DNA of 64,000 bases from Kribbella albertanoniae (GTDB lineage: Bacteria; Actinomycetota; Actinomycetes; Propionibacteriales; Kribbellaceae). Below, piece after piece: positions 1-64,000 of the stretch. The stretch is from NCBI RefSeq assembly GCF_004348455.1, contig NZ_SMKA01000011.1, positions 1 to 64,000 on the forward strand, written 5' to 3'. The position numbers and the translations under genes are program-made. The number at the start of each line of letters is the position of its first letter. The first letter of the stretch is position 1. Below the pieces are notes generated by a model. It saw only the letters and a list, made by a program, of their open reading frames with translations, was not told the DNA's origin and ran no database searches.

Positions 1-57
1 CCTCCGAGATCTACACAAGGCTATTCGTCGGCAGCGTCAGTTGTGTATAAGAGACAG
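1..57 (+). other. Illumina Nextera i5 adapter left in the assembly (not genomic)
   Basis: Bases 4-16 match the end of the Illumina P5 oligo (CCGAGATCTACAC). Bases 17-24 are an 8-nt index (AAGGCTAT), bases 25-38 are TCGTCGGCAGCGTC, and bases 39-57 are the Tn5 mosaic end, with one mismatch at base 41 (T for A). Base 3 is a second mismatch to the oligo. The order P5, index, read-1 primer, mosaic end is exactly that of a Nextera library molecule, so this is adapter read-through at a contig end. The biological sequence starts at about base 58. That the adapter identity is from memory of the published oligo is the only limit here. Confidence 0.97.
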
Positions 58-72
58 CCGTCATCCCGGTCA

Positions 73-122
73 CAACGTCCGAAAATCCGAACACCAGGCG
101 CGCGTGCGTCCTTCGGACGTTG
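73..122. repeat. Perfect 11-bp inverted repeat
   Basis: The arm CAACGTCCGAA (73-83) is an exact reverse complement of TTCGGACGTTG (112-122), with a 28-nt spacer. It may be a terminator stem for a gene lost beyond the contig end, a regulator site, or the terminus of a repeat that broke the assembly. There is no T-run to favour the terminator reading. Confidence 0.6.
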
Positions 123-190
123 CCGGTACGGCGCTCTGCTGCGCCCCGTGCAGGTGAGCCGGGTGTACTGCAGTCACCAACTGGGGGCTT

Positions 191-240
191 GAACAGGAAC
201 TGGTGGGCGTGCACAGGTCATTTCCTGTTCAGACCCACCA
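191..240. repeat. Interleaved inverted repeats with pseudoknot topology
   Basis: GAACAGGAA (191-199) pairs exactly with TTCCTGTTC (222-230), and TGGTGGG (201-207) pairs exactly with CCCACCA (234-240). The two pairings cross rather than nest, which is the topology of an H-type pseudoknot in RNA or of two overlapping dyads in DNA. It lies about 130 nt upstream of the regulator start at 371. The loop between 230 and 234 is only 3 nt, which would strain a pseudoknot, so a DNA operator is equally possible. Confidence 0.5.
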
Positions 241-370
241 CGCGGTGTCCACGCCCCCGGCAGCTGTCCGCAGGACGCCCGCCCGTATCCAGGCCGAGCG
301 TCGATTGAGCGGCAGGAACCAGGGTTGTCCCTGATTGCATGAGTTTTCGTGCACGGATTATCGTGTGGTT

Positions 371-925
371 ATGGATGAACCTCGGACCGCGGATCTGCGG
401 GCGATGAAGGTGTTGGCGCACCCGATTCGTCAGCGGATCCTCAGCGAGCTGCAGCGGGGTGGTGAGGTCACGTCCACCACGTTGGCCCACAAGCTCGGTG
501 TGACGACGGGTAACACCAGCTACAACCTTCGGGTGCTGGCTGAGCATGGCTTCGTCGAGGAGGTTCCGGGCCGAGGCAACGGCCGGGAGCGGTGGTGGCG
601 GGGCAGTGTTCAGGATCTGCGGTTCCCGCGGCACAGCGAGCAGGGCGAGGCGATGCGGGCCGTGTTCCAGGAGTTCAACAACCTGGCGCTGGCTGAGGAC
701 GAGGAGGCGCTACACCGGTTCCTGCGACGGCGGGACGAGCTCGGCCCGTGGGCCGACGCCCTGCCGTTCTCCCGGGGCACTGTCAACGTCACGCTCGGCC
801 AACTGGAGGAGTTCTTCGAGGAGTACATCGCGCTGCTCATGAAGTACGCGGACAGCACCAACGCCCCGGACGCACGCTCGGTCCGGGCCTACTTCCTGGC
901 GTTCCCGGAGGTGCCGTCCGACTGA
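371..925 (+). CDS. ArsR-type helix-turn-helix transcriptional regulator
   Basis: The 184-residue protein has an N-terminal winged helix (about residues 5-70) with the ArsR/HTH_20 pattern: LAHPIRQRIL, then a recognition helix in TTGNTSYNLRVL, then a wing that ends in GRERWWR. The C-terminal 100 residues are helical and acidic and match nothing I can name; they probably serve dimerisation or ligand binding. No metal-binding cysteine pair is visible, so metal sensing is unlikely. The frame is open to a TTG at 335, but the ATG at 371 places the usual family N-terminus correctly, although no strong ribosome binding site precedes it. It lies 103 nt upstream of the N-acyltransferase-like gene on the same strand and is its most likely regulator. 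Confidence 0.85.
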   Translation: MDEPRTADLRAMKVLAHPIRQRILSELQRGGEVTSTTLAHKLGVTTGNTSYNLRVLAEHGFVEEVPGRGNGRERWWRGSVQDLRFPRHSEQGEAMRAVFQEFNNLALAEDEEALHRFLRRRDELGPWADALPFSRGTVNVTLGQLEEFFEEYIALLMKYADSTNAPDARSVRAYFLAFPEVPSD

Positions 926-1028
926 GAAAGGCTGTGGCCGCCGAGAGGCAACTCGGCGGCCACGGATTCGCACACCACGCCCGAGGGCGTGTTTCACCGC
1001 GCACGAATCATCGAAAGGACAGCAGTTC

Positions 1029-2519
1029 ATGCTGCTCAAAAGCAAATCTTGGCCTTGGCTCCTGGTCGGCACCGCCGGCTCGCTGCTGGCGTATCACGGC
1101 CGCTGGGGGATGCCCTTGGCCGCCTGGGTCTTCGCAATCTTCCTGCTCCGCTTCACCCGGAGTACTCGAGTCCTGAGCGGCGCCGTCGGTATCTGGGTGG
1201 CCTACGTGCTCGGTGGGGCCTTCTACCTCGCCGAGTCCGGCATTGAGGTCTTCACACCGATGTTTGCGCTCATCCTGGTCTACAGCACGTTGCTGGCCGT
1301 GCCGTATCTGCTGGACCGGCTGCTGATCGCACGGCTGCCCGGTTTGGTCGGCGCACTGGTCTTTCCGACCGCCATGGTCGGAGCGGAGTACGTGCTGGGT
1401 GCGCTCAGCCCGATGGGTGTCGCGCTGAGCTCTCTGGGGACCACACAGCACGCCAACCTGCCGCTGATCCAGCTGGCATCGATCACCGGCACCTATGGCA
1501 TCACCTTCATCCTGGCGTGGTTCTCCACAACTGTTCTGCACATCTGGGAACGGCGACTGCACTGGCCGGACATCCGGTTGGCCACGACCGTGCACGCCGC
1601 CGTACTGGCGCTGGTACTGGTCGGCGGCACCGTCCGGATCGCCTTCTTTGCTCCTGATGCTCAAACCGTCCGGGTGGCGACTGTCAGCCCGGCCAAGGCG
1701 GTCGACGACCGATCGAACGGACTGCTGACGCAGTACGACGATCTGGAGCGACTGACCGCCGGCGACCCTGCCGTGGTCCGGCCGGCGCTGGCGCTCGTCA
1801 GCAACGACCTGCTGAAGTCGACCGAACGTGAGGCTGCCGCCGGCGCGCAGATCGTGGTCTGGCCCGAGGCCGGCACCCTGGTCCGAGAGGCCGACCGGGA
1901 CGCACTACTCCTGCAGATCGCCGCCGTAGCGCGCCAGACCGGCATCTACATCAACGCCGGACTGCTGGTGCTCACGCAGAAGGCGCCGTACTACGCACGC
2001 AACCAGGCGGTGCTCATCGACCCACGCGGCAAGGCACTGTGGACCTACGACAAGAGCAAGCCGGTGCCGGGGATGGACATGATCGAGCCGGGCGACGGCA
2101 AGGTCCCGGTGGTCGACAGTCCGGTCGGACGGATCGCCAACGTGATCTGCTTCGACGCCGACTTCCCCAGCCTGATGCGGCAACAGCCGAACGTGGACCT
2201 GATGCTGGTGCCGTCCAACGACTGGCAGGAGTTCGGCCGGACGCACACCGAGAAGGCGGCCCTGCGCGCGGTCGAGAACGGCTACTCGCTGATCCGCGCG
2301 GACAGCCGCGGCCAGGCCGGTGCGTTCGACCCACTCGGCCGCTCGGTCGGGAGCGTGGACTACTTCACCGCCGAGCAGCAGACCATGGTGGTCTCGGTAC
2401 CGACCCACGGTCTCCGGACGCTCTACACCAGGATCGGGGATGTGTTCACGTGGCTCTGTCTGGCCGGCCTCGTCCTACTGACCCTGACCGCACTACGCCG
2501 CCGGGATCGAGAACGTTGA
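1029..2519 (+). CDS. Apolipoprotein N-acyltransferase-like membrane nitrilase
   Basis: The 496-residue protein has about seven hydrophobic segments in residues 8-205, an extracytoplasmic carbon-nitrogen hydrolase domain (about 213-460) and a C-terminal membrane helix (about 471-489). That is the architecture of Lnt, which N-acylates the lipoprotein cysteine in the membrane. The nitrilase triad appears as Glu280 (VVWPEAG), Lys342 (TYDKSK) and Cys374 (VICFDADFP). The usual Lnt motif after the lysine is degenerate here, so this may be a paralogue with another acyl donor or acceptor rather than the housekeeping Lnt. GAAAGGA at 1013-1019 is a good ribosome binding site for the ATG. The upstream ArsR-type gene suggests conditional expression. 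I am sure of the superfamily and unsure of the substrate. Confidence 0.85.
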   Translation: MLLKSKSWPWLLVGTAGSLLAYHGRWGMPLAAWVFAIFLLRFTRSTRVLSGAVGIWVAYVLGGAFYLAESGIEVFTPMFALILVYSTLLAVPYLLDRLLIARLPGLVGALVFPTAMVGAEYVLGALSPMGVALSSLGTTQHANLPLIQLASITGTYGITFILAWFSTTVLHIWERRLHWPDIRLATTVHAAVLALVLVGGTVRIAFFAPDAQTVRVATVSPAKAVDDRSNGLLTQYDDLERLTAGDPAVVRPALALVSNDLLKSTEREAAAGAQIVVWPEAGTLVREADRDALLLQIAAVARQTGIYINAGLLVLTQKAPYYARNQAVLIDPRGKALWTYDKSKPVPGMDMIEPGDGKVPVVDSPVGRIANVICFDADFPSLMRQQPNVDLMLVPSNDWQEFGRTHTEKAALRAVENGYSLIRADSRGQAGAFDPLGRSVGSVDYFTAEQQTMVVSVPTHGLRTLYTRIGDVFTWLCLAGLVLLTLTALRRRDRER

Positions 2520-2552
2520 CAGCCACGTAAACGGCTGACTGAATAGTCGTCC

Positions 2553-3713
2553 GTGCCCGTAAGAAAACTCGCTCGCCTTCTCGCCGCCACCCTCCTCGTG
2601 GCCGCCTCCTTGTCTGCCCAGCAGCCTGCGCAGGCGGCCACGTTCGAGCACCCCGGTGTGCTGGTCAGCCGCGCTCAGCTCGACTTCGTCACCGCCAACC
2701 TCGGCAAGGAACCGTGGAAGTCTGCGTGGGAAGCGCTGCAAAAGAGTCCCTCTGCGTCGCTGTCCTACACGGCCATGCCGCGCGCCGTCGTGGAATGCGG
2801 CGAGTACAGCAACCCCGACCACGGCTGCTCGGACGAGCGCGAGGACGCCAATGCGGCGTACACACACGCTCTGCGGTGGTACCTCACCAAGGACTCCCGC
2901 TACGCCGAGAAGGCGATCGAGATCATGGACGCCTGGTCAGCCGTGATCACCAAGCACACCGGGAGCAACGCGCCGCTGCAGACCGGCTTTGCCGGGGCCA
3001 ACTTCTCCCGCGCCGCCGAACTCATCAAGCACACCTACACCGACTGGGCCCAGGCCCCGCGGTTCGCCGACAAGCTGCGCACCGTGTACCTGCCGACCGT
3101 GATCGCCGGAGCGCCCAACCACCAGGGCAACTGGGAACTGATCATGACCGATGCCGCCATCGGCATCGCCGTGCACCTCGACGACCGCGCCTCGTTCGAC
3201 CAGGCGGTCACGACCTGGCGCGGCAGGGTGCCCGCCTACATCTACCTCGAGTCGGACGGCGCGCTGCCCAAGGCGCCACCGAACAGCGACCACAACACCA
3301 AAGCCGAGCTCATCAAGTACTGGCACGACCAGACCACGTTCGTGAACGGCCTGACCCAGGAAACCTGCCGCGACTTCGGGCACGTCGGCTGGGGGCTCGC
3401 GGCCATGTCCCACGTCGCGGAGACGGCCCGCCATCAAGGCCTGGCGCTGTTCGGCGCGGCCAAGGATCGGCTGCGCTTCGCGATGGAGTTCCACTCCCGC
3501 CTGCAATTGGGCGCCCCGAAGCCCTCGTGGCTGTGCGGCGGAGAGCCCGTCATCGGTCTGGGAGCGAACCTGGAAGTCGGCTACAACGCGCTGCACCAGC
3601 GGCTCGGCTACGACCTGCCCCAGACCACGACCTGGGTGCAGCAGAAGCGCCCGGCCGGTCTCGGGCGCTTCCTGGCCTGGGAGACCCTCACCCACGCGAA
3701 CAACCCGCGATGA
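2553..3713 (+). CDS. Secreted alginate-lyase-family protein
   Basis: The 386-residue protein starts at a GTG and has a clear Sec signal peptide: basic MPVRKLARLL, a hydrophobic core to about residue 21, and cleavage near AQA-ATF at 28-29. The mature part looks like the alpha/alpha-toroid alginate lyase family: NFSRAAEL, NHQGNWEL, HNTKAEL and a conserved RDFGHVGWGL stretch carrying the histidine and arginine expected in the active-site cleft. Such enzymes cleave uronate polysaccharides by beta-elimination, but the real substrate cannot be read from sequence; plant or fungal polysaccharides are possible for a soil actinomycete. Its stop codon overlaps the start of the next hydrolase (ATGA at 3710-3713), so the two are translationally coupled. 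Confidence 0.8.
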   Translation: MPVRKLARLLAATLLVAASLSAQQPAQAATFEHPGVLVSRAQLDFVTANLGKEPWKSAWEALQKSPSASLSYTAMPRAVVECGEYSNPDHGCSDEREDANAAYTHALRWYLTKDSRYAEKAIEIMDAWSAVITKHTGSNAPLQTGFAGANFSRAAELIKHTYTDWAQAPRFADKLRTVYLPTVIAGAPNHQGNWELIMTDAAIGIAVHLDDRASFDQAVTTWRGRVPAYIYLESDGALPKAPPNSDHNTKAELIKYWHDQTTFVNGLTQETCRDFGHVGWGLAAMSHVAETARHQGLALFGAAKDRLRFAMEFHSRLQLGAPKPSWLCGGEPVIGLGANLEVGYNALHQRLGYDLPQTTTWVQQKRPAGLGRFLAWETLTHANNPR

Positions 3714-4615
3714 AGCTGACGCTCGGCGGACTGCCGCAGCACGTCGTTGTCCGGGGTTCCACCGAGAACCCGCTGCTGCTGATCCTCCACGGTGGCCCAG
3801 GGTTCGCCAGCATGCCGCTGTTCACCACCTACAACGCGGAGCTCGAGAAGGACTTCCACGTCGTGCACTGGGACCAGCGTGGCGCCGGGCGGACGTACAC
3901 ACCAGACACTCCGCCGGCGTCGATGACCATGGCCCAGTACGTCGCCGACGCCGTCGAGCTGATCAACTGGCTGACCAGCCGCTACGAGCAGAAGAAGGTC
4001 CACCTGCTCGGGCACTCGTGGGGCGGCCACATCGGCGCATCGGTCGCCGCGAAGCACCCCGACCGGCTGCACAGCTTCATCGGCGTCGCTCCGCTCGTCG
4101 CAGGGATCCGGAACGAGCAGGCGTCCTGTGCGTTTACGTTGCGCAAGGCAACGGAAGCCGGAGACACCGGGGCGTTGCGGATCCTGCGCGAGATCGAGTC
4201 GCGGTACTCGGGCAGCTTCCGCTACCTCGACCTGGTCGTGCAGCGCGGACTACTCGCGGAGTACGGCGGTACGACGTACCGGGACCTGGGTGCGTTGATC
4301 AACGGTGTCCCGGCCGAGCTGCGGGACGAGTACTTCGGCAGAGCGCTGGCAACGGCTCAGGAGTTCTGCTGGGAGCACCTGCTGCCAGAGCTGATGGCTG
4401 CCGATCTCAGCCGGACCGCACACACCATCGACGTACCGGTGCATCTGATCCTTGGGCGGCACGACCAGACCACTCCGTCCGAGCTGGCGGTCGAGTGGTT
4501 CGACCTGTTGTCGGCGCCGAGCAAGGAGCTGCACTGGTTCGAGGAGTCGGGGCATCTGATCCCGCACGAGGAGCCGGTGAAGTTCAACGAGCTGGTGCGT
4601 TCCATAGCGCGGTGA
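3710..4615 (+). CDS. Alpha/beta hydrolase, proline iminopeptidase-like (S33)
   Basis: The 301-residue protein has the S33 hallmarks in order: HGGPG (27-31, oxyanion hole), WDQRGAG (54-60), nucleophile elbow GHSWGG with Ser103, acid Asp252 in GRHDQTTP, and His282 in SGHLIP. There is no signal peptide, so it acts in the cytoplasm. S33 members cleave N-terminal proline or small amides and esters; the exact substrate is unknown. The ATG at 3710 overlaps the TGA of the alginate-lyase-like gene, and this is the only start that keeps the family N-terminus. The open frame continues upstream through the neighbouring gene, but that part is an overlapping shadow. Its 3' end overlaps the convergent ilvY gene by 32 nt. 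Confidence 0.88.
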   Translation: MKLTLGGLPQHVVVRGSTENPLLLILHGGPGFASMPLFTTYNAELEKDFHVVHWDQRGAGRTYTPDTPPASMTMAQYVADAVELINWLTSRYEQKKVHLLGHSWGGHIGASVAAKHPDRLHSFIGVAPLVAGIRNEQASCAFTLRKATEAGDTGALRILREIESRYSGSFRYLDLVVQRGLLAEYGGTTYRDLGALINGVPAELRDEYFGRALATAQEFCWEHLLPELMAADLSRTAHTIDVPVHLILGRHDQTTPSELAVEWFDLLSAPSKELHWFEESGHLIPHEEPVKFNELVRSIAR

Positions 4616-5420
4616 CGAGCGGGCGGTGCAGGTCGGTACGGCGGACGCACAGTCCGATCGGAAGTGGGTCGAGCGGCGGATGGACGCGGCGCTCGACCAG
4701 TCGGCCGGAGAAGGTCGATGTGTCGAGAACCAGTCGCGGGACGATGCCGATCCCGATCCCGAGGTCGACCAGGGCCAGTAGCGCCTCATGGCCGTCCGGC
4801 TCCGCTGCAATCGACGGCCGCAACCCCCTGGCCCGGAACCACCGGAACGCTGCCTCACGCACCAGTCCGCGCGCCGGAACGACGTACGGGCCGTCTGACG
4901 GCACTCCGGGCGCACTGACCAGGATCAGGTCCGTGGTGGCGATGGTGCGGCTGACCAGGGTGCCCGGGAGGCGCGGTGGGATGCCAGCCACGGCAGCGTC
5001 GACCTCGCCCTCGTCCAAACGAGCCAGTGCCATCGCAGCGTCACCGGTGCGGATGTCCAGCCGGATCTGCGGGTGCGCAGCGTGCAGTGGCGCCAGCAGG
5101 TCCGGCAGCAGCGCCTCGCAGGCAGTGACAGTCGCGAAGATGCGCAGCTCACCGGTCAGGTCCGCCGGTACGTCGGTCCCCGCGCGGTAGTCGCTCCACA
5201 GCCCCAGCACCTGCTCCGCGTACGACGTGAATCGGCGACCGTCGGCCGTGAGCACCACTCCGCGCGGACCGCGGTCGAACAGCCTGCTCCCGGTGCGCAG
5301 CTCCAGGCGCTGGATGGTCCGGGTGAGCGTGGCGGCACTGACGTGACACTCCAAGCTGGTGCGGCCGTAGTTGAGCGTCCGGGCCAGGTGCAGGAATAGT
5401 TCGAGCTCGCGATGATCCAT
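4584..5420 (-). CDS. ilvY: LysR-family regulator of ilvC, IlvY type
   Basis: The 278-residue protein has an N-terminal LysR helix-turn-helix (about residues 1-60: MDHRELELFLHLART, then SAATLTRTIQRLE) and a C-terminal effector domain. It resembles E. coli IlvY in several places: the opening MD-R-L--FLHLA, GELRIFATVTACEALLP, LDIRTGDA, DGHEALLALVDLGIGIGIVP and the ending IGLCVRR. IlvY activates ilvC when bound to acetolactate or acetohydroxybutyrate. It is transcribed divergently from ilvC with a 74-bp intergenic region that holds two LysR-type boxes, the first touching this start codon, which suits autoregulation. The 3' end overlaps the convergent hydrolase gene. The assignment rests on remembered similarity plus the diagnostic gene arrangement. 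Confidence 0.88.
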   Translation of the reverse strand: MDHRELELFLHLARTLNYGRTSLECHVSAATLTRTIQRLELRTGSRLFDRGPRGVVLTADGRRFTSYAEQVLGLWSDYRAGTDVPADLTGELRIFATVTACEALLPDLLAPLHAAHPQIRLDIRTGDAAMALARLDEGEVDAAVAGIPPRLPGTLVSRTIATTDLILVSAPGVPSDGPYVVPARGLVREAAFRWFRARGLRPSIAAEPDGHEALLALVDLGIGIGIVPRLVLDTSTFSGRLVERRVHPPLDPLPIGLCVRRTDLHRPLVTALWNAPAR

Positions 5421-5437
5421 GTTTCACCTTTTGAAAC
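5421..5437. promoter_or_regulatory. LysR-type box at the ilvY start
   Basis: GTTTCA (5421-5426) and TGAAAC (5432-5437) form a perfect dyad around 5 nt and contain the LysR T-N11-A pattern (T5423, A5435). It abuts the ilvY ATG, so binding here would block or limit ilvY transcription. This is probably the autoregulatory half of a two-site operator. Confidence 0.65.
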
Positions 5438-5450
5438 GCCGCGGTGCAGA

Positions 5451-5469
5451 TCTTGCGCTTGCTGCAAGA
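5451..5469. promoter_or_regulatory. Second LysR-type box upstream of ilvC
   Basis: TCTTGC (5451-5456) and GCAAGA (5464-5469) form a perfect dyad with a 7-nt spacer and fit T-N11-A (T5454, A5466). The centres of this box and the one at 5421-5437 are 31 bp apart, about three helical turns, which suits a tetrameric LysR regulator bound on one face. It lies 25 nt upstream of the ilvC ATG. Confidence 0.65.
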
Positions 5470-5494
5470 GTAGCTTCGGTTTTGACTGAAAGGC

Positions 5495-6955
5495 ATGACC
5501 ACCATCGACTCGACGGTCTTCACGACCGAGACCATGACGGTGCCCGGGGGATCCGAGACGATCCTCCGCGGCGGCCGCGACCTGTTCCCGCTGCTCCCCG
5601 CGGCCTTCCACGGCATCCAGCGGATCGGCGTCCTCGGCTGGGGCCCGCAGGGCCGCGCCCAGGCCCTCAACCTCCGCGACTCGCTCGCCGGGACCGGCAT
5701 CACGGTCTCGGTCGGCCTCCGCGCCGGCTCGACCTCGGCTGACGACGCCCGCGCCAACGGGTTCACCGAGGAGGACGGGACACTCGGCGAACTGCTGAGC
5801 GTCGCGGCCGCCTCGGACCTGGTGATCCTGCTGATCGCCGACGCCGCCCTGGCCGCCCAGCACGAGACGATCTTCCAAGCGTTGAAACCCGGCGCCACGA
5901 TCGGCCTGTCGCACGGCTTCCTGCTCGGCCACCTGCAGGCCACCGGCCAGGACTTCCCGCCCGGCCACCCGGTGATCGCTGTCTGTCCGAAGGGCATGGG
6001 CGATTCGGTACGGCGTCTCTACCAGCAGGGCGCGACGGTCAACGGTGCCGGGATCAACGCGAGTATCGCGGTCCACGCCGACCCGGACGGGCATGCGACC
6101 GACCGGGCACTGGCGTGGTCGGTCGCCCTCGGGTCGCCGTACACGTTCGCCACCACGTTGTCGTCCGAGTACCGCTCGGACATCGTCGGTGAACGGGCGA
6201 TCCTGCTCGGCGCGGTCCACGGCCTGGTCGAGGCGCTCTACCGGTACTTCCGGCTCGAAGGGGCCGACCCGATCACGGCGTACGAGCGGTCCACCGAGGC
6301 GGTGACCGGGCCGATCGCACGGACGATCTCGGCCGCCGGACTACCCGCCGTACGGGCTGCTTTGTCCGGTGCGGACCAGGATCTGTTCGATCGTGCCTAC
6401 AGCGCGACCTACCAGCCTGCTCGCGATCTGGTCGCCGAGATCTACGATGAAGTTGCCGAGGGCACCGAACTCCGCAGCGTCATCCTGGCCGAGAGCCGCC
6501 TGGCCACCCGGCCGATGACCGCGATCGCGGGCAGCGAGATGTGGTCGCACAGCGCCGAGGTGCACGCCCGCCGAGGCGCGACGACAACCATCGACCCCGT
6601 CACCGCCGGGCTCTTCGTTGCCACGATGACAGCCCAGGTGGACGAATTCGCGGCCCGCGGTCATGTCTGGTCGGAGATCGTGAACGAGTCGATCATCGAG
6701 GCCGTCGACTCACTGCTCCCCTACATGCACGCCCGCGACGTCGCCTACATGGTCGACAACTGCTCCCGCACCGCCCGCCTCGGCACCCGGCGCTGGGGCC
6801 CCCGCTTCCAGGCGGCCTACGAACAGCTAGCCCTGCCCGCCCTCGCCAACCCGGCTGACCCGAAGGCCATCGAGTCCTTCCTCCACAACCCCGTCCACGA
6901 AGCCCTCGCCGTAGCCGCCGAGCTCCGCCCCTCAGTCGACATCTCCGTCACCTGA
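5495..6955 (+). CDS. ilvC: Ketol-acid reductoisomerase, long class II, plant-like
   Basis: This enzyme makes 2,3-dihydroxy-isovalerate (or -methylvalerate) from acetolactate or acetohydroxybutyrate with NADPH in branched-chain amino acid synthesis. The protein has 486 residues, the class II length; typical actinobacterial enzymes are class I, about 340. The Rossmann loop is GWGPQG (48-53). Metal and acid residues appear as Asp229 and Glu233 (SDIVGER) and Glu398 and Glu402 (NESIIE). Long stretches follow the spinach chloroplast enzyme as I remember it: LRGGRDLFPLLP, GLSHGFLLGHLQ, VIAVCPKGMG, NGAGIN, MHARDVAYMVDNCS, ELRPSVDISVT. It is divergent from ilvY and ends at a strong terminator. The only SD-like sequence (AAAGG) is very close to the ATG; an in-frame ATG at codon 14 is an alternative. 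A class I copy probably exists elsewhere in the genome. Confidence 0.95.
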   Translation: MTTIDSTVFTTETMTVPGGSETILRGGRDLFPLLPAAFHGIQRIGVLGWGPQGRAQALNLRDSLAGTGITVSVGLRAGSTSADDARANGFTEEDGTLGELLSVAAASDLVILLIADAALAAQHETIFQALKPGATIGLSHGFLLGHLQATGQDFPPGHPVIAVCPKGMGDSVRRLYQQGATVNGAGINASIAVHADPDGHATDRALAWSVALGSPYTFATTLSSEYRSDIVGERAILLGAVHGLVEALYRYFRLEGADPITAYERSTEAVTGPIARTISAAGLPAVRAALSGADQDLFDRAYSATYQPARDLVAEIYDEVAEGTELRSVILAESRLATRPMTAIAGSEMWSHSAEVHARRGATTTIDPVTAGLFVATMTAQVDEFAARGHVWSEIVNESIIEAVDSLLPYMHARDVAYMVDNCSRTARLGTRRWGPRFQAAYEQLALPALANPADPKAIESFLHNPVHEALAVAAELRPSVDISVT

Positions 6956-6965
6956 GACAGCAGAG

Positions 6966-6994
6966 GGCCCGGAACACGAGAAGTGTTCCGGGCC
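6966..6994 (+). terminator. Strong terminator after ilvC
   Basis: A perfect 12-bp stem, GGCCCGGAACAC (6966-6977) with GTGTTCCGGGCC (6983-6994), closes a GAGAA loop and is followed by TT. It lies 10 nt after the ilvC stop and 12 nt from the glmM stop on the other strand, so it probably serves both convergent genes. Confidence 0.85.
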
Positions 6995-7006
6995 TTAGCT
7001 ACTTCT

Positions 7007-8353
7007 TCAGAGCTTGAGTGAAGCCGCGACCACGTCGGCGAGGGAGTGGGCGATCTCGTCGGCCGTGTCGGAGGACTCGGCCTCGACCATCACCCGGACC
7101 AACGGCTCCGTGCCCGACGGGCGCAGGAGCACCCGGCCGGTGTCGCCGAGCCGCTTGGTCGCCTCGGCGACAGCAGCCTGTACGGCGGCATCGGTGCCGG
7201 CGCGGTCCTTGTCCACGTTCTTGACGTTGACGAGGACCTGCGGCAGCCGGGTCATCACGCCGGCCAGATCGGCCAGCGTCTTCCCGGTCTGGGCGATCCT
7301 GGCCAGCAGCATGACCGCGGTCAGCGTGCCGTCACCGGTGGTGGCGTGGTCGGACAGGATCACGTGCCCGGACTGCTCACCGCCGAGCTTGTGCCCGCCG
7401 GCCTTCATCGCCTCCAGCACGTACCGGTCGCCGACCTTGGTCTGCTCGACCGCGATCCGCTCCCGGACCATCGCCTGGACGAAACCGAGGTTGCTCATCA
7501 CGGTCGCGACCACGGTGTCGTTGGACAACCGGCCGCTGTCGCGCATCGACAGCGCCAGGATCGCGAGGATCTGGTCACCGTCCACCAGTTCACCGTTGGC
7601 GTCGACCGCCAGGCAGCGGTCGGCGTCGCCGTCCAGGGCGATGCCCAGGTCGGCGCGGTGCCCGATCACCTCACGCTGCAGACCCTCCAGGTGGGTGGAT
7701 CCGCAGTTCAGGTTGATGTTCAGGCCGTCCGGAGCGGCGGCGTAGGTGATCACCTCGGCGCCGAGCCGGCGCAGCGCCTCCGGAGCCGTCCCGAAGGCGG
7801 CGCCGTTCGCGCAGTCGATGACGACCTTGACCCCGTCGAACCGGTTCGGCGCCGAGCGGACCAGGTGCGAGACATACGTCTCGAAACCCTGCCCGTCGTC
7901 GAGAACGCGACCGACGGCCGCGCCGGTCGGGCGCTGCCAGTCCTCGTTCATCCGGACCTCGATGGCGTCCTCGATCTTGTCGTCGAGTTTGATCCCGCCA
8001 CGGGCCAGGAACTTGATGCCGTTGTCCGGCATCGCGTTGTGGCTCGCGGACAGCATCACGCCGAGATCGGCACCGGTCGCACCGGTCAGATAGGCGACGG
8101 CCGGGGTCGGCAGCACGCCGAGCCGGAACACGTCGACGCCGGCGCTGGCCAGTCCGGCCACCACAGCGGCTTCCAGGAACTCTCCACTGGCGCGTGGATC
8201 CCGCCCCACAACGGCGCGTGGCCGGTGCCCTTCGAAGGCACCGGCCTCGCCGAGTACATGAGCTGCCGCGACCGAAAGGTCGAGCGCCAGCTCTGCGGTC
8301 AGGTCCACGTTTGCCAGGCCACGGACTCCGTCCGTACCGAACAAACGCCCCAT
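7007..8353 (-). CDS. glmM: Phosphoglucosamine mutase
   Basis: GlmM converts glucosamine-6-phosphate to glucosamine-1-phosphate on the way to UDP-GlcNAc for peptidoglycan. The 448 residues are the normal family length. Visible motifs are FGTDGVRG at the N-terminus, the phosphoserine loop LSASHN with Ser104, the magnesium loop DGDADR, the sugar-binding GGEQSGH and the phosphate-binding RPSGTEPLVRVM near the C-terminus. It starts 7 nt after the rpsI stop, so it is the third gene of an rplM-rpsI-glmM operon, an arrangement conserved in many actinobacteria. It ends against the shared terminator with ilvC. Confidence 0.96.
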   Translation of the reverse strand: MGRLFGTDGVRGLANVDLTAELALDLSVAAAHVLGEAGAFEGHRPRAVVGRDPRASGEFLEAAVVAGLASAGVDVFRLGVLPTPAVAYLTGATGADLGVMLSASHNAMPDNGIKFLARGGIKLDDKIEDAIEVRMNEDWQRPTGAAVGRVLDDGQGFETYVSHLVRSAPNRFDGVKVVIDCANGAAFGTAPEALRRLGAEVITYAAAPDGLNINLNCGSTHLEGLQREVIGHRADLGIALDGDADRCLAVDANGELVDGDQILAILALSMRDSGRLSNDTVVATVMSNLGFVQAMVRERIAVEQTKVGDRYVLEAMKAGGHKLGGEQSGHVILSDHATTGDGTLTAVMLLARIAQTGKTLADLAGVMTRLPQVLVNVKNVDKDRAGTDAAVQAAVAEATKRLGDTGRVLLRPSGTEPLVRVMVEAESSDTADEIAHSLADVVAASLKL

Positions 8354-8360
8354 CAGGTGA

Positions 8361-8882
8361 TCAGCGCTTGCTGTACTGAGGAGCCTTGCGGGCCTTCTTG
8401 AGACCGGCCTTCTTCCGCTCCTTGATGCGCGCGTCGCGGCTCAGCAGACCGGCCTTCTTGAGGCCAGGACGGTTCGCTTCCTCGTCGGCGGCGTTCAGGC
8501 AGCGGGCGATCCCGAGCTGCAGCGCACCGGCCTGGCCGGTGATGCCACCGCCGTTGATCCGGGCGATGACGTCGTACGAGCCCTCGAGGCCCGCGACGAC
8601 GAACGGCTCGTTCACGTGCTGCTGGTGAACCTTGTTCGGGAAGTAGACGTCGATCGGCTTGCCGTTGACGGTGATGCTGCCGGTGCCGGGCACGAGGCGG
8701 ACGCGGGCGACGGCCTCCTTGCGGCGGCCGGTGGCGCCGGCCGGGTTGATCACCGCGACGCGACCCGTCTCGGCACGCTGCTCCGGACTCGGGTTCGTCT
8801 CGGAGGTGTAGGCGACCGGGCCCTCGTTGTCGATGGGAACCTCGGGGTCGAACTCTGCAGTCTCGGTGGTGATGTCGCTCAC
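8361..8882 (-). CDS. rpsI: 30S ribosomal protein S9 (uS9)
   Basis: This 173-residue small-subunit protein reaches the P-site tRNA with its basic tail, here ending [12 protein letters not shown]. The conserved core begins near residue 51 ([12 protein letters not shown]) and includes IDVYFPN and the glycine-rich [14 protein letters not shown]. The first 50 or so residues form an acidic extension ([16 protein letters not shown]) absent from E. coli S9; such N-terminal extensions are common in actinobacteria. It follows rplM by 35 nt and precedes glmM by 7 nt. Confidence 0.97.
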
Positions 8883-8917
8883 GCTGAAAATCCTCGTTTA
8901 CCTGGCTCGTCGATCGC

Positions 8918-9361
8918 TTACTGGGCGATCTGGGTGATCTCGAACGGCTTCGGCTGCTGGGCGGTGTGCGGGTGCTCCGGACCGGCGTAGACCTTCAGCT
9001 TGGTGAGCAGCTTCCGGCTGAGACGGTTCTTCGGGAGCATCCCCCAGACAGCCTTCTCGACGGCCTTGCGGGGATCCTTGTCGAGGATCTCGCCGATCGG
9101 CGTGGCCGTCAGACCACCCGGGTGACCCGAGTGGCGGTAGGCCAGCTTGTCCGTGCGCTTGGTGCCGGACAGGGCGACCTTGGAGGCGTTGATGACGACG
9201 ACGAAGTCGCCGCCGTCGACGTGCGGAGCGAACGTCGGCTTGTGCTTGCCGCGCAGAAGAGTGGCGATCTGAACGGCGAGCCGACCGAGCGTCACATCGG
9301 TAGCGTCGATCACGTGCCACTCGCGAGTGACGTCCGCAGGCTTCGGGCTGTACGTGCGCAC
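8918..9361 (-). CDS. rplM: 50S ribosomal protein L13 (uL13)
   Basis: The 147-residue protein starts at a GTG at 9361: [19 protein letters not shown]. An AAGG ribosome binding site sits about 9 nt upstream, and the family N-terminus fits this start; the frame is open 126 nt further upstream but that part is the untranslated leader. Core motifs are [31 protein letters not shown] and [10 protein letters not shown]. It is the first gene of the rplM-rpsI-glmM operon, driven by the promoter at 9468-9497. Confidence 0.97.
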
Positions 9362-9467
9362 GGTCGTTGACCTTCGTTTCTCAGAGGTTGACAAAACAAG
9401 TACGTCGGCGAGCGGTCCGCCGGCGGGATTGAACCTCTTCGGGACCTGAAACGCACAACAGCAGCCC

Positions 9468-9497
9468 AGAATACCGGCGTACGCCACCCGGGGTCAA
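9468..9497 (-). promoter_or_regulatory. Promoter of rplM-rpsI-glmM
   Basis: On the minus strand there is a -35 TTGACC (9497-9492), an 18-nt spacer and a -10 TATTCT (9473-9468). Transcription would start near 9460 and give a leader of about 100 nt before the rplM GTG. It faces away from the gltA promoter 30 bp further on. Confidence 0.7.
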
Positions 9498-9527
9498 AGT
9501 GAGACCGAACGGGTCGGGCACCCCGGC

Positions 9528-9556
9528 TTGGAACGAGCTGCGGACCGCACTAGTTT
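9528..9556 (+). promoter_or_regulatory. Promoter of gltA
   Basis: The -35 TTGGAA (9528-9533) and the -10 TAGTTT (9551-9556) are separated by exactly 17 nt. Transcription would begin near 9563, about 85 nt before the gltA GTG. Confidence 0.7.
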
Positions 9557-9648
9557 AGCGGTGAAGATTGCAGTCCGAATCGCGTCCCGCCGGCTGATAT
9601 ACACCCTCACTCACCCGGGCGATGACGCCAGCTTCCGAAGAGGGCATC

Positions 9649-10935
9649 GTGACCGAACAGTCGCTCACCGTCCGGGACAACCGGACCGGCAAGGACTACG
9701 ACCTTGCCATCACCGATGGCACCATCCGTGCCGCAGATCTCAAGCAGATCAGTGCATCCGACGGAGACGGTGGCCTCGCCACCTACGACCCCGGCTTCGT
9801 CAACACCGCCTCGACCCGGTCCTCGGTGACCTTCATCGACGGTGACAAGGGCATCCTGGAATACCGCGGGTACCCGATCGAGCAGCTCGCCGAGCAGTCG
9901 AACTACCTCGAGGTCGCGTACCTGCTGGTGAACGGCGCGCTGCCGAACAAGGCGGAGTACGAAGCCTGGGTGCATGACGTGACATATCACACCTTCGTGC
10001 ACGAGAACCTGAAGACCTTCATGCAGGGCTTCCGGTACGACGCGCACCCGATGGGCATGCTGCTGGCCTCGGTCGGCGCCCTGTCCACGTTCTACCCGGA
10101 GTCGCGGGAGATCTTCGACGAGGAGTCCCGCGCACTCCAGATCCGCCGCCTGATCGCGAAGATGCCGACGCTGGGCGCCTTCTCGTTCCGGCACGCGCAG
10201 GGCAAGCCGTACGTCTACCCGGACAACGAGCTCAGCTACGCGGCGAACTTCCTGTCGATGCTGTTCAAGATGAGCGAGCCCAAGTACGCCGCCGACGACC
10301 GGCTGGTGCGCGCACTGGAGATCCTGTTCATCCTGCACGCCGACCACGAGCAGAACGCGTCCACCAACGCGGTCCGCGCGATCGGCTCCACCCAGGTCGA
10401 CCCGTACTCCGCGGTGACCGGTGGCATCGCCGCCCTCTACGGCCCGCTGCACGGTGGCGCCAACGAGGCGGTGCTGAAGATGCTCCGCCGGATCGGCTCG
10501 GTCGACAACGTGCCGTCGTTCATCGAGGGCGTGAAGAACGGCGAAGAGCGGCTGATGGGCTTCGGCCACCGGGTCTACAAGAACTACGACCCGCGGGCCA
10601 AGATCATCAAGAAGGCCGCCGACGACGTGTTCGAGGTGACGGGGATCAACCCGCTGCTGAAGATCGCCGTCGAGCTGGAGAAGATCGCGCTCGAGGACGA
10701 GTACTTCGTCTCCCGCAAGCTCTACCCGAACGTCGACTTCTACTCGGGCCTGATCTACGAGGCCCTGCAGTTCCCGCCGGAGATGTTCACGGTGCTGTTC
10801 GCCATCCCGCGCACCTCGGGCTGGCTGGCCCAGTGGTCGGAGTCGCTCGGCGACACCGACCAGAAGATCGCCCGCCCGAAGCAGATCTACACGGGTGCCC
10901 GCGGCGTCAGCTACGTCCCGATGGGCGACCGCTGA
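9649..10935 (+). CDS. gltA: Citrate synthase
   Basis: This 428-residue type II citrate synthase condenses acetyl-CoA and oxaloacetate at the entry of the TCA cycle. The catalytic residues are His268 (PLHGGANEA), His307 (GFGHRVYKNYDPRA) and Asp363 (YPNVDFYSG), at almost the same numbers as E. coli (264, 305, 362). I chose the GTG at 9649 because GAGGG lies just upstream and the protein then begins MTEQSLTVRDN; an ATG at 9622 would add nine residues. The gene is monocistronic, with its own promoter and a terminator 16 nt after the stop. Confidence 0.96.
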   Translation: MTEQSLTVRDNRTGKDYDLAITDGTIRAADLKQISASDGDGGLATYDPGFVNTASTRSSVTFIDGDKGILEYRGYPIEQLAEQSNYLEVAYLLVNGALPNKAEYEAWVHDVTYHTFVHENLKTFMQGFRYDAHPMGMLLASVGALSTFYPESREIFDEESRALQIRRLIAKMPTLGAFSFRHAQGKPYVYPDNELSYAANFLSMLFKMSEPKYAADDRLVRALEILFILHADHEQNASTNAVRAIGSTQVDPYSAVTGGIAALYGPLHGGANEAVLKMLRRIGSVDNVPSFIEGVKNGEERLMGFGHRVYKNYDPRAKIIKKAADDVFEVTGINPLLKIAVELEKIALEDEYFVSRKLYPNVDFYSGLIYEALQFPPEMFTVLFAIPRTSGWLAQWSESLGDTDQKIARPKQIYTGARGVSYVPMGDR

Positions 10936-10950
10936 TCTAGGAGTATTGGG

Positions 10951-10992
10951 AACGGCCCCGGTCCGGCTTATTTGCCAGGGACCAGGGCCGTT
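10951..10992 (+). terminator. Terminator between gltA and the SnoaL-like gene
   Basis: AACGGCCC-C-GGTCC (10951-10964) pairs with GGACC-A-GGGCCGTT (10979-10992), a 14-position stem with one C-A mismatch and a 14-nt loop, followed by TT. It can serve both convergent genes. Confidence 0.75.
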
Positions 10993-11007
10993 TCTGCGCT
11001 TCTGGAC

Positions 11008-11457
11008 CTACGACGCAGCCCCGGACCCCTCCGGTTCCCGCGTGATCTCGCCGATCCGCTCCCGTGCCTTCGCCATCGCGGCGTGGTCGACGTAGTCCCG
11101 CGACTCCACGATCTCCCCGTCGCGCACCCGCAGCACGAACACACACGGCACGCGGAACGACTCGTCGGAACCCGCCACCGTCCCGAGGTACGCGAACTCC
11201 CCCACGATCACCTCAGGGTCCTCGGTCCGGTGCACCACGACGTCCACCGCCTCGAAGCGCACCACCGGGTCCTCCTGTGCGTCCTCACCGCCACCGAAGT
11301 GCGCCCGCAGCTCGTCCCGGGACCGCAACGGCTCCGGGCGCTCCGGATGCATCGGATGCCGTACGTCGGTCTGTTCGGCGTACAGCTCGGCGAGTCCGGC
11401 GTACCGGCCGGCGGCGACGCTGTCGACCAGCCGCCGGAAGACCTCTTCAGGTGTCAT
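11008..11457 (-). CDS. SnoaL-like (NTF2 fold) protein
   Basis: The 149-residue protein has the SnoaL-like pattern: N-terminal helices MTPEEVFRRLVDSVAAGRY, a LAELYAEQTDVRHP segment, RSRDELRAHF, a central strand VVVHRTEDPEVIVGEF and a closing VRDGEIVESRDYVDHAAM. Members are small cone-shaped enzymes or ligand-binding proteins; nothing here fixes a substrate. It is divergent from the TetR gene with 107 bp between, so that regulator probably controls it. Its -10 region is only about 10 nt from the ATG, which suggests a nearly leaderless mRNA. Confidence 0.8.
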   Translation of the reverse strand: MTPEEVFRRLVDSVAAGRYAGLAELYAEQTDVRHPMHPERPEPLRSRDELRAHFGGGEDAQEDPVVRFEAVDVVVHRTEDPEVIVGEFAYLGTVAGSDESFRVPCVFVLRVRDGEIVESRDYVDHAAMAKARERIGEITREPEGSGAAS

Positions 11458-11467
11458 CTGGGGAGTC

Positions 11468-11496
11468 TAAATACGGAGAGTTCACTTCGCTTACAA
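11468..11496 (-). promoter_or_regulatory. Promoter of the SnoaL-like gene
   Basis: The minus strand carries TTGTAA (11496-11491), a 17-nt spacer and TATTTA (11473-11468). The expected start near 11461 leaves about 4 nt before the ATG, so translation would be leaderless or nearly so. The TetR operator should overlap this region, but I see no clean dyad in it. Confidence 0.55.
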
Positions 11497-11564
11497 CCAA
11501 ATGGGTCCGCTGGGACGTCTCTCTTAGGGAGGCACGGGGGTTGCCACGAGGAGAGGGGTCTGGG

Positions 11565-12113
11565 GTGCGAGCTGATGCGCGGGACAATCGGGCGCGAATT
11601 CTGACGGCGGCGGACGAGGTGTTCGGACAGTCGCCACACGCTTCGACGGATGCGGTCGCCAAGCTGGCGGGGGTCGGTATCGCGACCGTTTTCCGGCACT
11701 TCCCGACCAAGACCGACCTGCTGGAGGCTGTGCTCACCCAGCGGCTGGAGCGGTTGCGGAACCAGGCGCTGACGCTGGCCGCCGGGGAGAACGCGGGGCG
11801 GGCGTTCTACACGTTCTTCAGCCAGGTGGTGGTGGAGTCCTCGGCCAAGCTCGCGATCGGTGACGCGCTGACGTCGGCCGGGATCGCGGCTGGTGAGGAC
11901 GCCCGGAAGGCGGCCGCCGGGCTGCGGGAGGCCTTCGGTTCCCTGCTGTCCGAGGCGCAGCGCACAGGCGCCGTACGGGGTGATGCCGGCCTGCCGGAGG
12001 TCTACGCACTGCTGATCGGCGCCTCCCGGGGTGCCACTACACGCAACGTCGACCCAGAGGTCCGGAACCGGATGCTCGGCCTCGTGTACGCCGGTCTGCG
12101 CCCGGCTGCGTGA
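11565..12113 (+). CDS. TetR-family transcriptional regulator
   Basis: The 182-residue protein has a TetR DNA-binding domain in residues 1-55: RARILTAADEVF, a recognition helix around VGIATVFRHFPTKTDLLEAVL. The C-terminal helices resemble the SbtR-like group and end in a short LGLVYAGLRPAA. The GTG at 11565 has an excellent GAGGAGAGG ribosome binding site 7 nt upstream; the frame stays open far upstream but only as a shadow of the opposite gene. It is divergent from the SnoaL-like gene, and its stop overlaps the GTG of the next gene (GTGA), so it is co-translated with the GH18-like protein. Confidence 0.88.
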   Translation: MRADARDNRARILTAADEVFGQSPHASTDAVAKLAGVGIATVFRHFPTKTDLLEAVLTQRLERLRNQALTLAAGENAGRAFYTFFSQVVVESSAKLAIGDALTSAGIAAGEDARKAAAGLREAFGSLLSEAQRTGAVRGDAGLPEVYALLIGASRGATTRNVDPEVRNRMLGLVYAGLRPAA

Positions 12114-13081
12114 GACGCCGGCGCAGGGTCGTCCTGCTGGTTCTCCTGGTCCTCACACTGCTGATCCCGGTACCACTCGGCGCCTTCGCGCTCTCACTGC
12201 GCATCCAGTACGACGGGGAGTCGTCGGCCCGCACGCGGAACCATGACGCGTTCTGGCTCGGCCATGCCTGGGTCGACGGCCGTAAGACCGCGGCTGACGT
12301 CACCGCGCTCGCCAAGCGACTGCAGGGCACCGGCATCCGGGAGCTGTACGTGCACACCGGTCCGCTGGAACACGACGGCACGCTGGACCTGGCCAAGGTG
12401 TCACCACGCGCGCGCTGGTTCACGACCGCGATGCGGGCAGCGGCGCCCGACGTCCGGGTGCAGGCGTGGCTGGGCGACGTCGTACAGCCGGGCAAGAACC
12501 CTGGCATGGATCTCGACGACGCCGCAGTCCGGTCACAGGTGGTGGCCTCGGCGAAAGCCGTGCTGGAGCAAGGGTTTCAGGGCATCCACTACGACTTCGA
12601 GCCAGTGCGGTCCGGGTCACGCGGCTTCCTCGCCGTACTGGACGAGACGCGCGCACTAGGCGCACCGCTGTCCGTAGCGGCGCACCAGATCGATCCGCTC
12701 TGGCAACTGCACCGGATCCCGGTCGACAAGTGGTGGTCCCAGGACTACTTCCGCCAGGTCGCTGAGCGCGTCAACCAGATCGCAGTGATGTCCTACGACA
12801 CAGCCATGCCGCTGGAGTCCCTGTACGGCGGCTATGTCGCCAAGCAGACCAAGCTGGCCCTGGAGGTCACCCCACCCGGCACCGACCTCCTCATGGGTCT
12901 CCCGGCGTACTGGGAAAGCAACCCGTCCCACTGGGGCCACGCAGAAACCGTCGCTGCCGCAGTCCGCGGCGCCCGCCTCGGCCTGGGCGACTCAACCCGC
13001 CAAAACTTCGGCTTGGCCATGTACGTCGATTTCACCGCCACAGACGACCACTGGACCGCATACCGCGACGGCTGGAGCTAG
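12110..13081 (+). CDS. Membrane-anchored GH18-like TIM-barrel protein
   Basis: The 323-residue protein has an Arg-rich start (MRRRRR) and one hydrophobic helix (about 7-30) that is either a signal anchor or an uncleaved signal peptide; the rest is outside the membrane. The barrel resembles glycoside hydrolase family 18: the strand-4 motif GFQGIHYDFEP has Asp162 and Glu164 in the D-x-E position, and AVMSYDT (226-231) is the usual strand-6 Met-x-Tyr-Asp. The full DxxDxDxE motif is reduced, so activity on chitin-like sugars is a guess. It overlaps the TetR gene by 4 nt and shares its CTAG stop with the convergent gene. Confidence 0.7.
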   Translation: MRRRRRVVLLVLLVLTLLIPVPLGAFALSLRIQYDGESSARTRNHDAFWLGHAWVDGRKTAADVTALAKRLQGTGIRELYVHTGPLEHDGTLDLAKVSPRARWFTTAMRAAAPDVRVQAWLGDVVQPGKNPGMDLDDAAVRSQVVASAKAVLEQGFQGIHYDFEPVRSGSRGFLAVLDETRALGAPLSVAAHQIDPLWQLHRIPVDKWWSQDYFRQVAERVNQIAVMSYDTAMPLESLYGGYVAKQTKLALEVTPPGTDLLMGLPAYWESNPSHWGHAETVAAAVRGARLGLGDSTRQNFGLAMYVDFTATDDHWTAYRDGWS

Positions 13082-14826
13082 GCGAACCGGACCACCGCGA
13101 GAATCAACGCACCGACGACCAGGAACCCGATCTCCAGCCACAGCGCCGGCGCCGGGCGCCGCCGTACCTTCTTCTCACCCGTCGCAGCGGCCCGCAACCG
13201 GAGCGCCTCGAACACGGAGGCGACCCGTTCCACCTGATCGGTCGCCACTCCCCTGAGTACGTGCAATTCGTCATCCGTGTCGACATTCAGCCAGTTCTCG
13301 TCGACCTCGACGGCGGTGACGGAGGTCCACGGCAGGAGCTGCTCGAACCAACCGTTGCGGACCTGCAGCTGCGTTGCGGTGGCAGTCACCCGGAAGAACA
13401 CCTGGACGCTCGCGAGGTGGACCAGTTCGGTGCCGAAGGCCACGATTCCGATCGCGACGATCCAGTCGTCCCAGGTGGCGAACACCGCGGCCGCGACCGG
13501 CAGCCCGACCAACAGTGCGGCGAGCGCGGGCCGCGCCCACCAGTAGCGCGGTTCCAGCGGCGCCTCCCACGGCAGCACGGGCAGGTCGGCAGCCGGCTCG
13601 ATCTCGGGCTCGGGCGGCAGGTCCTGCGCGTTCGGCGGGCCGTCCACCCCGTCCGTCGACTCGCGCCACCACGGCAGCTGCCGCGGGGTTCGGAACGGCC
13701 GGGTTGCGCGGAAGACGTGCTCACCGAGCAGAACCGTCGGCCAAGCCCGCTCGGCCAGATCGCCCACCAGCAACGCCTCACCGCGGTACTGCTGCAGCCT
13801 CGCCAAGAGCTCACGCCGGTACTTCGGCGGTATCGCCTCGTTCTCTTCGTCGAGCGCGTCGAAAGCCTCCAGCAGCTCGAGGTCCGTGTCATCGTCATCC
13901 GCCTCGAGCTGGACGAATCCCAGCAGTACGGCGCCGTCCGCGGAGTACACCGCGAACCCCGACGACGCGTCCGGCTCGATCCGCACCGGCAGCCCCTGCG
14001 CCAGCCAGGCCCGCCGCGGCCGAGACCGCCGGAGCCGGGCGTCCCGCAGCGCGAACAGACCGGCCAGAACCCAGGCTCCGCCGGCCACCGTGATCCAGTG
14101 GGTGTAGTCGGCGGGTTCCGCGACCGGTCTGACCCAGTCGCCGTCTGCGGGGTCCACGAGGACAGGGATCTGCGCACCGATCTCGTAGTCGTCGTACATG
14201 GTGACGGTGTGGGTGCGGCCGTCCGGCAGCTCCAGGATGACGTCGTCTTCTTCGCCATACGCCTTCACGACGGCTGTCTGCTCCACAGCGCGCTGCAGGT
14301 GCTCCGCCTCCTGCCCGTCCTGCCAGCGCATCAGCAGCAGCGCAGCGACCCCTACCAGCACAAGTGCACCTGCAACGAGGAGGCGAGCGGTGACGCCGAC
14401 CGGCGCGGCCGCGGGGACCTGCACCTGACGGCGCTGCGCCCGCCTGACCAGTGACCGCTGCTTCTGGCTGGCCGTCAGCATCCAGCAGAGCAAGGCAGCA
14501 CACAGGGCGCCGTAGATCGTCCAGGCGAGCTTCGCCTCCGCGAGGTCGTCGAACCGGAGCTCGAACGCGACGAAGAGCACGCCGGCAGCGACAGCAACCA
14601 TCGGCTGCCACCACAGCAGCGCAACCGACGCGAGGCAGACGATCATTACCAGCGAGAAGGTCCGGTCCGGCCCGCAGTACGCCGGGTCCTCGACCGAGCA
14701 CCGCACCTCGTCACCGGCAACCATCGACACCACGATGGCCACGGCCCAGCCCACCGGCAGCAGCCAGCGGTAGAGCCAGCTGGGTACGACGCTGCCGGCC
14801 CAGCGGGCCGCCATCTCGCGTGTCAT
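13078..14826 (-). CDS. Multi-pass membrane protein of unknown function, PH-like C-terminus
   Basis: The 582-residue protein is not one I recognise. Hydrophobic segments lie near residues 17-37, 57-93, 103-118, 150-167, 247-263 and 430-475. Between them is a soluble segment with VVKAYGEEDDVILELPDGRTHTV, like a small beta domain, and a 170-residue acidic cytoplasmic stretch (EADDDDTDLELLEAFD). The last 110 residues (VTATATQLQVRNGWF, LPWTSVTAVEVDEN) have the shape of a bacterial PH-like domain. Its stop shares CTAG with the convergent GH18-like gene. It starts 39 nt after the ABC-F gene on the same strand and may be co-transcribed with it. Confidence 0.7.
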   Translation of the reverse strand: MTREMAARWAGSVVPSWLYRWLLPVGWAVAIVVSMVAGDEVRCSVEDPAYCGPDRTFSLVMIVCLASVALLWWQPMVAVAAGVLFVAFELRFDDLAEAKLAWTIYGALCAALLCWMLTASQKQRSLVRRAQRRQVQVPAAAPVGVTARLLVAGALVLVGVAALLLMRWQDGQEAEHLQRAVEQTAVVKAYGEEDDVILELPDGRTHTVTMYDDYEIGAQIPVLVDPADGDWVRPVAEPADYTHWITVAGGAWVLAGLFALRDARLRRSRPRRAWLAQGLPVRIEPDASSGFAVYSADGAVLLGFVQLEADDDDTDLELLEAFDALDEENEAIPPKYRRELLARLQQYRGEALLVGDLAERAWPTVLLGEHVFRATRPFRTPRQLPWWRESTDGVDGPPNAQDLPPEPEIEPAADLPVLPWEAPLEPRYWWARPALAALLVGLPVAAAVFATWDDWIVAIGIVAFGTELVHLASVQVFFRVTATATQLQVRNGWFEQLLPWTSVTAVEVDENWLNVDTDDELHVLRGVATDQVERVASVFEALRLRAAATGEKKVRRRPAPALWLEIGFLVVGALILAVVRFA

Positions 14827-14865
14827 CGGAGTCCCCCTCCAGCACAGGTGGGAGAACTGTACGGC

Positions 14866-16548
14866 TCAGCGGGCGCGCTGCACGCGCCCCTCGTCCCAGA
14901 CTGGTTCGTTGGACTCGTAGACGGTGCCGTCGGCGCCGAAGACGAGGTGGCGGTCGAAGCCGCGGGCGAACCAGCGGTCGTGGGTGACGGCGAGGACCGT
15001 GCCGTCGAAGGAGTCCAGGCCTTCTTCGAGCGCCTCGGCGGACTCGACGTCCAGGTTGTCGGTGGGCTCGTCGAGCAGCAGCAGGGTGGCACCGGACAGC
15101 TCCAGCAGCAGGATCTGGAAACGCGCCTGCTGACCACCGGAGAGGCTGTCGAAGGTTTGCTCGGCGGCGTGGGCCAGCTCGTAGCGGTCGAGCTTGCGCG
15201 AGGCCAGCTCCCGCCCCATGCCGTCACGGTGCTCGTCACCGCGGTGCAGGATCTCCAGCAACGTCTTGCCGACCAACTCCGGGTGCTCGTGGGTCTGGGC
15301 GAACCAGCCCGGCCGCACGCGCGCACCGAGCTTCACGACTCCGCTGTGAGCGACCGGTGCTATCGGAACCTCACCGATCGGCTGGTGCTCGATGTCCGGG
15401 TCGGTACCGCCATTGGCGAGCAGCCGGAGGAAGTGCGACTTCCCGGACCCGTTGGAACCCAGTACGGCGACTCGTTCGCCGTACCAGACCTCCAGATCGA
15501 AGGGCTTCATCAGGCCGGTCAGCTCCAGCCCGGTGGCCACCACTGCCCGTTTGCCGGTGCGGCCGCCGGTCAGCCGCATGCTGACCTTCTGCTCACGCGG
15601 CAGCTCCTGTGGCGGGCCAACCTCCTCGAACTTGCGCAGCCGGGTCTGTGCGGCCTTGTAGCGCGAGGCGAGGCCGTCGTTGTAGGCCGCCTTGACCTTG
15701 TACATCTGCACCAGAGCCTTGAGCTTCGCGTGCTCCTCGTCCCAGCGCCGGCGCAGCTCCTCGAACCGCTCGAAGCGGTGCTGCCGGGCCTCGTGGTACG
15801 TGCGGAAGCCACCGCCGTGCGTCCACGCGGTGTTGCCGGCCGCACCGAGCTCGACAGTGATGATCCGGGTCGCAGTGTTGGCCAGCAGCTCACGGTCGTG
15901 GCTGATGTACAGCACCGTCTTGTCGCTGGTGCGCAGTTGCTCTTCAAGCCACCGCTTCGCCGGTACGTCGAGGTAGTTGTCCGGCTCGTCCAGCATCAGC
16001 ACCTGGTCCGGCCCGCGCAGTAGGGCCTCGAGCACCAGGCGCTTCTGCTCACCACCGGACAGCGTCTTCACCTCACGCCAGCGGCAGTTCTCGAACGGCA
16101 CGCCGAGCGCAGACATCGTGCAGACGTCCCAGAGCACCTCTGCGTCGTACCCGCCGACCTCGCCCCAGTCGGAGATCGCCTGCGCGTACTTGAGCTGGCT
16201 CTTCTCGCTCTCGTCTTCCATCATCACCAGCTCGGCCTTCTCCAGCGTCTCGGCCGCCTGCTGGATCGCCTCCGGCGCTACACCGAGCAGGAGATCCCGC
16301 ACGGTCGACGAGTCGCGGACCGAGCCGACGAACTGGCGCATCACTCCGAGACCCCCGGAGCGCGCGACACTGCCGCTGTGCGCCTTCAGGTCGCCCGCGA
16401 TGATCTTGGTCAGCGTGGTCTTGCCCGAACCGTTCGCCCCGACCAGTGCGACCTTCGCACCGTCCCCCACCCGGAACGTGACGTCGTCCAGCAGCACCCG
16501 CCCGTCCGGTAGCTCGAACCCGATACCGGCGACCTCTACGTGACCCAT
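14866..16548 (-). CDS. ABC-F family ATPase
   Basis: The 560-residue protein has two ABC domains in one chain and no membrane segment, the ABC-F plan of ribosome-associated translation factors and antibiotic-resistance proteins. Domain 1: Walker A GANGSGKT (37-44), signature LSGGE (163-167), Walker B LMLDEPDN (184-191). The linker (about 245-320) is a charged helical hairpin (RFEELRRRWDEEHAKLK). Domain 2: Walker A GSNGSGKS (364-371), LSGGQ (469-473), LLLDEP (490-495). Both Walker B glutamates are present. Domain 1 has DEPDNYLD where many members have DEPTNHLD. Whether it is a housekeeping factor or gives drug resistance cannot be told; the gene is not next to an antibiotic cluster. Confidence 0.9.
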   Translation of the reverse strand: MGHVEVAGIGFELPDGRVLLDDVTFRVGDGAKVALVGANGSGKTTLTKIIAGDLKAHSGSVARSGGLGVMRQFVGSVRDSSTVRDLLLGVAPEAIQQAAETLEKAELVMMEDESEKSQLKYAQAISDWGEVGGYDAEVLWDVCTMSALGVPFENCRWREVKTLSGGEQKRLVLEALLRGPDQVLMLDEPDNYLDVPAKRWLEEQLRTSDKTVLYISHDRELLANTATRIITVELGAAGNTAWTHGGGFRTYHEARQHRFERFEELRRRWDEEHAKLKALVQMYKVKAAYNDGLASRYKAAQTRLRKFEEVGPPQELPREQKVSMRLTGGRTGKRAVVATGLELTGLMKPFDLEVWYGERVAVLGSNGSGKSHFLRLLANGGTDPDIEHQPIGEVPIAPVAHSGVVKLGARVRPGWFAQTHEHPELVGKTLLEILHRGDEHRDGMGRELASRKLDRYELAHAAEQTFDSLSGGQQARFQILLLELSGATLLLLDEPTDNLDVESAEALEEGLDSFDGTVLAVTHDRWFARGFDRHLVFGADGTVYESNEPVWDEGRVQRAR

Positions 16549-16596
16549 TCCCCCAGTCTGACCGGCGGACCCGTCAGCAGGCGAACGGATATCGCA

Positions 16597-17373
16597 TCAC
16601 CAGCCCGTCAGGGCATCCAGGTAGGTGCTGCCGGCCGGCCGGACCGGACCGGTCATGAACAGCTTCAGCGGCGCCGCGAACAGACCGTAGGTGTGTGAGC
16701 CGGTGAAGAAGCCCGGAGTGTTGCAGCCGGTGTACTCCACCCAGATCTCCCGGATCCCGGCCGCTGTGGTGAACCGCAGCACGATCGCCTCACTTGGCTG
16801 AGCGGTCTGTGGCGCGCACTTGAACACGGGCAGCTGCGAGTTCATCTCGGGCAGCGGCTTGATCGCATCGACCACCTGCTGTGCGATCGCCGGACTGTAC
16901 GTCTGCTGCCCGAGCAGTGCACCGCGCTTGAGGTCGTAGCGGCACGCCAGCAGCCCCGACACCGGCGTACTGACGTCAAGACCGGTCCCAGCCGGTACGG
17001 CGTTCGTCGCCGGCGCCTTGAGGATCGGATGAGCCGCCGGGCACCCCGTGTCCTGCGGCGCAATCGGCTGACTGGAAACGCCCTCCGGGGTGCGCTGTAC
17101 GCCGCTGTCGGACGTTGCGCCCTTGCTGTCGCCCGCACTGCCCGCCGTCTCGGAGTTCATCGACGACGAGCCGGTCAGGTTCCACGCGCCACCGATCGCC
17201 ACGACGACCAGCACCGCCGCTGCGGTCGACATCACTGCCTGTCGACGCCGCCGAACGCGCCCACGCGCAACCGCCGCCATCCGGCTGCCTGACACCTCTG
17301 TGGCATCAGCACGGTTCTGAAAGGCCGAGGCGAACTTGGGGCCGAGCTCCTGCTCAGGGTCGTGCTCAGGCAT
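16597..17373 (-). CDS. Putative membrane-bound partner of the ECF sigma factor
   Basis: The 258-residue protein has a cytoplasmic N-terminus of about 46 residues with a basic patch (RGRVRRRRQ), one membrane helix (about 47-66) and an extracytoplasmic domain with four cysteines that could form disulfides (DTGCPAAH, LLACRYD, VFKCAPQ, YTGCNTP). The N-terminal part is too short for a standard zinc anti-sigma domain and has no HxxxCxxC. Its start overlaps the end of the sigma gene by 8 nt, so they are translationally coupled, the usual layout of a sigma factor with a membrane regulator. An anti-sigma or sensory role is inferred from context only. Confidence 0.7.
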   Translation of the reverse strand: MPEHDPEQELGPKFASAFQNRADATEVSGSRMAAVARGRVRRRRQAVMSTAAAVLVVVAIGGAWNLTGSSSMNSETAGSAGDSKGATSDSGVQRTPEGVSSQPIAPQDTGCPAAHPILKAPATNAVPAGTGLDVSTPVSGLLACRYDLKRGALLGQQTYSPAIAQQVVDAIKPLPEMNSQLPVFKCAPQTAQPSEAIVLRFTTAAGIREIWVEYTGCNTPGFFTGSHTYGLFAAPLKLFMTGPVRPAGSTYLDALTGW

Positions 17374-17899
17374 CCTCGGCTCCTTCCTTGCTCAGCGTGG
17401 TCTTCAGTGCGGCCAGTGCGCGGTGCACGTGCGATCTGGCCGTGGCCTCCGCACAGTGCAGCAGCACACCGATCTCGGCGTAGGAAAGCTCTTCGTAGAA
17501 GCGCAGTACGACAGCTGCGCGTTGTTTGTCCGGCAGCGTCGCGCACAGCGCCCAGACTTCCTCGGACTCGGCCCTGGCCGCCGCACCGTCCGGTGCGGCA
17601 GGCGCACTACGGACCGGGTCCTCAACAGGTGCCTCGCGGCGGCGGAAGCGCCGCCACCAGGAGATGTGCGCGTTCACCACCATCCGCTTCACGTAGGCCT
17701 CCGGGTCGTCGGCCCGGCTGACCCGTGCCCAGCGGGCACAGGCGGTCGTCAGGGCGTCCTGGACGGCGTCCTCGGCCAGCGTGCGGTCCCCGGTGAGCAC
17801 ATAGGCGAACCGCATCAGTGCGTCAGCCTTCTGACCGACCCACTGCTCGAACTCGATCGACTCCGATCGCGCCTCCGCTGCCGCCAAGGCTGCCTCCAT
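17366..17899 (-). CDS. SigE-family ECF RNA polymerase sigma factor
   Basis: The 177-residue protein has sigma region 2 (FEQWVGQKADALMRFAYVLTG, then AEDAVQDALTTACARW) and region 4 (LPDKQRAAVVLRFYEELSYAEIGVLL, then ATARSHVHRALAAL), and lacks regions 1 and 3. It fits the short SigE group common in Streptomyces and relatives. I chose the ATG at 17899, 5 nt after the methyltransferase stop; a TTG four codons later has a better-spaced GGAGG. The frame is open upstream but overlaps the methyltransferase gene. The membrane partner gene overlaps its 3' end. Confidence 0.88.
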   Translation of the reverse strand: MEAALAAAEARSESIEFEQWVGQKADALMRFAYVLTGDRTLAEDAVQDALTTACARWARVSRADDPEAYVKRMVVNAHISWWRRFRRREAPVEDPVRSAPAAPDGAAARAESEEVWALCATLPDKQRAAVVLRFYEELSYAEIGVLLHCAEATARSHVHRALAALKTTLSKEGAEDA

Positions 17900-17904
17900 A
17901 ACCC

Positions 17905-18516
17905 TCAGGACGGCGCCGGACCCGCGTTCGTTGCACGCAGTACCCGGAACCCCTTGGCGCTGCCGACGCGCTCGCAGGGATAGCCCTGCTCGGTCATCCA
18001 GCGCTGCAGCGAGTCGCCACCGAGGTTCTTGCCGACCACGAACCATGCCACGCCGTCGGGCGCAAGGCGAGCAAGCCAACGCAACAACATCTTGTGCAGC
18101 TCGGGCTTGCCGATGTGGATCGCCGGATTCGACCAGATCTGGTCGAAGAGCAGGTCCGCCGGTACGTCGTCGGGCAGTGCGGTGTGCACGCGGTCCGCGA
18201 CCCCGGCCGCCTTGGCGTTCTCAGCGGTCAGCTCCAGCGCCCGGTTGTTCACATCGACCGCCCACACCTCAGCACTCGACTCGACCGCCAGTGCGCAGGC
18301 AATCGGCCCGTAGCCCGTCCCCAGGTCGAGGAACGTCCCCGAGCCCGTCGGGGCGGCCACCTCACGCAGCAGAACCGCCGTACCGATGTCGAGGCGGTCT
18401 CTGGAGAACACTCCGGTCGCCGTGGTGAACGTGTAGTCCCGTCCCCAGATCCTGCCCTCGACAGTACGGCGTACGTCCGGCGAACCGGGCTCTGCCGAGA
18501 AGTAGTGGTCAGCCAC
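17905..18516 (-). CDS. RsmC-like SAM-dependent methyltransferase
   Basis: The 203-residue class I methyltransferase has the SAM loop [10 protein letters not shown], the acidic ribose contact [11 protein letters not shown] and a catalytic-type motif SNPAIHIGK, where RsmC and RsmD families have NPP(F/I)H. It resembles the single-domain relatives of RsmC, which methylate guanines of 16S rRNA, but the Pro-to-Ala change in the motif leaves the target open. Its 5' end overlaps truA by 8 nt and its 3' end is 5 nt from the sigma factor, so truA, this gene, the sigma factor and its partner form one transcription unit. Confidence 0.8.
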
Positions 18517-19321
18517 GCTGGTGTACCTCTCCCCTGACCTGCCGGGCCTCCAGGGCCCGCGCAGCCAGCTCGTTGTCTGCCGGATACCGCACTTCTTCCA
18601 GTGTGAGCCCGTGCGCAGGCACTACCGCCACCGCGGAGTCCCGCACCTTGCCGGCCAGCACTCCGGCCGGCCAGTCCACCTCTCGACGCCCGTCACCCAC
18701 CGGGATCATCGAACCCACCAGCGCCCGCACCATCGAGTGACAGAAGGCATCTGCGACCACAGTGCCCTCTAACAGCCCGGGTCCCGTGCGCTGCCACGAG
18801 AAGTCCAGCAGAGCTCGCACTGTGCTGGCGCCCTCCCGCTTCTTGCAGAACGCCGCGAAGTCGTGCTCGCCCAGCAGCTGACCTGCCGCCGCGTTCATCC
18901 GATCCACGTCCAGCGAGCGAGTTACCCGCAGTACATGCCCTCGCGTCAGCGGATCCCAGCCGGCCTGCTCATCGCACAGCCGGTACACATACCGGCGGGC
19001 AAGCGCAGAGAACCGCGCGTCAAAGCCCTCTGGAGCCGCCGTCACGGCCTTGACGACTACATCCGCAGGCAGGACGCCGTTGAGCGCCCTCAAGAGCCTG
19101 AACGGCTCCACAGCGCCTTCATGATCGAAGTGTGTCACCTGACCACGAGCGTGTACGCCGGTATCCGTGCGGCCGGCGCAGGTCACGGCCAGCCGCTCGG
19201 GCAACCGCAGAACCGTCTGCAGCGCGTCCTCGAGCGATCCCTGCACGGTCCGGAGACCATCCTGACGAGCCCAGCCATGAAAGGCCGTCCCGTCGTAACT
19301 GAGGTCAATCCGCCAACGCAC
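18509..19321 (-). CDS. truA: tRNA pseudouridine synthase A
   Basis: TruA converts uridines 38-40 of the tRNA anticodon stem-loop to pseudouridine. The 270-residue protein has the N-terminal [13 protein letters not shown] and the catalytic motif [11 protein letters not shown] with the nucleophilic Asp53. Later motifs are [24 protein letters not shown] and [13 protein letters not shown]. It follows rplQ, as is usual in bacteria, but a terminator lies between them. It overlaps the methyltransferase gene by 8 nt. Confidence 0.95.
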
Positions 19322-19338
19322 ACGCCAATCTAACGCAA

Positions 19339-19372
19339 CAGCGCCCCCACACCGTGAGGTGCGGGGGCGCTG
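19339..19372 (-). terminator. Terminator after rplQ
   Basis: The arms 19339-19353 and 19358-19372 form a GC-rich stem with 14 of 15 positions paired and a GTGA loop. It sits between the rplQ stop and the truA start and should end or attenuate the infA-to-rplQ transcript, leaving truA to read-through or its own promoter. Confidence 0.75.
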
Positions 19373-19387
19373 CCGTGATGCTGAGAC

Positions 19388-20071
19388 TTACTTGTCGTCC
19401 TCGGTCTCGCCGGCCTTGGCGAAGCCCGCGGCGACGGCGTCTTCCTCGGTCTTGAACCAGACCTCGGCGACCGTCTGGGCGTACCACGGGGACTCGGTGG
19501 TGTGGTACTTCATCGAGTTCTCGTTGCCCTTGATGGTGAAGCCCTCCGGCGCCGAGTCGTCGGCCAGCGGTGCGGCCGAGTTCTCGAACTTGCCGGCCAC
19601 AACGTCCTGGACCTTCTCGTCCTTGACCTCGTCGGCGACCTTGTCCTCGACCTTCGGCTCGGCCTTCTTGGCCGGCGCCTTCTTGGCGGTCTTCTTCGCC
19701 TTCGGCGAGTCCGACAGCGCCTCGACGAGCTCGATCTTCACCATCGGCGCGTTGTCACCCTTGCGCGGGCCGAGCTTGATGATGCGGGTGTAACCACCCG
19801 GACGGTCGGCGTACCGCTCGCCGATCTCGGTGAAGAGCACGTGCACAACGCTCTTGTCCCGGATCCGCTTCATCACCTGGCGGCGGGAGTTCAGGTCACC
19901 ACGCTTCGCCTTGGTGATCATCGACTCGGCCAGCGGCTGCAGGCGCTTGGCCTTGGCCGCGGTGGTGGTGATGGCGCCGTGCTCGAACAGCGACGTCGCG
20001 AGGTTGCTGAGGATCAGCTTCTCGTGCGCCGGGCTGCCGCCCAGCCGGGCACCCTTGGTGGGGGTAGGCAT
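19388..20071 (-). CDS. rplQ: 50S ribosomal protein L17 with extra C-terminal domain
   Basis: Residues 1-120 are a normal bacterial L17 ([39 protein letters not shown]), which sits near the peptide exit. Residues 121-177 are a flexible Lys/Ala/Glu-rich linker ([15 protein letters not shown]). Residues 178-219 form a second small domain ([19 protein letters not shown], then [17 protein letters not shown]) that resembles the GN-x-x-S-x-x-YH, Y-x-x-T, F-x-x-E-x-x-A-x-x-AGF pattern found after some nucleases and channel proteins (the so-called sunset domain). At 227 residues the protein is almost twice the E. coli length. It is the last gene of the rpsM-type alpha operon. Confidence 0.95.
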
Positions 20072-20131
20072 CTCTTACTCCAGAAGGATTCAGGCCCCGA
20101 AAACAGAGCCCGGGGTGGGTTTCAGAACAGC

Positions 20132-21157
20132 TCAGTACTGCTCGGTCTCGGCGAAGCTCTCGTCGTCGTCCTCGGACTCCGTGCCGTAGGCCTCGGCGGC
20201 CGCACGCAGGTCGAAGCCGGGAGGCGAGTCCTTCAGCGACAGGCCCATCTCGGCCAGCTTCAGCTTGACCTCGTCGATCGACTTGGAGCCGAAGTTGCGG
20301 ATGTCCAGCAGGTCCTGCTCGCTGCGCGAGATCAGTTCACCCACGGTGTGGATGCCCTCACGCTTGAGGCAGTTGTACGACCGGACGGTGAGCTGCAGGT
20401 CCTCGACCGGCAGGGCCAGGTCGGCGGCCATCTGCTCGTCCACCGGCGACGGGCCGATGTCGATACCCTCGGCCTCGACGTTCAGCTCGCGGGCCAGACC
20501 GAACAGCTCGACCAGCGTCTTACCGGCCGACGCGACGGCGTCGCGGGGCAGCATCGACGGCTTGGTCTCGACGTCGACCACCAGCCGGTCGAAGTCGGTG
20601 CGCTGCTCGACCCGGGTCGCCTCGACCTTGTAGGTGACCTTGAGGACCGGGGAGTAGATCGAGTCGACCGGCATCCGGCCGATCTCGGCGTCCGCGGACT
20701 TGTTCTGGATCGCGGACACGTAACCGCGGCCACGCTCCACGACCAGCTCCATCTCGAGCCGGCCCTTCTCGTTCAGGGTGGCGATCTTCAGGTCCGGGTT
20801 GTGCACCTCGACACCGGCCGGCGGCGCGATGTCCGCGGCGGTGACGTCACCGGGGCCCTGCTTGCGCAGGTACATGGTGACCGGCTCGTCGTGCTCGGAG
20901 GAGACGACCAGGTCCTTCAGGTTCAGGATCAGCTGGGTGGCGTCCTCCTTCACCCCGGCAACGGTCGAGAACTCGTGCAGGACACCGTCGACCTTGATGC
21001 TGGTGACGGCGGCGCCGGGGATCGAGGACAGCAGGGTCCGGCGGATCGAGTTACCGAGGGTGTAGCCGAAACCCGGCTCCAACGGCTCGATGACGAACCG
21101 CGAACGGTGCTCGTCGACGACCTCTTCGGTCAGGGTGGGACGCTGTGCGATAAGCAA
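20132..21157 (-). CDS. rpoA: RNA polymerase alpha subunit
   Basis: The 341-residue alpha subunit nucleates RNA polymerase assembly through its N-terminal domain (about 1-230: [29 protein letters not shown]) and contacts promoter DNA and activators through the C-terminal domain (about 255-320: [32 protein letters not shown]). The acidic tail [16 protein letters not shown] is usual for actinobacteria. It lies between rpsD and rplQ in the alpha operon. Confidence 0.98.
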
Positions 21158-21258
21158 CTTCTTGTTCCTTCACTGGTTCGCGACGACCACTATTTGAGGC
21201 CGCGAGGACTGAAGAACACCGATCCGGCCGGCGGCCTGGGCCACCGGCCGGAACCGGA

Positions 21259-21867
21259 TCAGTTCTTCGAGTAGAGCTCGACGATCAGGTGCTCGGAGAC
21301 CTGGGTGTCGATCTGCTGCCGGGTCGGCAGCTGGTGGACGAGGATGCGCAGACGCTCCGGCATCACCTCGAGCCAGGCCGGAACCACACGCTCGGCGTGC
21401 GTCTCCCGGGCGATGATGAACGGCGTCGTCTCGACGGACTTGGCCTTGACATCGATGATGTCGTGGGCCGAGACGCGGTACGACGGGATGTTCACCTTGA
21501 TGCCGTTCACGGTGAAGTGCCCGTGGGTCACGAGCTGACGGGCCTGCCGACGCGTCCGGGCCAGGCCCGAGCGGTAGACCACGTTGTCGAGACGGGACTC
21601 CAGGATGATCAGCAGGTTGTCACCGGTCTTGCCGGAGCGCCGCGAGGCCTCCTCGTAGTACCGGCGGAACTGCTTCTCCAGCACGCCGTACGAGAAGCGG
21701 GCCTTCTGCTTCTCGCGCAGCTGGAGCAGGTACTCGCTCTCCTTCGGACGGCCGCGGCCGTGCATACCCGGGGGGTACGGACGACGCTCGAACGCCTTGT
21801 CGCCACCGACGAGGTCGACCCCGAGACGGCGCGACTTCTTGGTCATGGGTCCGGTGTAACGGGCCAT
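21259..21867 (-). CDS. rpsD: 30S ribosomal protein S4 (uS4)
   Basis: The 202-residue primary 16S-binding protein begins MARYTGPMTKKSRRLGVDL, without the four zinc cysteines, so it is the C-minus form. The S4 RNA-binding domain is around residues 90-155 (RLDNVVYRSGLARTRRQARQLVTHGHFTVNG). S4 represses its own operon in E. coli; whether that holds here is not visible. A 100-nt gap separates it from rpoA. Confidence 0.97.
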   Translation of the reverse strand: MARYTGPMTKKSRRLGVDLVGGDKAFERRPYPPGMHGRGRPKESEYLLQLREKQKARFSYGVLEKQFRRYYEEASRRSGKTGDNLLIILESRLDNVVYRSGLARTRRQARQLVTHGHFTVNGIKVNIPSYRVSAHDIIDVKAKSVETTPFIIARETHAERVVPAWLEVMPERLRILVHQLPTRQQIDTQVSEHLIVELYSKN

Positions 21868-21892
21868 TGTTAGTTACCTGCCTCTCTCTGGG

Positions 21893-22300
21893 TCAGACCC
21901 GGCGCCGCTTGGGAGGGCGGCAGCCGTTGTGTGCGGTCGGGGTGACGTCCTGGATGGTGCCGACCTCGAGGCCGACGGCACCCAGCGAACGGATCGCGGT
22001 CTCACGGCCGGAGCCGGGACCCTTCACGAACACGTCGATCTTGCGCATGCCGTGCTCCATCGCGCGGCGTCCGGCGGCCTCGGCGGCCATCTGCGCGGCG
22101 AACGGGGTGGACTTGCGCGAACCCTTGAAGCCGACGGTGCCCGCGGAAGCCCACGAGATGACCGCGCCGGTCGGGTCGGTGATCGTCACGATCGTGTTGT
22201 TGAACGTGCTCTTGATGTGCGCGTGGCCGGCGGCCACGTTCTTCTTCTCCTTGCGGCGCACCTTCTTGGCGCCGGCCGCAGTGCGGCTCTTGGGAGGCAT
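21893..22300 (-). CDS. rpsK: 30S ribosomal protein S11 (uS11)
   Basis: The 135-residue platform protein has the expected [53 protein letters not shown] and the C-terminal [18 protein letters not shown]. It lies between rpsM and rpsD, as in the usual alpha operon, with short gaps that suggest one transcript. Confidence 0.98.
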
Positions 22301-22353
22301 AAGTCAGTTACTCCTGGACTGAATCGGCAGCAATGGGTCGAGGGTCATCCGGG

Positions 22354-22725
22354 TCACTTCTTCTTCTTGCCGGCGATTGCCTTCTTGCGACCCTTACGGG
22401 TGCGGGCGTTCGTCTTGGTGCGCTGACCGCGCACCGGCAGACCGCTGCGGTGCCGGCGGCCCTGGTACGACCCGATCTCGATCTTGCGGCGGATGTCCGC
22501 GGTCACCTCACGGCGGAGGTCACCTTCGATCTGGTAGTTGCCTTCGATCCAGTCGCGAAGCTTGACCAGCTCCTCGTCGCCCAGCTCGTGGACGCGCTTG
22601 TCACCGGAGATCCCGGTGGCTTCGAGCGTCTTGAGGGCGCGGGTGCGGCCTACTCCGAAGATGTAGGTGAGTGCGACCTCGATGCGCTTGTCGCGCGGCA
22701 GGTCGACTCCTACAAGGCGTGCCAT
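22354..22725 (-). CDS. rpsM: 30S ribosomal protein S13 (uS13)
   Basis: The 123-residue head protein contacts S19 and the P-site tRNA. It has [30 protein letters not shown] at its start, the H2TH region and the basic tail [24 protein letters not shown]. The 187-nt gap to rpmJ holds a possible leader hairpin (CCCCGG paired with CCGGGG) but no gene. Confidence 0.97.
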
Positions 22726-22912
22726 GTGGCGGTAGTCCTTTCGTCGGCAGAGGTGTGGTGGCGCGCCGCGTCCTTGCCCGCCTCGGTGACGGTCGTGCTC
22801 ACCGGCAAGGCCCCGGCCTCTGTTCCGGGGGCAGCGTCCAGCGTGTTACCGGTGCTGGACGAGCGTGCGCGCTGTGGTGCGAAAGTGCCGTGCCCTGCTG
22901 AGAAAGAGCTGG

Positions 22913-23026
22913 TCAGCCCTGCCGCTGCTTGTGCCGCGGGTTCTCGCAGATCACCATGACCCGGCCGTGACGGCGGATCACCTTGCACTTGTCGCAGATC
23001 TTCTTGACGCTCGGATTGACCTTCAT
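22913..23026 (-). CDS. rpmJ: 50S ribosomal protein L36 (bL36), zinc form
   Basis: This 37-residue gene reads [15 protein letters not shown] at its start and NPRHKQRQG at its end. The zinc ligands Cys11, Cys14, Cys27 and His32 are all present, so it is the zinc-containing C-plus paralogue; a zinc-free copy may exist elsewhere. It stands 35 nt after infA and before rpsM, its usual place. Confidence 0.95.
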
Positions 23027-23061
23027 CGAGCTTCTTTCTTCGACAGGTGTTGGTGGTCGTG

Positions 23062-23283
23062 TTACTTGTACCGATAGACGATGCGGCCTCTGGTGAGGTC
23101 GTACGGCGACAGCTCCACAACGACCCGGTCCTCGGGGAGGATCCGGATGTAGTGCTGTCTCATCTTGCCGCTGATGTGCGCGAGCACCTTGTGCCCATTG
23201 GACAGTTCAACACGGAACATCGCGTTCGGCAGGGCCTCGACGATGGTGCCCTCGAGTTCGATAACTCCCTCTTTTTTGGGCAT
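23062..23283 (-). CDS. infA: Translation initiation factor IF-1
   Basis: The 73-residue OB-fold protein ([23 protein letters not shown] would exceed nothing unusual) blocks the A site during initiation. Diagnostic segments are [20 protein letters not shown] and the final [12 protein letters not shown]. It is the first gene of the infA-rpmJ-rpsM-rpsK-rpsD-rpoA-rplQ unit, preceded by a leader of about 50 nt with a GGCTC-GAAAA-GAGCC hairpin (23316-23330). Confidence 0.97.
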
Positions 23284-23338
23284 GTCCTCGCACTTCTGTA
23301 GACGTGACTGACTATGGCTCGAAAAGAGCCAACAACCG

Positions 23339-23369
23339 AGTGTACGTCAGTACCACACCCGAAACCCAA
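23339..23369 (-). promoter_or_regulatory. Possible infA operon promoter
   Basis: On the minus strand TTGGGT (23369-23364) and TACACT (23344-23339) are 19 nt apart. The -10 is good; the spacing is long, so this is a weak or activated promoter at best. Confidence 0.4.
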
Positions 23370-23383
23370 TCGGGCCTCCTGAA

Positions 23384-23428
23384 GGGTACTTACCCATCGG
23401 GAAGTACCCAACTATTTAGTGGGTACTT
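23384..23428. promoter_or_regulatory. Triple GGGTACTT operator upstream of the imine-reductase-like gene
   Basis: Three half-sites alternate in direction: GGGTACTT (23384-23391), AAGTACCC (23402-23409) and GGGTACTT (23421-23428). The second and third also frame an ACTA-TT-TAGT core. The block ends 35 nt before the ATG at 23464, where a promoter would be expected, so it is probably a repressor operator. The sequence resembles GTAC-containing sites of HxlR/YodB-type regulators, but no such regulator gene is next to it. Confidence 0.65.
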
Positions 23429-23463
23429 GTCCGCTCCACAGCCCTGCCAGCAGGGTTGCAGCC

Positions 23464-24315
23464 ATGAAGACACCAGTCACCGTCCTCGGCCTGGGAGCGA
23501 TGGGAACCGCCCTCGCCCAGGCCTTCCTGGCCGCCGGCCACCCGACCACCGTCTGGAACCGCACCCCCGGCCGCTCCCCCGAACTCGAAGGCGCCATCCG
23601 CGCGACCACTGCCGCCGAGGCGGTCGCCGCCAGCCCGCTCGTGGTCGTCTGCCTGCTCGTCGACACCACCGTGCGCGACACCCTCGACGGCATCGATCTC
23701 ACCGGCAAGGTGATCGCCAACCTCACCAACAGCACCCCCGACCAGGCTCGCGCGCTGGAAACCACGCTCACCGCGCAGGGAGCGACGTACGTCGACGGCG
23801 GAATCATGGCAGTCCCGGCGATGATCGGCCGGCCGGAGGCGTTCATCCTCTACAGCGGCGACTCCGCGGCGTTCGAACGGCACCAGGCCGATCTCGCCGT
23901 ACTGGCTCGTCCGTTGTTCGTCGGGTCGGACGCCGGTCTGGCCGCGCTGCACGACATCGCGCTGCTGAGTGCGATGTACGGGATGTTCGGCGGTGCCCAG
24001 CATGCACTGGCCTTGATGCACAGCGCGAAGGTTCCGACTGTCGAGTTCACCGAGCAGCTGCTGCTCCCCTGGCTGACCGCGATGCTGGGCATGCTGCCGC
24101 AGATCGCCGCCGAGCTCGAGCAGCCACCGGTGGGGCAAGCTGCTGGATCGAACCTGGCGATGCAAGCCGCGGCGTACCACAACCTGCTCGACACGGCGGT
24201 CGGCCAAGGGATCGACCCGATGCTGCTGCGGCCGATGGGTGAACTGCTCCAGAAGGCTGTTGCCTCCGGTCACGGCGACGAGGATATGGCCGCCATGATC
24301 AGGTTGCTCGGGTAG
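23464..24315 (+). CDS. Imine-reductase-like NADPH-dependent oxidoreductase
   Basis: The 283-residue protein is of the 6-phosphogluconate / beta-hydroxyacid dehydrogenase fold. It has the NADPH loop GLGAMG (9-14), WNRTPGR (31-37, the phosphate-binding arginine of NADPH users), NLTNSTP (86-92) and DGGIMAVPAMIG (111-122). NLT-x-(G/S)-TP and GGIMA-P are typical of imine reductases, and Asp164 (LHDIALL) is where many of them have their proton donor. The natural substrate of such enzymes is usually unknown. The ATG at 23464 was chosen because the domain starts there. It is the only plus-strand gene within the ribosomal region and overlaps the convergent gene by 17 nt. Confidence 0.85.
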   Translation: MKTPVTVLGLGAMGTALAQAFLAAGHPTTVWNRTPGRSPELEGAIRATTAAEAVAASPLVVVCLLVDTTVRDTLDGIDLTGKVIANLTNSTPDQARALETTLTAQGATYVDGGIMAVPAMIGRPEAFILYSGDSAAFERHQADLAVLARPLFVGSDAGLAALHDIALLSAMYGMFGGAQHALALMHSAKVPTVEFTEQLLLPWLTAMLGMLPQIAAELEQPPVGQAAGSNLAMQAAAYHNLLDTAVGQGIDPMLLRPMGELLQKAVASGHGDEDMAAMIRLLG

Positions 24316-25081
24316 CCGCCCACTGCTCACCCTCACGCCACAACTGCTCGGGCATCAGGTCCAGCAGGTCGCAGGCAGCGTCGAGGTGGGCGAGCGCGGT
24401 GGTGGTGTCCCGGTACGCCGGGAGGATCGCGACGAACCGGCGTCCCTCACAACTGAACCCGAACGGGGTCACGCCGGTGAGCACCTCGACCGCACGCAGG
24501 TGCAGCACGGCCTGAGCGTGGTCCTCGCGGCCGTTGAAGAGGTTGTAGTGCCCGGGCAGGCCGTCGATGTCCAGGGGCAGCGGCAGCAAACTGGCGGCCG
24601 CGATCGGTGCCAGCCCGGACGGCAGCACCTGCAACGGCGGCAGCGGGCGGTCGACCTGGAGATCGAGGAAGTCGAAGCCGAGATTGCGGCGCCGGACGCG
24701 GTGCCGGAACTCACCGGTGACGAACTCCCGGCCGCGGTGCCGTCCGGTCGTCACCTCGCCCACCTCGGCCCGCGGATCCAGGTCGAACGGCGGGAACGGC
24801 CAGCGCTGCAGCACCTCCGGACCGGCCACCGCGATCCGCCAGCCGAGCTCGCGGGCAGCCCGCGCCCATGCCTTCTGCAGCCGTACGTCGGCCGCCCGCA
24901 TCGCGAGCGTGAACACCAGCAGCACCGCGAACCACCCGAGCATGAACCAGCCGACCCAGCGCGGTTCCACCAGCAGACCAACGATCACCAGCGGAATGGC
25001 GACGGCGAACCAGATCACGTAGACGAGGACGGATCCCTGCCGCAGCTGCCAGGCCAGCGCCGGCCGCAGACGCGAGGTCAA
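24299..25081 (-). CDS. Membrane protein of unknown function
   Basis: The 260-residue protein has two membrane helices near the N-terminus (about 17-37 and 41-60) and a cytoplasmic remainder of about 200 residues with WPFPPFDLDPRAEVGEVTTGRHRGREFVTGEF, a pattern of a DUF-type domain I cannot name. The TTG at 25081 overlaps the TGA of the upstream gene (TTGA) and has GGAAAG 5 nt before it. An ATG at 25120 would add an odd His-rich stretch that is only the shadow of the upstream gene. Coupled to the DUF1707 gene; function unknown. Confidence 0.7.
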   Translation of the reverse strand: MTSRLRPALAWQLRQGSVLVYVIWFAVAIPLVIVGLLVEPRWVGWFMLGWFAVLLVFTLAMRAADVRLQKAWARAARELGWRIAVAGPEVLQRWPFPPFDLDPRAEVGEVTTGRHRGREFVTGEFRHRVRRRNLGFDFLDLQVDRPLPPLQVLPSGLAPIAAASLLPLPLDIDGLPGHYNLFNGREDHAQAVLHLRAVEVLTGVTPFGFSCEGRRFVAILPAYRDTTTALAHLDAACDLLDLMPEQLWREGEQWAATRAT

Positions 25082-25524
25082 CGGCGCTTTCCGAAATTGC
25101 TCATGATGATGATCGCCCACGGGATCAGCAGCCAGACCGGCCAGAAGTGCGGAAAGTGCCCGCTGGCGAGCCCGATCACGCCCCAGATCACCACGTTGAT
25201 CGCCACGACGCCGGTGAAGCCACCACCCATTGCCAGCAGCCCACCGTTGCGGCGCGGCTGCACCTCCTTCGTCGGGAACTCCCCCGGCGCGGGCGCCGGC
25301 TTCTGGTCCTGGACGACGGCAGGTGTCTGGTAGGTCTTCATCGGTGGCAGGTCGCGCACCAGCGGCTCCAGCTCGCCGTACGTCTGGACGGCGTACAACT
25401 GGTCCAGGCGCGACGAGAACTCAGGCTGGTCCAGCCGCCCGTCGGCGAACGCATCACGCAACCGGCCGGCGATCTTTTCCCGGTCGGCTTCGGTGAATCG
25501 CTGATGCGGCTGGTACTGAGGCAT
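25078..25524 (-). CDS. DUF1707-domain membrane protein
   Basis: The 148-residue protein begins with a DUF1707 / SHOCT-like segment (residues 10-60: DREKIAGRLRDAFADGRL, EFSSRLDQLYAVQTYGELEPLVRDLP). A proline-rich linker follows, then two closely spaced membrane helices (about 98-118 and 125-142). DUF1707 occurs at the N-terminus of many actinobacterial membrane proteins of unknown role. It is followed by a coupled membrane-protein gene and lies downstream of map, separated by a terminator-like stem. Confidence 0.85.
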   Translation of the reverse strand: MPQYQPHQRFTEADREKIAGRLRDAFADGRLDQPEFSSRLDQLYAVQTYGELEPLVRDLPPMKTYQTPAVVQDQKPAPAPGEFPTKEVQPRRNGGLLAMGGGFTGVVAINVVIWGVIGLASGHFPHFWPVWLLIPWAIIIMSNFGKRR

Positions 25525-25554
25525 ATCTCAAGTGTGCCTCAGCCTCAGGGCCCG

Positions 25555-25578
25555 CGCGTCCCCCGATGGACGGACGCG
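25555..25578 (-). terminator. Possible terminator after map
   Basis: CGCGTCC (25555-25561) pairs exactly with GGACGCG (25572-25578) around a 10-nt loop, just after the map stop. There is no T-run, so termination may be partial. Confidence 0.5.
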
Positions 25579-25583
25579 GAGGG

Positions 25584-26408
25584 TCAGTCGGCGAGCGCGC
25601 CGCAGGTGATCCCGAGCTCCGCGAGCTTGGCCGCACCACCGTCGAGCGAGGTCAGCACCCACGGTCCTTGCGGAGTGAGAGTGAACGTGTGCTCAGTGTG
25701 AGCAGCCGCGAGACCGTCGTCGGTCACCACGGTCCAGTCGTCGTCGAGCGTGTGATTGTCCTGCTTGCCGAGCGTCAGCATCGGCTCGACCGCGAGCGCC
25801 AGGCCCTCGACCAGCTTCGGGCCGCGACCCGGCTTGCCGAAGTTCGGCACGTTCGGCGGCTGGTGCATCGCCGAGCCGATCCCGTGCCCGACGAAGTCCT
25901 CGACAATCCCGTACGACGAGTTGGCGCGCACGTGGGCCTCGACCGCGGCCGAGATGTCGGTCAACCGGCCACCGAGCTTGGCGGCCGCGAAACCCCGCCA
26001 CATCGACTCCTCGCAGATCCGGGCCAGCTCGAGCAGGTCGTCGCCGACCGTGCCGACCGGCACCGAGATCGCGGCGTCGCCGTGCCACCCGTTCACGATC
26101 GCACCGCAGTCGATCGAGATCAGGTCGCCCTCGGCGAGCACCCGCTCGCCGGGGATGCCATGCACGATCTCGTCGTTCACCGAGGCACAGATCGAGCCGG
26201 TGAAACCGTGGTAGCCCTTGAACGATGGCGTCGCACCGGAAGAGCGGATGTTGTCCTCGGCGATCGCGTCCAGCTCACCGGTGGTGATCCCGGGCTTGAC
26301 GGCGTCGCGGAGCAGTTCCAGCGTGCGGCCGACCACCAGGCCGGCCGCACGCATGGCGAGGATCTGCTCGCGGGTCTTGATCTCGATCCCGCGGTCCTTG
26401 AAAATCAT
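25584..26408 (-). CDS. map: Methionine aminopeptidase, type I
   Basis: Map removes the initiator methionine from nascent proteins. The 274-residue protein has all metal and catalytic residues: His83 (EIVHGIP), Asp100 (SIDCGA), Asp111 (HGDAAIS), His175 (VGHGIG), Glu208 (VEPMLT) and Glu239 (HTEHTF). No N-terminal SH3-binding extension is present. It follows adk by 7 nt in the secY-adk-map tail of the spc operon. Confidence 0.97.
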   Translation of the reverse strand: MIFKDRGIEIKTREQILAMRAAGLVVGRTLELLRDAVKPGITTGELDAIAEDNIRSSGATPSFKGYHGFTGSICASVNDEIVHGIPGERVLAEGDLISIDCGAIVNGWHGDAAISVPVGTVGDDLLELARICEESMWRGFAAAKLGGRLTDISAAVEAHVRANSSYGIVEDFVGHGIGSAMHQPPNVPNFGKPGRGPKLVEGLALAVEPMLTLGKQDNHTLDDDWTVVTDDGLAAAHTEHTFTLTPQGPWVLTSLDGGAAKLAELGITCGALAD

Positions 26409-26415
26409 TCGTCCT

Positions 26416-26988
26416 TCAGTCGGTCAGTGATTTGAGTGCGGCGATGACGCGCTCGCTGACCTCGTCGATCTCGCCGACGCCGTCGACCTCGACCAGCAGC
26501 CCGCGCTGGCCGTAGACCGCCAGCAGCGGCTTGGTCTCGGCGGTGTACACGTCCTGACGGTGCCGGATGACCTCTTCGGAGTCGTCCGTGCGGCCGTCGG
26601 TGTGGGCCCGCTTGGTCATCCGGTCCACCAGCACGTCGATGTCGGCGACCAGCGCCACCACCGCGTCCAGCTTGTGGCCGTGCTCGGCCAGGATGCCGTC
26701 CAGTGTGCCCACCTGGGCGAGGGTGCGCGGGTACCCGTCGAGCAGGAACCCGTCACCGGCGTCGGCCTCCGACAACCGGTCGCGCACCATCGCGTTGGTG
26801 ACCTCGTCGGGAACGTAGTCCCCGGCGTCCATGAAGCGCTTGGCCTCGAGCCCGAGCGGCGTCTCGTCCTTCACGTTCGCTCGGAAGATGTCGCCGGTGG
26901 ATACGGCCGGGATATTCAGGCGTTCCGCAAGCACCTTTGCCTGCGTGCCCTTGCCCGCCCCGGGCGGACCCATCAGCAACATTCTCAT
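26416..26988 (-). CDS. adk: Adenylate kinase
   Basis: Adk balances AMP, ADP and ATP. The 190-residue protein is the short form: P-loop [10 protein letters not shown] (7-16), NMP-binding TGDIFRANV, the GYPRTLAQV motif, and a small lid ([18 protein letters not shown]) without the zinc-type insertion. Its ATG overlaps the secY stop (TGATG), so it is translationally coupled to secY. Confidence 0.97.
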
Positions 26989-28289
26989 CAGCGCAAGAAC
27001 CCTTCGTAGTTACGTTGCTGCAGCTGAGACTCAATCTGCTTCACCGTGTCCAGGCCCACGCCGACCATGATCAGGATCGACGTACCACCGAACGGGAAGT
27101 TCTGGTTCGCACCGGCCAGGACCAGCGCGATCAGCGGAATCAGAGACAGCACGGCCAGGTAGATGGCACCCGGCAGAGTGATGCGGTTCAGCACGTAACT
27201 CAGGTATTCCTCGGTCGGCCGGCCGGCCCGGATGCCCGGGATGAAGCCGCCGTACTTCTTCATGTTGTCCGCGACTTCCTTCGGGTTGAAGGTGATCGAG
27301 ACGTAGAAGTAGGTGAAGAACAGGATCAGAGCGACGTACACCGCCATGTAGATCGGATGGTCGCCCTTGACCAGGTGTCCTTGGATCCAGATCGCCCATC
27401 CCTTGTCAGCTTGGAACTGACTGATCAGGACAGGTAGATACATCAGGCTGGAGGCGAAGATGACCGGGATGACACCGGCCTGGTTCACCTTCAGCGGGAT
27501 GTAGGTCGAGGTACCGCCGAACATCTTGCGGCCGACCATCCGCTTGGCGTACTGCACCGGGATCCGGCGCTGCGCCTGCTCGATGAAGATGACCGCGGCC
27601 ATGATCACCAGACCGACGGCGATCACGACGAAGAAGGTCGCGAGACCCTTCTGCTTGCGGATGCTCCACAGGCTGGTCGGGAAGGTGGCGACGATCTGGG
27701 TGAAGATCAGGATCGACATACCGTTACCGACACCACGGTCGGTGATCAGCTCACCGAGCCACATGATCACGCCGGTACCGGCGGTCATGGTCAGCACCAT
27801 GATGGAGACGTGGAACCAGTCGTCCTTGTAAAGCAGCGGCTCGAGGCAGCCGGTGAACAACCGGCCCGGGGTCCGGGCCAGCGCCACGAAGGCCGTCGAC
27901 TGCAGGATCGCCAGACCGACGGTCAGGAAACGGGTGTACTGGGTGATCTTGGCCTGGCCCGCCTGGCCTTCCTTCTTCAGCGACTCCAGCCGCGGGATCA
28001 CCACGGTGAGCAGCTGCAGGATGATGCTGGCGGTGATGTACGGCATGATGCCGAGCGCGAAGATCGCGAGCTGCAGCAGCGCACCGCCGGAGAACAGGTT
28101 GATCAAGTTGTAGAGATTGGCGTTCGCGCCGTTCTCCGCACTCTTGATACATGTTTGCAGCGACTGGACGTTCACGCCGGGGGCCGGCACGACGGAGCCG
28201 ATCCGGAAGATCACGACGATGAAGAGCACGAACAAGATCTTCCGGCGCAGGTCCGGAGTCTTGAACGCGTTGGCAAAGGCGCCTAACAC
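26988..28289 (-). CDS. secY: Preprotein translocase subunit SecY
   Basis: SecY is the channel of the SecYEG translocon. The 433-residue protein shows ten hydrophobic segments, with [20 protein letters not shown] at its start and the conserved [10 protein letters not shown]-type loop (here [10 protein letters not shown]) and SALIAL-like ending. I chose the GTG at 28289 because it gives the family N-terminus ([17 protein letters not shown]) and GGGAGGA lies just upstream; an ATG five codons earlier also has a binding site. It precedes adk with overlapping codons. Confidence 0.95.
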
Positions 28290-28424
28290 CCTGTCCTCCC
28301 ACATGTTTCCTCTGCCCCGGGCAGGGCAGGGGTCTGGCATAGCAGCCGGGCAAGAGACGAACCAGGGCCCGTCCGACCGGTGCAGAGTATCAAGCACCGG
28401 GCGTTACGAGCCCTGGACCGCATG

Positions 28425-28865
28425 TCACACCTCGGTGGTGGTCCCCCCGGCGGCCTGGATCTTGTCCAGAGCCGACTTCGAGAACTTGTGCGCCGAGACC
28501 TGCAGAGCAACGGTCAGTTCGCCGTCACCCAGCACCTTCACCGGCTGACCACGACGGACCGCGCCCTTGGCGACCAGTTCGGCAATGCCGACCTCGCCAC
28601 CTTCGGGGAACAGTTGTCCGAGCTTGTCCAGGTTAACGACCTGGAACTCCACTCGGTTCCTGCTCTTGAAGCCCTTCAGCTTCGGCAGCCGCATGTGCTG
28701 CGGCATCTGGCCACCCTCGAAGTACTCGGGGATGTTGTTACGGGCCTTGCTGCCCTTGGTACCGCGGCCGGCCGTCTTACCCTTGGAACCCTCACCACGA
28801 CCCACGCGGGTCTTGGCGGTCTTGGCTCCGGGCGCCGGACGCAGGTGGTGAACCTTGAGCGCCAT
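28425..28865 (-). CDS. rplO: 50S ribosomal protein L15 (uL15)
   Basis: The 146-residue protein starts [20 protein letters not shown] at the ATG at 28865, one base from the rpmD stop; the frame is open further upstream but only as a shadow. Typical features are [21 protein letters not shown] and GFEGGQMPxxxR-like (here [19 protein letters not shown]). A 135-nt gap to secY may hold an internal promoter. Confidence 0.96.
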
Positions 28866-28866
28866 G

Positions 28867-29049
28867 TCAGTCAACCTCTTCGACGGTGATGAGGTGGCGA
28901 ACCGCGCGCACCATGCCACGCACCTCGGGACGGTCCTCGTGGACGGCGCTGTCGCCGATCCGCTTGACGCCCAGGGTCCGCAGCGTGTCGCGCTGGTTCT
29001 GCTTGCCACCGATGCCGGAACGGGTCTGCGTCACCTTCAAGCGTGCCAT
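28867..29049 (-). CDS. rpmD: 50S ribosomal protein L30 (uL30)
   Basis: The 60-residue protein [20 protein letters not shown] continues to [21 protein letters not shown], the normal bacterial L30. The ATG at 29049 overlaps the rpsE stop codon by one base (TGATG), so the two are translationally coupled. Confidence 0.96.
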
Positions 29050-29648
29050 CAGGATGCCGCCTCCGCCCGCGCCTTCAGCAGTGCCGCCGGAGCGACGTGC
29101 TCGACCGGCAGGCCACGGCGCGCGGCCACGGCCTCCGGGGTCTCCAGGGCCTGCAGCGCGGCCACCGTGGCGTGCACCACGTTGATCGCGTTGGAGGAAC
29201 CCAGCGACTTGCTCAGGATGTCGTGGATCCCGGCGCACTCCAGTACGGCGCGCGCCGAGCCACCCGCGATCACACCGGTACCGGGAGCGGCCGGACGCAG
29301 CATGACGACGCCTGCGGCCTTCTCGCCCTGGACCGGGTGCGGGATGGTGCCCTGGATCCGCGGCACCTTGAAGAACGACTTCTTGGCCTCCTCGACACCC
29401 TTGGCGATCGCCGCGGGCACCTCCTTGGCCTTGCCGTAACCCACACCGACGGTGCCTTCACCGTCGCCGACGACCACGAGGGCGGTGAAGCTGAAGCGAC
29501 GACCACCCTTCACGACCTTGGCAACACGGTTGATGGCAACCACGCGCTCGATGTAGGCGGTCTTGTCAGCTGCCGCACCACGACCACCGTCGCGGCCGCG
29601 GCGCTCACCACCGGCGCCGCCTCCGCGACGCTGCTGGCCTCCGCTCAT
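29049..29648 (-). CDS. rpsE: 30S ribosomal protein S5 (uS5)
   Basis: The 199-residue protein takes part in decoding accuracy. The core begins near residue 30 ([19 protein letters not shown]) and includes [15 protein letters not shown] and [14 protein letters not shown]. The N-terminus has an Arg/Gly-rich stretch ([20 protein letters not shown]), a low-complexity extension typical for high-GC actinobacteria. Known spectinomycin-contact loop ([10 protein letters not shown]) looks wild-type. Confidence 0.97.
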
Positions 29649-29679
29649 TTCGAACTACCTTCCCTCTTGTTGGTCGCCA

Positions 29680-30063
29680 TCAGAAACCGAGCCCGTTCTC
29701 ACGAGCGGCGTCGGCCAGGGCCGCGATCCGTCCGTGGTACTTGTTGCCGGCGCGGTCGAAGACGACCGCCTCGATGCCCGCAGCCTTGGCCCGGTCGGCG
29801 ATCAGGCCGCCGACGGTCTTGGCCTTGTCGGTCTTGTTGTCGCTCGCACCCCGCAGGTCGGCCTCCATGGTGGAGGCGGAGACCAGCGTCTTGCCGGCCA
29901 CGTCGTCGATGACCTGAACGAACAGGTGCTTCGACGACTTGGTGACGACGAGGCGCGGCCGATCCGGCGTTCCGTTGATCTTCTTCCGGACGCGGATCTG
30001 GCGGCGCAGACGCGACGCCGTCTTCTTGGCGGAGTGCTTGTTGTGACGCAGTCCGATCGCCAT
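29680..30063 (-). CDS. rplR: 50S ribosomal protein L18 (uL18)
   Basis: The 127-residue 5S-rRNA-binding protein has [37 protein letters not shown] and the final [28 protein letters not shown]. It starts 2 nt before the rplF stop region ends (rplF stop to start distance is tiny), so it is in the same transcript. Confidence 0.97.
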
Positions 30064-30065
30064 GG

Positions 30066-30608
30066 TTACTTACCAGCCTTTCCGACCTTGCGGCGGACCT
30101 GCTCGCCGGCGTACCGCACACCCTTGCCCTTGTACGGCTCGGGCTTGCGCAGCTTGCGGATGTTGGCAGCGACCTCGCCGACCGACTGCTTGTCGATCCC
30201 GACGACCGAGAAGCGGGTCGGGGCCTCGACGTTGAACGTGATGCCCTCGGGAGCGTCCACCGTGATGGTGTGGCTGTACCCGAGCGAGAACTCCAGCTGG
30301 GTCGGTCCCTTGGACAGGACGCGGTACCCGACGCCGACGATCTCGAGCTTCTTCTCGTAGCCGTCCGTCACGCCGGTCACCAGGTTGGCGATCAGGGTGC
30401 GGGACAGACCGTGCAGTTCCTTGCTCTTGCGCTGCTCGTCCGGACGCGAGACGGCGATCGTGCCGTCCTCGTCGCGAGCGACCGCGATGGGCTCCGCAAC
30501 AACGTGCGAGAGCTGGCCCTTGGGACCCTTCACGGTGACCGTCTGGCCGTCGATCGTGACGTCGACGCCGGACGGGACCGTGATCGGGAGCTTACCGATG
30601 CGAGACAT
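30066..30608 (-). CDS. rplF: 50S ribosomal protein L6 (uL6)
   Basis: The 180-residue protein near the sarcin-ricin loop has [36 protein letters not shown] and the diagnostic C-terminal [16 protein letters not shown]. Length and motifs are ordinary. Confidence 0.97.
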
Positions 30609-30635
30609 GAGAGTGGTCCTCCTTCCGGTTCTTCG

Positions 30636-31043
30636 TCACCAGACGTAGGCGAGGACTTCCCCGCCAACGCCCTTGTGCTTGGCCTGACGGTCGGTCAGCA
30701 GTCCCTGGGAGGTCGAGATGATCGCGACACCCAGGCCACCGAGGACCTTCGGCAGGTTGGTCGACTTCGCGTAGACCCGCAGGCCCGGCTTCGAGATCCG
30801 GCGGACGCCCGCGATGGAACGCTCCCGGGTCGGGCCGAACTTGAGGTCGACGATCAGGGTCTTGCCGACGGCGCCCTCTTTGGGCTCCTCCACCTTGTAG
30901 GAGGAGATGTAGCCCTCCTGCTGGAGGATGTCGGCGATGCCCTGCTTGATCTTGCTGTACGGCATCGAGGTCGACTCGTGGTACGCCTGGTTGGCGTTGC
31001 GCAGACGCGTCAGCATGTCTGCGATCGGGTCGGTCATTGTCAT
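30636..31043 (-). CDS. rpsH: 30S ribosomal protein S8 (uS8)
   Basis: The 135-residue primary 16S-binding protein has [20 protein letters not shown] and the C-terminal [26 protein letters not shown]. The first ATG (31043) has GAGG about 9 nt upstream; the second ATG two codons later is also possible. Confidence 0.97.
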
Positions 31044-31134
31044 GGCCTGGGGCCTCTTTCCCGCCGTGGTTTCGCCGGCCGGCGACCTACGGTGACTAGA
31101 TGGTGAAGGGAGAAACGATCAGGGGTGGAGACGG

Positions 31135-31320
31135 TCACCAGCTGGACTTGGTCACACCGGGCAGCTCGCCCCGGTGCGCCATCTCCCGCAGGCAGATCCG
31201 GCAGAGGCCGAACTTGCGGAAGACCGCCTTCGGCCGGCCGCAGCGCTGGCAACGCGTGTAACCGCGCACCGCGAACTTCGGCGTCCGGGCCTGCTTGACC
31301 TTCAGTGCTGTCTTCGCCAC
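31135..31320 (-). CDS. rpsN: 30S ribosomal protein S14, type Z (uS14)
   Basis: The 61-residue zinc form has ligands Cys24, Cys27, Cys40 and Cys43 (YTRCQRCG and GLCRICLRE). A zinc-free S14 paralogue may exist elsewhere for zinc starvation. It starts 2 nt from the rplE stop. Confidence 0.96.
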
Positions 31321-31321
31321 G

Positions 31322-31891
31322 TCAGTTCTCCTTGAACGGGAAGCCGAGTGCCCGCAGCAGGGCCCGGCCCTCGTCGTCGTTCTTGGCGGTGGTCACCACG
31401 GTGATGTCCATGCCGCGGACCCGGTCGATGCGGTCCTGGTTGATCTCGTGGAACATCACCTGCTCGGTCAGGCCGAAGGTGTAGTTCCCGGTGCCGTCGA
31501 ACTGCTTCGGGGACAGACCGCGGAAGTCGCGGATCCGGGGCAGCGCCAGCGACAGCAGCCGGTCCAGGAACTCCCACATCCGGTCGCCGCGCAGCGTGAC
31601 GTGCGCGCCGATCGGCATGCCCTCACGCAGCTTGAACTGGGCGATCGACTTGCGGGCCTTGGTCACCTGCGGCTTCTGGCCGGTGATCGCGGCCAGGTCC
31701 TTGACGGCACCCTCGATCAGCTTGGAGTCACGGGCCGCCTCGCCGACGCCCATGTTCACCACGATCTTGGTCAGGCCGGGGACCTGCATCACGTTGGCGT
31801 AGCTGAACTCCTCGTTCAGCTTGCCGACGATCTCCTCGCGGTACTTGGTCTTCAACCGCGGCAGAACCCGCTCGGTCACGGTCTCGGTCAT
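31322..31891 (-). CDS. rplE: 50S ribosomal protein L5 (uL5)
   Basis: The 189-residue 5S-rRNA-binding protein has [41 protein letters not shown] and [20 protein letters not shown]. Its start overlaps the rplX stop by one base, so the genes are coupled. Confidence 0.97.
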
Positions 31892-32280
31892 CAGATCTCC
31901 TCGCCGGTACGCCGAGCGATCCGAACACTCCGGAAACCGGCGTACGTCGAACCGTCGGGGCGCCGCTTCTGCACCTCGACGCGGTTGTAGCCGACGCGGG
32001 TGGTCACCTTCTGCTTCTTGCCGTCCTTCTCGACCTCGACCAGAAGCATCACGTTGGAGACGTGGATCGGGGCTTCCTGGGTGACGATGCCACCCGTGGT
32101 GCCGCCGCGCTGGGCCTGCTGCACCTTGGTGTGCTTCTTGACCCGGTTCACGCCTTCGACGATGACCTTCTCGGCATCGGGCAGGACCTGAATGATCTTG
32201 CCTTCGAGACCCTTGGACTTACCGGCGATCACGCGGACCTGATCGCCCTTCTTCACGTGCAACTTGCGCTGGGCAGCCAT
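31891..32280 (-). CDS. rplX: 50S ribosomal protein L24 (uL24)
   Basis: The 129-residue assembly initiator has the KOW motif [19 protein letters not shown] near residues 10-28 and [15 protein letters not shown]. The tail [17 protein letters not shown] lengthens it beyond E. coli L24 (about 104), as is usual in actinobacteria. Confidence 0.97.
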
Positions 32281-32281
32281 C

Positions 32282-32650
32282 TCAGAGCACCTCCGGTGCG
32301 AGCGAGATGATCTTCATGAAGCGCTTCTCGCGCAGCTCCCGGCCGACCGGCCCGAAGATACGGGTGCCCCGCGGCTCGCCATCGGCCTTGAGGATCACGG
32401 CGGCGTTCTCGTCGAACCGGATGTAGGAGCCGTCCGGACGCCGGCGCTCCTTCACGGTGCGAACGATGACGGCCTTGACGACGTCGCCCTTCTTGACGCC
32501 GCCACCCGGGATCGCGTCCTTGACGGTGGCGACGATCGTGTCACCGACACCGGCGTAGCGCCGACCGGAGCCACCGAGAACGCGGATGCAAAGAATTTCC
32601 TTTGCGCCCGTGTTGTCGGCGACCTTCAGTCGCGACTCCTGCTGGATCAT
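32282..32650 (-). CDS. rplN: 50S ribosomal protein L14 (uL14)
   Basis: The 122-residue intersubunit-bridge protein is highly conserved: [60 protein letters not shown]. It is the first gene of the spc part; the 111-nt gap to rpsQ marks the S10/spc boundary, where I see no clear terminator. Confidence 0.98.
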
Positions 32651-32761
32651 CTGTTGATCTCCTGGTTGTCTCGCTGGTTCTCATTCACATGAGCCTTGCG
32701 GAACGAATAATTTCGATTGGTTTCCGGTCGGGGACCGGACCGCTTGCGGTGCCTGCTCGAG

Positions 32762-33058
32762 TTACTTGGCCTTCTCGAGGATCTCGACGACGCGCCAGCG
32801 CTTGGTAGCCGACAGCGGCCGGGTCTCCATCAGGAGGACCCGGTCGCCGATACCGGCGGCGTTCTGCTCGTCGTGTGCCTTGAGCTTGCTCGTGCGGCGG
32901 ATGACCTTGCCGTAGAGCTTGTGCTTGACCCGGTCCTCGACCTCGACGGTGACGGTCTTGTCCATCTTGTCGCTCAGCACCAGGCCCTCACGGGTCTTGC
33001 GGCTGCTGCGCGCCTCGGGGGTCGTGCTCACGGTCTCGTCCTTCACGTTCTCGGTCAT
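32762..33058 (-). CDS. rpsQ: 30S ribosomal protein S17 (uS17)
   Basis: The 98-residue protein has [36 protein letters not shown] and [22 protein letters not shown]. Its first 17 residues ([17 protein letters not shown]) form a small extension. The ATG overlaps the rpmC stop by 4 nt. Last gene of the S10 operon. Confidence 0.97.
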
Positions 33059-33348
33059 GCCTTCGCCTCGGCCTTCTCGCTGTCGTCCGCGGTCTCTGCG
33101 ACCTCGGCCTCGGCCTCGGCGGCAACCGGGGCTTCGACCTCTTCGGTGATGCCGAGCGCACGCTCGGTCAGCACCGTGTAGATGCGGGCGATGTCCTTAC
33201 GGACGGCACGCAGCCGGCCGTGTGACTCCAGCTGTCCGGTGGCAGCCTGGAACCGGAGGTTGAACAGCTCCTCCTTGGCTTCACCGAGCTTGCTCAGCAG
33301 CTCGTCCCGGCCCAGGTTCCGCAGCTCGGCGGCGGTCAGGATAGCCAT
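33055..33348 (-). CDS. rpmC: 50S ribosomal protein L29 (uL29)
   Basis: Residues 1-72 are the helical-hairpin L29 at the peptide exit ([39 protein letters not shown]). The last 25 residues are an acidic Ala/Glu tail ([19 protein letters not shown]) not found in E. coli L29. It overlaps rplP by one base and rpsQ by four. Confidence 0.96.
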
Positions 33349-33767
33349 CAGTTCTCACCTGCCTCTCGGGAGATGAAGCGGCACTTCATCGGCAACTTGT
33401 GGATCGCGCGGCGCATGGCCTCGCGGGCGACGTCCTCCGGCACACCGGAGAGCTCGAACATCACGCGACCCGACTTCACGTTCGCGATCCACCACTCGGG
33501 CGAACCCTTACCGGAACCCATCCGGGTCTCGGCCGGCTTCTTGGTCAGCGGGCGGTCCGGGTAGATGTTGATCCAGACCTTTCCGCCACGCTTGATGTGG
33601 CGGGTCATCGCGATACGCGCCGACTCGATCTGCCGGTTGGTGATGTAGTGGCTTTCCAGCGCCTGGATGCCGAACTCACCGAACGCCAGCGTGGTACCGC
33701 CCTTGGCAGCGCCGGAGCGCTTCGGGTGGTGCTGCTTGCGGTGCTTGACCTTGCGGGGGATGAGCAC
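33348..33767 (-). CDS. rplP: 50S ribosomal protein L16 (uL16)
   Basis: The 139-residue protein at the A-site tRNA and central protuberance has [37 protein letters not shown] and [20 protein letters not shown]. It starts 3 nt after the rpsC stop. Ordinary length. Confidence 0.97.
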
Positions 33768-33770
33768 GGT

Positions 33771-34628
<858 letters not shown>

Positions 34629-34629
34629 G

Positions 34630-35238
34630 TCAGGACTCCTTCTTCTCAGCGGTGGCCTTCTTGGCAGCCGCCTTCTTGGCGGTCGCCTTCTTGGCCGGCT
34701 TGTCGGCCGCCTCGGTCTTGTCGACCTTGTCGGCTGCAGCCTTCTTGGTTGCCTTCTTCGCCGGAGCCTTCTTGACCGTCTCGGCCTTGGCTTCGTCCGC
34801 CTTCTTGGCGGACTTGGCCGGTGCCTTGGCGGCGGGCTCCTCGATGACGCGCGGCTGGACAACCACAGTGATGTGGCTGGTCCGCTTGTCGATCCGGGTG
34901 GCCCGGCCCTGGGCGCGGGGGCGGTGACGCTTCAGCGTCGGTCCCTCGTCGACCAGGATCTTCGAGACGATCAGCTCGTCCCGGCTCAGGTGCTCGGTGC
35001 CCTCGGCGTTCGCCGCGGCGCTGTCCACGACCTTGTACACGGTCGCGGCAGCGGCCTGCGGGGCGAACTTCAGAGTGGCGAGTGCGTCGTCGACGCCCAC
35101 ACCGCGCACCAGATCGGCCACGCGACGCGCCTTCATCGGCGTCACGCGGACGAAGCGCGCGACCGCGAAGGCCCCGGGCTGCTCGCCCAACAGGCTCTCG
35201 CGACGGGCACTGACGGCCCTACGCTCTTGAACGCTCAT
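34630..35238 (-). CDS. rplV: 50S ribosomal protein L22 (uL22) with Lys/Ala tail
   Basis: Residues 1-115 or so are L22, whose loop lines the peptide tunnel ([42 protein letters not shown]). The remaining 85 residues are a Lys/Ala-rich tail ([28 protein letters not shown]), like histone H1 in composition. E. coli L22 has 110 residues. Starts 51 nt after the rpsS stop. Confidence 0.96.
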
Positions 35239-35289
35239 GATGTTCGAATCTCTCCGTAGGTTGCTTTCGCGTCGTCAACTGACCAGCGG

Positions 35290-35571
35290 TCAGCGACGCC
35301 GTGACTTCCGGTCGTCCTTCTCGTGACCCTTGAACGTCCGGGTCGGGGCGAACTCGCCGAGCTTGTGCCCGACCATCGCGTCCGTCACGAACACCGGCAC
35401 GTGCTTGCGGCCGTCGTGCACCGCAATCGTGTGGCCGATCATGTCCGGCACGATCATCGATCGGCGGGACCAGGTCTTGATGACATTCTTGGTGCCCTTT
35501 TCGTTCTGCACCTCCACCTTCTTTGCCAGGTGGTGGTCGACGAACGGGCCCTTCTTCAAGCTGCGTGGCAT
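35290..35571 (-). CDS. rpsS: 30S ribosomal protein S19 (uS19)
   Basis: The 93-residue head protein is ordinary: [40 protein letters not shown] and [17 protein letters not shown]. It is 15 nt after rplB. Confidence 0.97.
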
Positions 35572-35586
35572 TCTGGCCGGCTCCTA

Positions 35587-36420
35587 TCAGCGCTTCTTGC
35601 CGGCCTTGCGGCGCCGGACGATCATGCGGTCGCTTTCCTTGCGGGTACGGGTACGGCCCTCGGGCTTGCCCCACGGGGACACCGGGTGGCGTCCACCCGA
35701 GGTCTTACCCTCACCACCACCGTGCGGGTGGTCGACCGGGTTCATCGCGACACCACGGACGGTCGGGCGCTTGCCCTTCCAGCGCATCCGGCCGGCCTTG
35801 CCCCAGTTGATGTTCGACTGCTCGCCGTTGCCGACCTCACCGAGGGTGGCGCGGCAGCGTACGTCGACCATCCGGACCTCGCCGGACGGCATCCGCAGGG
35901 TTGCCATCCGACCCTCCTTCGCCACCAGCTGAATGCTGGTACCGGCGGAGCGGCCCATCTTGGCGCCACCACCCGGACGCAGCTCGACCGCGTGGATCGT
36001 GGAGCCGACCGGGATGTTGCGCAGCGGCAGGTTGTTACCGATCTTGATGTCGGCGGCCGGACCGTTCTCGACGATCGTGCCCTGCTTCAGGTTGGTCGGG
36101 GCGAGGATGTAGCGCTTCTCGCCGTCGACGTAGTGCAGCAGTGCGATCCGGGCGGTGCGGTTCGGGTCGTACTCGATCTCCGCGACCTTGGCCGGAACGC
36201 CGTCCTTGTCGTACCGCTTGAAGTCGATCAGGCGGTACGCACGCTTGTGGCCGCCACCCTGGTGCCGAGTGGTGATCTTGCCGCTGTTGTTGCGGCCACC
36301 CTTCTTCGGCAGCGGACGCAGCAGCGACTTCTCAGGGGTCGAACGGGTGAGCTCGACGAAGTCGGCCACGCTCGAGCCACGACGGCCCGGCGTTGTCGGC
36401 TTGTATTTGCGGATACCCAT
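35587..36420 (-). CDS. rplB: 50S ribosomal protein L2 (uL2)
   Basis: The 277-residue protein is essential for peptidyl transferase and subunit joining. It has [20 protein letters not shown], the RNA-binding [19 protein letters not shown] and the catalytic-region [20 protein letters not shown] with the conserved histidine. Its start overlaps the rplW stop by one base. Confidence 0.98.
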
Positions 36421-36725
36421 TACGACTGGCCTCCGAAGATATCGATGCGGTCATCGCCCTTGAGGGTGACGATCGCGCGCTTGGTGTCAGGGCGCTTGCC
36501 CCAGCCCGCGCGGGTCCGGCGACGCTTGCCCTTGCGGTTCAGCGTGTTGACGTCGTTGACCTTGACCTTGAACACCTTCTCGACCGCGAGCTTGATCTCG
36601 GTCTTGTTGGCGTCGGTGGCGACCTCGAACGTGTACTTCTGCTCGTCCAGCAGGCCGTAGCTCTTCTCGCTCACGACCGGCCGCAGCAGCACGTCCCGCG
36701 GGTCCTTGTTCACTCCGTGGCTCAT
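36420..36725 (-). CDS. rplW: 50S ribosomal protein L23 (uL23)
   Basis: The 101-residue protein at the tunnel exit is the docking site for trigger factor and SRP. It has [39 protein letters not shown] and [20 protein letters not shown]. It overlaps rplD by 4 nt. Confidence 0.97.
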
Positions 36726-37417
36726 GCTTCAACCTCCTGCTCGGCCTCGGTCGACGTTGCGACGGCCTTCACGGACTTACCTTTCGGGGCGCCGGCGACG
36801 AAGCTGTCGAGGGCGGCCTTGGTGAAAACGACCGCGTCGCTGCAGAGCACGTCGTACGCGTTCAGCTGGTCGGCGGCGATCAGGTGCACGTGCTGGACGT
36901 TGCGCAGGCTCAGCCAGGTGCTCTCGTCGGCCCGGTCCACGACGACGAGCGCCTTACCCGGGTCGGTCACCTGGGCCAGGACGTTCAGCGCACCCTTGGT
37001 GGACGGGGTGTCGCCGTCGAGGAAACTCTCGACCACGTAGATCCGGCCGTCCCGGGCCCGGTCCGACAGCGAACCGCGGAGCGCGGCGGCGATCATCTTC
37101 TTCGGGGTCCGCTGGCTGTAGTCACGCGGCGTGGGGCCGTGGACGACGCCACCACCGGTGAACTGCGGCGCGCGGGTCGACCCCTGACGGGCGCGACCGG
37201 TGCCCTTCTGGCGGTACGGCTTGGCGCCACCACCGGACACCTCGCCCCGGCGCTTGACCTTGTGCGTGCCCTGACGGGCCGCGGCCAGCTGCGCCACCAC
37301 GACCTGGTGGATCAGCGGGATGTTGACCTGTACGTCGAACAGCTCGGCCGGAAGCTCGGCGGAACCCTTCTTGCTGACCTTGTCGCCCTTCACGGCGACG
37401 ACGTCGACGGTGCTCAC
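36722..37417 (-). CDS. rplD: 50S ribosomal protein L4 (uL4)
   Basis: The 231-residue protein has the tunnel loop [20 protein letters not shown] (about residues 60-80), where macrolide-resistance changes occur; it looks wild-type. In E. coli L4 represses the S10 operon; whether the shared leader element upstream of rpsJ is related is open. A short acidic tail ([12 protein letters not shown]) ends the protein. Confidence 0.97.
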
Positions 37418-38070
37418 TTGGAGACCCCCTTCGCGGCGTTGCGGATCAGCACCAGGCCGCCCTTGGGACCGGGAACGGCACCCTTGAGCAGGATCAGGCC
37501 GCGGTCCGCGTCGATGGCGTGCACGGTGATGTTCTGCGTGGTGACCTTCTCGTGGCCCATCCGGCCGGACATCTTCATACCCTTGAAGACGCGACCCGGG
37601 GTGGCGCAGCCGCCGATGGAACCCGGCGAACGGTGCTTCTTGTGGACACCGTGGCTGGCGCGCAGACCGTGGAAGCCGTGCCGCTTCATGACACCGGCGA
37701 AGCCCTTGCCCTTGCTGGTGGCGGAGACGTCGACCAGCTCGCCGGCGGCGAAGGCCTCGGCGTTGATCTCCTGGCCCAGCGTGTACTCGCTCGCGTCGGC
37801 GGTCCGCAGCTCGAGCAGGTGCCGGCGAGGAGTCACGCCGGCCTTCTCGAAGTGGCCGCGCATCGGCGAGGTCACCTTGCGGGGGTCGATGTCACCGAAG
37901 GCGATCTGGACGCCGTCGTACCCGGCGTCGGCCGCGGTACGAACACCGGTGATGACACACGGGCCGGCCTGGATCACGGTGACGGGGACGACTCGGTTGT
38001 TCTCGTCCCAGGTCTGGGTCATGCCGAGCTTGGTGCCCAGCAGCCCTCTCGTGTTCTTGTGATTGCTCAT
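37414..38070 (-). CDS. rplC: 50S ribosomal protein L3 (uL3)
   Basis: The 218-residue protein reaches the peptidyl transferase centre. It has [20 protein letters not shown], the central [14 protein letters not shown] and [24 protein letters not shown]-type loop. It overlaps rplD by 4 nt and follows rpsJ by 16 nt. Confidence 0.97.
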
Positions 38071-38086
38071 CAGCTGTTCGCGTCCC

Positions 38087-38395
38087 TCAGAGCTTGATCT
38101 CGATGTCGACGCCCGCCGGCAGGTCGAGCCGCATCAGCGAGTCGACGGTCTTCGGCGTGGGGTCGATGATGTCGATGAGCCGCTTGTGGGTGCGCATCTC
38201 GAAGTGCTCGCGGCTGTCCTTGTACTTGTGCGGCGAGCGGATGACGCAGAACACGTTCTTTTCCGTCGGCAACGGCACCGGGCCAGCAACCTTCGCACCA
38301 GTACGCGTCACCGTGTCGACAATCTTGCGTGCCGAGCTGTCGATGACCTCGTGGTCGTAGGCCTTCAGCCGGATGCGGATCTTTTGTCCCGCCAT
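38087..38395 (-). CDS. rpsJ: 30S ribosomal protein S10 (uS10)
   Basis: The 102-residue protein, also a NusG/NusE antitermination partner, begins [19 protein letters not shown] and ends [11 protein letters not shown], fully standard. The ATG at 38395 has AAGGA 8 nt upstream; the frame is open into the leader, but that part is not coding. It leads the eleven-gene S10 operon. Confidence 0.98.
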
Positions 38396-38439
38396 CGCTT
38401 CGCTTCGTCCTTCTCTATCGTCAACGTCTACGCTGCTCC

Positions 38440-38463
38440 GACCCCCGCGGTCGGGTGTGTCGC
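38440..38463 (-). promoter_or_regulatory. Conserved leader element of the S10 operon
   Basis: These 24 bases are identical to 43131-43154 upstream of rpsL, in the same orientation relative to the operon. In RNA, CCGACC and GGUCGG can form a 6-bp hairpin around GCGGG. It lies 45 nt before the rpsJ ATG, inside the transcribed leader, so it may be a common RNA control site of the two ribosomal operons. Confidence 0.7.
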
Positions 38464-38652
38464 CATGTGCCTGCAAATCTGCGCAGCACACGCGTGACTC
38501 ACCGCTTCTTCGACCAGGGCTTGGGGATCGGGGCTCGGTCTCGGACCGGGCCTCGGCATGGTCTCCGGTCCGGCGCACCAGCCAGGAGCAGTTCCTTGAA
38601 GGAAATCGGCCTCTGGGGCGCGCCCCGGCAACCTCGCCTGAGCAACCTGAAT

Positions 38653-38683
38653 ATTGTGCCAGAGATCGGCGCCGAAACGCCAA
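38653..38683 (-). promoter_or_regulatory. Candidate S10 operon promoter
   Basis: On the minus strand TTGGCG (38683-38678) and CACAAT (38658-38653) are 19 nt apart, followed by ATT. The spacing is longer than ideal, so this is only a candidate. Confidence 0.4.
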
Positions 38684-38740
38684 TCGGGTGGCTCTGACCC
38701 CGATCTCCCACCCACCTGAGCGGGGATCGGGGGCAAAGCA

Positions 38741-38780
38741 GAGGTCCGCGGGGCTCAGACTGCGAGCCCTCGCGGACCTC
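38741..38780 (-). terminator. Terminator after tuf
   Basis: GAGGTCCGCGGGGCTC (38741-38756) pairs with 38764-38780 over 16 base pairs with one bulged base and a 7-nt loop. It stands just after the tuf stop and separates the str operon from the S10 operon. Confidence 0.85.
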
Positions 38781-38786
38781 GTGAGA

Positions 38787-39980
<1,194 letters not shown>

Positions 39981-40052
39981 TGGGGCCCTCCTGGAAAGTG
40001 TTGACTTACGCCGTACGCCGACGCGCTGTGGGTTGGTTGGACCGGAGCGAGA

Positions 40053-42164
<2,112 letters not shown>

Positions 42165-42235
42165 CTCGGTGGTCTACCTCTCGATTCTGAGCTGCATAAA
42201 AAGTGTGCGTGCGGAGGTCCGGAGCGGACCCCGGA

Positions 42236-42706
42236 TCACCAGCGGTAGTGAGCGAAGGCCTTGTTGGCTTCGGCCATCTTGTGCGTGTCCTCGCGGCGCT
42301 TGACCGAAGCACCCAGACCGTTGGAGGCGTCCAGGATCTCGTTCATCAGGCGCTCGGCCATCGTCTTCTCGCGACGAGCGCGGGAGTACGACGTCAGCCA
42401 GCGCAGGGCCAGCGTGTTCGAACGGCCCGGCTTGACCTCGATCGGCACCTGGTAGGTGGCGCCACCGACGCGGCGGGACTTCACCTCGATGCTCGGCTTG
42501 ACGTTGTCGAGCGCGCGCTTGAGCGTGATGACCGGGTCGGTGCCCGTCTTCGTCTTCGTGCCCTCGAGGGCCGTGTAGACGATGCTCTGCGCGATCTGCT
42601 TCTTGCCGTCGACCAGGATCTTCGAGATCAACTGGGTGACGAGCGGCGAACTGTAGACCGGGTCGATGATGACCGGCCGCTTCGGGGCGGGACCCTTGCG
42701 CGGCAT
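42236..42706 (-). CDS. rpsG: 30S ribosomal protein S7 (uS7)
   Basis: The 156-residue protein nucleates 30S head assembly: [40 protein letters not shown] and the C-terminal [20 protein letters not shown]7 represses the str operon in E. coli. Its start overlaps the rpsL stop by one base. Confidence 0.98.
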
Positions 42707-43080
42707 TAGCTCTTCTCCTTCTTCGCGCCGTAACGGCTACGAGCCTGCTTACGGTTCTTCACACCCTGGGTGTCGAGCGAACCGCGGATGATCTTGTACC
42801 GGACACCGGGCAGGTCCTTCACACGACCGCCACGCACGAGCACGATCGAGTGCTCCTGCAGGTTGTGGCCGACGCCGGGGATGTACGCGGTGACCTCGAT
42901 GCCGCTGGTCAGGCGGACACGCGCGACCTTGCGAAGGGCCGAGTTCGGCTTCTTCGGCGTGGTGGTGTAGACGCGCGTGCACACACCGCGACGCTGAGGG
43001 GAACCCTTCAGGGCGGGCGTCTTGTTCTTGGACACCTTGTCCTGGCGGCCCTTGCGGACCAGCTGCTGAATGGTGGGCAC
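42706..43080 (-). CDS. rpsL: 30S ribosomal protein S12 (uS12)
   Basis: The 124-residue decoding-site protein starts [15 protein letters not shown]. Lys43 (TPKKPNSA) and Lys88 (GGRVKDLPG), where streptomycin resistance mutations fall, are both lysine, so the gene is of the streptomycin-sensitive type. It leads the rpsL-rpsG-fusA-tuf operon, with a leader of about 195 nt. Confidence 0.98.
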
Positions 43081-43130
43081 CGCGTAGGTCTCTTTCTGTC
43101 GTCCGGCTTTCTGCTCATGCTGTTGTGCCT

Positions 43131-43154
43131 GACCCCCGCGGTCGGGTGTGTCGC
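43131..43154 (-). promoter_or_regulatory. Conserved leader element of the str operon
   Basis: Identical over 24 bases to 38440-38463 in the rpsJ leader. Here the possible hairpin has one C-A mismatch because the next base differs. It lies 51 nt before the rpsL ATG, nearly the same distance as in the rpsJ leader (45 nt). Confidence 0.7.
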
Positions 43155-43281
43155 GTGCACACGGGCGTACCGGAGCCGTAATCTTTCAGACTGTCGGCAG
43201 GAGTCCCATGCCACGCGCGCACACCCTGAATGTCACGAGGGGCACGCATGACGGCCCAGGATGACCCGGGCACGATCGTTA

Positions 43282-43310
43282 AGACTAGCGGCTGCCTCCA
43301 GCACGGTCAA
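43282..43310 (-). promoter_or_regulatory. Promoter of the str operon (rpsL)
   Basis: On the minus strand TTGACC (43310-43305) and TAGTCT (43287-43282) are exactly 17 nt apart, a near-consensus housekeeping promoter. Transcription would start near 43275. Confidence 0.75.
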
Positions 43311-43425
43311 AATGACTGACTGCGCTGTGGTGAGGCGGAACCGCTGGTCCAGTCTACAGGCTTCCCGGCGTCCCTCTCACCGCCCCCGCAGCAGGTATCA
43401 CCGCAAGACCAGTGGGCCGCTGGAT

Positions 43426-43447
43426 CGGCGCCGCTCGCGCGGCGCCG
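43426..43447 (-). terminator. Terminator after the hydrolase-SnoaL gene
   Basis: A perfect 9-bp GC stem, 43426-43434 with 43439-43447, closes a TCGC tetraloop about 43 nt after the stop at 43490. There is no clear T-run. Confidence 0.6.
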
Positions 43448-43489
43448 CAGAACGTCCAGCAGGCGGATCACCGTCTCATCCGGACCGGC

Positions 43490-44824
43490 TCAGGAGCGGA
43501 ATTCGACGTCCGTGATCAGGCCTTCGGAGACCCGGTAGAGCCCGAGCCGGGCCATCGGCTCACCGCTGTCGTGCGCAACCTGGTGCTCGACCACCCACTC
43601 GCCGACCATCAGCTTCTGCACCACCTCGGTCTTGCAACGGCCGGCGTCGAACAGCGGCCGGTAGAGCTCGCGGAGGAACCGGCGGCCCTTCAACTCGGTG
43701 CCGTCGGCAAACGAGATCCGCGCGGTCGGCGCATACATTGCCAGGAACGCCTCCAGATCGTGCGCTGCGTAGGCCGAGTGCTCACGTCCGACCACCCGCG
43801 CGGCGGCGGTGTCGCCGCCACTGAAGGAGCTGGAGATGCTGCTGAGCAGGTCGGCCGTCTCCGGCAGTTGCGCACTGGCGGGTGCGGCAGCTACCGGCTT
43901 CGCGGAAGCAGTCTCGGCCGGCTCGGTCGTCACCGGCTCCGGCAGCTCAGTCACGACCGGCTCCGCCATGACAGGCAGAGGCTCGGCTTCTTCCTTGACC
44001 GGTGCGGGTTTCGGCTTGGTGGCAGCCGGCGTCCGCCGGGTGCTGGTGGTTGTCGTCCTGGCCTTCGGTGGCGGGACGAGGAGGTCGCCCTGGGTCCCCG
44101 GCTCTTCGCCCAGGTGGGCGATCGCCCAGTCCAGAGCCTTGGTGACGGCGGCGCGTGATTCTTCGGTGTGGTCGAGCATGTCGAACCCGTGGTGCCCTTT
44201 CGGTACGTCGATGATGTCCAGCGCGGTGCCACCCGCGGAGACGAACTCCGCAACAGGGCCGGCGAGCTCTGCCCGCTCCAGCCCGGCCCTGGTGAGCAGC
44301 ACCGGCAAGTCCTTGTGTTTGCCGATGACTTCGGCAGCGTTGACCAGATCGTCGACACCGGGTGGGGTGGCGAGCAGCGGATAGGTGAGGGCGACGCCGC
44401 GCAGCCAGTCGGGGCGGCTGTCCAGCCACTCCCCCGCCAGCAGACCGGCACCGGAGAAGAACCACAGCACGACCCGGTCCGGGTCGACGCGCGGATCAGA
44501 ACGCAGTACGCCGATCGCTGCCTCCACCTCGTCCGCGGCCGTGGACAGCTTGTCCAGGCCGCCGATGAGGCTGTGATCGACGACGGCGGCCACCGCTCCA
44601 CGGCGAGCGGCGGCGGTCGCATAGCCCTTGAACACCGGCCAGTCCCGGGGCGTCGCCCCGGGATCGGGAGGTGCAGGACCACCGTGCACAAAGAGAATCG
44701 CACCGGTCCGGGCGCTGCCGGTGGGCCGGTAGATGTCGAGCTTCCCAAGCCTGTCGACCCTGACTTCAGGCCCGCCCAGTTCACCTAGGACGAAGGGCCG
44801 CAGGTAGGCCGGAAGATCCGTCAT
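43490..44824 (-). CDS. Alpha/beta hydrolase fused to a SnoaL-like domain
   Basis: The 444-residue protein has three parts. Residues 1-250 are an alpha/beta hydrolase of the dienelactone-hydrolase type: LFVHGGPAPPD near residue 45, a nucleophile-elbow-like WFFSGAG and a C-terminal histidine in VPKGHHGFDM. Residues 250-340 are a Pro/Ala/Glu/Thr-rich linker (KARTTTTSTRRTPAATKPKP). The last 100 residues are a SnoaL-like domain (EHSAYAAHDLEAFLAMYAP, DGTELKGRRFLRELYRPLF). The elbow is FFSGAG rather than GxSxG, so hydrolase activity is not certain. I chose the ATG at 44824; the frame is open to 44941 but that part does not look coding. It stands alone between rpoC and rpsL. Confidence 0.8.
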   Translation of the reverse strand: MTDLPAYLRPFVLGELGGPEVRVDRLGKLDIYRPTGSARTGAILFVHGGPAPPDPGATPRDWPVFKGYATAAARRGAVAAVVDHSLIGGLDKLSTAADEVEAAIGVLRSDPRVDPDRVVLWFFSGAGLLAGEWLDSRPDWLRGVALTYPLLATPPGVDDLVNAAEVIGKHKDLPVLLTRAGLERAELAGPVAEFVSAGGTALDIIDVPKGHHGFDMLDHTEESRAAVTKALDWAIAHLGEEPGTQGDLLVPPPKARTTTTSTRRTPAATKPKPAPVKEEAEPLPVMAEPVVTELPEPVTTEPAETASAKPVAAAPASAQLPETADLLSSISSSFSGGDTAAARVVGREHSAYAAHDLEAFLAMYAPTARISFADGTELKGRRFLRELYRPLFDAGRCKTEVVQKLMVGEWVVEHQVAHDSGEPMARLGLYRVSEGLITDVEFRS

Positions 44825-45146
44825 GACCCAATCTTGGACTATCCCCCCGACACTTCGAACCGCCACCCCGAGTGTCCCCGCAGTTACGATCCGAAACGTC
44901 CGATTTCCCTTACCCGCAAAGCGTTTGAACCACCCCAGCAACAGGTGCCCGAGATCGCGGGCCGACAGTCACCTTGAGCACCCATCAACCATCTGGCAGC
45001 CGCCGAAACAGTCGAACCGTGCTCAAGGTCGTACCGGCTCGGCGGATCACCCCGAAAACGCCGGTACGGCGGCACCCCCGAGGGGATGCCGCCGTACTGC
45101 GTTACTTCTTTCCCCGCCCCACCGCCCCGGACAGGGATGACTCTGA
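44825..45146. other. Intergenic region between rpoC and the hydrolase-SnoaL gene
   Basis: The region contains the rpoC terminator (45064-45097) and presumably the promoter of the hydrolase gene, which I could not place with confidence. No gene is visible. Confidence 0.6.
45064..45097 (-). terminator. Terminator of the rpoB-rpoC operon
   Basis: GTACGGCGGCA (45064-45074) pairs perfectly with TGCCGCCGTAC (45087-45097). The loop holds an inner CCCC/GGGG stem, and in the minus direction the stem is followed by GGCGTTTTCG. It lies 50 nt after the rpoC stop. Confidence 0.85.
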
Positions 45147-49007
<3,861 letters not shown>

Positions 49008-49074
49008 GATGTGTTATCTCCCGTAAAAAGTTGGTCTGAGAAAAGTTGGCTAGTGATCGAGAGCGGCAACCCGC

Positions 49075-52560
<3,486 letters not shown>

Positions 52561-52699
52561 GGGGCGTCCTTCCACGGGCTCGCAAGGTATTCGTTGCGGA
52601 ACTTCGGTGCTGGCACTTGCGGTGCTGGGAGCGCAGGCCAAACCACCCCAGTCAAATCGAGATTCAAGCTGAGGTGGGAGAAAGGCAGCGCAAAGCAAT

Positions 52700-52729
52700 A
52701 GGCTACCCGATACAGGCAAGCCTGTCCAA
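52700..52729 (-). promoter_or_regulatory. rpoB promoter P1 with an embedded palindrome
   Basis: On the minus strand TTGGAC (52729-52724) and TAGCCT (52705-52700) are 18 nt apart. The spacer holds the perfect palindrome ACAGGCAAGCCTGT (52712-52725, as read on the plus strand: ACAGGC-AA-GCCTGT), overlapping the -35. A repressor there would block the promoter. Transcription would start about 130 nt before the TTG. Confidence 0.6.
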
Positions 52730-52740
52730 TGGGGTCCGAT

Positions 52741-52769
52741 AGTTTGCCTCGGACCACCCTTTCCGTCAA
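52741..52769 (-). promoter_or_regulatory. rpoB promoter P2 (candidate)
   Basis: TTGACG (52769-52764) and CAAACT (52746-52741) on the minus strand are 17 nt apart. The -35 is near consensus; the -10 lacks the first T. It would be a second, upstream start for rpoB-rpoC, just after the last mce-operon gene. Confidence 0.5.
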
Positions 52770-52846
52770 GGACCGACCCGGTGTCTCCAGTGGGTAGATC
52801 ACCCACGAGACTCCCGGCGTCCTTCTGGTGCGGAGTCACAAAGAGA

Positions 52847-53524
52847 CTACAGTCCGGCGATCTCCTGGACCAGCCATCGGCCGTCTTTTCGGACCATCGT
52901 GAACCGGGTCCGGTTCAGATCGACCCGGGGCTTACCCTGCGTGATCGTGCTGGTGGTGGTCTGGTTCACGAAGATGATCAGCGTGACCCGGTCGGCGTCG
53001 CCGTCGCGGACCCCGACCTCGCGGACCTCGGCCTTCACGGTCGCCTTGGACTTGGCCGCCAGTTCGCCTGCCACCTTGGCGGTCTCGTCGAACTTCCCGG
53101 CGAACTCCGGGGTCATCGTCGCCCGCGCCGCCGCGAAACTCTTGTCCAGATCCCGGTAGTCGTAGCTGAGCGCGGTCTCGGCCGCCTTCCGCCCGGCCGC
53201 GGCCGCCTGGCCCCGGGCCTCCTCGGCCTGCCGACCCTGCCAGGCCTGCACTCCGAGCACCGCCGCCACGGTCAGCACGAGCACGATCAGGACGCCGAGG
53301 ACGGCGTACAGGGTGCCCCCGAGCGGACCTGTTTCGCTACTTTCGGTAGTCGCTGAGCTCGCCTCAGGCTCTTCGGCAGGGACCTCTGCAGCCTCTGCTG
53401 TGTCCTGAGTCACAACCTCAGGTGCCTCTTCGAGCGGTTCGTCGCGTGGTTCCGCGGCGGCCGGAGAGACGCCGGTACGGCGCTGGCCGGCGATCCGCGG
53501 GCGGTTGCGTGGCCGGTCCGGCAT
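52847..53524 (-). CDS. Mce-associated membrane protein (second)
   Basis: The 225-residue protein has a long acidic, Pro/Ala-rich cytoplasmic N-terminus (residues 1-66), one membrane helix (71-93) and an outside NTF2-like domain ([22 protein letters not shown], then [16 protein letters not shown]). This is the plan of the Mce-associated (Mam/Mas) proteins that end mce operons and are thought to stabilise the Mce complex. Its ATG overlaps the stop of the gene before it. It is the last gene of the mce operon and lies 286 nt upstream of rpoB. Confidence 0.88.
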
Positions 53525-54024
53525 CAGCCCACCACCTGCAGGTCAGCCGTCAGCCAGCGGTCCTTCTCGCGAACCATGTCCAGCTTGATCCGGTACCGGC
53601 GTTCGACCCCGTTGGTCGACGCGGTGTTGGTGACGAGCGCATTCACGATCACCAGGACCTCGGCCGAGTCCTTGTCCCCGGACACCACCCCGGCCTCCTT
53701 CACATCGCCCTTCGAAGTGGCCTTGTTCGCCGCCACGTCGGTCTTCACCGCCTGGATCCCGGACTCGAACTCCTGCCGGAACTGCCCGGTGGAGTTGTCG
53801 AGCACCCGCTTCGAGTCCGCATCCCAGGTCTCGTAGTTGTAGGTGGTGAAGTCCAGCGCGAGCTGCCGCGCGGACTTCATCGCGCCCTCGCGCAGCGCCT
53901 TGTCCTGGCGCTGCTTCTGCAGCGCGATCACCGAGAGGGTTGCGGCGGCCAGGGCGAACACCAGTAGGACGCTCAGCGCCCATGCCACGATCAGCCTGCC
54001 CCGCCGGGAGTTGCCCGAAGTCAC
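53524..54024 (-). CDS. Mce-associated membrane protein (first)
   Basis: The 166-residue protein has a short basic N-terminus, one membrane helix (about 10-33) and an outside domain with DFTTYNYETWDADSKRVLDN and YRIKLDMVREKDRWLTADL, again the Mce-associated pattern. It overlaps mceF by 4 nt and the next Mce-associated gene by one base. Confidence 0.88.
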   Translation of the reverse strand: MTSGNSRRGRLIVAWALSVLLVFALAAATLSVIALQKQRQDKALREGAMKSARQLALDFTTYNYETWDADSKRVLDNSTGQFRQEFESGIQAVKTDVAANKATSKGDVKEAGVVSGDKDSAEVLVIVNALVTNTASTNGVERRYRIKLDMVREKDRWLTADLQVVG

Positions 54025-55313
54025 TTGCCGGTCACCGGTCCGAGAATGAGAGCCTTCCAGGAATCACTGCCGAGCAGGTCCTGCTGTCCGCCGGTCGAGC
54101 CGAGGATCATCTCCGGCATCCCGCCCGAGCCACCCGCCGCGCCGGTCGCCGGGTCGTAGCCGATGCCGTAGCCGGTCCGGTTCCGGTCCTGGCGCGACGA
54201 CGGGCTCGGCGCGTTCTGCGCACCCCGGACATTCACGCCGCTCGACGGCGACGCCGTACAGGATGCGTTCTTGACCTTGGTGTCCGCGGTGTCCTGCGGC
54301 ACCCGCCAGTTGTCCTTGGAGTAGCCGGCCCGGCAGGCCGGTGGGGACACTCCGAGCACGAGCCCGAAGTGGGCGTCGTAGTGCCCGGTCCCCGGGTCCT
54401 TGGCCGGTACGACGTATCCGCCCATGGACACCGCCGGATACACCACCAGCAGCTGCTCGACGGCGTCGAGCCGGACCGCGGTCAGTTGGTTCACCGTCAG
54501 CAGATTACCCAGCAGCACCGCGATGTCGGCCCGGTTGTCCTGGATCAGGCCGGTGATCTGGGTCGACGCGGCCGAACCCTGGTCGATCACCTTGCGCAGG
54601 TTCGCGTCCGAGCCGACCAGGGCGTCGGACAGCAGCGCGAGGTTCTTCGCCCAGGTCTTGATCGCGTCACCACTGGCCACCTGGGTGGCCAGCACGGTGT
54701 CGCCGTCGTTGATCAGCTTGATCGTCTGCAGGATGTTCGCGTCCGCGTCGTCGATCAGCCGGCCGGAGCTGTCGATGATCTTCTGCAGGTCGGTCCCGCG
54801 GCCCTTGAGTGCGGCCCCGAGCTCCTTGATCGTGGTCCGCAGGCTGTCCTGGTTCACGGAGTTGACCAGCTGGTCGAGGTTCAGCAGCAGCTCGGTGGTG
54901 TCGATCGGGATCGCGGTGTCCTCCCGGTCGATCCGCGAGTGGTCCTTCAGGTACGGACCCTCGTCGCGGCGCGGCTGCAGGTCGACGTACTGCTCGCCGA
55001 TCGCGGACCGGTTCGCCACCACGGCGAGCAGGTCGTTCGGGATCTTGTTGGTCTTCTTGTCGATGTCGAGGGCGACCAGTACGCCGTCGGGCAGCAGCTT
55101 CAGCTCGCCGACCCGGCCGACCGGCTGGCCGCGGTACGTCACCTCGGCGCCTTCGAAGATGCCGCCGGACTCGGCGAAGCTGGCGCTGACCGTGTAGTCC
55201 TGGTCGAACAGCAGCTTGTCGATCTGGGCGTACCTCGCGCCGACGAACGCGATCCCGACGACGGTGATCAGCAAGAACACCATCAGCTGGATCCGGACTC
55301 CCTTGGTGATCAC
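54021..55313 (-). CDS. mceF: Mce family protein MceF
   Basis: The 430-residue protein has an N-terminal membrane anchor (about 8-28), an MCE domain (about 37-115: VSASFAESGGIFEGAEVTYRG, VGRVGELKLLPDGVLV) and a long helical part (to about 300) that would form the hydrophobic tunnel across the cell envelope. A Pro/Ser-rich tail with a GYDP segment follows. The GTG at 55313 overlaps the mceE stop (GTGA). It is the sixth Mce protein in order, so F is assigned by position. Confidence 0.9.
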   Translation of the reverse strand: MITKGVRIQLMVFLLITVVGIAFVGARYAQIDKLLFDQDYTVSASFAESGGIFEGAEVTYRGQPVGRVGELKLLPDGVLVALDIDKKTNKIPNDLLAVVANRSAIGEQYVDLQPRRDEGPYLKDHSRIDREDTAIPIDTTELLLNLDQLVNSVNQDSLRTTIKELGAALKGRGTDLQKIIDSSGRLIDDADANILQTIKLINDGDTVLATQVASGDAIKTWAKNLALLSDALVGSDANLRKVIDQGSAASTQITGLIQDNRADIAVLLGNLLTVNQLTAVRLDAVEQLLVVYPAVSMGGYVVPAKDPGTGHYDAHFGLVLGVSPPACRAGYSKDNWRVPQDTADTKVKNASCTASPSSGVNVRGAQNAPSPSSRQDRNRTGYGIGYDPATGAAGGSGGMPEMILGSTGGQQDLLGSDSWKALILGPVTGK

Positions 55314-56554
55314 TTCACCACCCCCGGCATCAGTGCGCGGGCCAGGTCGGGATCGAACCCGGCCCGGTTCAGCTTCGGGCCACAAACCGGCAGCAGGAGC
55401 ACGGTCACGCAGGTGGTGGCGATCCCGGTCGGCTTGGCGCCTGGCTTGGTCGTCGTCGGGTTGTGCACCGGCAGACTGATGTTGCCGGTCGGCAGTGCGG
55501 TCGGCCCGACAGTCGGCAGGTCCAGGCCGAGCAGGCCCTTCAGCAGCTTCTGGGTGTTGATGTCCAAGGTGATACCGAGGTTCGTGTAGTCACCCTTGAC
55601 ACCCCGTGCCGCGGCATCCGGGAACGGATAGGTGAACAGCAGCTCGAGCGACTTCGGCAGGTTCTCCCCTGCCTCGGCCAGCTTCGTCAGGATCGGGTAC
55701 AGCGACTGCAGGTTCGCGACGAGGTCCTTCTGCGCCGAGGTGATCACCCGGGTCGCCGTGCTGCCCAGTGTGGACAGGGCCTGCAGCGTCTTGACCAGCG
55801 CGGCCCGCTGCTTGTCCAGGGTTGCGATCGACTTCGGCAGCGAGTCGATCGCGGTCGCCAGCGTCTCCTTCTGGGCGTTCAGCTTCTTGGCCAGCGCGTC
55901 CACCGCGGTGATCGCGGTGACGATCTTCTGCTTGTTCTGGTCCAGGGTGCCGACGAAGGTGTCGAGCTGGGTGAGCACGCTCTTGATGGCCGGCTCGTTC
56001 CCGGTGAGCGCCTTGTTCAGCTCCTGGGTGATGATCTGCAGCTGCGCGACACCGCCGCCGTTCAGCAGCAGGGACAGCGCGGCCAGGACCTCTTCGACCT
56101 CGACGTTGCTGGTCGTCCGGGACAGCGGGATGACCTCGCCGTCGTCGAGCCGGCCGCGCGGAGCCTCCTGCCCGGTCGGCTTCGCCAGCGACACGAACTT
56201 CTCGCCGAGCAGGCTGGTCTGCCGGATCGTCGCGCGCTCGTTGTCCGGCAGCTCGAGACTCTTCGGCAACCGGATCCGCACCTTGGCGACGTACCCCTCG
56301 AGCCAGACCTTCTCGACCATGCCGACCGTCACGTCGTCGACCTTCACCGTCGACTTCGGCACCAGGTCCAGGACGTCGGTGAACTCGACAGTGACCGTGT
56401 ACGACGGCCCTTTGATCTTCGCGCCACCGGGCAACGGCAACGAGTACACGCTGAAGTCACACCCGGTCAGCGCCATCGCCATCGCGAGCGCTCCGGCAAC
56501 TAGTGCCCAGCGTCGGCTGTGGTTCGAGCGATTGCGGTGTTCAGGTGCGTGCAT
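55310..56554 (-). CDS. mceE: Mce family lipoprotein MceE
   Basis: The 414-residue protein has a lipoprotein signal: MHAPEHRNRSNHSRRW, a hydrophobic core ALVAGALAMAMA and the lipobox LTGC with Cys32, as in MceE lipoproteins (LprK). The MCE domain follows (about 50-130: YTVTVEFTDVLDLVPKSTVKV), then long helices. The likely start, the ATG at 56554, lies inside repeat copy A; no other start leaves a complete signal peptide. In-frame ATGs further upstream would add an odd Arg-rich stretch encoded by the rest of the repeat. Confidence 0.88.
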   Translation of the reverse strand: MHAPEHRNRSNHSRRWALVAGALAMAMALTGCDFSVYSLPLPGGAKIKGPSYTVTVEFTDVLDLVPKSTVKVDDVTVGMVEKVWLEGYVAKVRIRLPKSLELPDNERATIRQTSLLGEKFVSLAKPTGQEAPRGRLDDGEVIPLSRTTSNVEVEEVLAALSLLLNGGGVAQLQIITQELNKALTGNEPAIKSVLTQLDTFVGTLDQNKQKIVTAITAVDALAKKLNAQKETLATAIDSLPKSIATLDKQRAALVKTLQALSTLGSTATRVITSAQKDLVANLQSLYPILTKLAEAGENLPKSLELLFTYPFPDAAARGVKGDYTNLGITLDINTQKLLKGLLGLDLPTVGPTALPTGNISLPVHNPTTTKPGAKPTGIATTCVTVLLLPVCGPKLNRAGFDPDLARALMPGVVK

Positions 56555-56634
56555 CGGGGTGCCGGAGGAGCGGCCTCGATGCTTTTCCATCGTGGCTGTT
56601 CCTCCGGTGCCGCGAGGTGCGTGCCTGGGCGCCG
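56535..56634 (-). repeat. Repeat copy A at the mceD-mceE junction
   Basis: This 100-bp element matches 58924-59021. The left 22 bp (56535-56556) agree at 21 positions and the right 23 bp (56612-56634) are identical; the middle shares GGAGGA, CTCGATGC and CATCGTGG. Each copy has AGGTGCGTGC twice as a direct repeat. In the direction of the operon the copy ends with ATGCACGCACCTG, whose ATG is the likely mceE start. Confidence 0.85.
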
Positions 56635-56682
56635 CAAGCGCCGAAGCACGGCCGACGCTGGGCACTCGCGCCGTACGACGTC

Positions 56683-57882
56683 TCATCGGACCAGGCCTCC
56701 GAGCGTCGGGTCAACGGGGTCCGGGCTGGTCGGTTTGGGCTGCTCGACGCCACCGGCCGCGGCCCACGGCGTACCGGCTGGTCCACCGCTGGCCGGCGCG
56801 CTGCCGGTCAGCTGGCTGAGCAGCGGCAGCTTCGGTAGTGAGTCCAGCACCGGCTTGAGCAGCGAGCAGGTCGACATCGGCTGGTTCACCTGCAGCAGCA
56901 GCGAGCAGATGAACGACGACGGGTTGTCGAGCTGGGCCAGGTTGATCCGCTGGTCCAGCGTGCCGAACTGCGGGTTGTAGATCCGGGCCAGGTTGCCCAG
57001 CCCCAGCGGCGCGGTGTCGAGGATCTCGGCCAGTGCGGCCTTCTCCTTGACCAGGATCTGGGAGATCTCGGTGGCCCCGGAGACGGTGTTCTTCACCAGG
57101 GCCCGGTTCTCCTTCACGAACGTCGCGACCTCGCCGAGCGCGGCCGCCAGCAGCGACAGCGCAGCCGTCAGGTCCTTGCGCTCTCCGGCCAGCGTCGTCG
57201 ACGTCGCGGCGAAGTTCGTGTTGAACTGCTTGACCAGCGCATCGTTCGCGGCGAGCGCGGAGACGAAGGTCTGCAGCTGCCGGATCGTCGCGAACAGGCT
57301 CTCCGAGTTGCCGGCCAGCGTCCCAGTCAGCTTGGAGACGTCGGTGATCGTCTGGTTGAGCTTCGCGCCCTGACCGTTCAGGTTCTTCGCCGAGACGTCC
57401 AGCAGCCGCGACAGCGCGCCCTGGTCGTTGGCGCCCTTCGGACCGAGCGCGACGGACAGGTCGTTGAGGCTCTGGTAGATCTGGTCGAGCTCCAGCGGGA
57501 CGGCGGTGCGCTCGATCGGGATCTCCGCCCCGTCTGCCATCACCTCGCCCTTGGAGTACACCGGGGTGAGCTGCACGTACCGGTCGGCGACGATCGACGG
57601 CGCTGCGATCACGGCCTTCGCCGTGGCCGGCACCTTGTGCTTGGCCTCCCACCAGAACTTCACCCGGATCGTCCGGCCGGCCGGGGTGACGCTCTCCACC
57701 TCGCCGACCTTGATGCCGAGGACCCGGACATCGGACCCGGGATAGACCGACACCGCCCGCGGGAAGTACGCCGTCGCCGACACCCGCTCGGGGTTCGGCC
57801 AGAGCGAGATCACGCTGATCGCGAGGATCACCACGACCACGGCGATCGCGATCAGCCGGGAGAACGACGAGACCTTCGTCAT
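56683..57882 (-). CDS. mceD: Mce family protein MceD
   Basis: The 399-residue protein has a membrane anchor (about 9-29), an MCE domain (about 35-115: VSATAYFPRAVSVYPGSDVRV, GIKVGEVESVTPAG) and a helical part to about 340, then a Gly/Pro-rich tail (PASGGPAGTPWAAAGG). Its start overlaps the mceC stop by 4 nt. Letter assigned by order in the operon. Confidence 0.9.
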   Translation of the reverse strand: MTKVSSFSRLIAIAVVVVILAISVISLWPNPERVSATAYFPRAVSVYPGSDVRVLGIKVGEVESVTPAGRTIRVKFWWEAKHKVPATAKAVIAAPSIVADRYVQLTPVYSKGEVMADGAEIPIERTAVPLELDQIYQSLNDLSVALGPKGANDQGALSRLLDVSAKNLNGQGAKLNQTITDVSKLTGTLAGNSESLFATIRQLQTFVSALAANDALVKQFNTNFAATSTTLAGERKDLTAALSLLAAALGEVATFVKENRALVKNTVSGATEISQILVKEKAALAEILDTAPLGLGNLARIYNPQFGTLDQRINLAQLDNPSSFICSLLLQVNQPMSTCSLLKPVLDSLPKLPLLSQLTGSAPASGGPAGTPWAAAGGVEQPKPTSPDPVDPTLGGLVR

Positions 57883-58889
57883 CGGGTGCCTCCCAGGATC
57901 GGCGGCAGACCGAGATCGACCTTCGGCAGTGGCACCTCGGGCACCGGCACCAGGTTCTGCAGGTAGACATCGAACCAGGGCCCGGTGCCGAGCGTGTTGG
58001 TGAACAGCTTGATGAACGGCGCGAGCCCCTTGATGCTCGCGTCCAGATCCTTCTGGTTCTTCAGCAGCACGCCGAGGACCGCGTTCACCTTCTGCAGGGT
58101 CGGGCCGAGGTCCTTGCGGTTCTCCCGGACCAGCGCGGTGATCTGCGCGGACAGCTTCTGCGTCGAGACCAGCAGCGAATGGATCAGCGCCCGCCGGGCC
58201 TGCACGGCCTGGAAGACGGTGTTGCCGTCCTTCATCAGCTTGATCAGCTGCTGGTTGCGGTCGGCAAGCACCTTGGTGACCGTGTTCGAGTGCTGCAGCA
58301 GGAGCTTCAGCTGCTCGTCGCGCTTCGCCACGTTCCGGGAGAGGCGGGACAGGCCGGTGAGCGAGGCCTGCACCTCCTCCGGAGTGTTCTTGAACGTCGT
58401 CGAAAGGGTGTCCAGGGCCCTCGCCAGCTGCGCGGTGTCGATCCGCTCGGTCGTGTTCGCGAGATCCGAGAACGCGTCCACGACGTCGTACGCCGAAACT
58501 GTCCGGGCCAGCGGGATCTCCGCACCGGCCTTGAGCTGGCCACCACCGGCCGGGTTCAGCTTCAGGTACTTCTGCCCGAGCAGGGTCTTGATCTTCATCT
58601 CGGCGCCGGTCTGGTCGCCGAGCTTCACGCCCTTGTCGATGACGAAGTCGACCCGGACGTGGGTGCCGTCGAGCTCGACCTTGCGGACCTGCCCGACCCG
58701 GACGCCGGCCACCCGGATCTCGTCCTTCGGCTTCAGGCCACCGGCCTCGGAGAACTGCGCGGAGTACTTGGTCCCGCCACCGATCAGCGGCAGGTCCTGC
58801 GCCTTGAACGCGGCCAGCATGATCAGCCCGAGCACCGTCAGGCCGACGACGCCGATCGTCACCTGGTTCTGTTCGCGGAAGGGTTTCAC
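57879..58889 (-). CDS. mceC: Mce family protein MceC
   Basis: The 336-residue protein has an anchor (about 11-31: VTIGVVGLTVLGLIMLAAF), an MCE domain (about 42-115: YSAQFSEAGGLKPKDEIRVAG) and a helical tunnel part. I chose the GTG at 58889 because AAGGGGGG lies about 8 nt upstream. An ATG 18 codons earlier, inside repeat copy B, is also in frame and would add MHAPGHRSYAPTAKGG; this start is possible but lacks a binding site. It overlaps mceD by 4 nt. Confidence 0.9.
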   Translation of the reverse strand: MKPFREQNQVTIGVVGLTVLGLIMLAAFKAQDLPLIGGGTKYSAQFSEAGGLKPKDEIRVAGVRVGQVRKVELDGTHVRVDFVIDKGVKLGDQTGAEMKIKTLLGQKYLKLNPAGGGQLKAGAEIPLARTVSAYDVVDAFSDLANTTERIDTAQLARALDTLSTTFKNTPEEVQASLTGLSRLSRNVAKRDEQLKLLLQHSNTVTKVLADRNQQLIKLMKDGNTVFQAVQARRALIHSLLVSTQKLSAQITALVRENRKDLGPTLQKVNAVLGVLLKNQKDLDASIKGLAPFIKLFTNTLGTGPWFDVYLQNLVPVPEVPLPKVDLGLPPILGGTR

Positions 58890-58923
58890 GAAGTGGCCCC
58901 CCTTGGCCGTTGGTGCGTAGCTC

Positions 58924-59021
58924 CGGTGTCCAGGTGCGTGCATCGCAAGGCGGAGGAGGGACTCGATGCGGGGTTCATCGTGGCCCGACGACAACGCAGC
59001 GAGGTGCGTGCCTGGGCGCCG
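58924..59021 (-). repeat. Repeat copy B at the mceB-mceC junction
   Basis: This 98-bp element is the partner of 56535-56634, with nearly identical outer 22-23 bp and a more variable middle. As in copy A, its ATG (58943-58941) is in frame with the gene after it, and both copies encode MHAP-x-HR. It fills most of the 160-nt gap between mceB and mceC. Confidence 0.85.
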
Positions 59022-59049
59022 GAGATGCGTGCCGAACGGCTAAGGGGGG

Positions 59050-60084
59050 TCACTTTTGGCACCTCGCCGAGTTGTTGTCGTAGCTGACCGGGACGCGGGT
59101 GCCCAGGGGCAGCGTGACGTTGCCGTCGAAGTTGCACAGGTAGAAGTTGAACCAGGAGCCGTACGACGCGGTGCGGCTCATCGTGTTCAGCTTCTCCGGC
59201 ATGTAGTTCAGCGTCTTCACCCAGATGCCCTGGGTGTCGTCGAGGGTGGTGGCGACCGTGCGCAGGCGGTCCAGATCGGCCTTGATCGGGACTCTGGTCT
59301 GCTGCAGCAGGCCGGCCGTCTTGGTATTCAGCGAGTTGATCGAGCCGAGCGAGCTCAGGATCGGGTTGATGTCCTGGCTCAGACCGGTGATGAACTGCTG
59401 CAGATTGACCAGCAACTGGGAGAAGTTCTGCTGGCGCTGCGAGACGATCTGCAGCGTCGAGGTCAGGTTGGTGATCAGGCTGCCGATCACCTCGTCCGCG
59501 TCGGCCAGGGTGGTGGTCAGCGAGGCGGTCTTGGCCAGCAGCGATTCGATCGTGCCGCCCTCGCCCTGCAGCACCTTGATCACCTCGAAAGCGAACTGGT
59601 TCACGTCCGCCGGGGTGAGCGCGGTGAACAGCGGCTTGAAGCCGTTGAACAGCACCGACAGGTCGAGCGCCGGCGCCGTCCGCTCCTTCGGGATCAGCCC
59701 GTTCGCCTTCAACCGCTCGCCGCCGCCGACGCCGTCGGTGAGGGCGATGTACCGGTTGCCGACCAGGTTGCGGTAGCGCAGCGTCGCCTTGGTCGAGGTG
59801 TCGACGACCTGGTCGGAGTCGACGCTGAAGGTCACCATCGCCAAGGTGTTCTGATAGAGCGCGATCTTGTCGACCTGCCCGACCTTCACCCCCGCGATCC
59901 GGATGTCGTCACCCTGGTTCAGCCCGACCGCGTCGGTGAACACGGCCCGGTACTTCGTCGTCGCGTTGAAGGTGATGTTGCCGATCGTCACCGCCAGCAG
60001 GGCGGTCGCGACCGTGGTCACCACCACGAAGATCGACAGCCGGACGATGTCCAGCGAGGTCTTCTTGTCCAGCAGTTTGGTCAT
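59050..60084 (-). CDS. mceB: Mce family protein MceB
   Basis: The 344-residue protein has an anchor (about 14-34), an MCE domain (about 40-120: KYRAVFTDAVGLNQGDDIRIAG) and long amphipathic helices to the C-terminus (YGSWFNFYLCNFDGNVTLPL). It overlaps the mceA stop by 4 nt. Letter assigned by order. Confidence 0.9.
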   Translation of the reverse strand: MTKLLDKKTSLDIVRLSIFVVVTTVATALLAVTIGNITFNATTKYRAVFTDAVGLNQGDDIRIAGVKVGQVDKIALYQNTLAMVTFSVDSDQVVDTSTKATLRYRNLVGNRYIALTDGVGGGERLKANGLIPKERTAPALDLSVLFNGFKPLFTALTPADVNQFAFEVIKVLQGEGGTIESLLAKTASLTTTLADADEVIGSLITNLTSTLQIVSQRQQNFSQLLVNLQQFITGLSQDINPILSSLGSINSLNTKTAGLLQQTRVPIKADLDRLRTVATTLDDTQGIWVKTLNYMPEKLNTMSRTASYGSWFNFYLCNFDGNVTLPLGTRVPVSYDNNSARCQK

Positions 60085-61409
60085 TTGAGATTCACCTGCC
60101 CACCGCGCAGCAACGGCCCCACCAGGAGCGTGGTCAGATCCGGTACGTCGCTCGCCGGGACACCCATCGCCGGTGCGACGACCGCGTCGACGACCTTCTG
60201 CTCGGCCGGCGTACCAACGCCTTGGGTGTCCATCGCAAAGCCCGGCATCGCGCGGTTCAACGTCAGATTCAGCGGCGGCGTTGTCGTCTTGTTGTGGTCA
60301 CCGATCACGCCGTCCGCGCCGGTGATGTACGGCGCCGGGTTCTGCTGCGTGTACGGCCCCGGCTTCTCGCCGGGGTGGCTGTAGTTCTTGCCCACGCAGG
60401 TCGGCCCTCGGTGGTCGGCGTACACCGGCAACTCGTTCGGCTCGTACGGGGTCGGCTGGTTGGTGATGATCTCGAGGTTGATGTTCAGCCGTCCGTCGCG
60501 GAACGTGTCGTTCAGGATCGGGGTGGTGTCCGTCATCACCTTCAGGAAGCACGGAATCTCGGGCGAGTAGCGCTCCAGCAGGTCCAGCACCGGCCGGCTC
60601 ACCTCGCCGAGCCGGATGATGCGGTCCTCGTTCTGCTTCAGCAGCGTGTCCGTCGTCGAGGAGAGCGTCTGGACGTCGACGAAGAACCTCTGCAGCTGCT
60701 GTTCCTTCTCGACGACCGTGTTCCCGGTGATGGTCAGGTTCCGCAGCGCACGGACGAGATCCGGCGTCGCGTCGCCGTACAGCTGGGAGACCTGGGTGAG
60801 CTTGGTCAGCGCGGCCATCAGCTTCGGGACGTTCGGGTTCAACTTCTTCAGGTAGCTGTCGAGCTGGGTCAGCGTCCCGCCGATCTCGGCGCCGCGGCCC
60901 TCCAGTGCGGTGGCCAGCGTGTTCAGCGTCGCGTTCAGGTCGGCCGGGTCGACTGCCTGCAGCAACGGCAGAGCGTCGTTCAGCACCTTCTCGATCTCGA
61001 TGCCGACCGCGGTCTTGTCCCGCGCGATCACGTCACCGGCCCGGATGTGCCGGCCCTCGGCGCCGGTCGGTGGCACCAGGGCGACGTACTTCTCGCCGAA
61101 CAGCGTCTTGGGCAGGATCCGCGCACTCACCGCGCTGGAGATCTCGTTGATCTGGTCGGGTTTCAGCGACAGGTGCACCGTCGCCTCGCCACCGTCCGTG
61201 GAAACCCCGCTGACCTCGCCGACGATGATGCCGCGCAGCTTCACATCCGCATGCTCGTTGAGCTGCAGACCGATGTGGCTCGTCTTCAGCTCCACGTCGA
61301 CCGTGTCGGTGAAGACCTTCGCGTAGAAGGCGTACGTCAGCCACAGCAGGAAACACAGCACGCCGATGAACGCGACGCCGTACGCCTTGTGCGGAATCTT
61401 GTTGATCAT
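60081..61409 (-). CDS. mceA: Mce family protein MceA
   Basis: The 442-residue protein is the first Mce subunit. It has an anchor (about 11-31: VAFIGVLCFLLWLTYAFYA), an MCE domain (about 38-115: VDVELKTSHIGLQLNEHADVK) and a helical part with a C-terminal loop region (YADHRGPTCVGKNYSHPG). The ATG at 61409 overlaps the stop of the yrbEB gene; the frame open upstream is a shadow. Mce subunits form a hexamer that moves lipids or sterols across the envelope. Confidence 0.92.
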   Translation of the reverse strand: MINKIPHKAYGVAFIGVLCFLLWLTYAFYAKVFTDTVDVELKTSHIGLQLNEHADVKLRGIIVGEVSGVSTDGGEATVHLSLKPDQINEISSAVSARILPKTLFGEKYVALVPPTGAEGRHIRAGDVIARDKTAVGIEIEKVLNDALPLLQAVDPADLNATLNTLATALEGRGAEIGGTLTQLDSYLKKLNPNVPKLMAALTKLTQVSQLYGDATPDLVRALRNLTITGNTVVEKEQQLQRFFVDVQTLSSTTDTLLKQNEDRIIRLGEVSRPVLDLLERYSPEIPCFLKVMTDTTPILNDTFRDGRLNINLEIITNQPTPYEPNELPVYADHRGPTCVGKNYSHPGEKPGPYTQQNPAPYITGADGVIGDHNKTTTPPLNLTLNRAMPGFAMDTQGVGTPAEQKVVDAVVAPAMGVPASDVPDLTTLLVGPLLRGGQVNLK

Positions 61410-62236
61410 CCGGCCAGCCTCACCGTGGTCGTGGTCCCCCAGATGGCCATGGACAGCAGCAGGTCGACCACGTTGATGACGACGATCGACGTACGGACTG
61501 CGCGCCCGACCGCGACGCCTACGCCCGCCGGGCCGCCGCTCGCGTGGTAGCCGTGGTAGCAGTGCACCAGGATCACCAGCACCGCGAAGACCAGCACCTT
61601 GCCGAACGACCACAACACGTCGCCCGGTGGTAAGAACAGATGGAAGTAATGGTCGTACGTCCCGGTGCTCTGCCCGTAGAACGTCGTCACGGTCAACCGG
61701 GTCGCGAAGTACGACGAGAGCAGACCGACGACGTACAACGGGATCACCGCGATCAGGCCGGCGATGATCCGGGTGGTGACCAGATACGGCAGCGACGGGA
61801 TCGCCATCACCTCGAGGGCGTCGATCTCCTCACTGATCCGCATCGCGCCGAGCTGGGCGGTGAAACCGCAGCCGACGGTCGCGGCCAGCGCGATGCCGGC
61901 GATCAGTGGGCCGATCTCGCGGGTGTTGATATAGGCGCTGACGAAGCCGGCGAAGGCCGACGTACCGATCTGGTTCAGCGCCGAGTAGCCCTGCAGGCCG
62001 ACCTCGGTCCCGGTGAAGAAGGCCAGGAAGGTGATCACGCCGACGGTGCCACCGATCACGGCGAGCGCGCCGGTGCCCAGGGTCACCTCGGCCAGCAGGC
62101 GGAGGATCTCCTTGCGGTACCGGGTGATCGACTTGCCGGACCAGGCCAGTGCCTTGATGTAGAAGGCAAGCTGTTCGCCGAGCCGATCCAGCGAGTTCAG
62201 CGGCTTCTTCACCAGGGTGTCCATCAGGGCAGACAC
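61406..62236 (-). CDS. YrbE/MlaE-type permease, second subunit
   Basis: The 276-residue membrane protein (about five to six hydrophobic segments from residue 50) has the MlaE-family glycine- and glutamate-rich loop: FTAQLGAMRISEEIDALEVM (EExDAL), the coupling helix to the ATPase. It corresponds to YrbEB and is 1 nt from the yrbEA stop, overlapping mceA by 4 nt. Confidence 0.92.
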   Translation of the reverse strand: MSALMDTLVKKPLNSLDRLGEQLAFYIKALAWSGKSITRYRKEILRLLAEVTLGTGALAVIGGTVGVITFLAFFTGTEVGLQGYSALNQIGTSAFAGFVSAYINTREIGPLIAGIALAATVGCGFTAQLGAMRISEEIDALEVMAIPSLPYLVTTRIIAGLIAVIPLYVVGLLSSYFATRLTVTTFYGQSTGTYDHYFHLFLPPGDVLWSFGKVLVFAVLVILVHCYHGYHASGGPAGVGVAVGRAVRTSIVVINVVDLLLSMAIWGTTTTVRLAG

Positions 62237-62237
62237 G

Positions 62238-63011
62238 TCACGCCCCCTTCGGCGGGACGAGCTGGAAGTAGATCGCGGTCATCGAGAAGTTCGCGACGAA
62301 CAGCAGCATGAACGTGATGACGACCGACTGGTTCACGGCGTCACCGACGCCCTTCGGGCCGCCGCCCGCGTTCATCCCCTTGTACGACGCGACGATGGCC
62401 GCGATGAATCCGAACACCAGCGCCTTCACCTGGCCCTGCCACAGATCCGGCAGATGGGCGAGCGCGGTGAACGAGGCGATATAACTGCCTGGCGTGCCGT
62501 CCTGCAGGACGACGTTGAAAACGTAGCCGCCCATCACGCCGACGACACTCACGAACCCGTTCAGGAAGAAGGCGACCATCATCGTCGCCAGCACCCGCGG
62601 CACCACCAGCCGCTGGATCGGGTCGATCCCGAGCACCATCATCGCGTCGAGCTCTTCACGGATCTTCCGCGCACCCAGGTCGGCGCAGATCGCCGAGCCA
62701 CCGGCACCGGCGATCAGCAGCGCGGTCGCGATCGGCGACGCCTCCCGGACCACGGCCAGTACGGCGGCCGACCCGGTGAAGGCCTGCGCGCCGAACTGCT
62801 TGATCAGTCCGCCGACCTGCAACGCGATCACGGCACCGAACGGGATCGCGACGAGTGCGGTCGGGATGATCGTCACGCTCGCGACGAACCAGGCCTGCTG
62901 CAGGAACTCCTTCAGCTGGAAAGGCCGCCGTACCGACGCCCGCAGTGTGTCGAGGGCGAAGGCGAACAGTGAGCCTGCATGCTTCAGCGGGGCGGTCGCG
63001 GACAGACTCAC
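62238..63011 (-). CDS. YrbE/MlaE-type permease, first subunit
   Basis: The 257-residue membrane protein has about six hydrophobic segments and the MlaE coupling motif ICADLGARKIREELDAMMVLG. It corresponds to YrbEA and forms the membrane channel with YrbEB. Its ATG overlaps the stop of the ATPase gene by 4 nt. Confidence 0.92.
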   Translation of the reverse strand: MSLSATAPLKHAGSLFAFALDTLRASVRRPFQLKEFLQQAWFVASVTIIPTALVAIPFGAVIALQVGGLIKQFGAQAFTGSAAVLAVVREASPIATALLIAGAGGSAICADLGARKIREELDAMMVLGIDPIQRLVVPRVLATMMVAFFLNGFVSVVGVMGGYVFNVVLQDGTPGSYIASFTALAHLPDLWQGQVKALVFGFIAAIVASYKGMNAGGGPKGVGDAVNQSVVITFMLLFVANFSMTAIYFQLVPPKGA

Positions 63012-63955
63012 GTAGCCCCCACGACATCAGTCGCGAAGGAACCGGGCGGCGGAGTCACGCCGTTCTCACGGCACCAATCGCCTGGCGGCCGCTGCGTCGG
63101 ACGCAGTACGCCGCTGCTCGGCAACTGCTGGATCGGAATCGGCGGTAGCGGCGGCAGCTCCTGGTCGGCCTCGCGGGCCAGCTCGTCGGCGTCCTTCTCC
63201 TCGGACATGCCGATCGGGCCGACGCGCTGTGCGTTCAGGAACTGGCGGACCACCGGCTCCTCGCTGGACAGCAACATCTCCCGCTGCCCGAACATGGCCA
63301 GGTGCCGGTGATACAGCAGGCCGATGTTGTCCGGGACCGTGCGCGCGGTGTTGATGTCGTGGGTGACGATCAGGCAGGTCGCCTGGGTCATCTCGTTCAG
63401 ATCGATGATCAGCTGGTTCAGGAACGCCGTCCGGACCGGGTCCAGGCCGGAGTCGGGCTCGTCGAACAGCAGGATCTCCGGCTCCAGCACCAGCGCCCGG
63501 GCCAGCCCGGCACGCTTCCGCATACCGCCCGAGATCTCGCCGGGGAGCTTGCGCTCGGCACCGACCAGACCGACCATCTCCATCTTCTCCATCACGATGG
63601 AGCGGATCTCGGCCTCGGACTTCTTGGTGTGCTCACGCAGCGGGAAGGCGACGTTGTCGTACAGGTTCATCGAGCCGAACATCGCGCCGTCCTGGAACAG
63701 CACCCCGAACAGTTTGCGGATCTCGTAGAGGTCCCGCTCGCTGCAGGTGGCGATATCGGTGCCCTCGATGTGCACGTGACCGCGGTCCGGCTTGAGCAGA
63801 CCGATCAGGGTCTTCAGGAATACGGACTTCCCGGTACCGGAAGGGCCCAGCATCACGCAGATCTCACCGGCCGGCAGGGTCAGGGACACATCGCCCCAGA
63901 TCAGCTGGCTACCAAAGGATTTGGTGAGACCTTCGACGCGGACTTCTACGCCCAC
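63008..63955 (-). CDS. Mce transporter ATPase (MceG/Mkl/MlaF type)
   Basis: The 315-residue ABC ATPase has Walker A GPSGTGKS (37-44), a Q-loop LFQDGAMFG, signature SGGMRKRAGLARAL and Walker B LLFDEPDSGLDP, all MlaF/Mkl hallmarks. The last 70 residues are a Pro-rich tail (ELPPLPPIPIQQLPSSG) also known from mycobacterial MceG. The GTG at 63955 follows a GAGGAGG. In mycobacteria a single MceG serves all mce operons; here it leads its own operon. The 45 nt before it hold no recognisable promoter in view. Confidence 0.92.
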   Translation of the reverse strand: MGVEVRVEGLTKSFGSQLIWGDVSLTLPAGEICVMLGPSGTGKSVFLKTLIGLLKPDRGHVHIEGTDIATCSERDLYEIRKLFGVLFQDGAMFGSMNLYDNVAFPLREHTKKSEAEIRSIVMEKMEMVGLVGAERKLPGEISGGMRKRAGLARALVLEPEILLFDEPDSGLDPVRTAFLNQLIIDLNEMTQATCLIVTHDINTARTVPDNIGLLYHRHLAMFGQREMLLSSEEPVVRQFLNAQRVGPIGMSEEKDADELAREADQELPPLPPIPIQQLPSSGVLRPTQRPPGDWCRENGVTPPPGSFATDVVGAT

Positions 63956-64000
63956 CGGTCCTCCTCACGGGATCGTCACTGCGCCCCGAACCGACGAGTA

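Follow-up and report, generated by a model that had tools for sequence, protein, structure and literature searches.

Features at the start of contig C22

The window, i.e. the whole stretch of DNA that was analysed (64,000 nt), corresponds to bases 1–64000 of contig C22 (81,052 nt) in the Kribbella albertanoniae assembly, which comprises 593 contigs with a total length of 9.73 Mb. Since the window starts at the first base of the contig, its own base 1 represents a genuine contig end. The first plausible gene (about 371–925, plus strand) encodes a winged-helix regulator (PF12840, E-value 7.8e-13). The following features were delineated upstream of it:

1–16, plus strand: final 16 nt of the Illumina P5 / i5 index primer, ccTccgagatctacac, base 3 being T where the primer has A (alignment; oligonucleotide in PMC8225968, PMC11620474)
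17–24, plus strand: i5 index AAGGCTAT, corresponding to the Nextera XT v2 primer S520 (alignment, primer tables; also on contigs C204 and C35)
25–38, plus strand: read-1 tail (14 nt) of the Nextera transposase adapter, TCGTCGGCAGCGTC (alignment)
39–57, plus strand: Tn5 mosaic end (19 nt), AGaTGTGTATAAGAGACAG, base 41 being T where the oligonucleotide has A (alignment)
11–214, minus strand: spurious ORF of 67 aa, with the first 52 codons in repeat DNA and the rest in the adapter, ending in ...VSYTQLTLPTNSLV (translation)
58–334, no strand: genuine genomic intergenic DNA with two dispersed-repeat modules, about 57–190 and 175–266 (genome self-matches, paralogue comparison)

Bases 1–57 read CCTCCGAGATCTACAC AAGGCTAT TCGTCGGCAGCGTC AGTTGTGTATAAGAGACAG. 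Their alignment to the Nextera i5 oligonucleotide (reference: the last 16 nt of P5 followed by AAGGCTAT, TCGTCGGCAGCGTC and AGATGTGTATAAGAGACAG) requires no gaps and matches 47 of the 49 constant bases, the sole departures being T for A at base 3 and T for A at base 41, exactly the two mismatches listed in the preliminary description. The arrangement proposed there, i.e. P5 end, 8-nt index, read-1 primer and Tn5 mosaic end, was likewise confirmed: P5, the index, TCGTCGGCAGCGTC and the mosaic end are contiguous and follow one another in library order. The index belongs to the kit catalogue and is given as the i5 primer S520 in two primer tables (PMC8225968, PMC11620474). The segment thus exhibits the same order of parts and the same sequence as the Nextera / Nextera XT v2 i5 adapter (S520 primer plus transposase adapter), from which it differs only in the two bases mentioned and in the absence of the first 13 nt of P5. 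The G+C content of bases 1–57 is 51%, compared to 67% for the window.

The minus-strand ORF shows no match in Pfam. The peptide SYTQLTLPT, previously noted in this frame, is indeed present, with one refinement: the oligonucleotide as manufactured encodes SYTHLTLPT, and the glutamine appears because the mismatch at base 41 turns CAT (His) into CAA (Gln). Neither version of the peptide was found in print in the set of papers searched. The earlier suggestion that any gene call in 1–214 is an artefact holds insofar as no real gene was found there; however, only bases 1–57 are foreign, while 58–214 represent a genuine intergenic repeat.

Bases 57–258 have matches at about 60 further genomic locations, and a similar number of matching places was found for the dispersed intergenic repeat as a whole (58–266). 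The first module of the repeat contains an inverted repeat, AACGTCCGA...TCGGACGTT, and often occurs in tandem, while the second comprises a strong predicted hairpin (z-score -3.65). A 1-kb query matched somewhere in 26 of the 38 genomes of the genus, with most of these genus-level matches falling into the second module; the search of Rfam returned no family for the repeat. Many of its copies lie near contig ends, hence it probably breaks the assembly.

Origin of bases 1–57 and the junction with the genome

Comparison of paralogous copies of the first repeat module within the genome revealed that their homology to contig C22 runs from base 58 onward. The 30–40 bases upstream of that point are mutually similar among the paralogues (roughly ctcctgtccgatgtgtgggtgattTG, with CCGTC beyond the boundary), and in contig C22 the place of this upstream sequence is occupied by the mosaic end. 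The combination of homology from base 58 and divergence upstream of it allows the junction to be placed between bases 57 and 58 independently of sequencing reads, and at the level of sequence comparison we take it as established that the genome resumes at base 58.

We regard it as virtually certain that bases 1–57 are an untrimmed i5 adapter of the Nextera (Tn5 tagmentation) type, carried into the assembly. That an adapter had been left untrimmed at the contig start was already proposed in the preliminary description, and the proposal is now backed by the match to the oligonucleotide with a catalogue index, by the location at the very end of contig C22, where the mosaic end is directed towards the insert, by the homology that starts at base 58, and by the occurrence of similar remnants at other contig ends and in unrelated assemblies (see below). 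While the identity of the adapter and the position of the junction follow directly from these comparisons, the series of events can only be reconstructed. Tn5 would have cut the genome between bases 57 and 58 and attached the mosaic-end adapter, whereupon PCR would have added the S520/P5 primer. Given an insert of less than the read length, the read would have run through into the adapter, and from an untrimmed copy the assembler may have continued the contig into the adapter sequence. The contig ends at this point since no other sequence follows on from the adapter, and a second reason is probably that the adjoining genomic DNA is a many-copy repeat. Adapter sequence at a contig end is a known kind of artefact, i.e. 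laboratory contamination that includes no bacterial DNA.

As the mosaic end derives from the natural ends of Tn5, the possibility that the 19-bp motif is a natural outside end, and bases 1–57 the edge of a genuine Tn5/IS50 transposon in the chromosome, deserves consideration, the more so that the T at base 41 happens to coincide with the base of the natural outside end at this single position. However, the motif as a whole differs from the synthetic mosaic end by one mismatch and from the outside end by two, i.e. it is nearer to the former. Moreover, it continues into the synthetic read-1 tail, a catalogue index and P5, none of which is carried by any transposon; within the genome it recurs only at contig ends, and in its sister copy on contig C204 the corresponding position is occupied by a different base. 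Past the 19-bp end, neither a transposase gene nor further insertion-sequence DNA is present, the remaining sequence being only the synthetic i5 primer, up to the end of the contig. A natural transposon end was therefore rejected, on the grounds of the synthetic i5 parts beyond the motif and its recurrence solely at contig ends, and we consider it extremely improbable. The idea that the segment is native genomic sequence that resembles the oligonucleotide by chance can be given even less credence, verging on none: about 4e-21 occurrences in the window would be expected by chance for a segment with at least 47 of the 49 fixed bases matching, dinucleotide shuffles of the window yielded no match to the mosaic end, and the paralogous repeats have other sequence upstream of the position that corresponds to base 58. 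Finally, index hopping or carry-over could have introduced the adapter of a different sample from the same run, while the genomic DNA attached to it would still be that of this strain. This scenario appears very unlikely, since no indexes other than S520 and one consistent with N714 were observed, these two being found on several contigs of one genome, and the DNA from base 58 onward belongs to the genome's own repeat family; in any case, it would still mean that bases 1–57 are an adapter.

Adapter remnants in this and other assemblies

The search of the genome for the mosaic end with up to 3 mismatches allowed identified eight copies, every one at a contig end. Apart from that on contig C22, they are found on C61, C204, C349, C35, C156, C160 and C580, in all cases within about 55 nt of the contig end. 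None of the copies remaining in the assembly is exact. A ninth remnant, which contains a one-base insertion, is located less than 100 nt from the end of C303. The index AAGGCTAT occurs also on C204 and C35, and its last four bases are found on C156. On the i7 side, the tail on C580 is preceded by TCGTGAGC, one base away from N714 (TCATGAGC), while the exact i7 tail on C303 is preceded by GAGC, i.e. the last four bases of N714; the remnants on C61, C349 and C160 do not extend far enough to include an index. The readable indexes fit one i5/i7 pair across the assembly, and since those on several contigs agree with S520 and N714, the library was most likely indexed with these two primers, a combination found in Nextera XT v2 set C.

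The region of C303 at approximately bases 6901–6958 is peculiar: past the i7 tail and the four index bases, it shows about 15 consecutive T residues (in the adapter orientation) and about 39 nt of other sequence, and it resembles a low-quality read tail or a chimera.

The 33-mer of the transposase oligonucleotide is found also in many other assemblies of isolates, metagenomes and viruses, where other catalogue indexes precede it, and lies within 100 nt of the edge of the locus in 121 of the 126 genome matches and 119 of the 120 viral matches among those listed. In an even sample of the phylum, 22 of 396 genomes carry the mosaic end with at most 2 mismatches, many of the copies being exact and terminal; no match was found in E. 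coli complete genomes. Phage and plasmid records yielded 41 and 5 matches, respectively, Klebsiella plasmids being among the latter. In phage records H7, H8, H10, H18 and H19, adapter-like sequence underlies annotated genes (portal protein, hypothetical proteins, tail fibre). Genome G233 contains exact mosaic ends inside large contigs and, twice, a back-to-back inverted pair of mosaic ends (C7:116809-116846 and, with one mismatch, C5:34334-34371), suggesting that fragments were joined through the adapter, i.e. that these contigs are chimeric. A related case is the contamination of contig ends of MGnify genomes described by Moeller et al. 2024 (PMC11536531), in which a sequencing adapter was likewise left at the termini of draft-assembly contigs, the difference being that the adapter there was of the TruSeq type and here it is of the Nextera type.

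The biological interest of bases 1–57 is close to nil, and the implications concern data hygiene only. Trimming is needed for bases 1–57 and for no fewer than eight further contig ends of the assembly, and any protein call with SYTHLTLPT or SYTQLTLPT at a contig end is best regarded as derived from an adapter. Once trimmed, some contigs might be rejoined, as has been reported for other databases (PMC11536531).

The central mismatch and the survival of imperfect copies

Two remnants, those on C22 and C204, comprise the whole 33-nt transposase oligonucleotide with a single mismatch, which in both falls at the exact centre (base 17), with different letters. Under random placement, both mismatches would be central in about 1 case in 1,100. 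Copies mismatched at the centre are what would survive a filter that requires an uninterrupted match longer than 16 bases, so that exact-match screening could yield a predictable residue; we put this forward tentatively and consider it rather doubtful. The position of the mismatch only suggests that the copy on C22 escaped trimming or screening because of it, while the removal of longer exact matches by filtering is a reasonable guess, made post hoc and from two copies. The remnant on the i7 side of C303, however, has an exact run of 22 bases (the 15-nt i7 tail plus AGATGTG, counted by eye) before its one-base insertion, which weakens and in part contradicts the idea of a 16-base limit.

A mismatch at the central base was also considered as a common surviving form of the adapter and rejected, as the normal A is found in 125 of the 126 genome matches and in all 120 viral matches among those listed. 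With the normal A nearly everywhere in the sample, the form with the central mismatch appears peculiar to this assembly or to its filtering. The mosaic-end copies that remain on the contigs of this genome each have at least one difference, whereas exact copies occur in most of the contaminated assemblies sampled. Genome G375 is another assembly that keeps imperfect copies of the adapter only: each of its ten listed matches to the mosaic end contains precisely two mismatches, and several are found no more than 45 nt from the start of a contig.

Follow-up and report, generated by a model that had tools for sequence, protein, structure and literature searches.

A chloroplast-type ketol-acid reductoisomerase divergently paired with an IlvY-type regulator in Kribbella albertanoniae

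Why should an actinomycete carry a ketol-acid reductoisomerase (KARI) that resembles the chloroplast enzyme, where did the gene come from, and what controls it? In the window, by which we mean the whole 64,000-nucleotide stretch of Kribbella albertanoniae DNA that was analysed, positions 5495-6955 of the forward strand hold an intact open reading frame, starting with ATG, for a plant-type class II KARI of 486 amino acids, which belongs to the group named clade A below and matches Pfam KARI_N (1.1e-27) and KARI_C (5.2e-29). A sequence-only reading had taken the gene for a long, plant-like class II enzyme, and this was borne out: among solved structures the top matches were spinach 1qmg (556 bits) and rice 3fr7 (554 bits), the next chain gave 131 bits and E. 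coli 1yrl only 69 bits. In a common alignment the window KARI was 56.3% identical to the spinach enzyme and 26.8% identical to E. coli IlvC.

Of the three motifs quoted in that reading as shared with plants, all of them present in the window KARI, spinach has two unchanged, GLSHGFLLGHLQ and VNGAGIN; the third, ELRPSVDISVT, is one letter off (QLRPSVDISVT in spinach). The claimed spacing of the four acidic metal ligands (D229, E233, E398 and E402) is likewise kept inside each pair (i, i+4) but not between the pairs, which are separated by 169 residues compared with 177 in spinach. These four residues were invariant among 17 aligned bacterial plant-type KARIs, as were H140, K166, E225 and S424; all the metal, substrate and NADPH residues are retained in the window KARI, and its NADPH loop is GLRAGSTS, as in plants. 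An AlphaFold model of the protein (pLDDT 85, pTM 0.87) superimposed on spinach 1qmg over 480 residues at 1.8 Å with a Z of 51, compared with 34 for the E. coli class II enzyme and no more than 30.6 for enzymes of class I length. The protein length and the 480-residue alignment fit an enzyme of about 490 amino acids with a duplicated C-terminal knot domain.

The window gene encodes a complete plant-type class II KARI, for which KARI activity with Mg2+ and NADPH can be predicted from its sequence. It shares with the plant chloroplast KARIs (spinach 1qmg/1yve, rice 3fr7/3fr8) the sequence family (56% identity), the double knot domain, the metal and NADPH residues and the predicted fold. In contrast to them, it is a bacterial protein that lacks the six-residue FYEKEG insert and is paired with a bacterial LysR regulator. 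The curated NCBI ilvC models miss this plant-type family: the window KARI scored 74.5 bits with PRK05225, the model for gammaproteobacterial class II IlvC (cut-off 713; E. coli IlvC scores 1029), and 178 bits with the NCBIfam ilvC equivalog TIGR00465 (cut-off 226). The clade B enzymes and the G036 enzyme described below also fell under the TIGR00465 cut-off, indicating that this model does not cover plant-type KARIs. The tree proposed in the sequence-only reading placed the window KARI outside the gammaproteobacterial IlvC, to which it is 25-27% identical, and a gammaproteobacterial origin was rejected.

A class I KARI was found in the same genome on contig C142, immediately behind ilvB and ilvN, the neighbourhood in which that reading had advised looking for one. 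This copy and the Streptomyces IlvC of PMC4353338 belong to the same reaction family as the window KARI, but these actinobacterial class I enzymes are short, about 27% identical to it and located behind ilvB-ilvN. PMC5940873 assigns to class I the Streptomyces KARIs characterised in PMC4353338, a study in which class II goes unmentioned. A class I KARI was also present in 40/40 other plant-type KARI carriers tested, and the window KARI is an accessory enzyme beside an ordinary class I KARI.

The genome contains a second plant-type KARI, 55% identical to that of the window and a member of clade B, on contig C222 (L087:12602-14107), where its neighbours encode a ThDP-dependent enzyme, a metallo-beta-lactamase-fold hydrolase and a DUF427 protein. 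Large linear plasmids of Streptomyces carry relatives of the C222 copy, one of which lies among transposases. A lone plant-type KARI without an adjacent IlvY-like gene was found in G036, a genome from a different class of the phylum (L090:8398-9888), and is 59-60% identical to the window KARI and 60.5% identical to spinach. No IlvY-type operators were evident in the 160 bp inspected before the C222 copy, the plasmid copies and the G036 gene.

The position of these enzymes was analysed in trees whose plant-type KARIs came from Actinomycetota and plants only, together with outgroups. When distant outgroups were omitted, the plant-type KARIs split into clade A, clade B, the singleton G036 and the plants. 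Clade A comprises the IlvY-linked enzymes (100/99), and clade B comprises the C222 copy, the Streptomyces plasmid copies and the enzyme of genome G882 (100/99). The plants joined clade B, with support of 96/92 without an outgroup and 100/100 in a reduced set rooted with class I, and spinach KARI shared 60-61% identity with G036 and with most of clade B, compared with 53-57% for clade A and the C222 copy. The nearest bacterial kin of the plant enzymes in the sample is clade B, not the clade A of the window, and of the two clades A is the less likely source of the plant gene. Rooting with class I, E. coli and fungal/Bacteroidetes KARIs gave low root support and a very long outgroup branch, so descent of the plant gene from the window lineage, one of the two explanations suggested in the sequence-only reading, stands only as a possibility. 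Passage in the opposite direction, from plants or algae into actinobacteria, could account for the high similarity to plant enzymes but is extremely improbable, given that in the unrooted trees the bacterial clades A, B and G036 are deeper than the plant branch and surround it, and that a bacterial regulator and its operators travel with clade A.

The best non-plant sequence matches were fungal and Bacteroidetes KARIs of class I length (Candida auris 7toc and Parabacteroides IlvC), which share the CSTTAR motif but have a single knot domain and only 347-363 amino acids. In alignments this single domain pairs with the second of the two knot domains in plant-type KARIs, and the class I-rooted tree puts E. 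coli IlvC among ordinary class I enzymes, suggesting, with the caution that long branches call for, that the two kinds of class II enzyme duplicated the knot domain independently. The published "class II KARI of Mycobacterium tuberculosis" (PMC8985424) does not serve as a precedent, since its DNA is 100% identical to a Morganella gene and of the E. coli type.

Relatives were sought among genome contigs, and the best 80 of 111 loci, all from Actinomycetota, were compared; among the matches listed, the closest named relatives of the window KARI were from Kribbella, which bears out the sequence-only label of actinomycete. Clade A genes were present in 24/38 Kribbella genomes, and plant-type KARIs in 26/296 Streptomyces genomes, 27/392 genomes (4/40 genera) of the order, 2/395 of the class and 3/396 of the phylum. 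Carriers are patchy and include Kribbella, Streptomyces, Pseudonocardia, Nonomuraea and others. The sequence-only reading had allowed that such enzymes might be standard in the whole order, an idea rejected on the 27/392 count.

The same reading had suggested horizontal transfer, which found support between actinobacteria. With each genome's own class I KARI as the yardstick of relatedness, and all identities taken to the enzymes of the window genome, Pseudonocardia oroxyli, from another order, had a plant-type KARI of 79% identity and a class I enzyme of 68%, while the values were 81% and 84% in Microlunatus parietis, 67% and 83% in Microlunatus speluncae, and 63% and 87% in Actinopolymorpha alba, a member of the same order. 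The two Microlunatus species and several Pseudonocardia were scattered across different parts of the tree. These plant-type identities are out of step with relatedness, arguing for transfer. The composition of the window gene (GC3 0.90, similar to its neighbours) gave no sign of recent import, and no plant-type KARI was found in the phage collection or in viral contigs. Decayed copies were seen in Streptomyces G953 (L169), which has KARI fragments broken by stops and a regulator that also contains a stop, besides an intact copy elsewhere, and in one Kribbella genome (G405:C1:2079972-2081489) the KARI is split over two frames.

The adjacent IlvY-type regulator and its operators, which the sequence-only reading passed over, are a more informative part of the locus than the enzyme alone. 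The gene divergent from the KARI gene, at 4584-5420 on the reverse strand, encodes a LysR regulator of 278 amino acids and of the IlvY type (NF008722). It scored 245.6 bits with the IlvY model, 0.4 bit under the curated cut-off of 246, compared with 89.5 bits for the next family, and the model matched 12/12 aligned LysR members. In a tree with OxyR, CynR, CysB, MetR and two other LysR proteins of the same genome, where the other LysR branches were long, it grouped with E. coli IlvY at 100/99; the two are 37% identical, compared with 21-27% for the other LysR proteins. It was the only strong IlvY match in its genome (240.7 bits; next 116).

An IlvY-type LysR gene was the divergent neighbour of the KARI gene in 72/80 related loci; one of the remaining eight was cut by a contig end, and in seven, all from Kribbella, the LysR gene lay beyond the flank examined. 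Distances between KARIs and between their LysR partners were correlated (r 0.93, a value reached in 0/2000 permutations). In Kribbella the regulator and the enzyme occurred in exactly the same 24/38 genomes, and in Streptomyces the regulator was present in 25/26 KARI genomes, the sole exception having a clade B enzyme. A chance neighbourhood was rejected on the divergent pairing, the correlation and the Kribbella co-occurrence. In Kribbella G427 (L164:5104-11389), which has this last arrangement, the KARI gene is about 6 kb from the regulator gene, which sits directly behind glmM; a cluster with LacI, ABC sugar transporter and ThuA genes lies between the two, and a similar separation was seen in other Kribbella. 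Five Streptomyces genomes (L159-L163) contain a group of IlvY-like LysR genes, 54-57% identical to that of the window, without a plant-type KARI and with no KARI adjacent; the neighbours include a small methyltransferase-like gene in four and an isochorismatase-like gene in one, and the one member tested scored above the IlvY model cut-off. Kinship to IlvY alone is thus no proof of KARI control.

The regulator and KARI genes are separated by 74 bp (5421-5494), in which three putative operators were located. IR1 (TTTCACCTTTTGAAA, 5422-5436) adjoins the start codon of the regulator and has the form TTTC-n7-GCAA. IR3 (TTGCGCTTGCTGCAA, 5453-5467), 31 bp from IR1, is the most conserved element, and a putative weak middle operator, IR2 (GTGCAGATCTTGCGC, 5444-5458), overlaps it at 22 bp from IR1; IR2 is weakly conserved, and its position agrees with that of E. 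coli IR2. Among 85 distinct intergenic sequences, the IR1 consensus TTTC-n7-GCAA was found in 70, the IR3 form TTGC-n7-GCAA in 76 (0.06 expected), TGCGCTTG of IR3 in all 85, and IR1 and IR3 together, 31 bp apart, in 82 (against 0.01 expected from shuffled sequences); the consensus was drawn from the sequences in which it was counted, and the E. coli pattern that it matches was published independently. At Kribbella loci with the LysR gene about 6 kb away, the operators remain before the KARI gene.

The 9.7-Mb genome has a single instance of the paired operator pattern. In the 38 Kribbella genomes it gave 21 matches, all directly before a plant-type KARI gene, and the reversed pattern, used as a control, gave none in the same genomes. 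From its sequence pattern, this looks like a putative one-gene regulon.

Downstream of IR3, a putative -10 hexamer, TTGACT (5482-5487, forward strand), lies 6-7 nt before the KARI start codon. The ATG follows the start of IR3 by 42 or 43 nt in 88/88 distinct sequences, and TACAAC or TAGAAC stands 6 or 7 nt before it in 70/88 (63 + 7); the TTGACT of Kribbella is weaker than these hexamers of most relatives. Were IR3 located around -34, its position in E. coli, the transcript would start at the ATG, and the KARI mRNA would be leaderless. On the other side of the gene, a strong hairpin (6964-6996; -33.8 kcal/mol, z -6.4) between the convergent KARI and glmM genes is a probable bidirectional terminator.

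The ilvY-ilvC locus of E. coli is the closest known arrangement in terms of control. Its control region contains TTGCAAAAATTGCAA, with more half-palindromes at distances of 22 and 31 bp, and in this IR1/IR2/IR3 layout IlvY represses its own gene and activates ilvC on acetolactate or acetohydroxybutyrate (PMC5002191), the two compounds also reported to bring about IlvY activation in PMC6483228. The window shares with it a divergent LysR/KARI pair, a regulator of the IlvY family with an apparently single target, and TTGC-n7-GCAA operators with sites at 0, +22 and +31. Several features differ, however: the E. coli enzyme belongs to another class II subfamily (27% identity to the window KARI), the control region is 149 bp in E. 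coli and 74 bp in the window, and the window genome also holds a class I KARI. The strongest site is IR1 in E. coli but IR3 in the window, indicating that operator strengths differ.

We consider it probable that the locus is a mobile module of an IlvY activator and a plant-type KARI, which would provide a substrate-inducible second KARI beside the housekeeping class I enzyme under a regulator with one target. IlvY-type control is suggested by the paired operators in the 74-bp control region that the two genes share. Using Mg2+ and NADPH, the enzyme would turn acetolactate and 2-aceto-2-hydroxybutyrate into dihydroxy acids, supplementing the class I KARI encoded in the ilvBNC cluster. Bound at IR1 and IR3, the regulator would repress its own gene; as the KARI substrates accumulate, it would move to IR1/IR2 and turn on the KARI promoter, from which a transcript would begin at or beside the ATG. 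The purpose may be extra inducible capacity, possibly with high affinity for substrate and Mg2+ as in plants.

This last point can be put more narrowly, as a refinement and not a contradiction of the module reading: the KARI may be an inducible high-affinity backup that serves when Mg2+ or substrate is scarce, as in chloroplasts. Plant KARIs have Km values of about 11 uM (acetolactate) and 5 uM (Mg2+), the latter lower than in bacterial and fungal counterparts, and Streptomyces class I enzymes have a Km of 0.8-12 mM for acetolactate (PMC5940873). These low plant values make such a backup plausible, and the predicted fold of the window KARI is close to that of plant KARI, but 56% identity does not fix a Km, and we regard this version as possible rather than favoured. 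It seems unlikely that the module serves, on the same logic as a backup, to bypass inhibition, with soil compounds blocking the class I KARI so that acetolactate accumulates and IlvY turns on a structurally different KARI. Its patchy, horizontally moving distribution, always beside an intact class I enzyme, would suit this role, as would the facts that the compounds expected to accumulate are the ones that induce IlvY (PMC6483228) and that the spare KARI belongs to a different class. However, no inhibitor, biosynthetic cluster or resistance phenotype was seen, and, as IpOHA also inhibits plant KARI (1yve), cross-resistance would not be automatic. If it held, the module would be a self-sensing cassette giving soil actinobacteria resistance in a central amino-acid pathway. 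A supply of branched-chain starter units to a biosynthetic cluster is more doubtful still: KARI relatives have been recruited into clusters elsewhere (BurG, PMC9359912) and a ThDP enzyme is encoded close to the C222 copy, but the window gene is surrounded by housekeeping genes, and beyond the LysR-KARI pair its neighbours are not conserved between genera.

Returning to the IlvY/plant-type KARI module, the enzyme family and the regulator are each of an already known kind. No description of their pairing, or of an actinobacterial IlvY governing a plant-type KARI, was found in the literature searched, which largely left out subscription journals, and searches of the same scope for IlvY in Streptomyces and for KARI together with Archaeplastida and Actinobacteria returned nothing relevant. 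In that literature the IlvY switch was associated with the KARI of gammaproteobacteria. In the present locus apparently the same regulator, operator and spacing would control a chloroplast-type KARI, in a phylum usually described as having class I only, offering a clean case in which a regulator keeps its substrate signal while the enzyme differs. The pair could provide a ready-made acetolactate sensor for high-GC hosts. The two clades of bacterial plant-type KARI in one genome are material for testing the origin of the chloroplast enzyme, and such bacterial enzymes would allow herbicide-target chemistry to be compared between plant-type and class I KARIs.

Two further observations concern genes at these loci. 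In Pseudonocardia eucalypti a third KARI-like gene (G1077:C1:1831929-1832867), 37% identical to class I, is present besides the class I and plant-type copies. In the window, the regulator gene and a convergent alpha/beta-hydrolase-like frame overlap at their 3' ends by about 32 bp (4584-4615).
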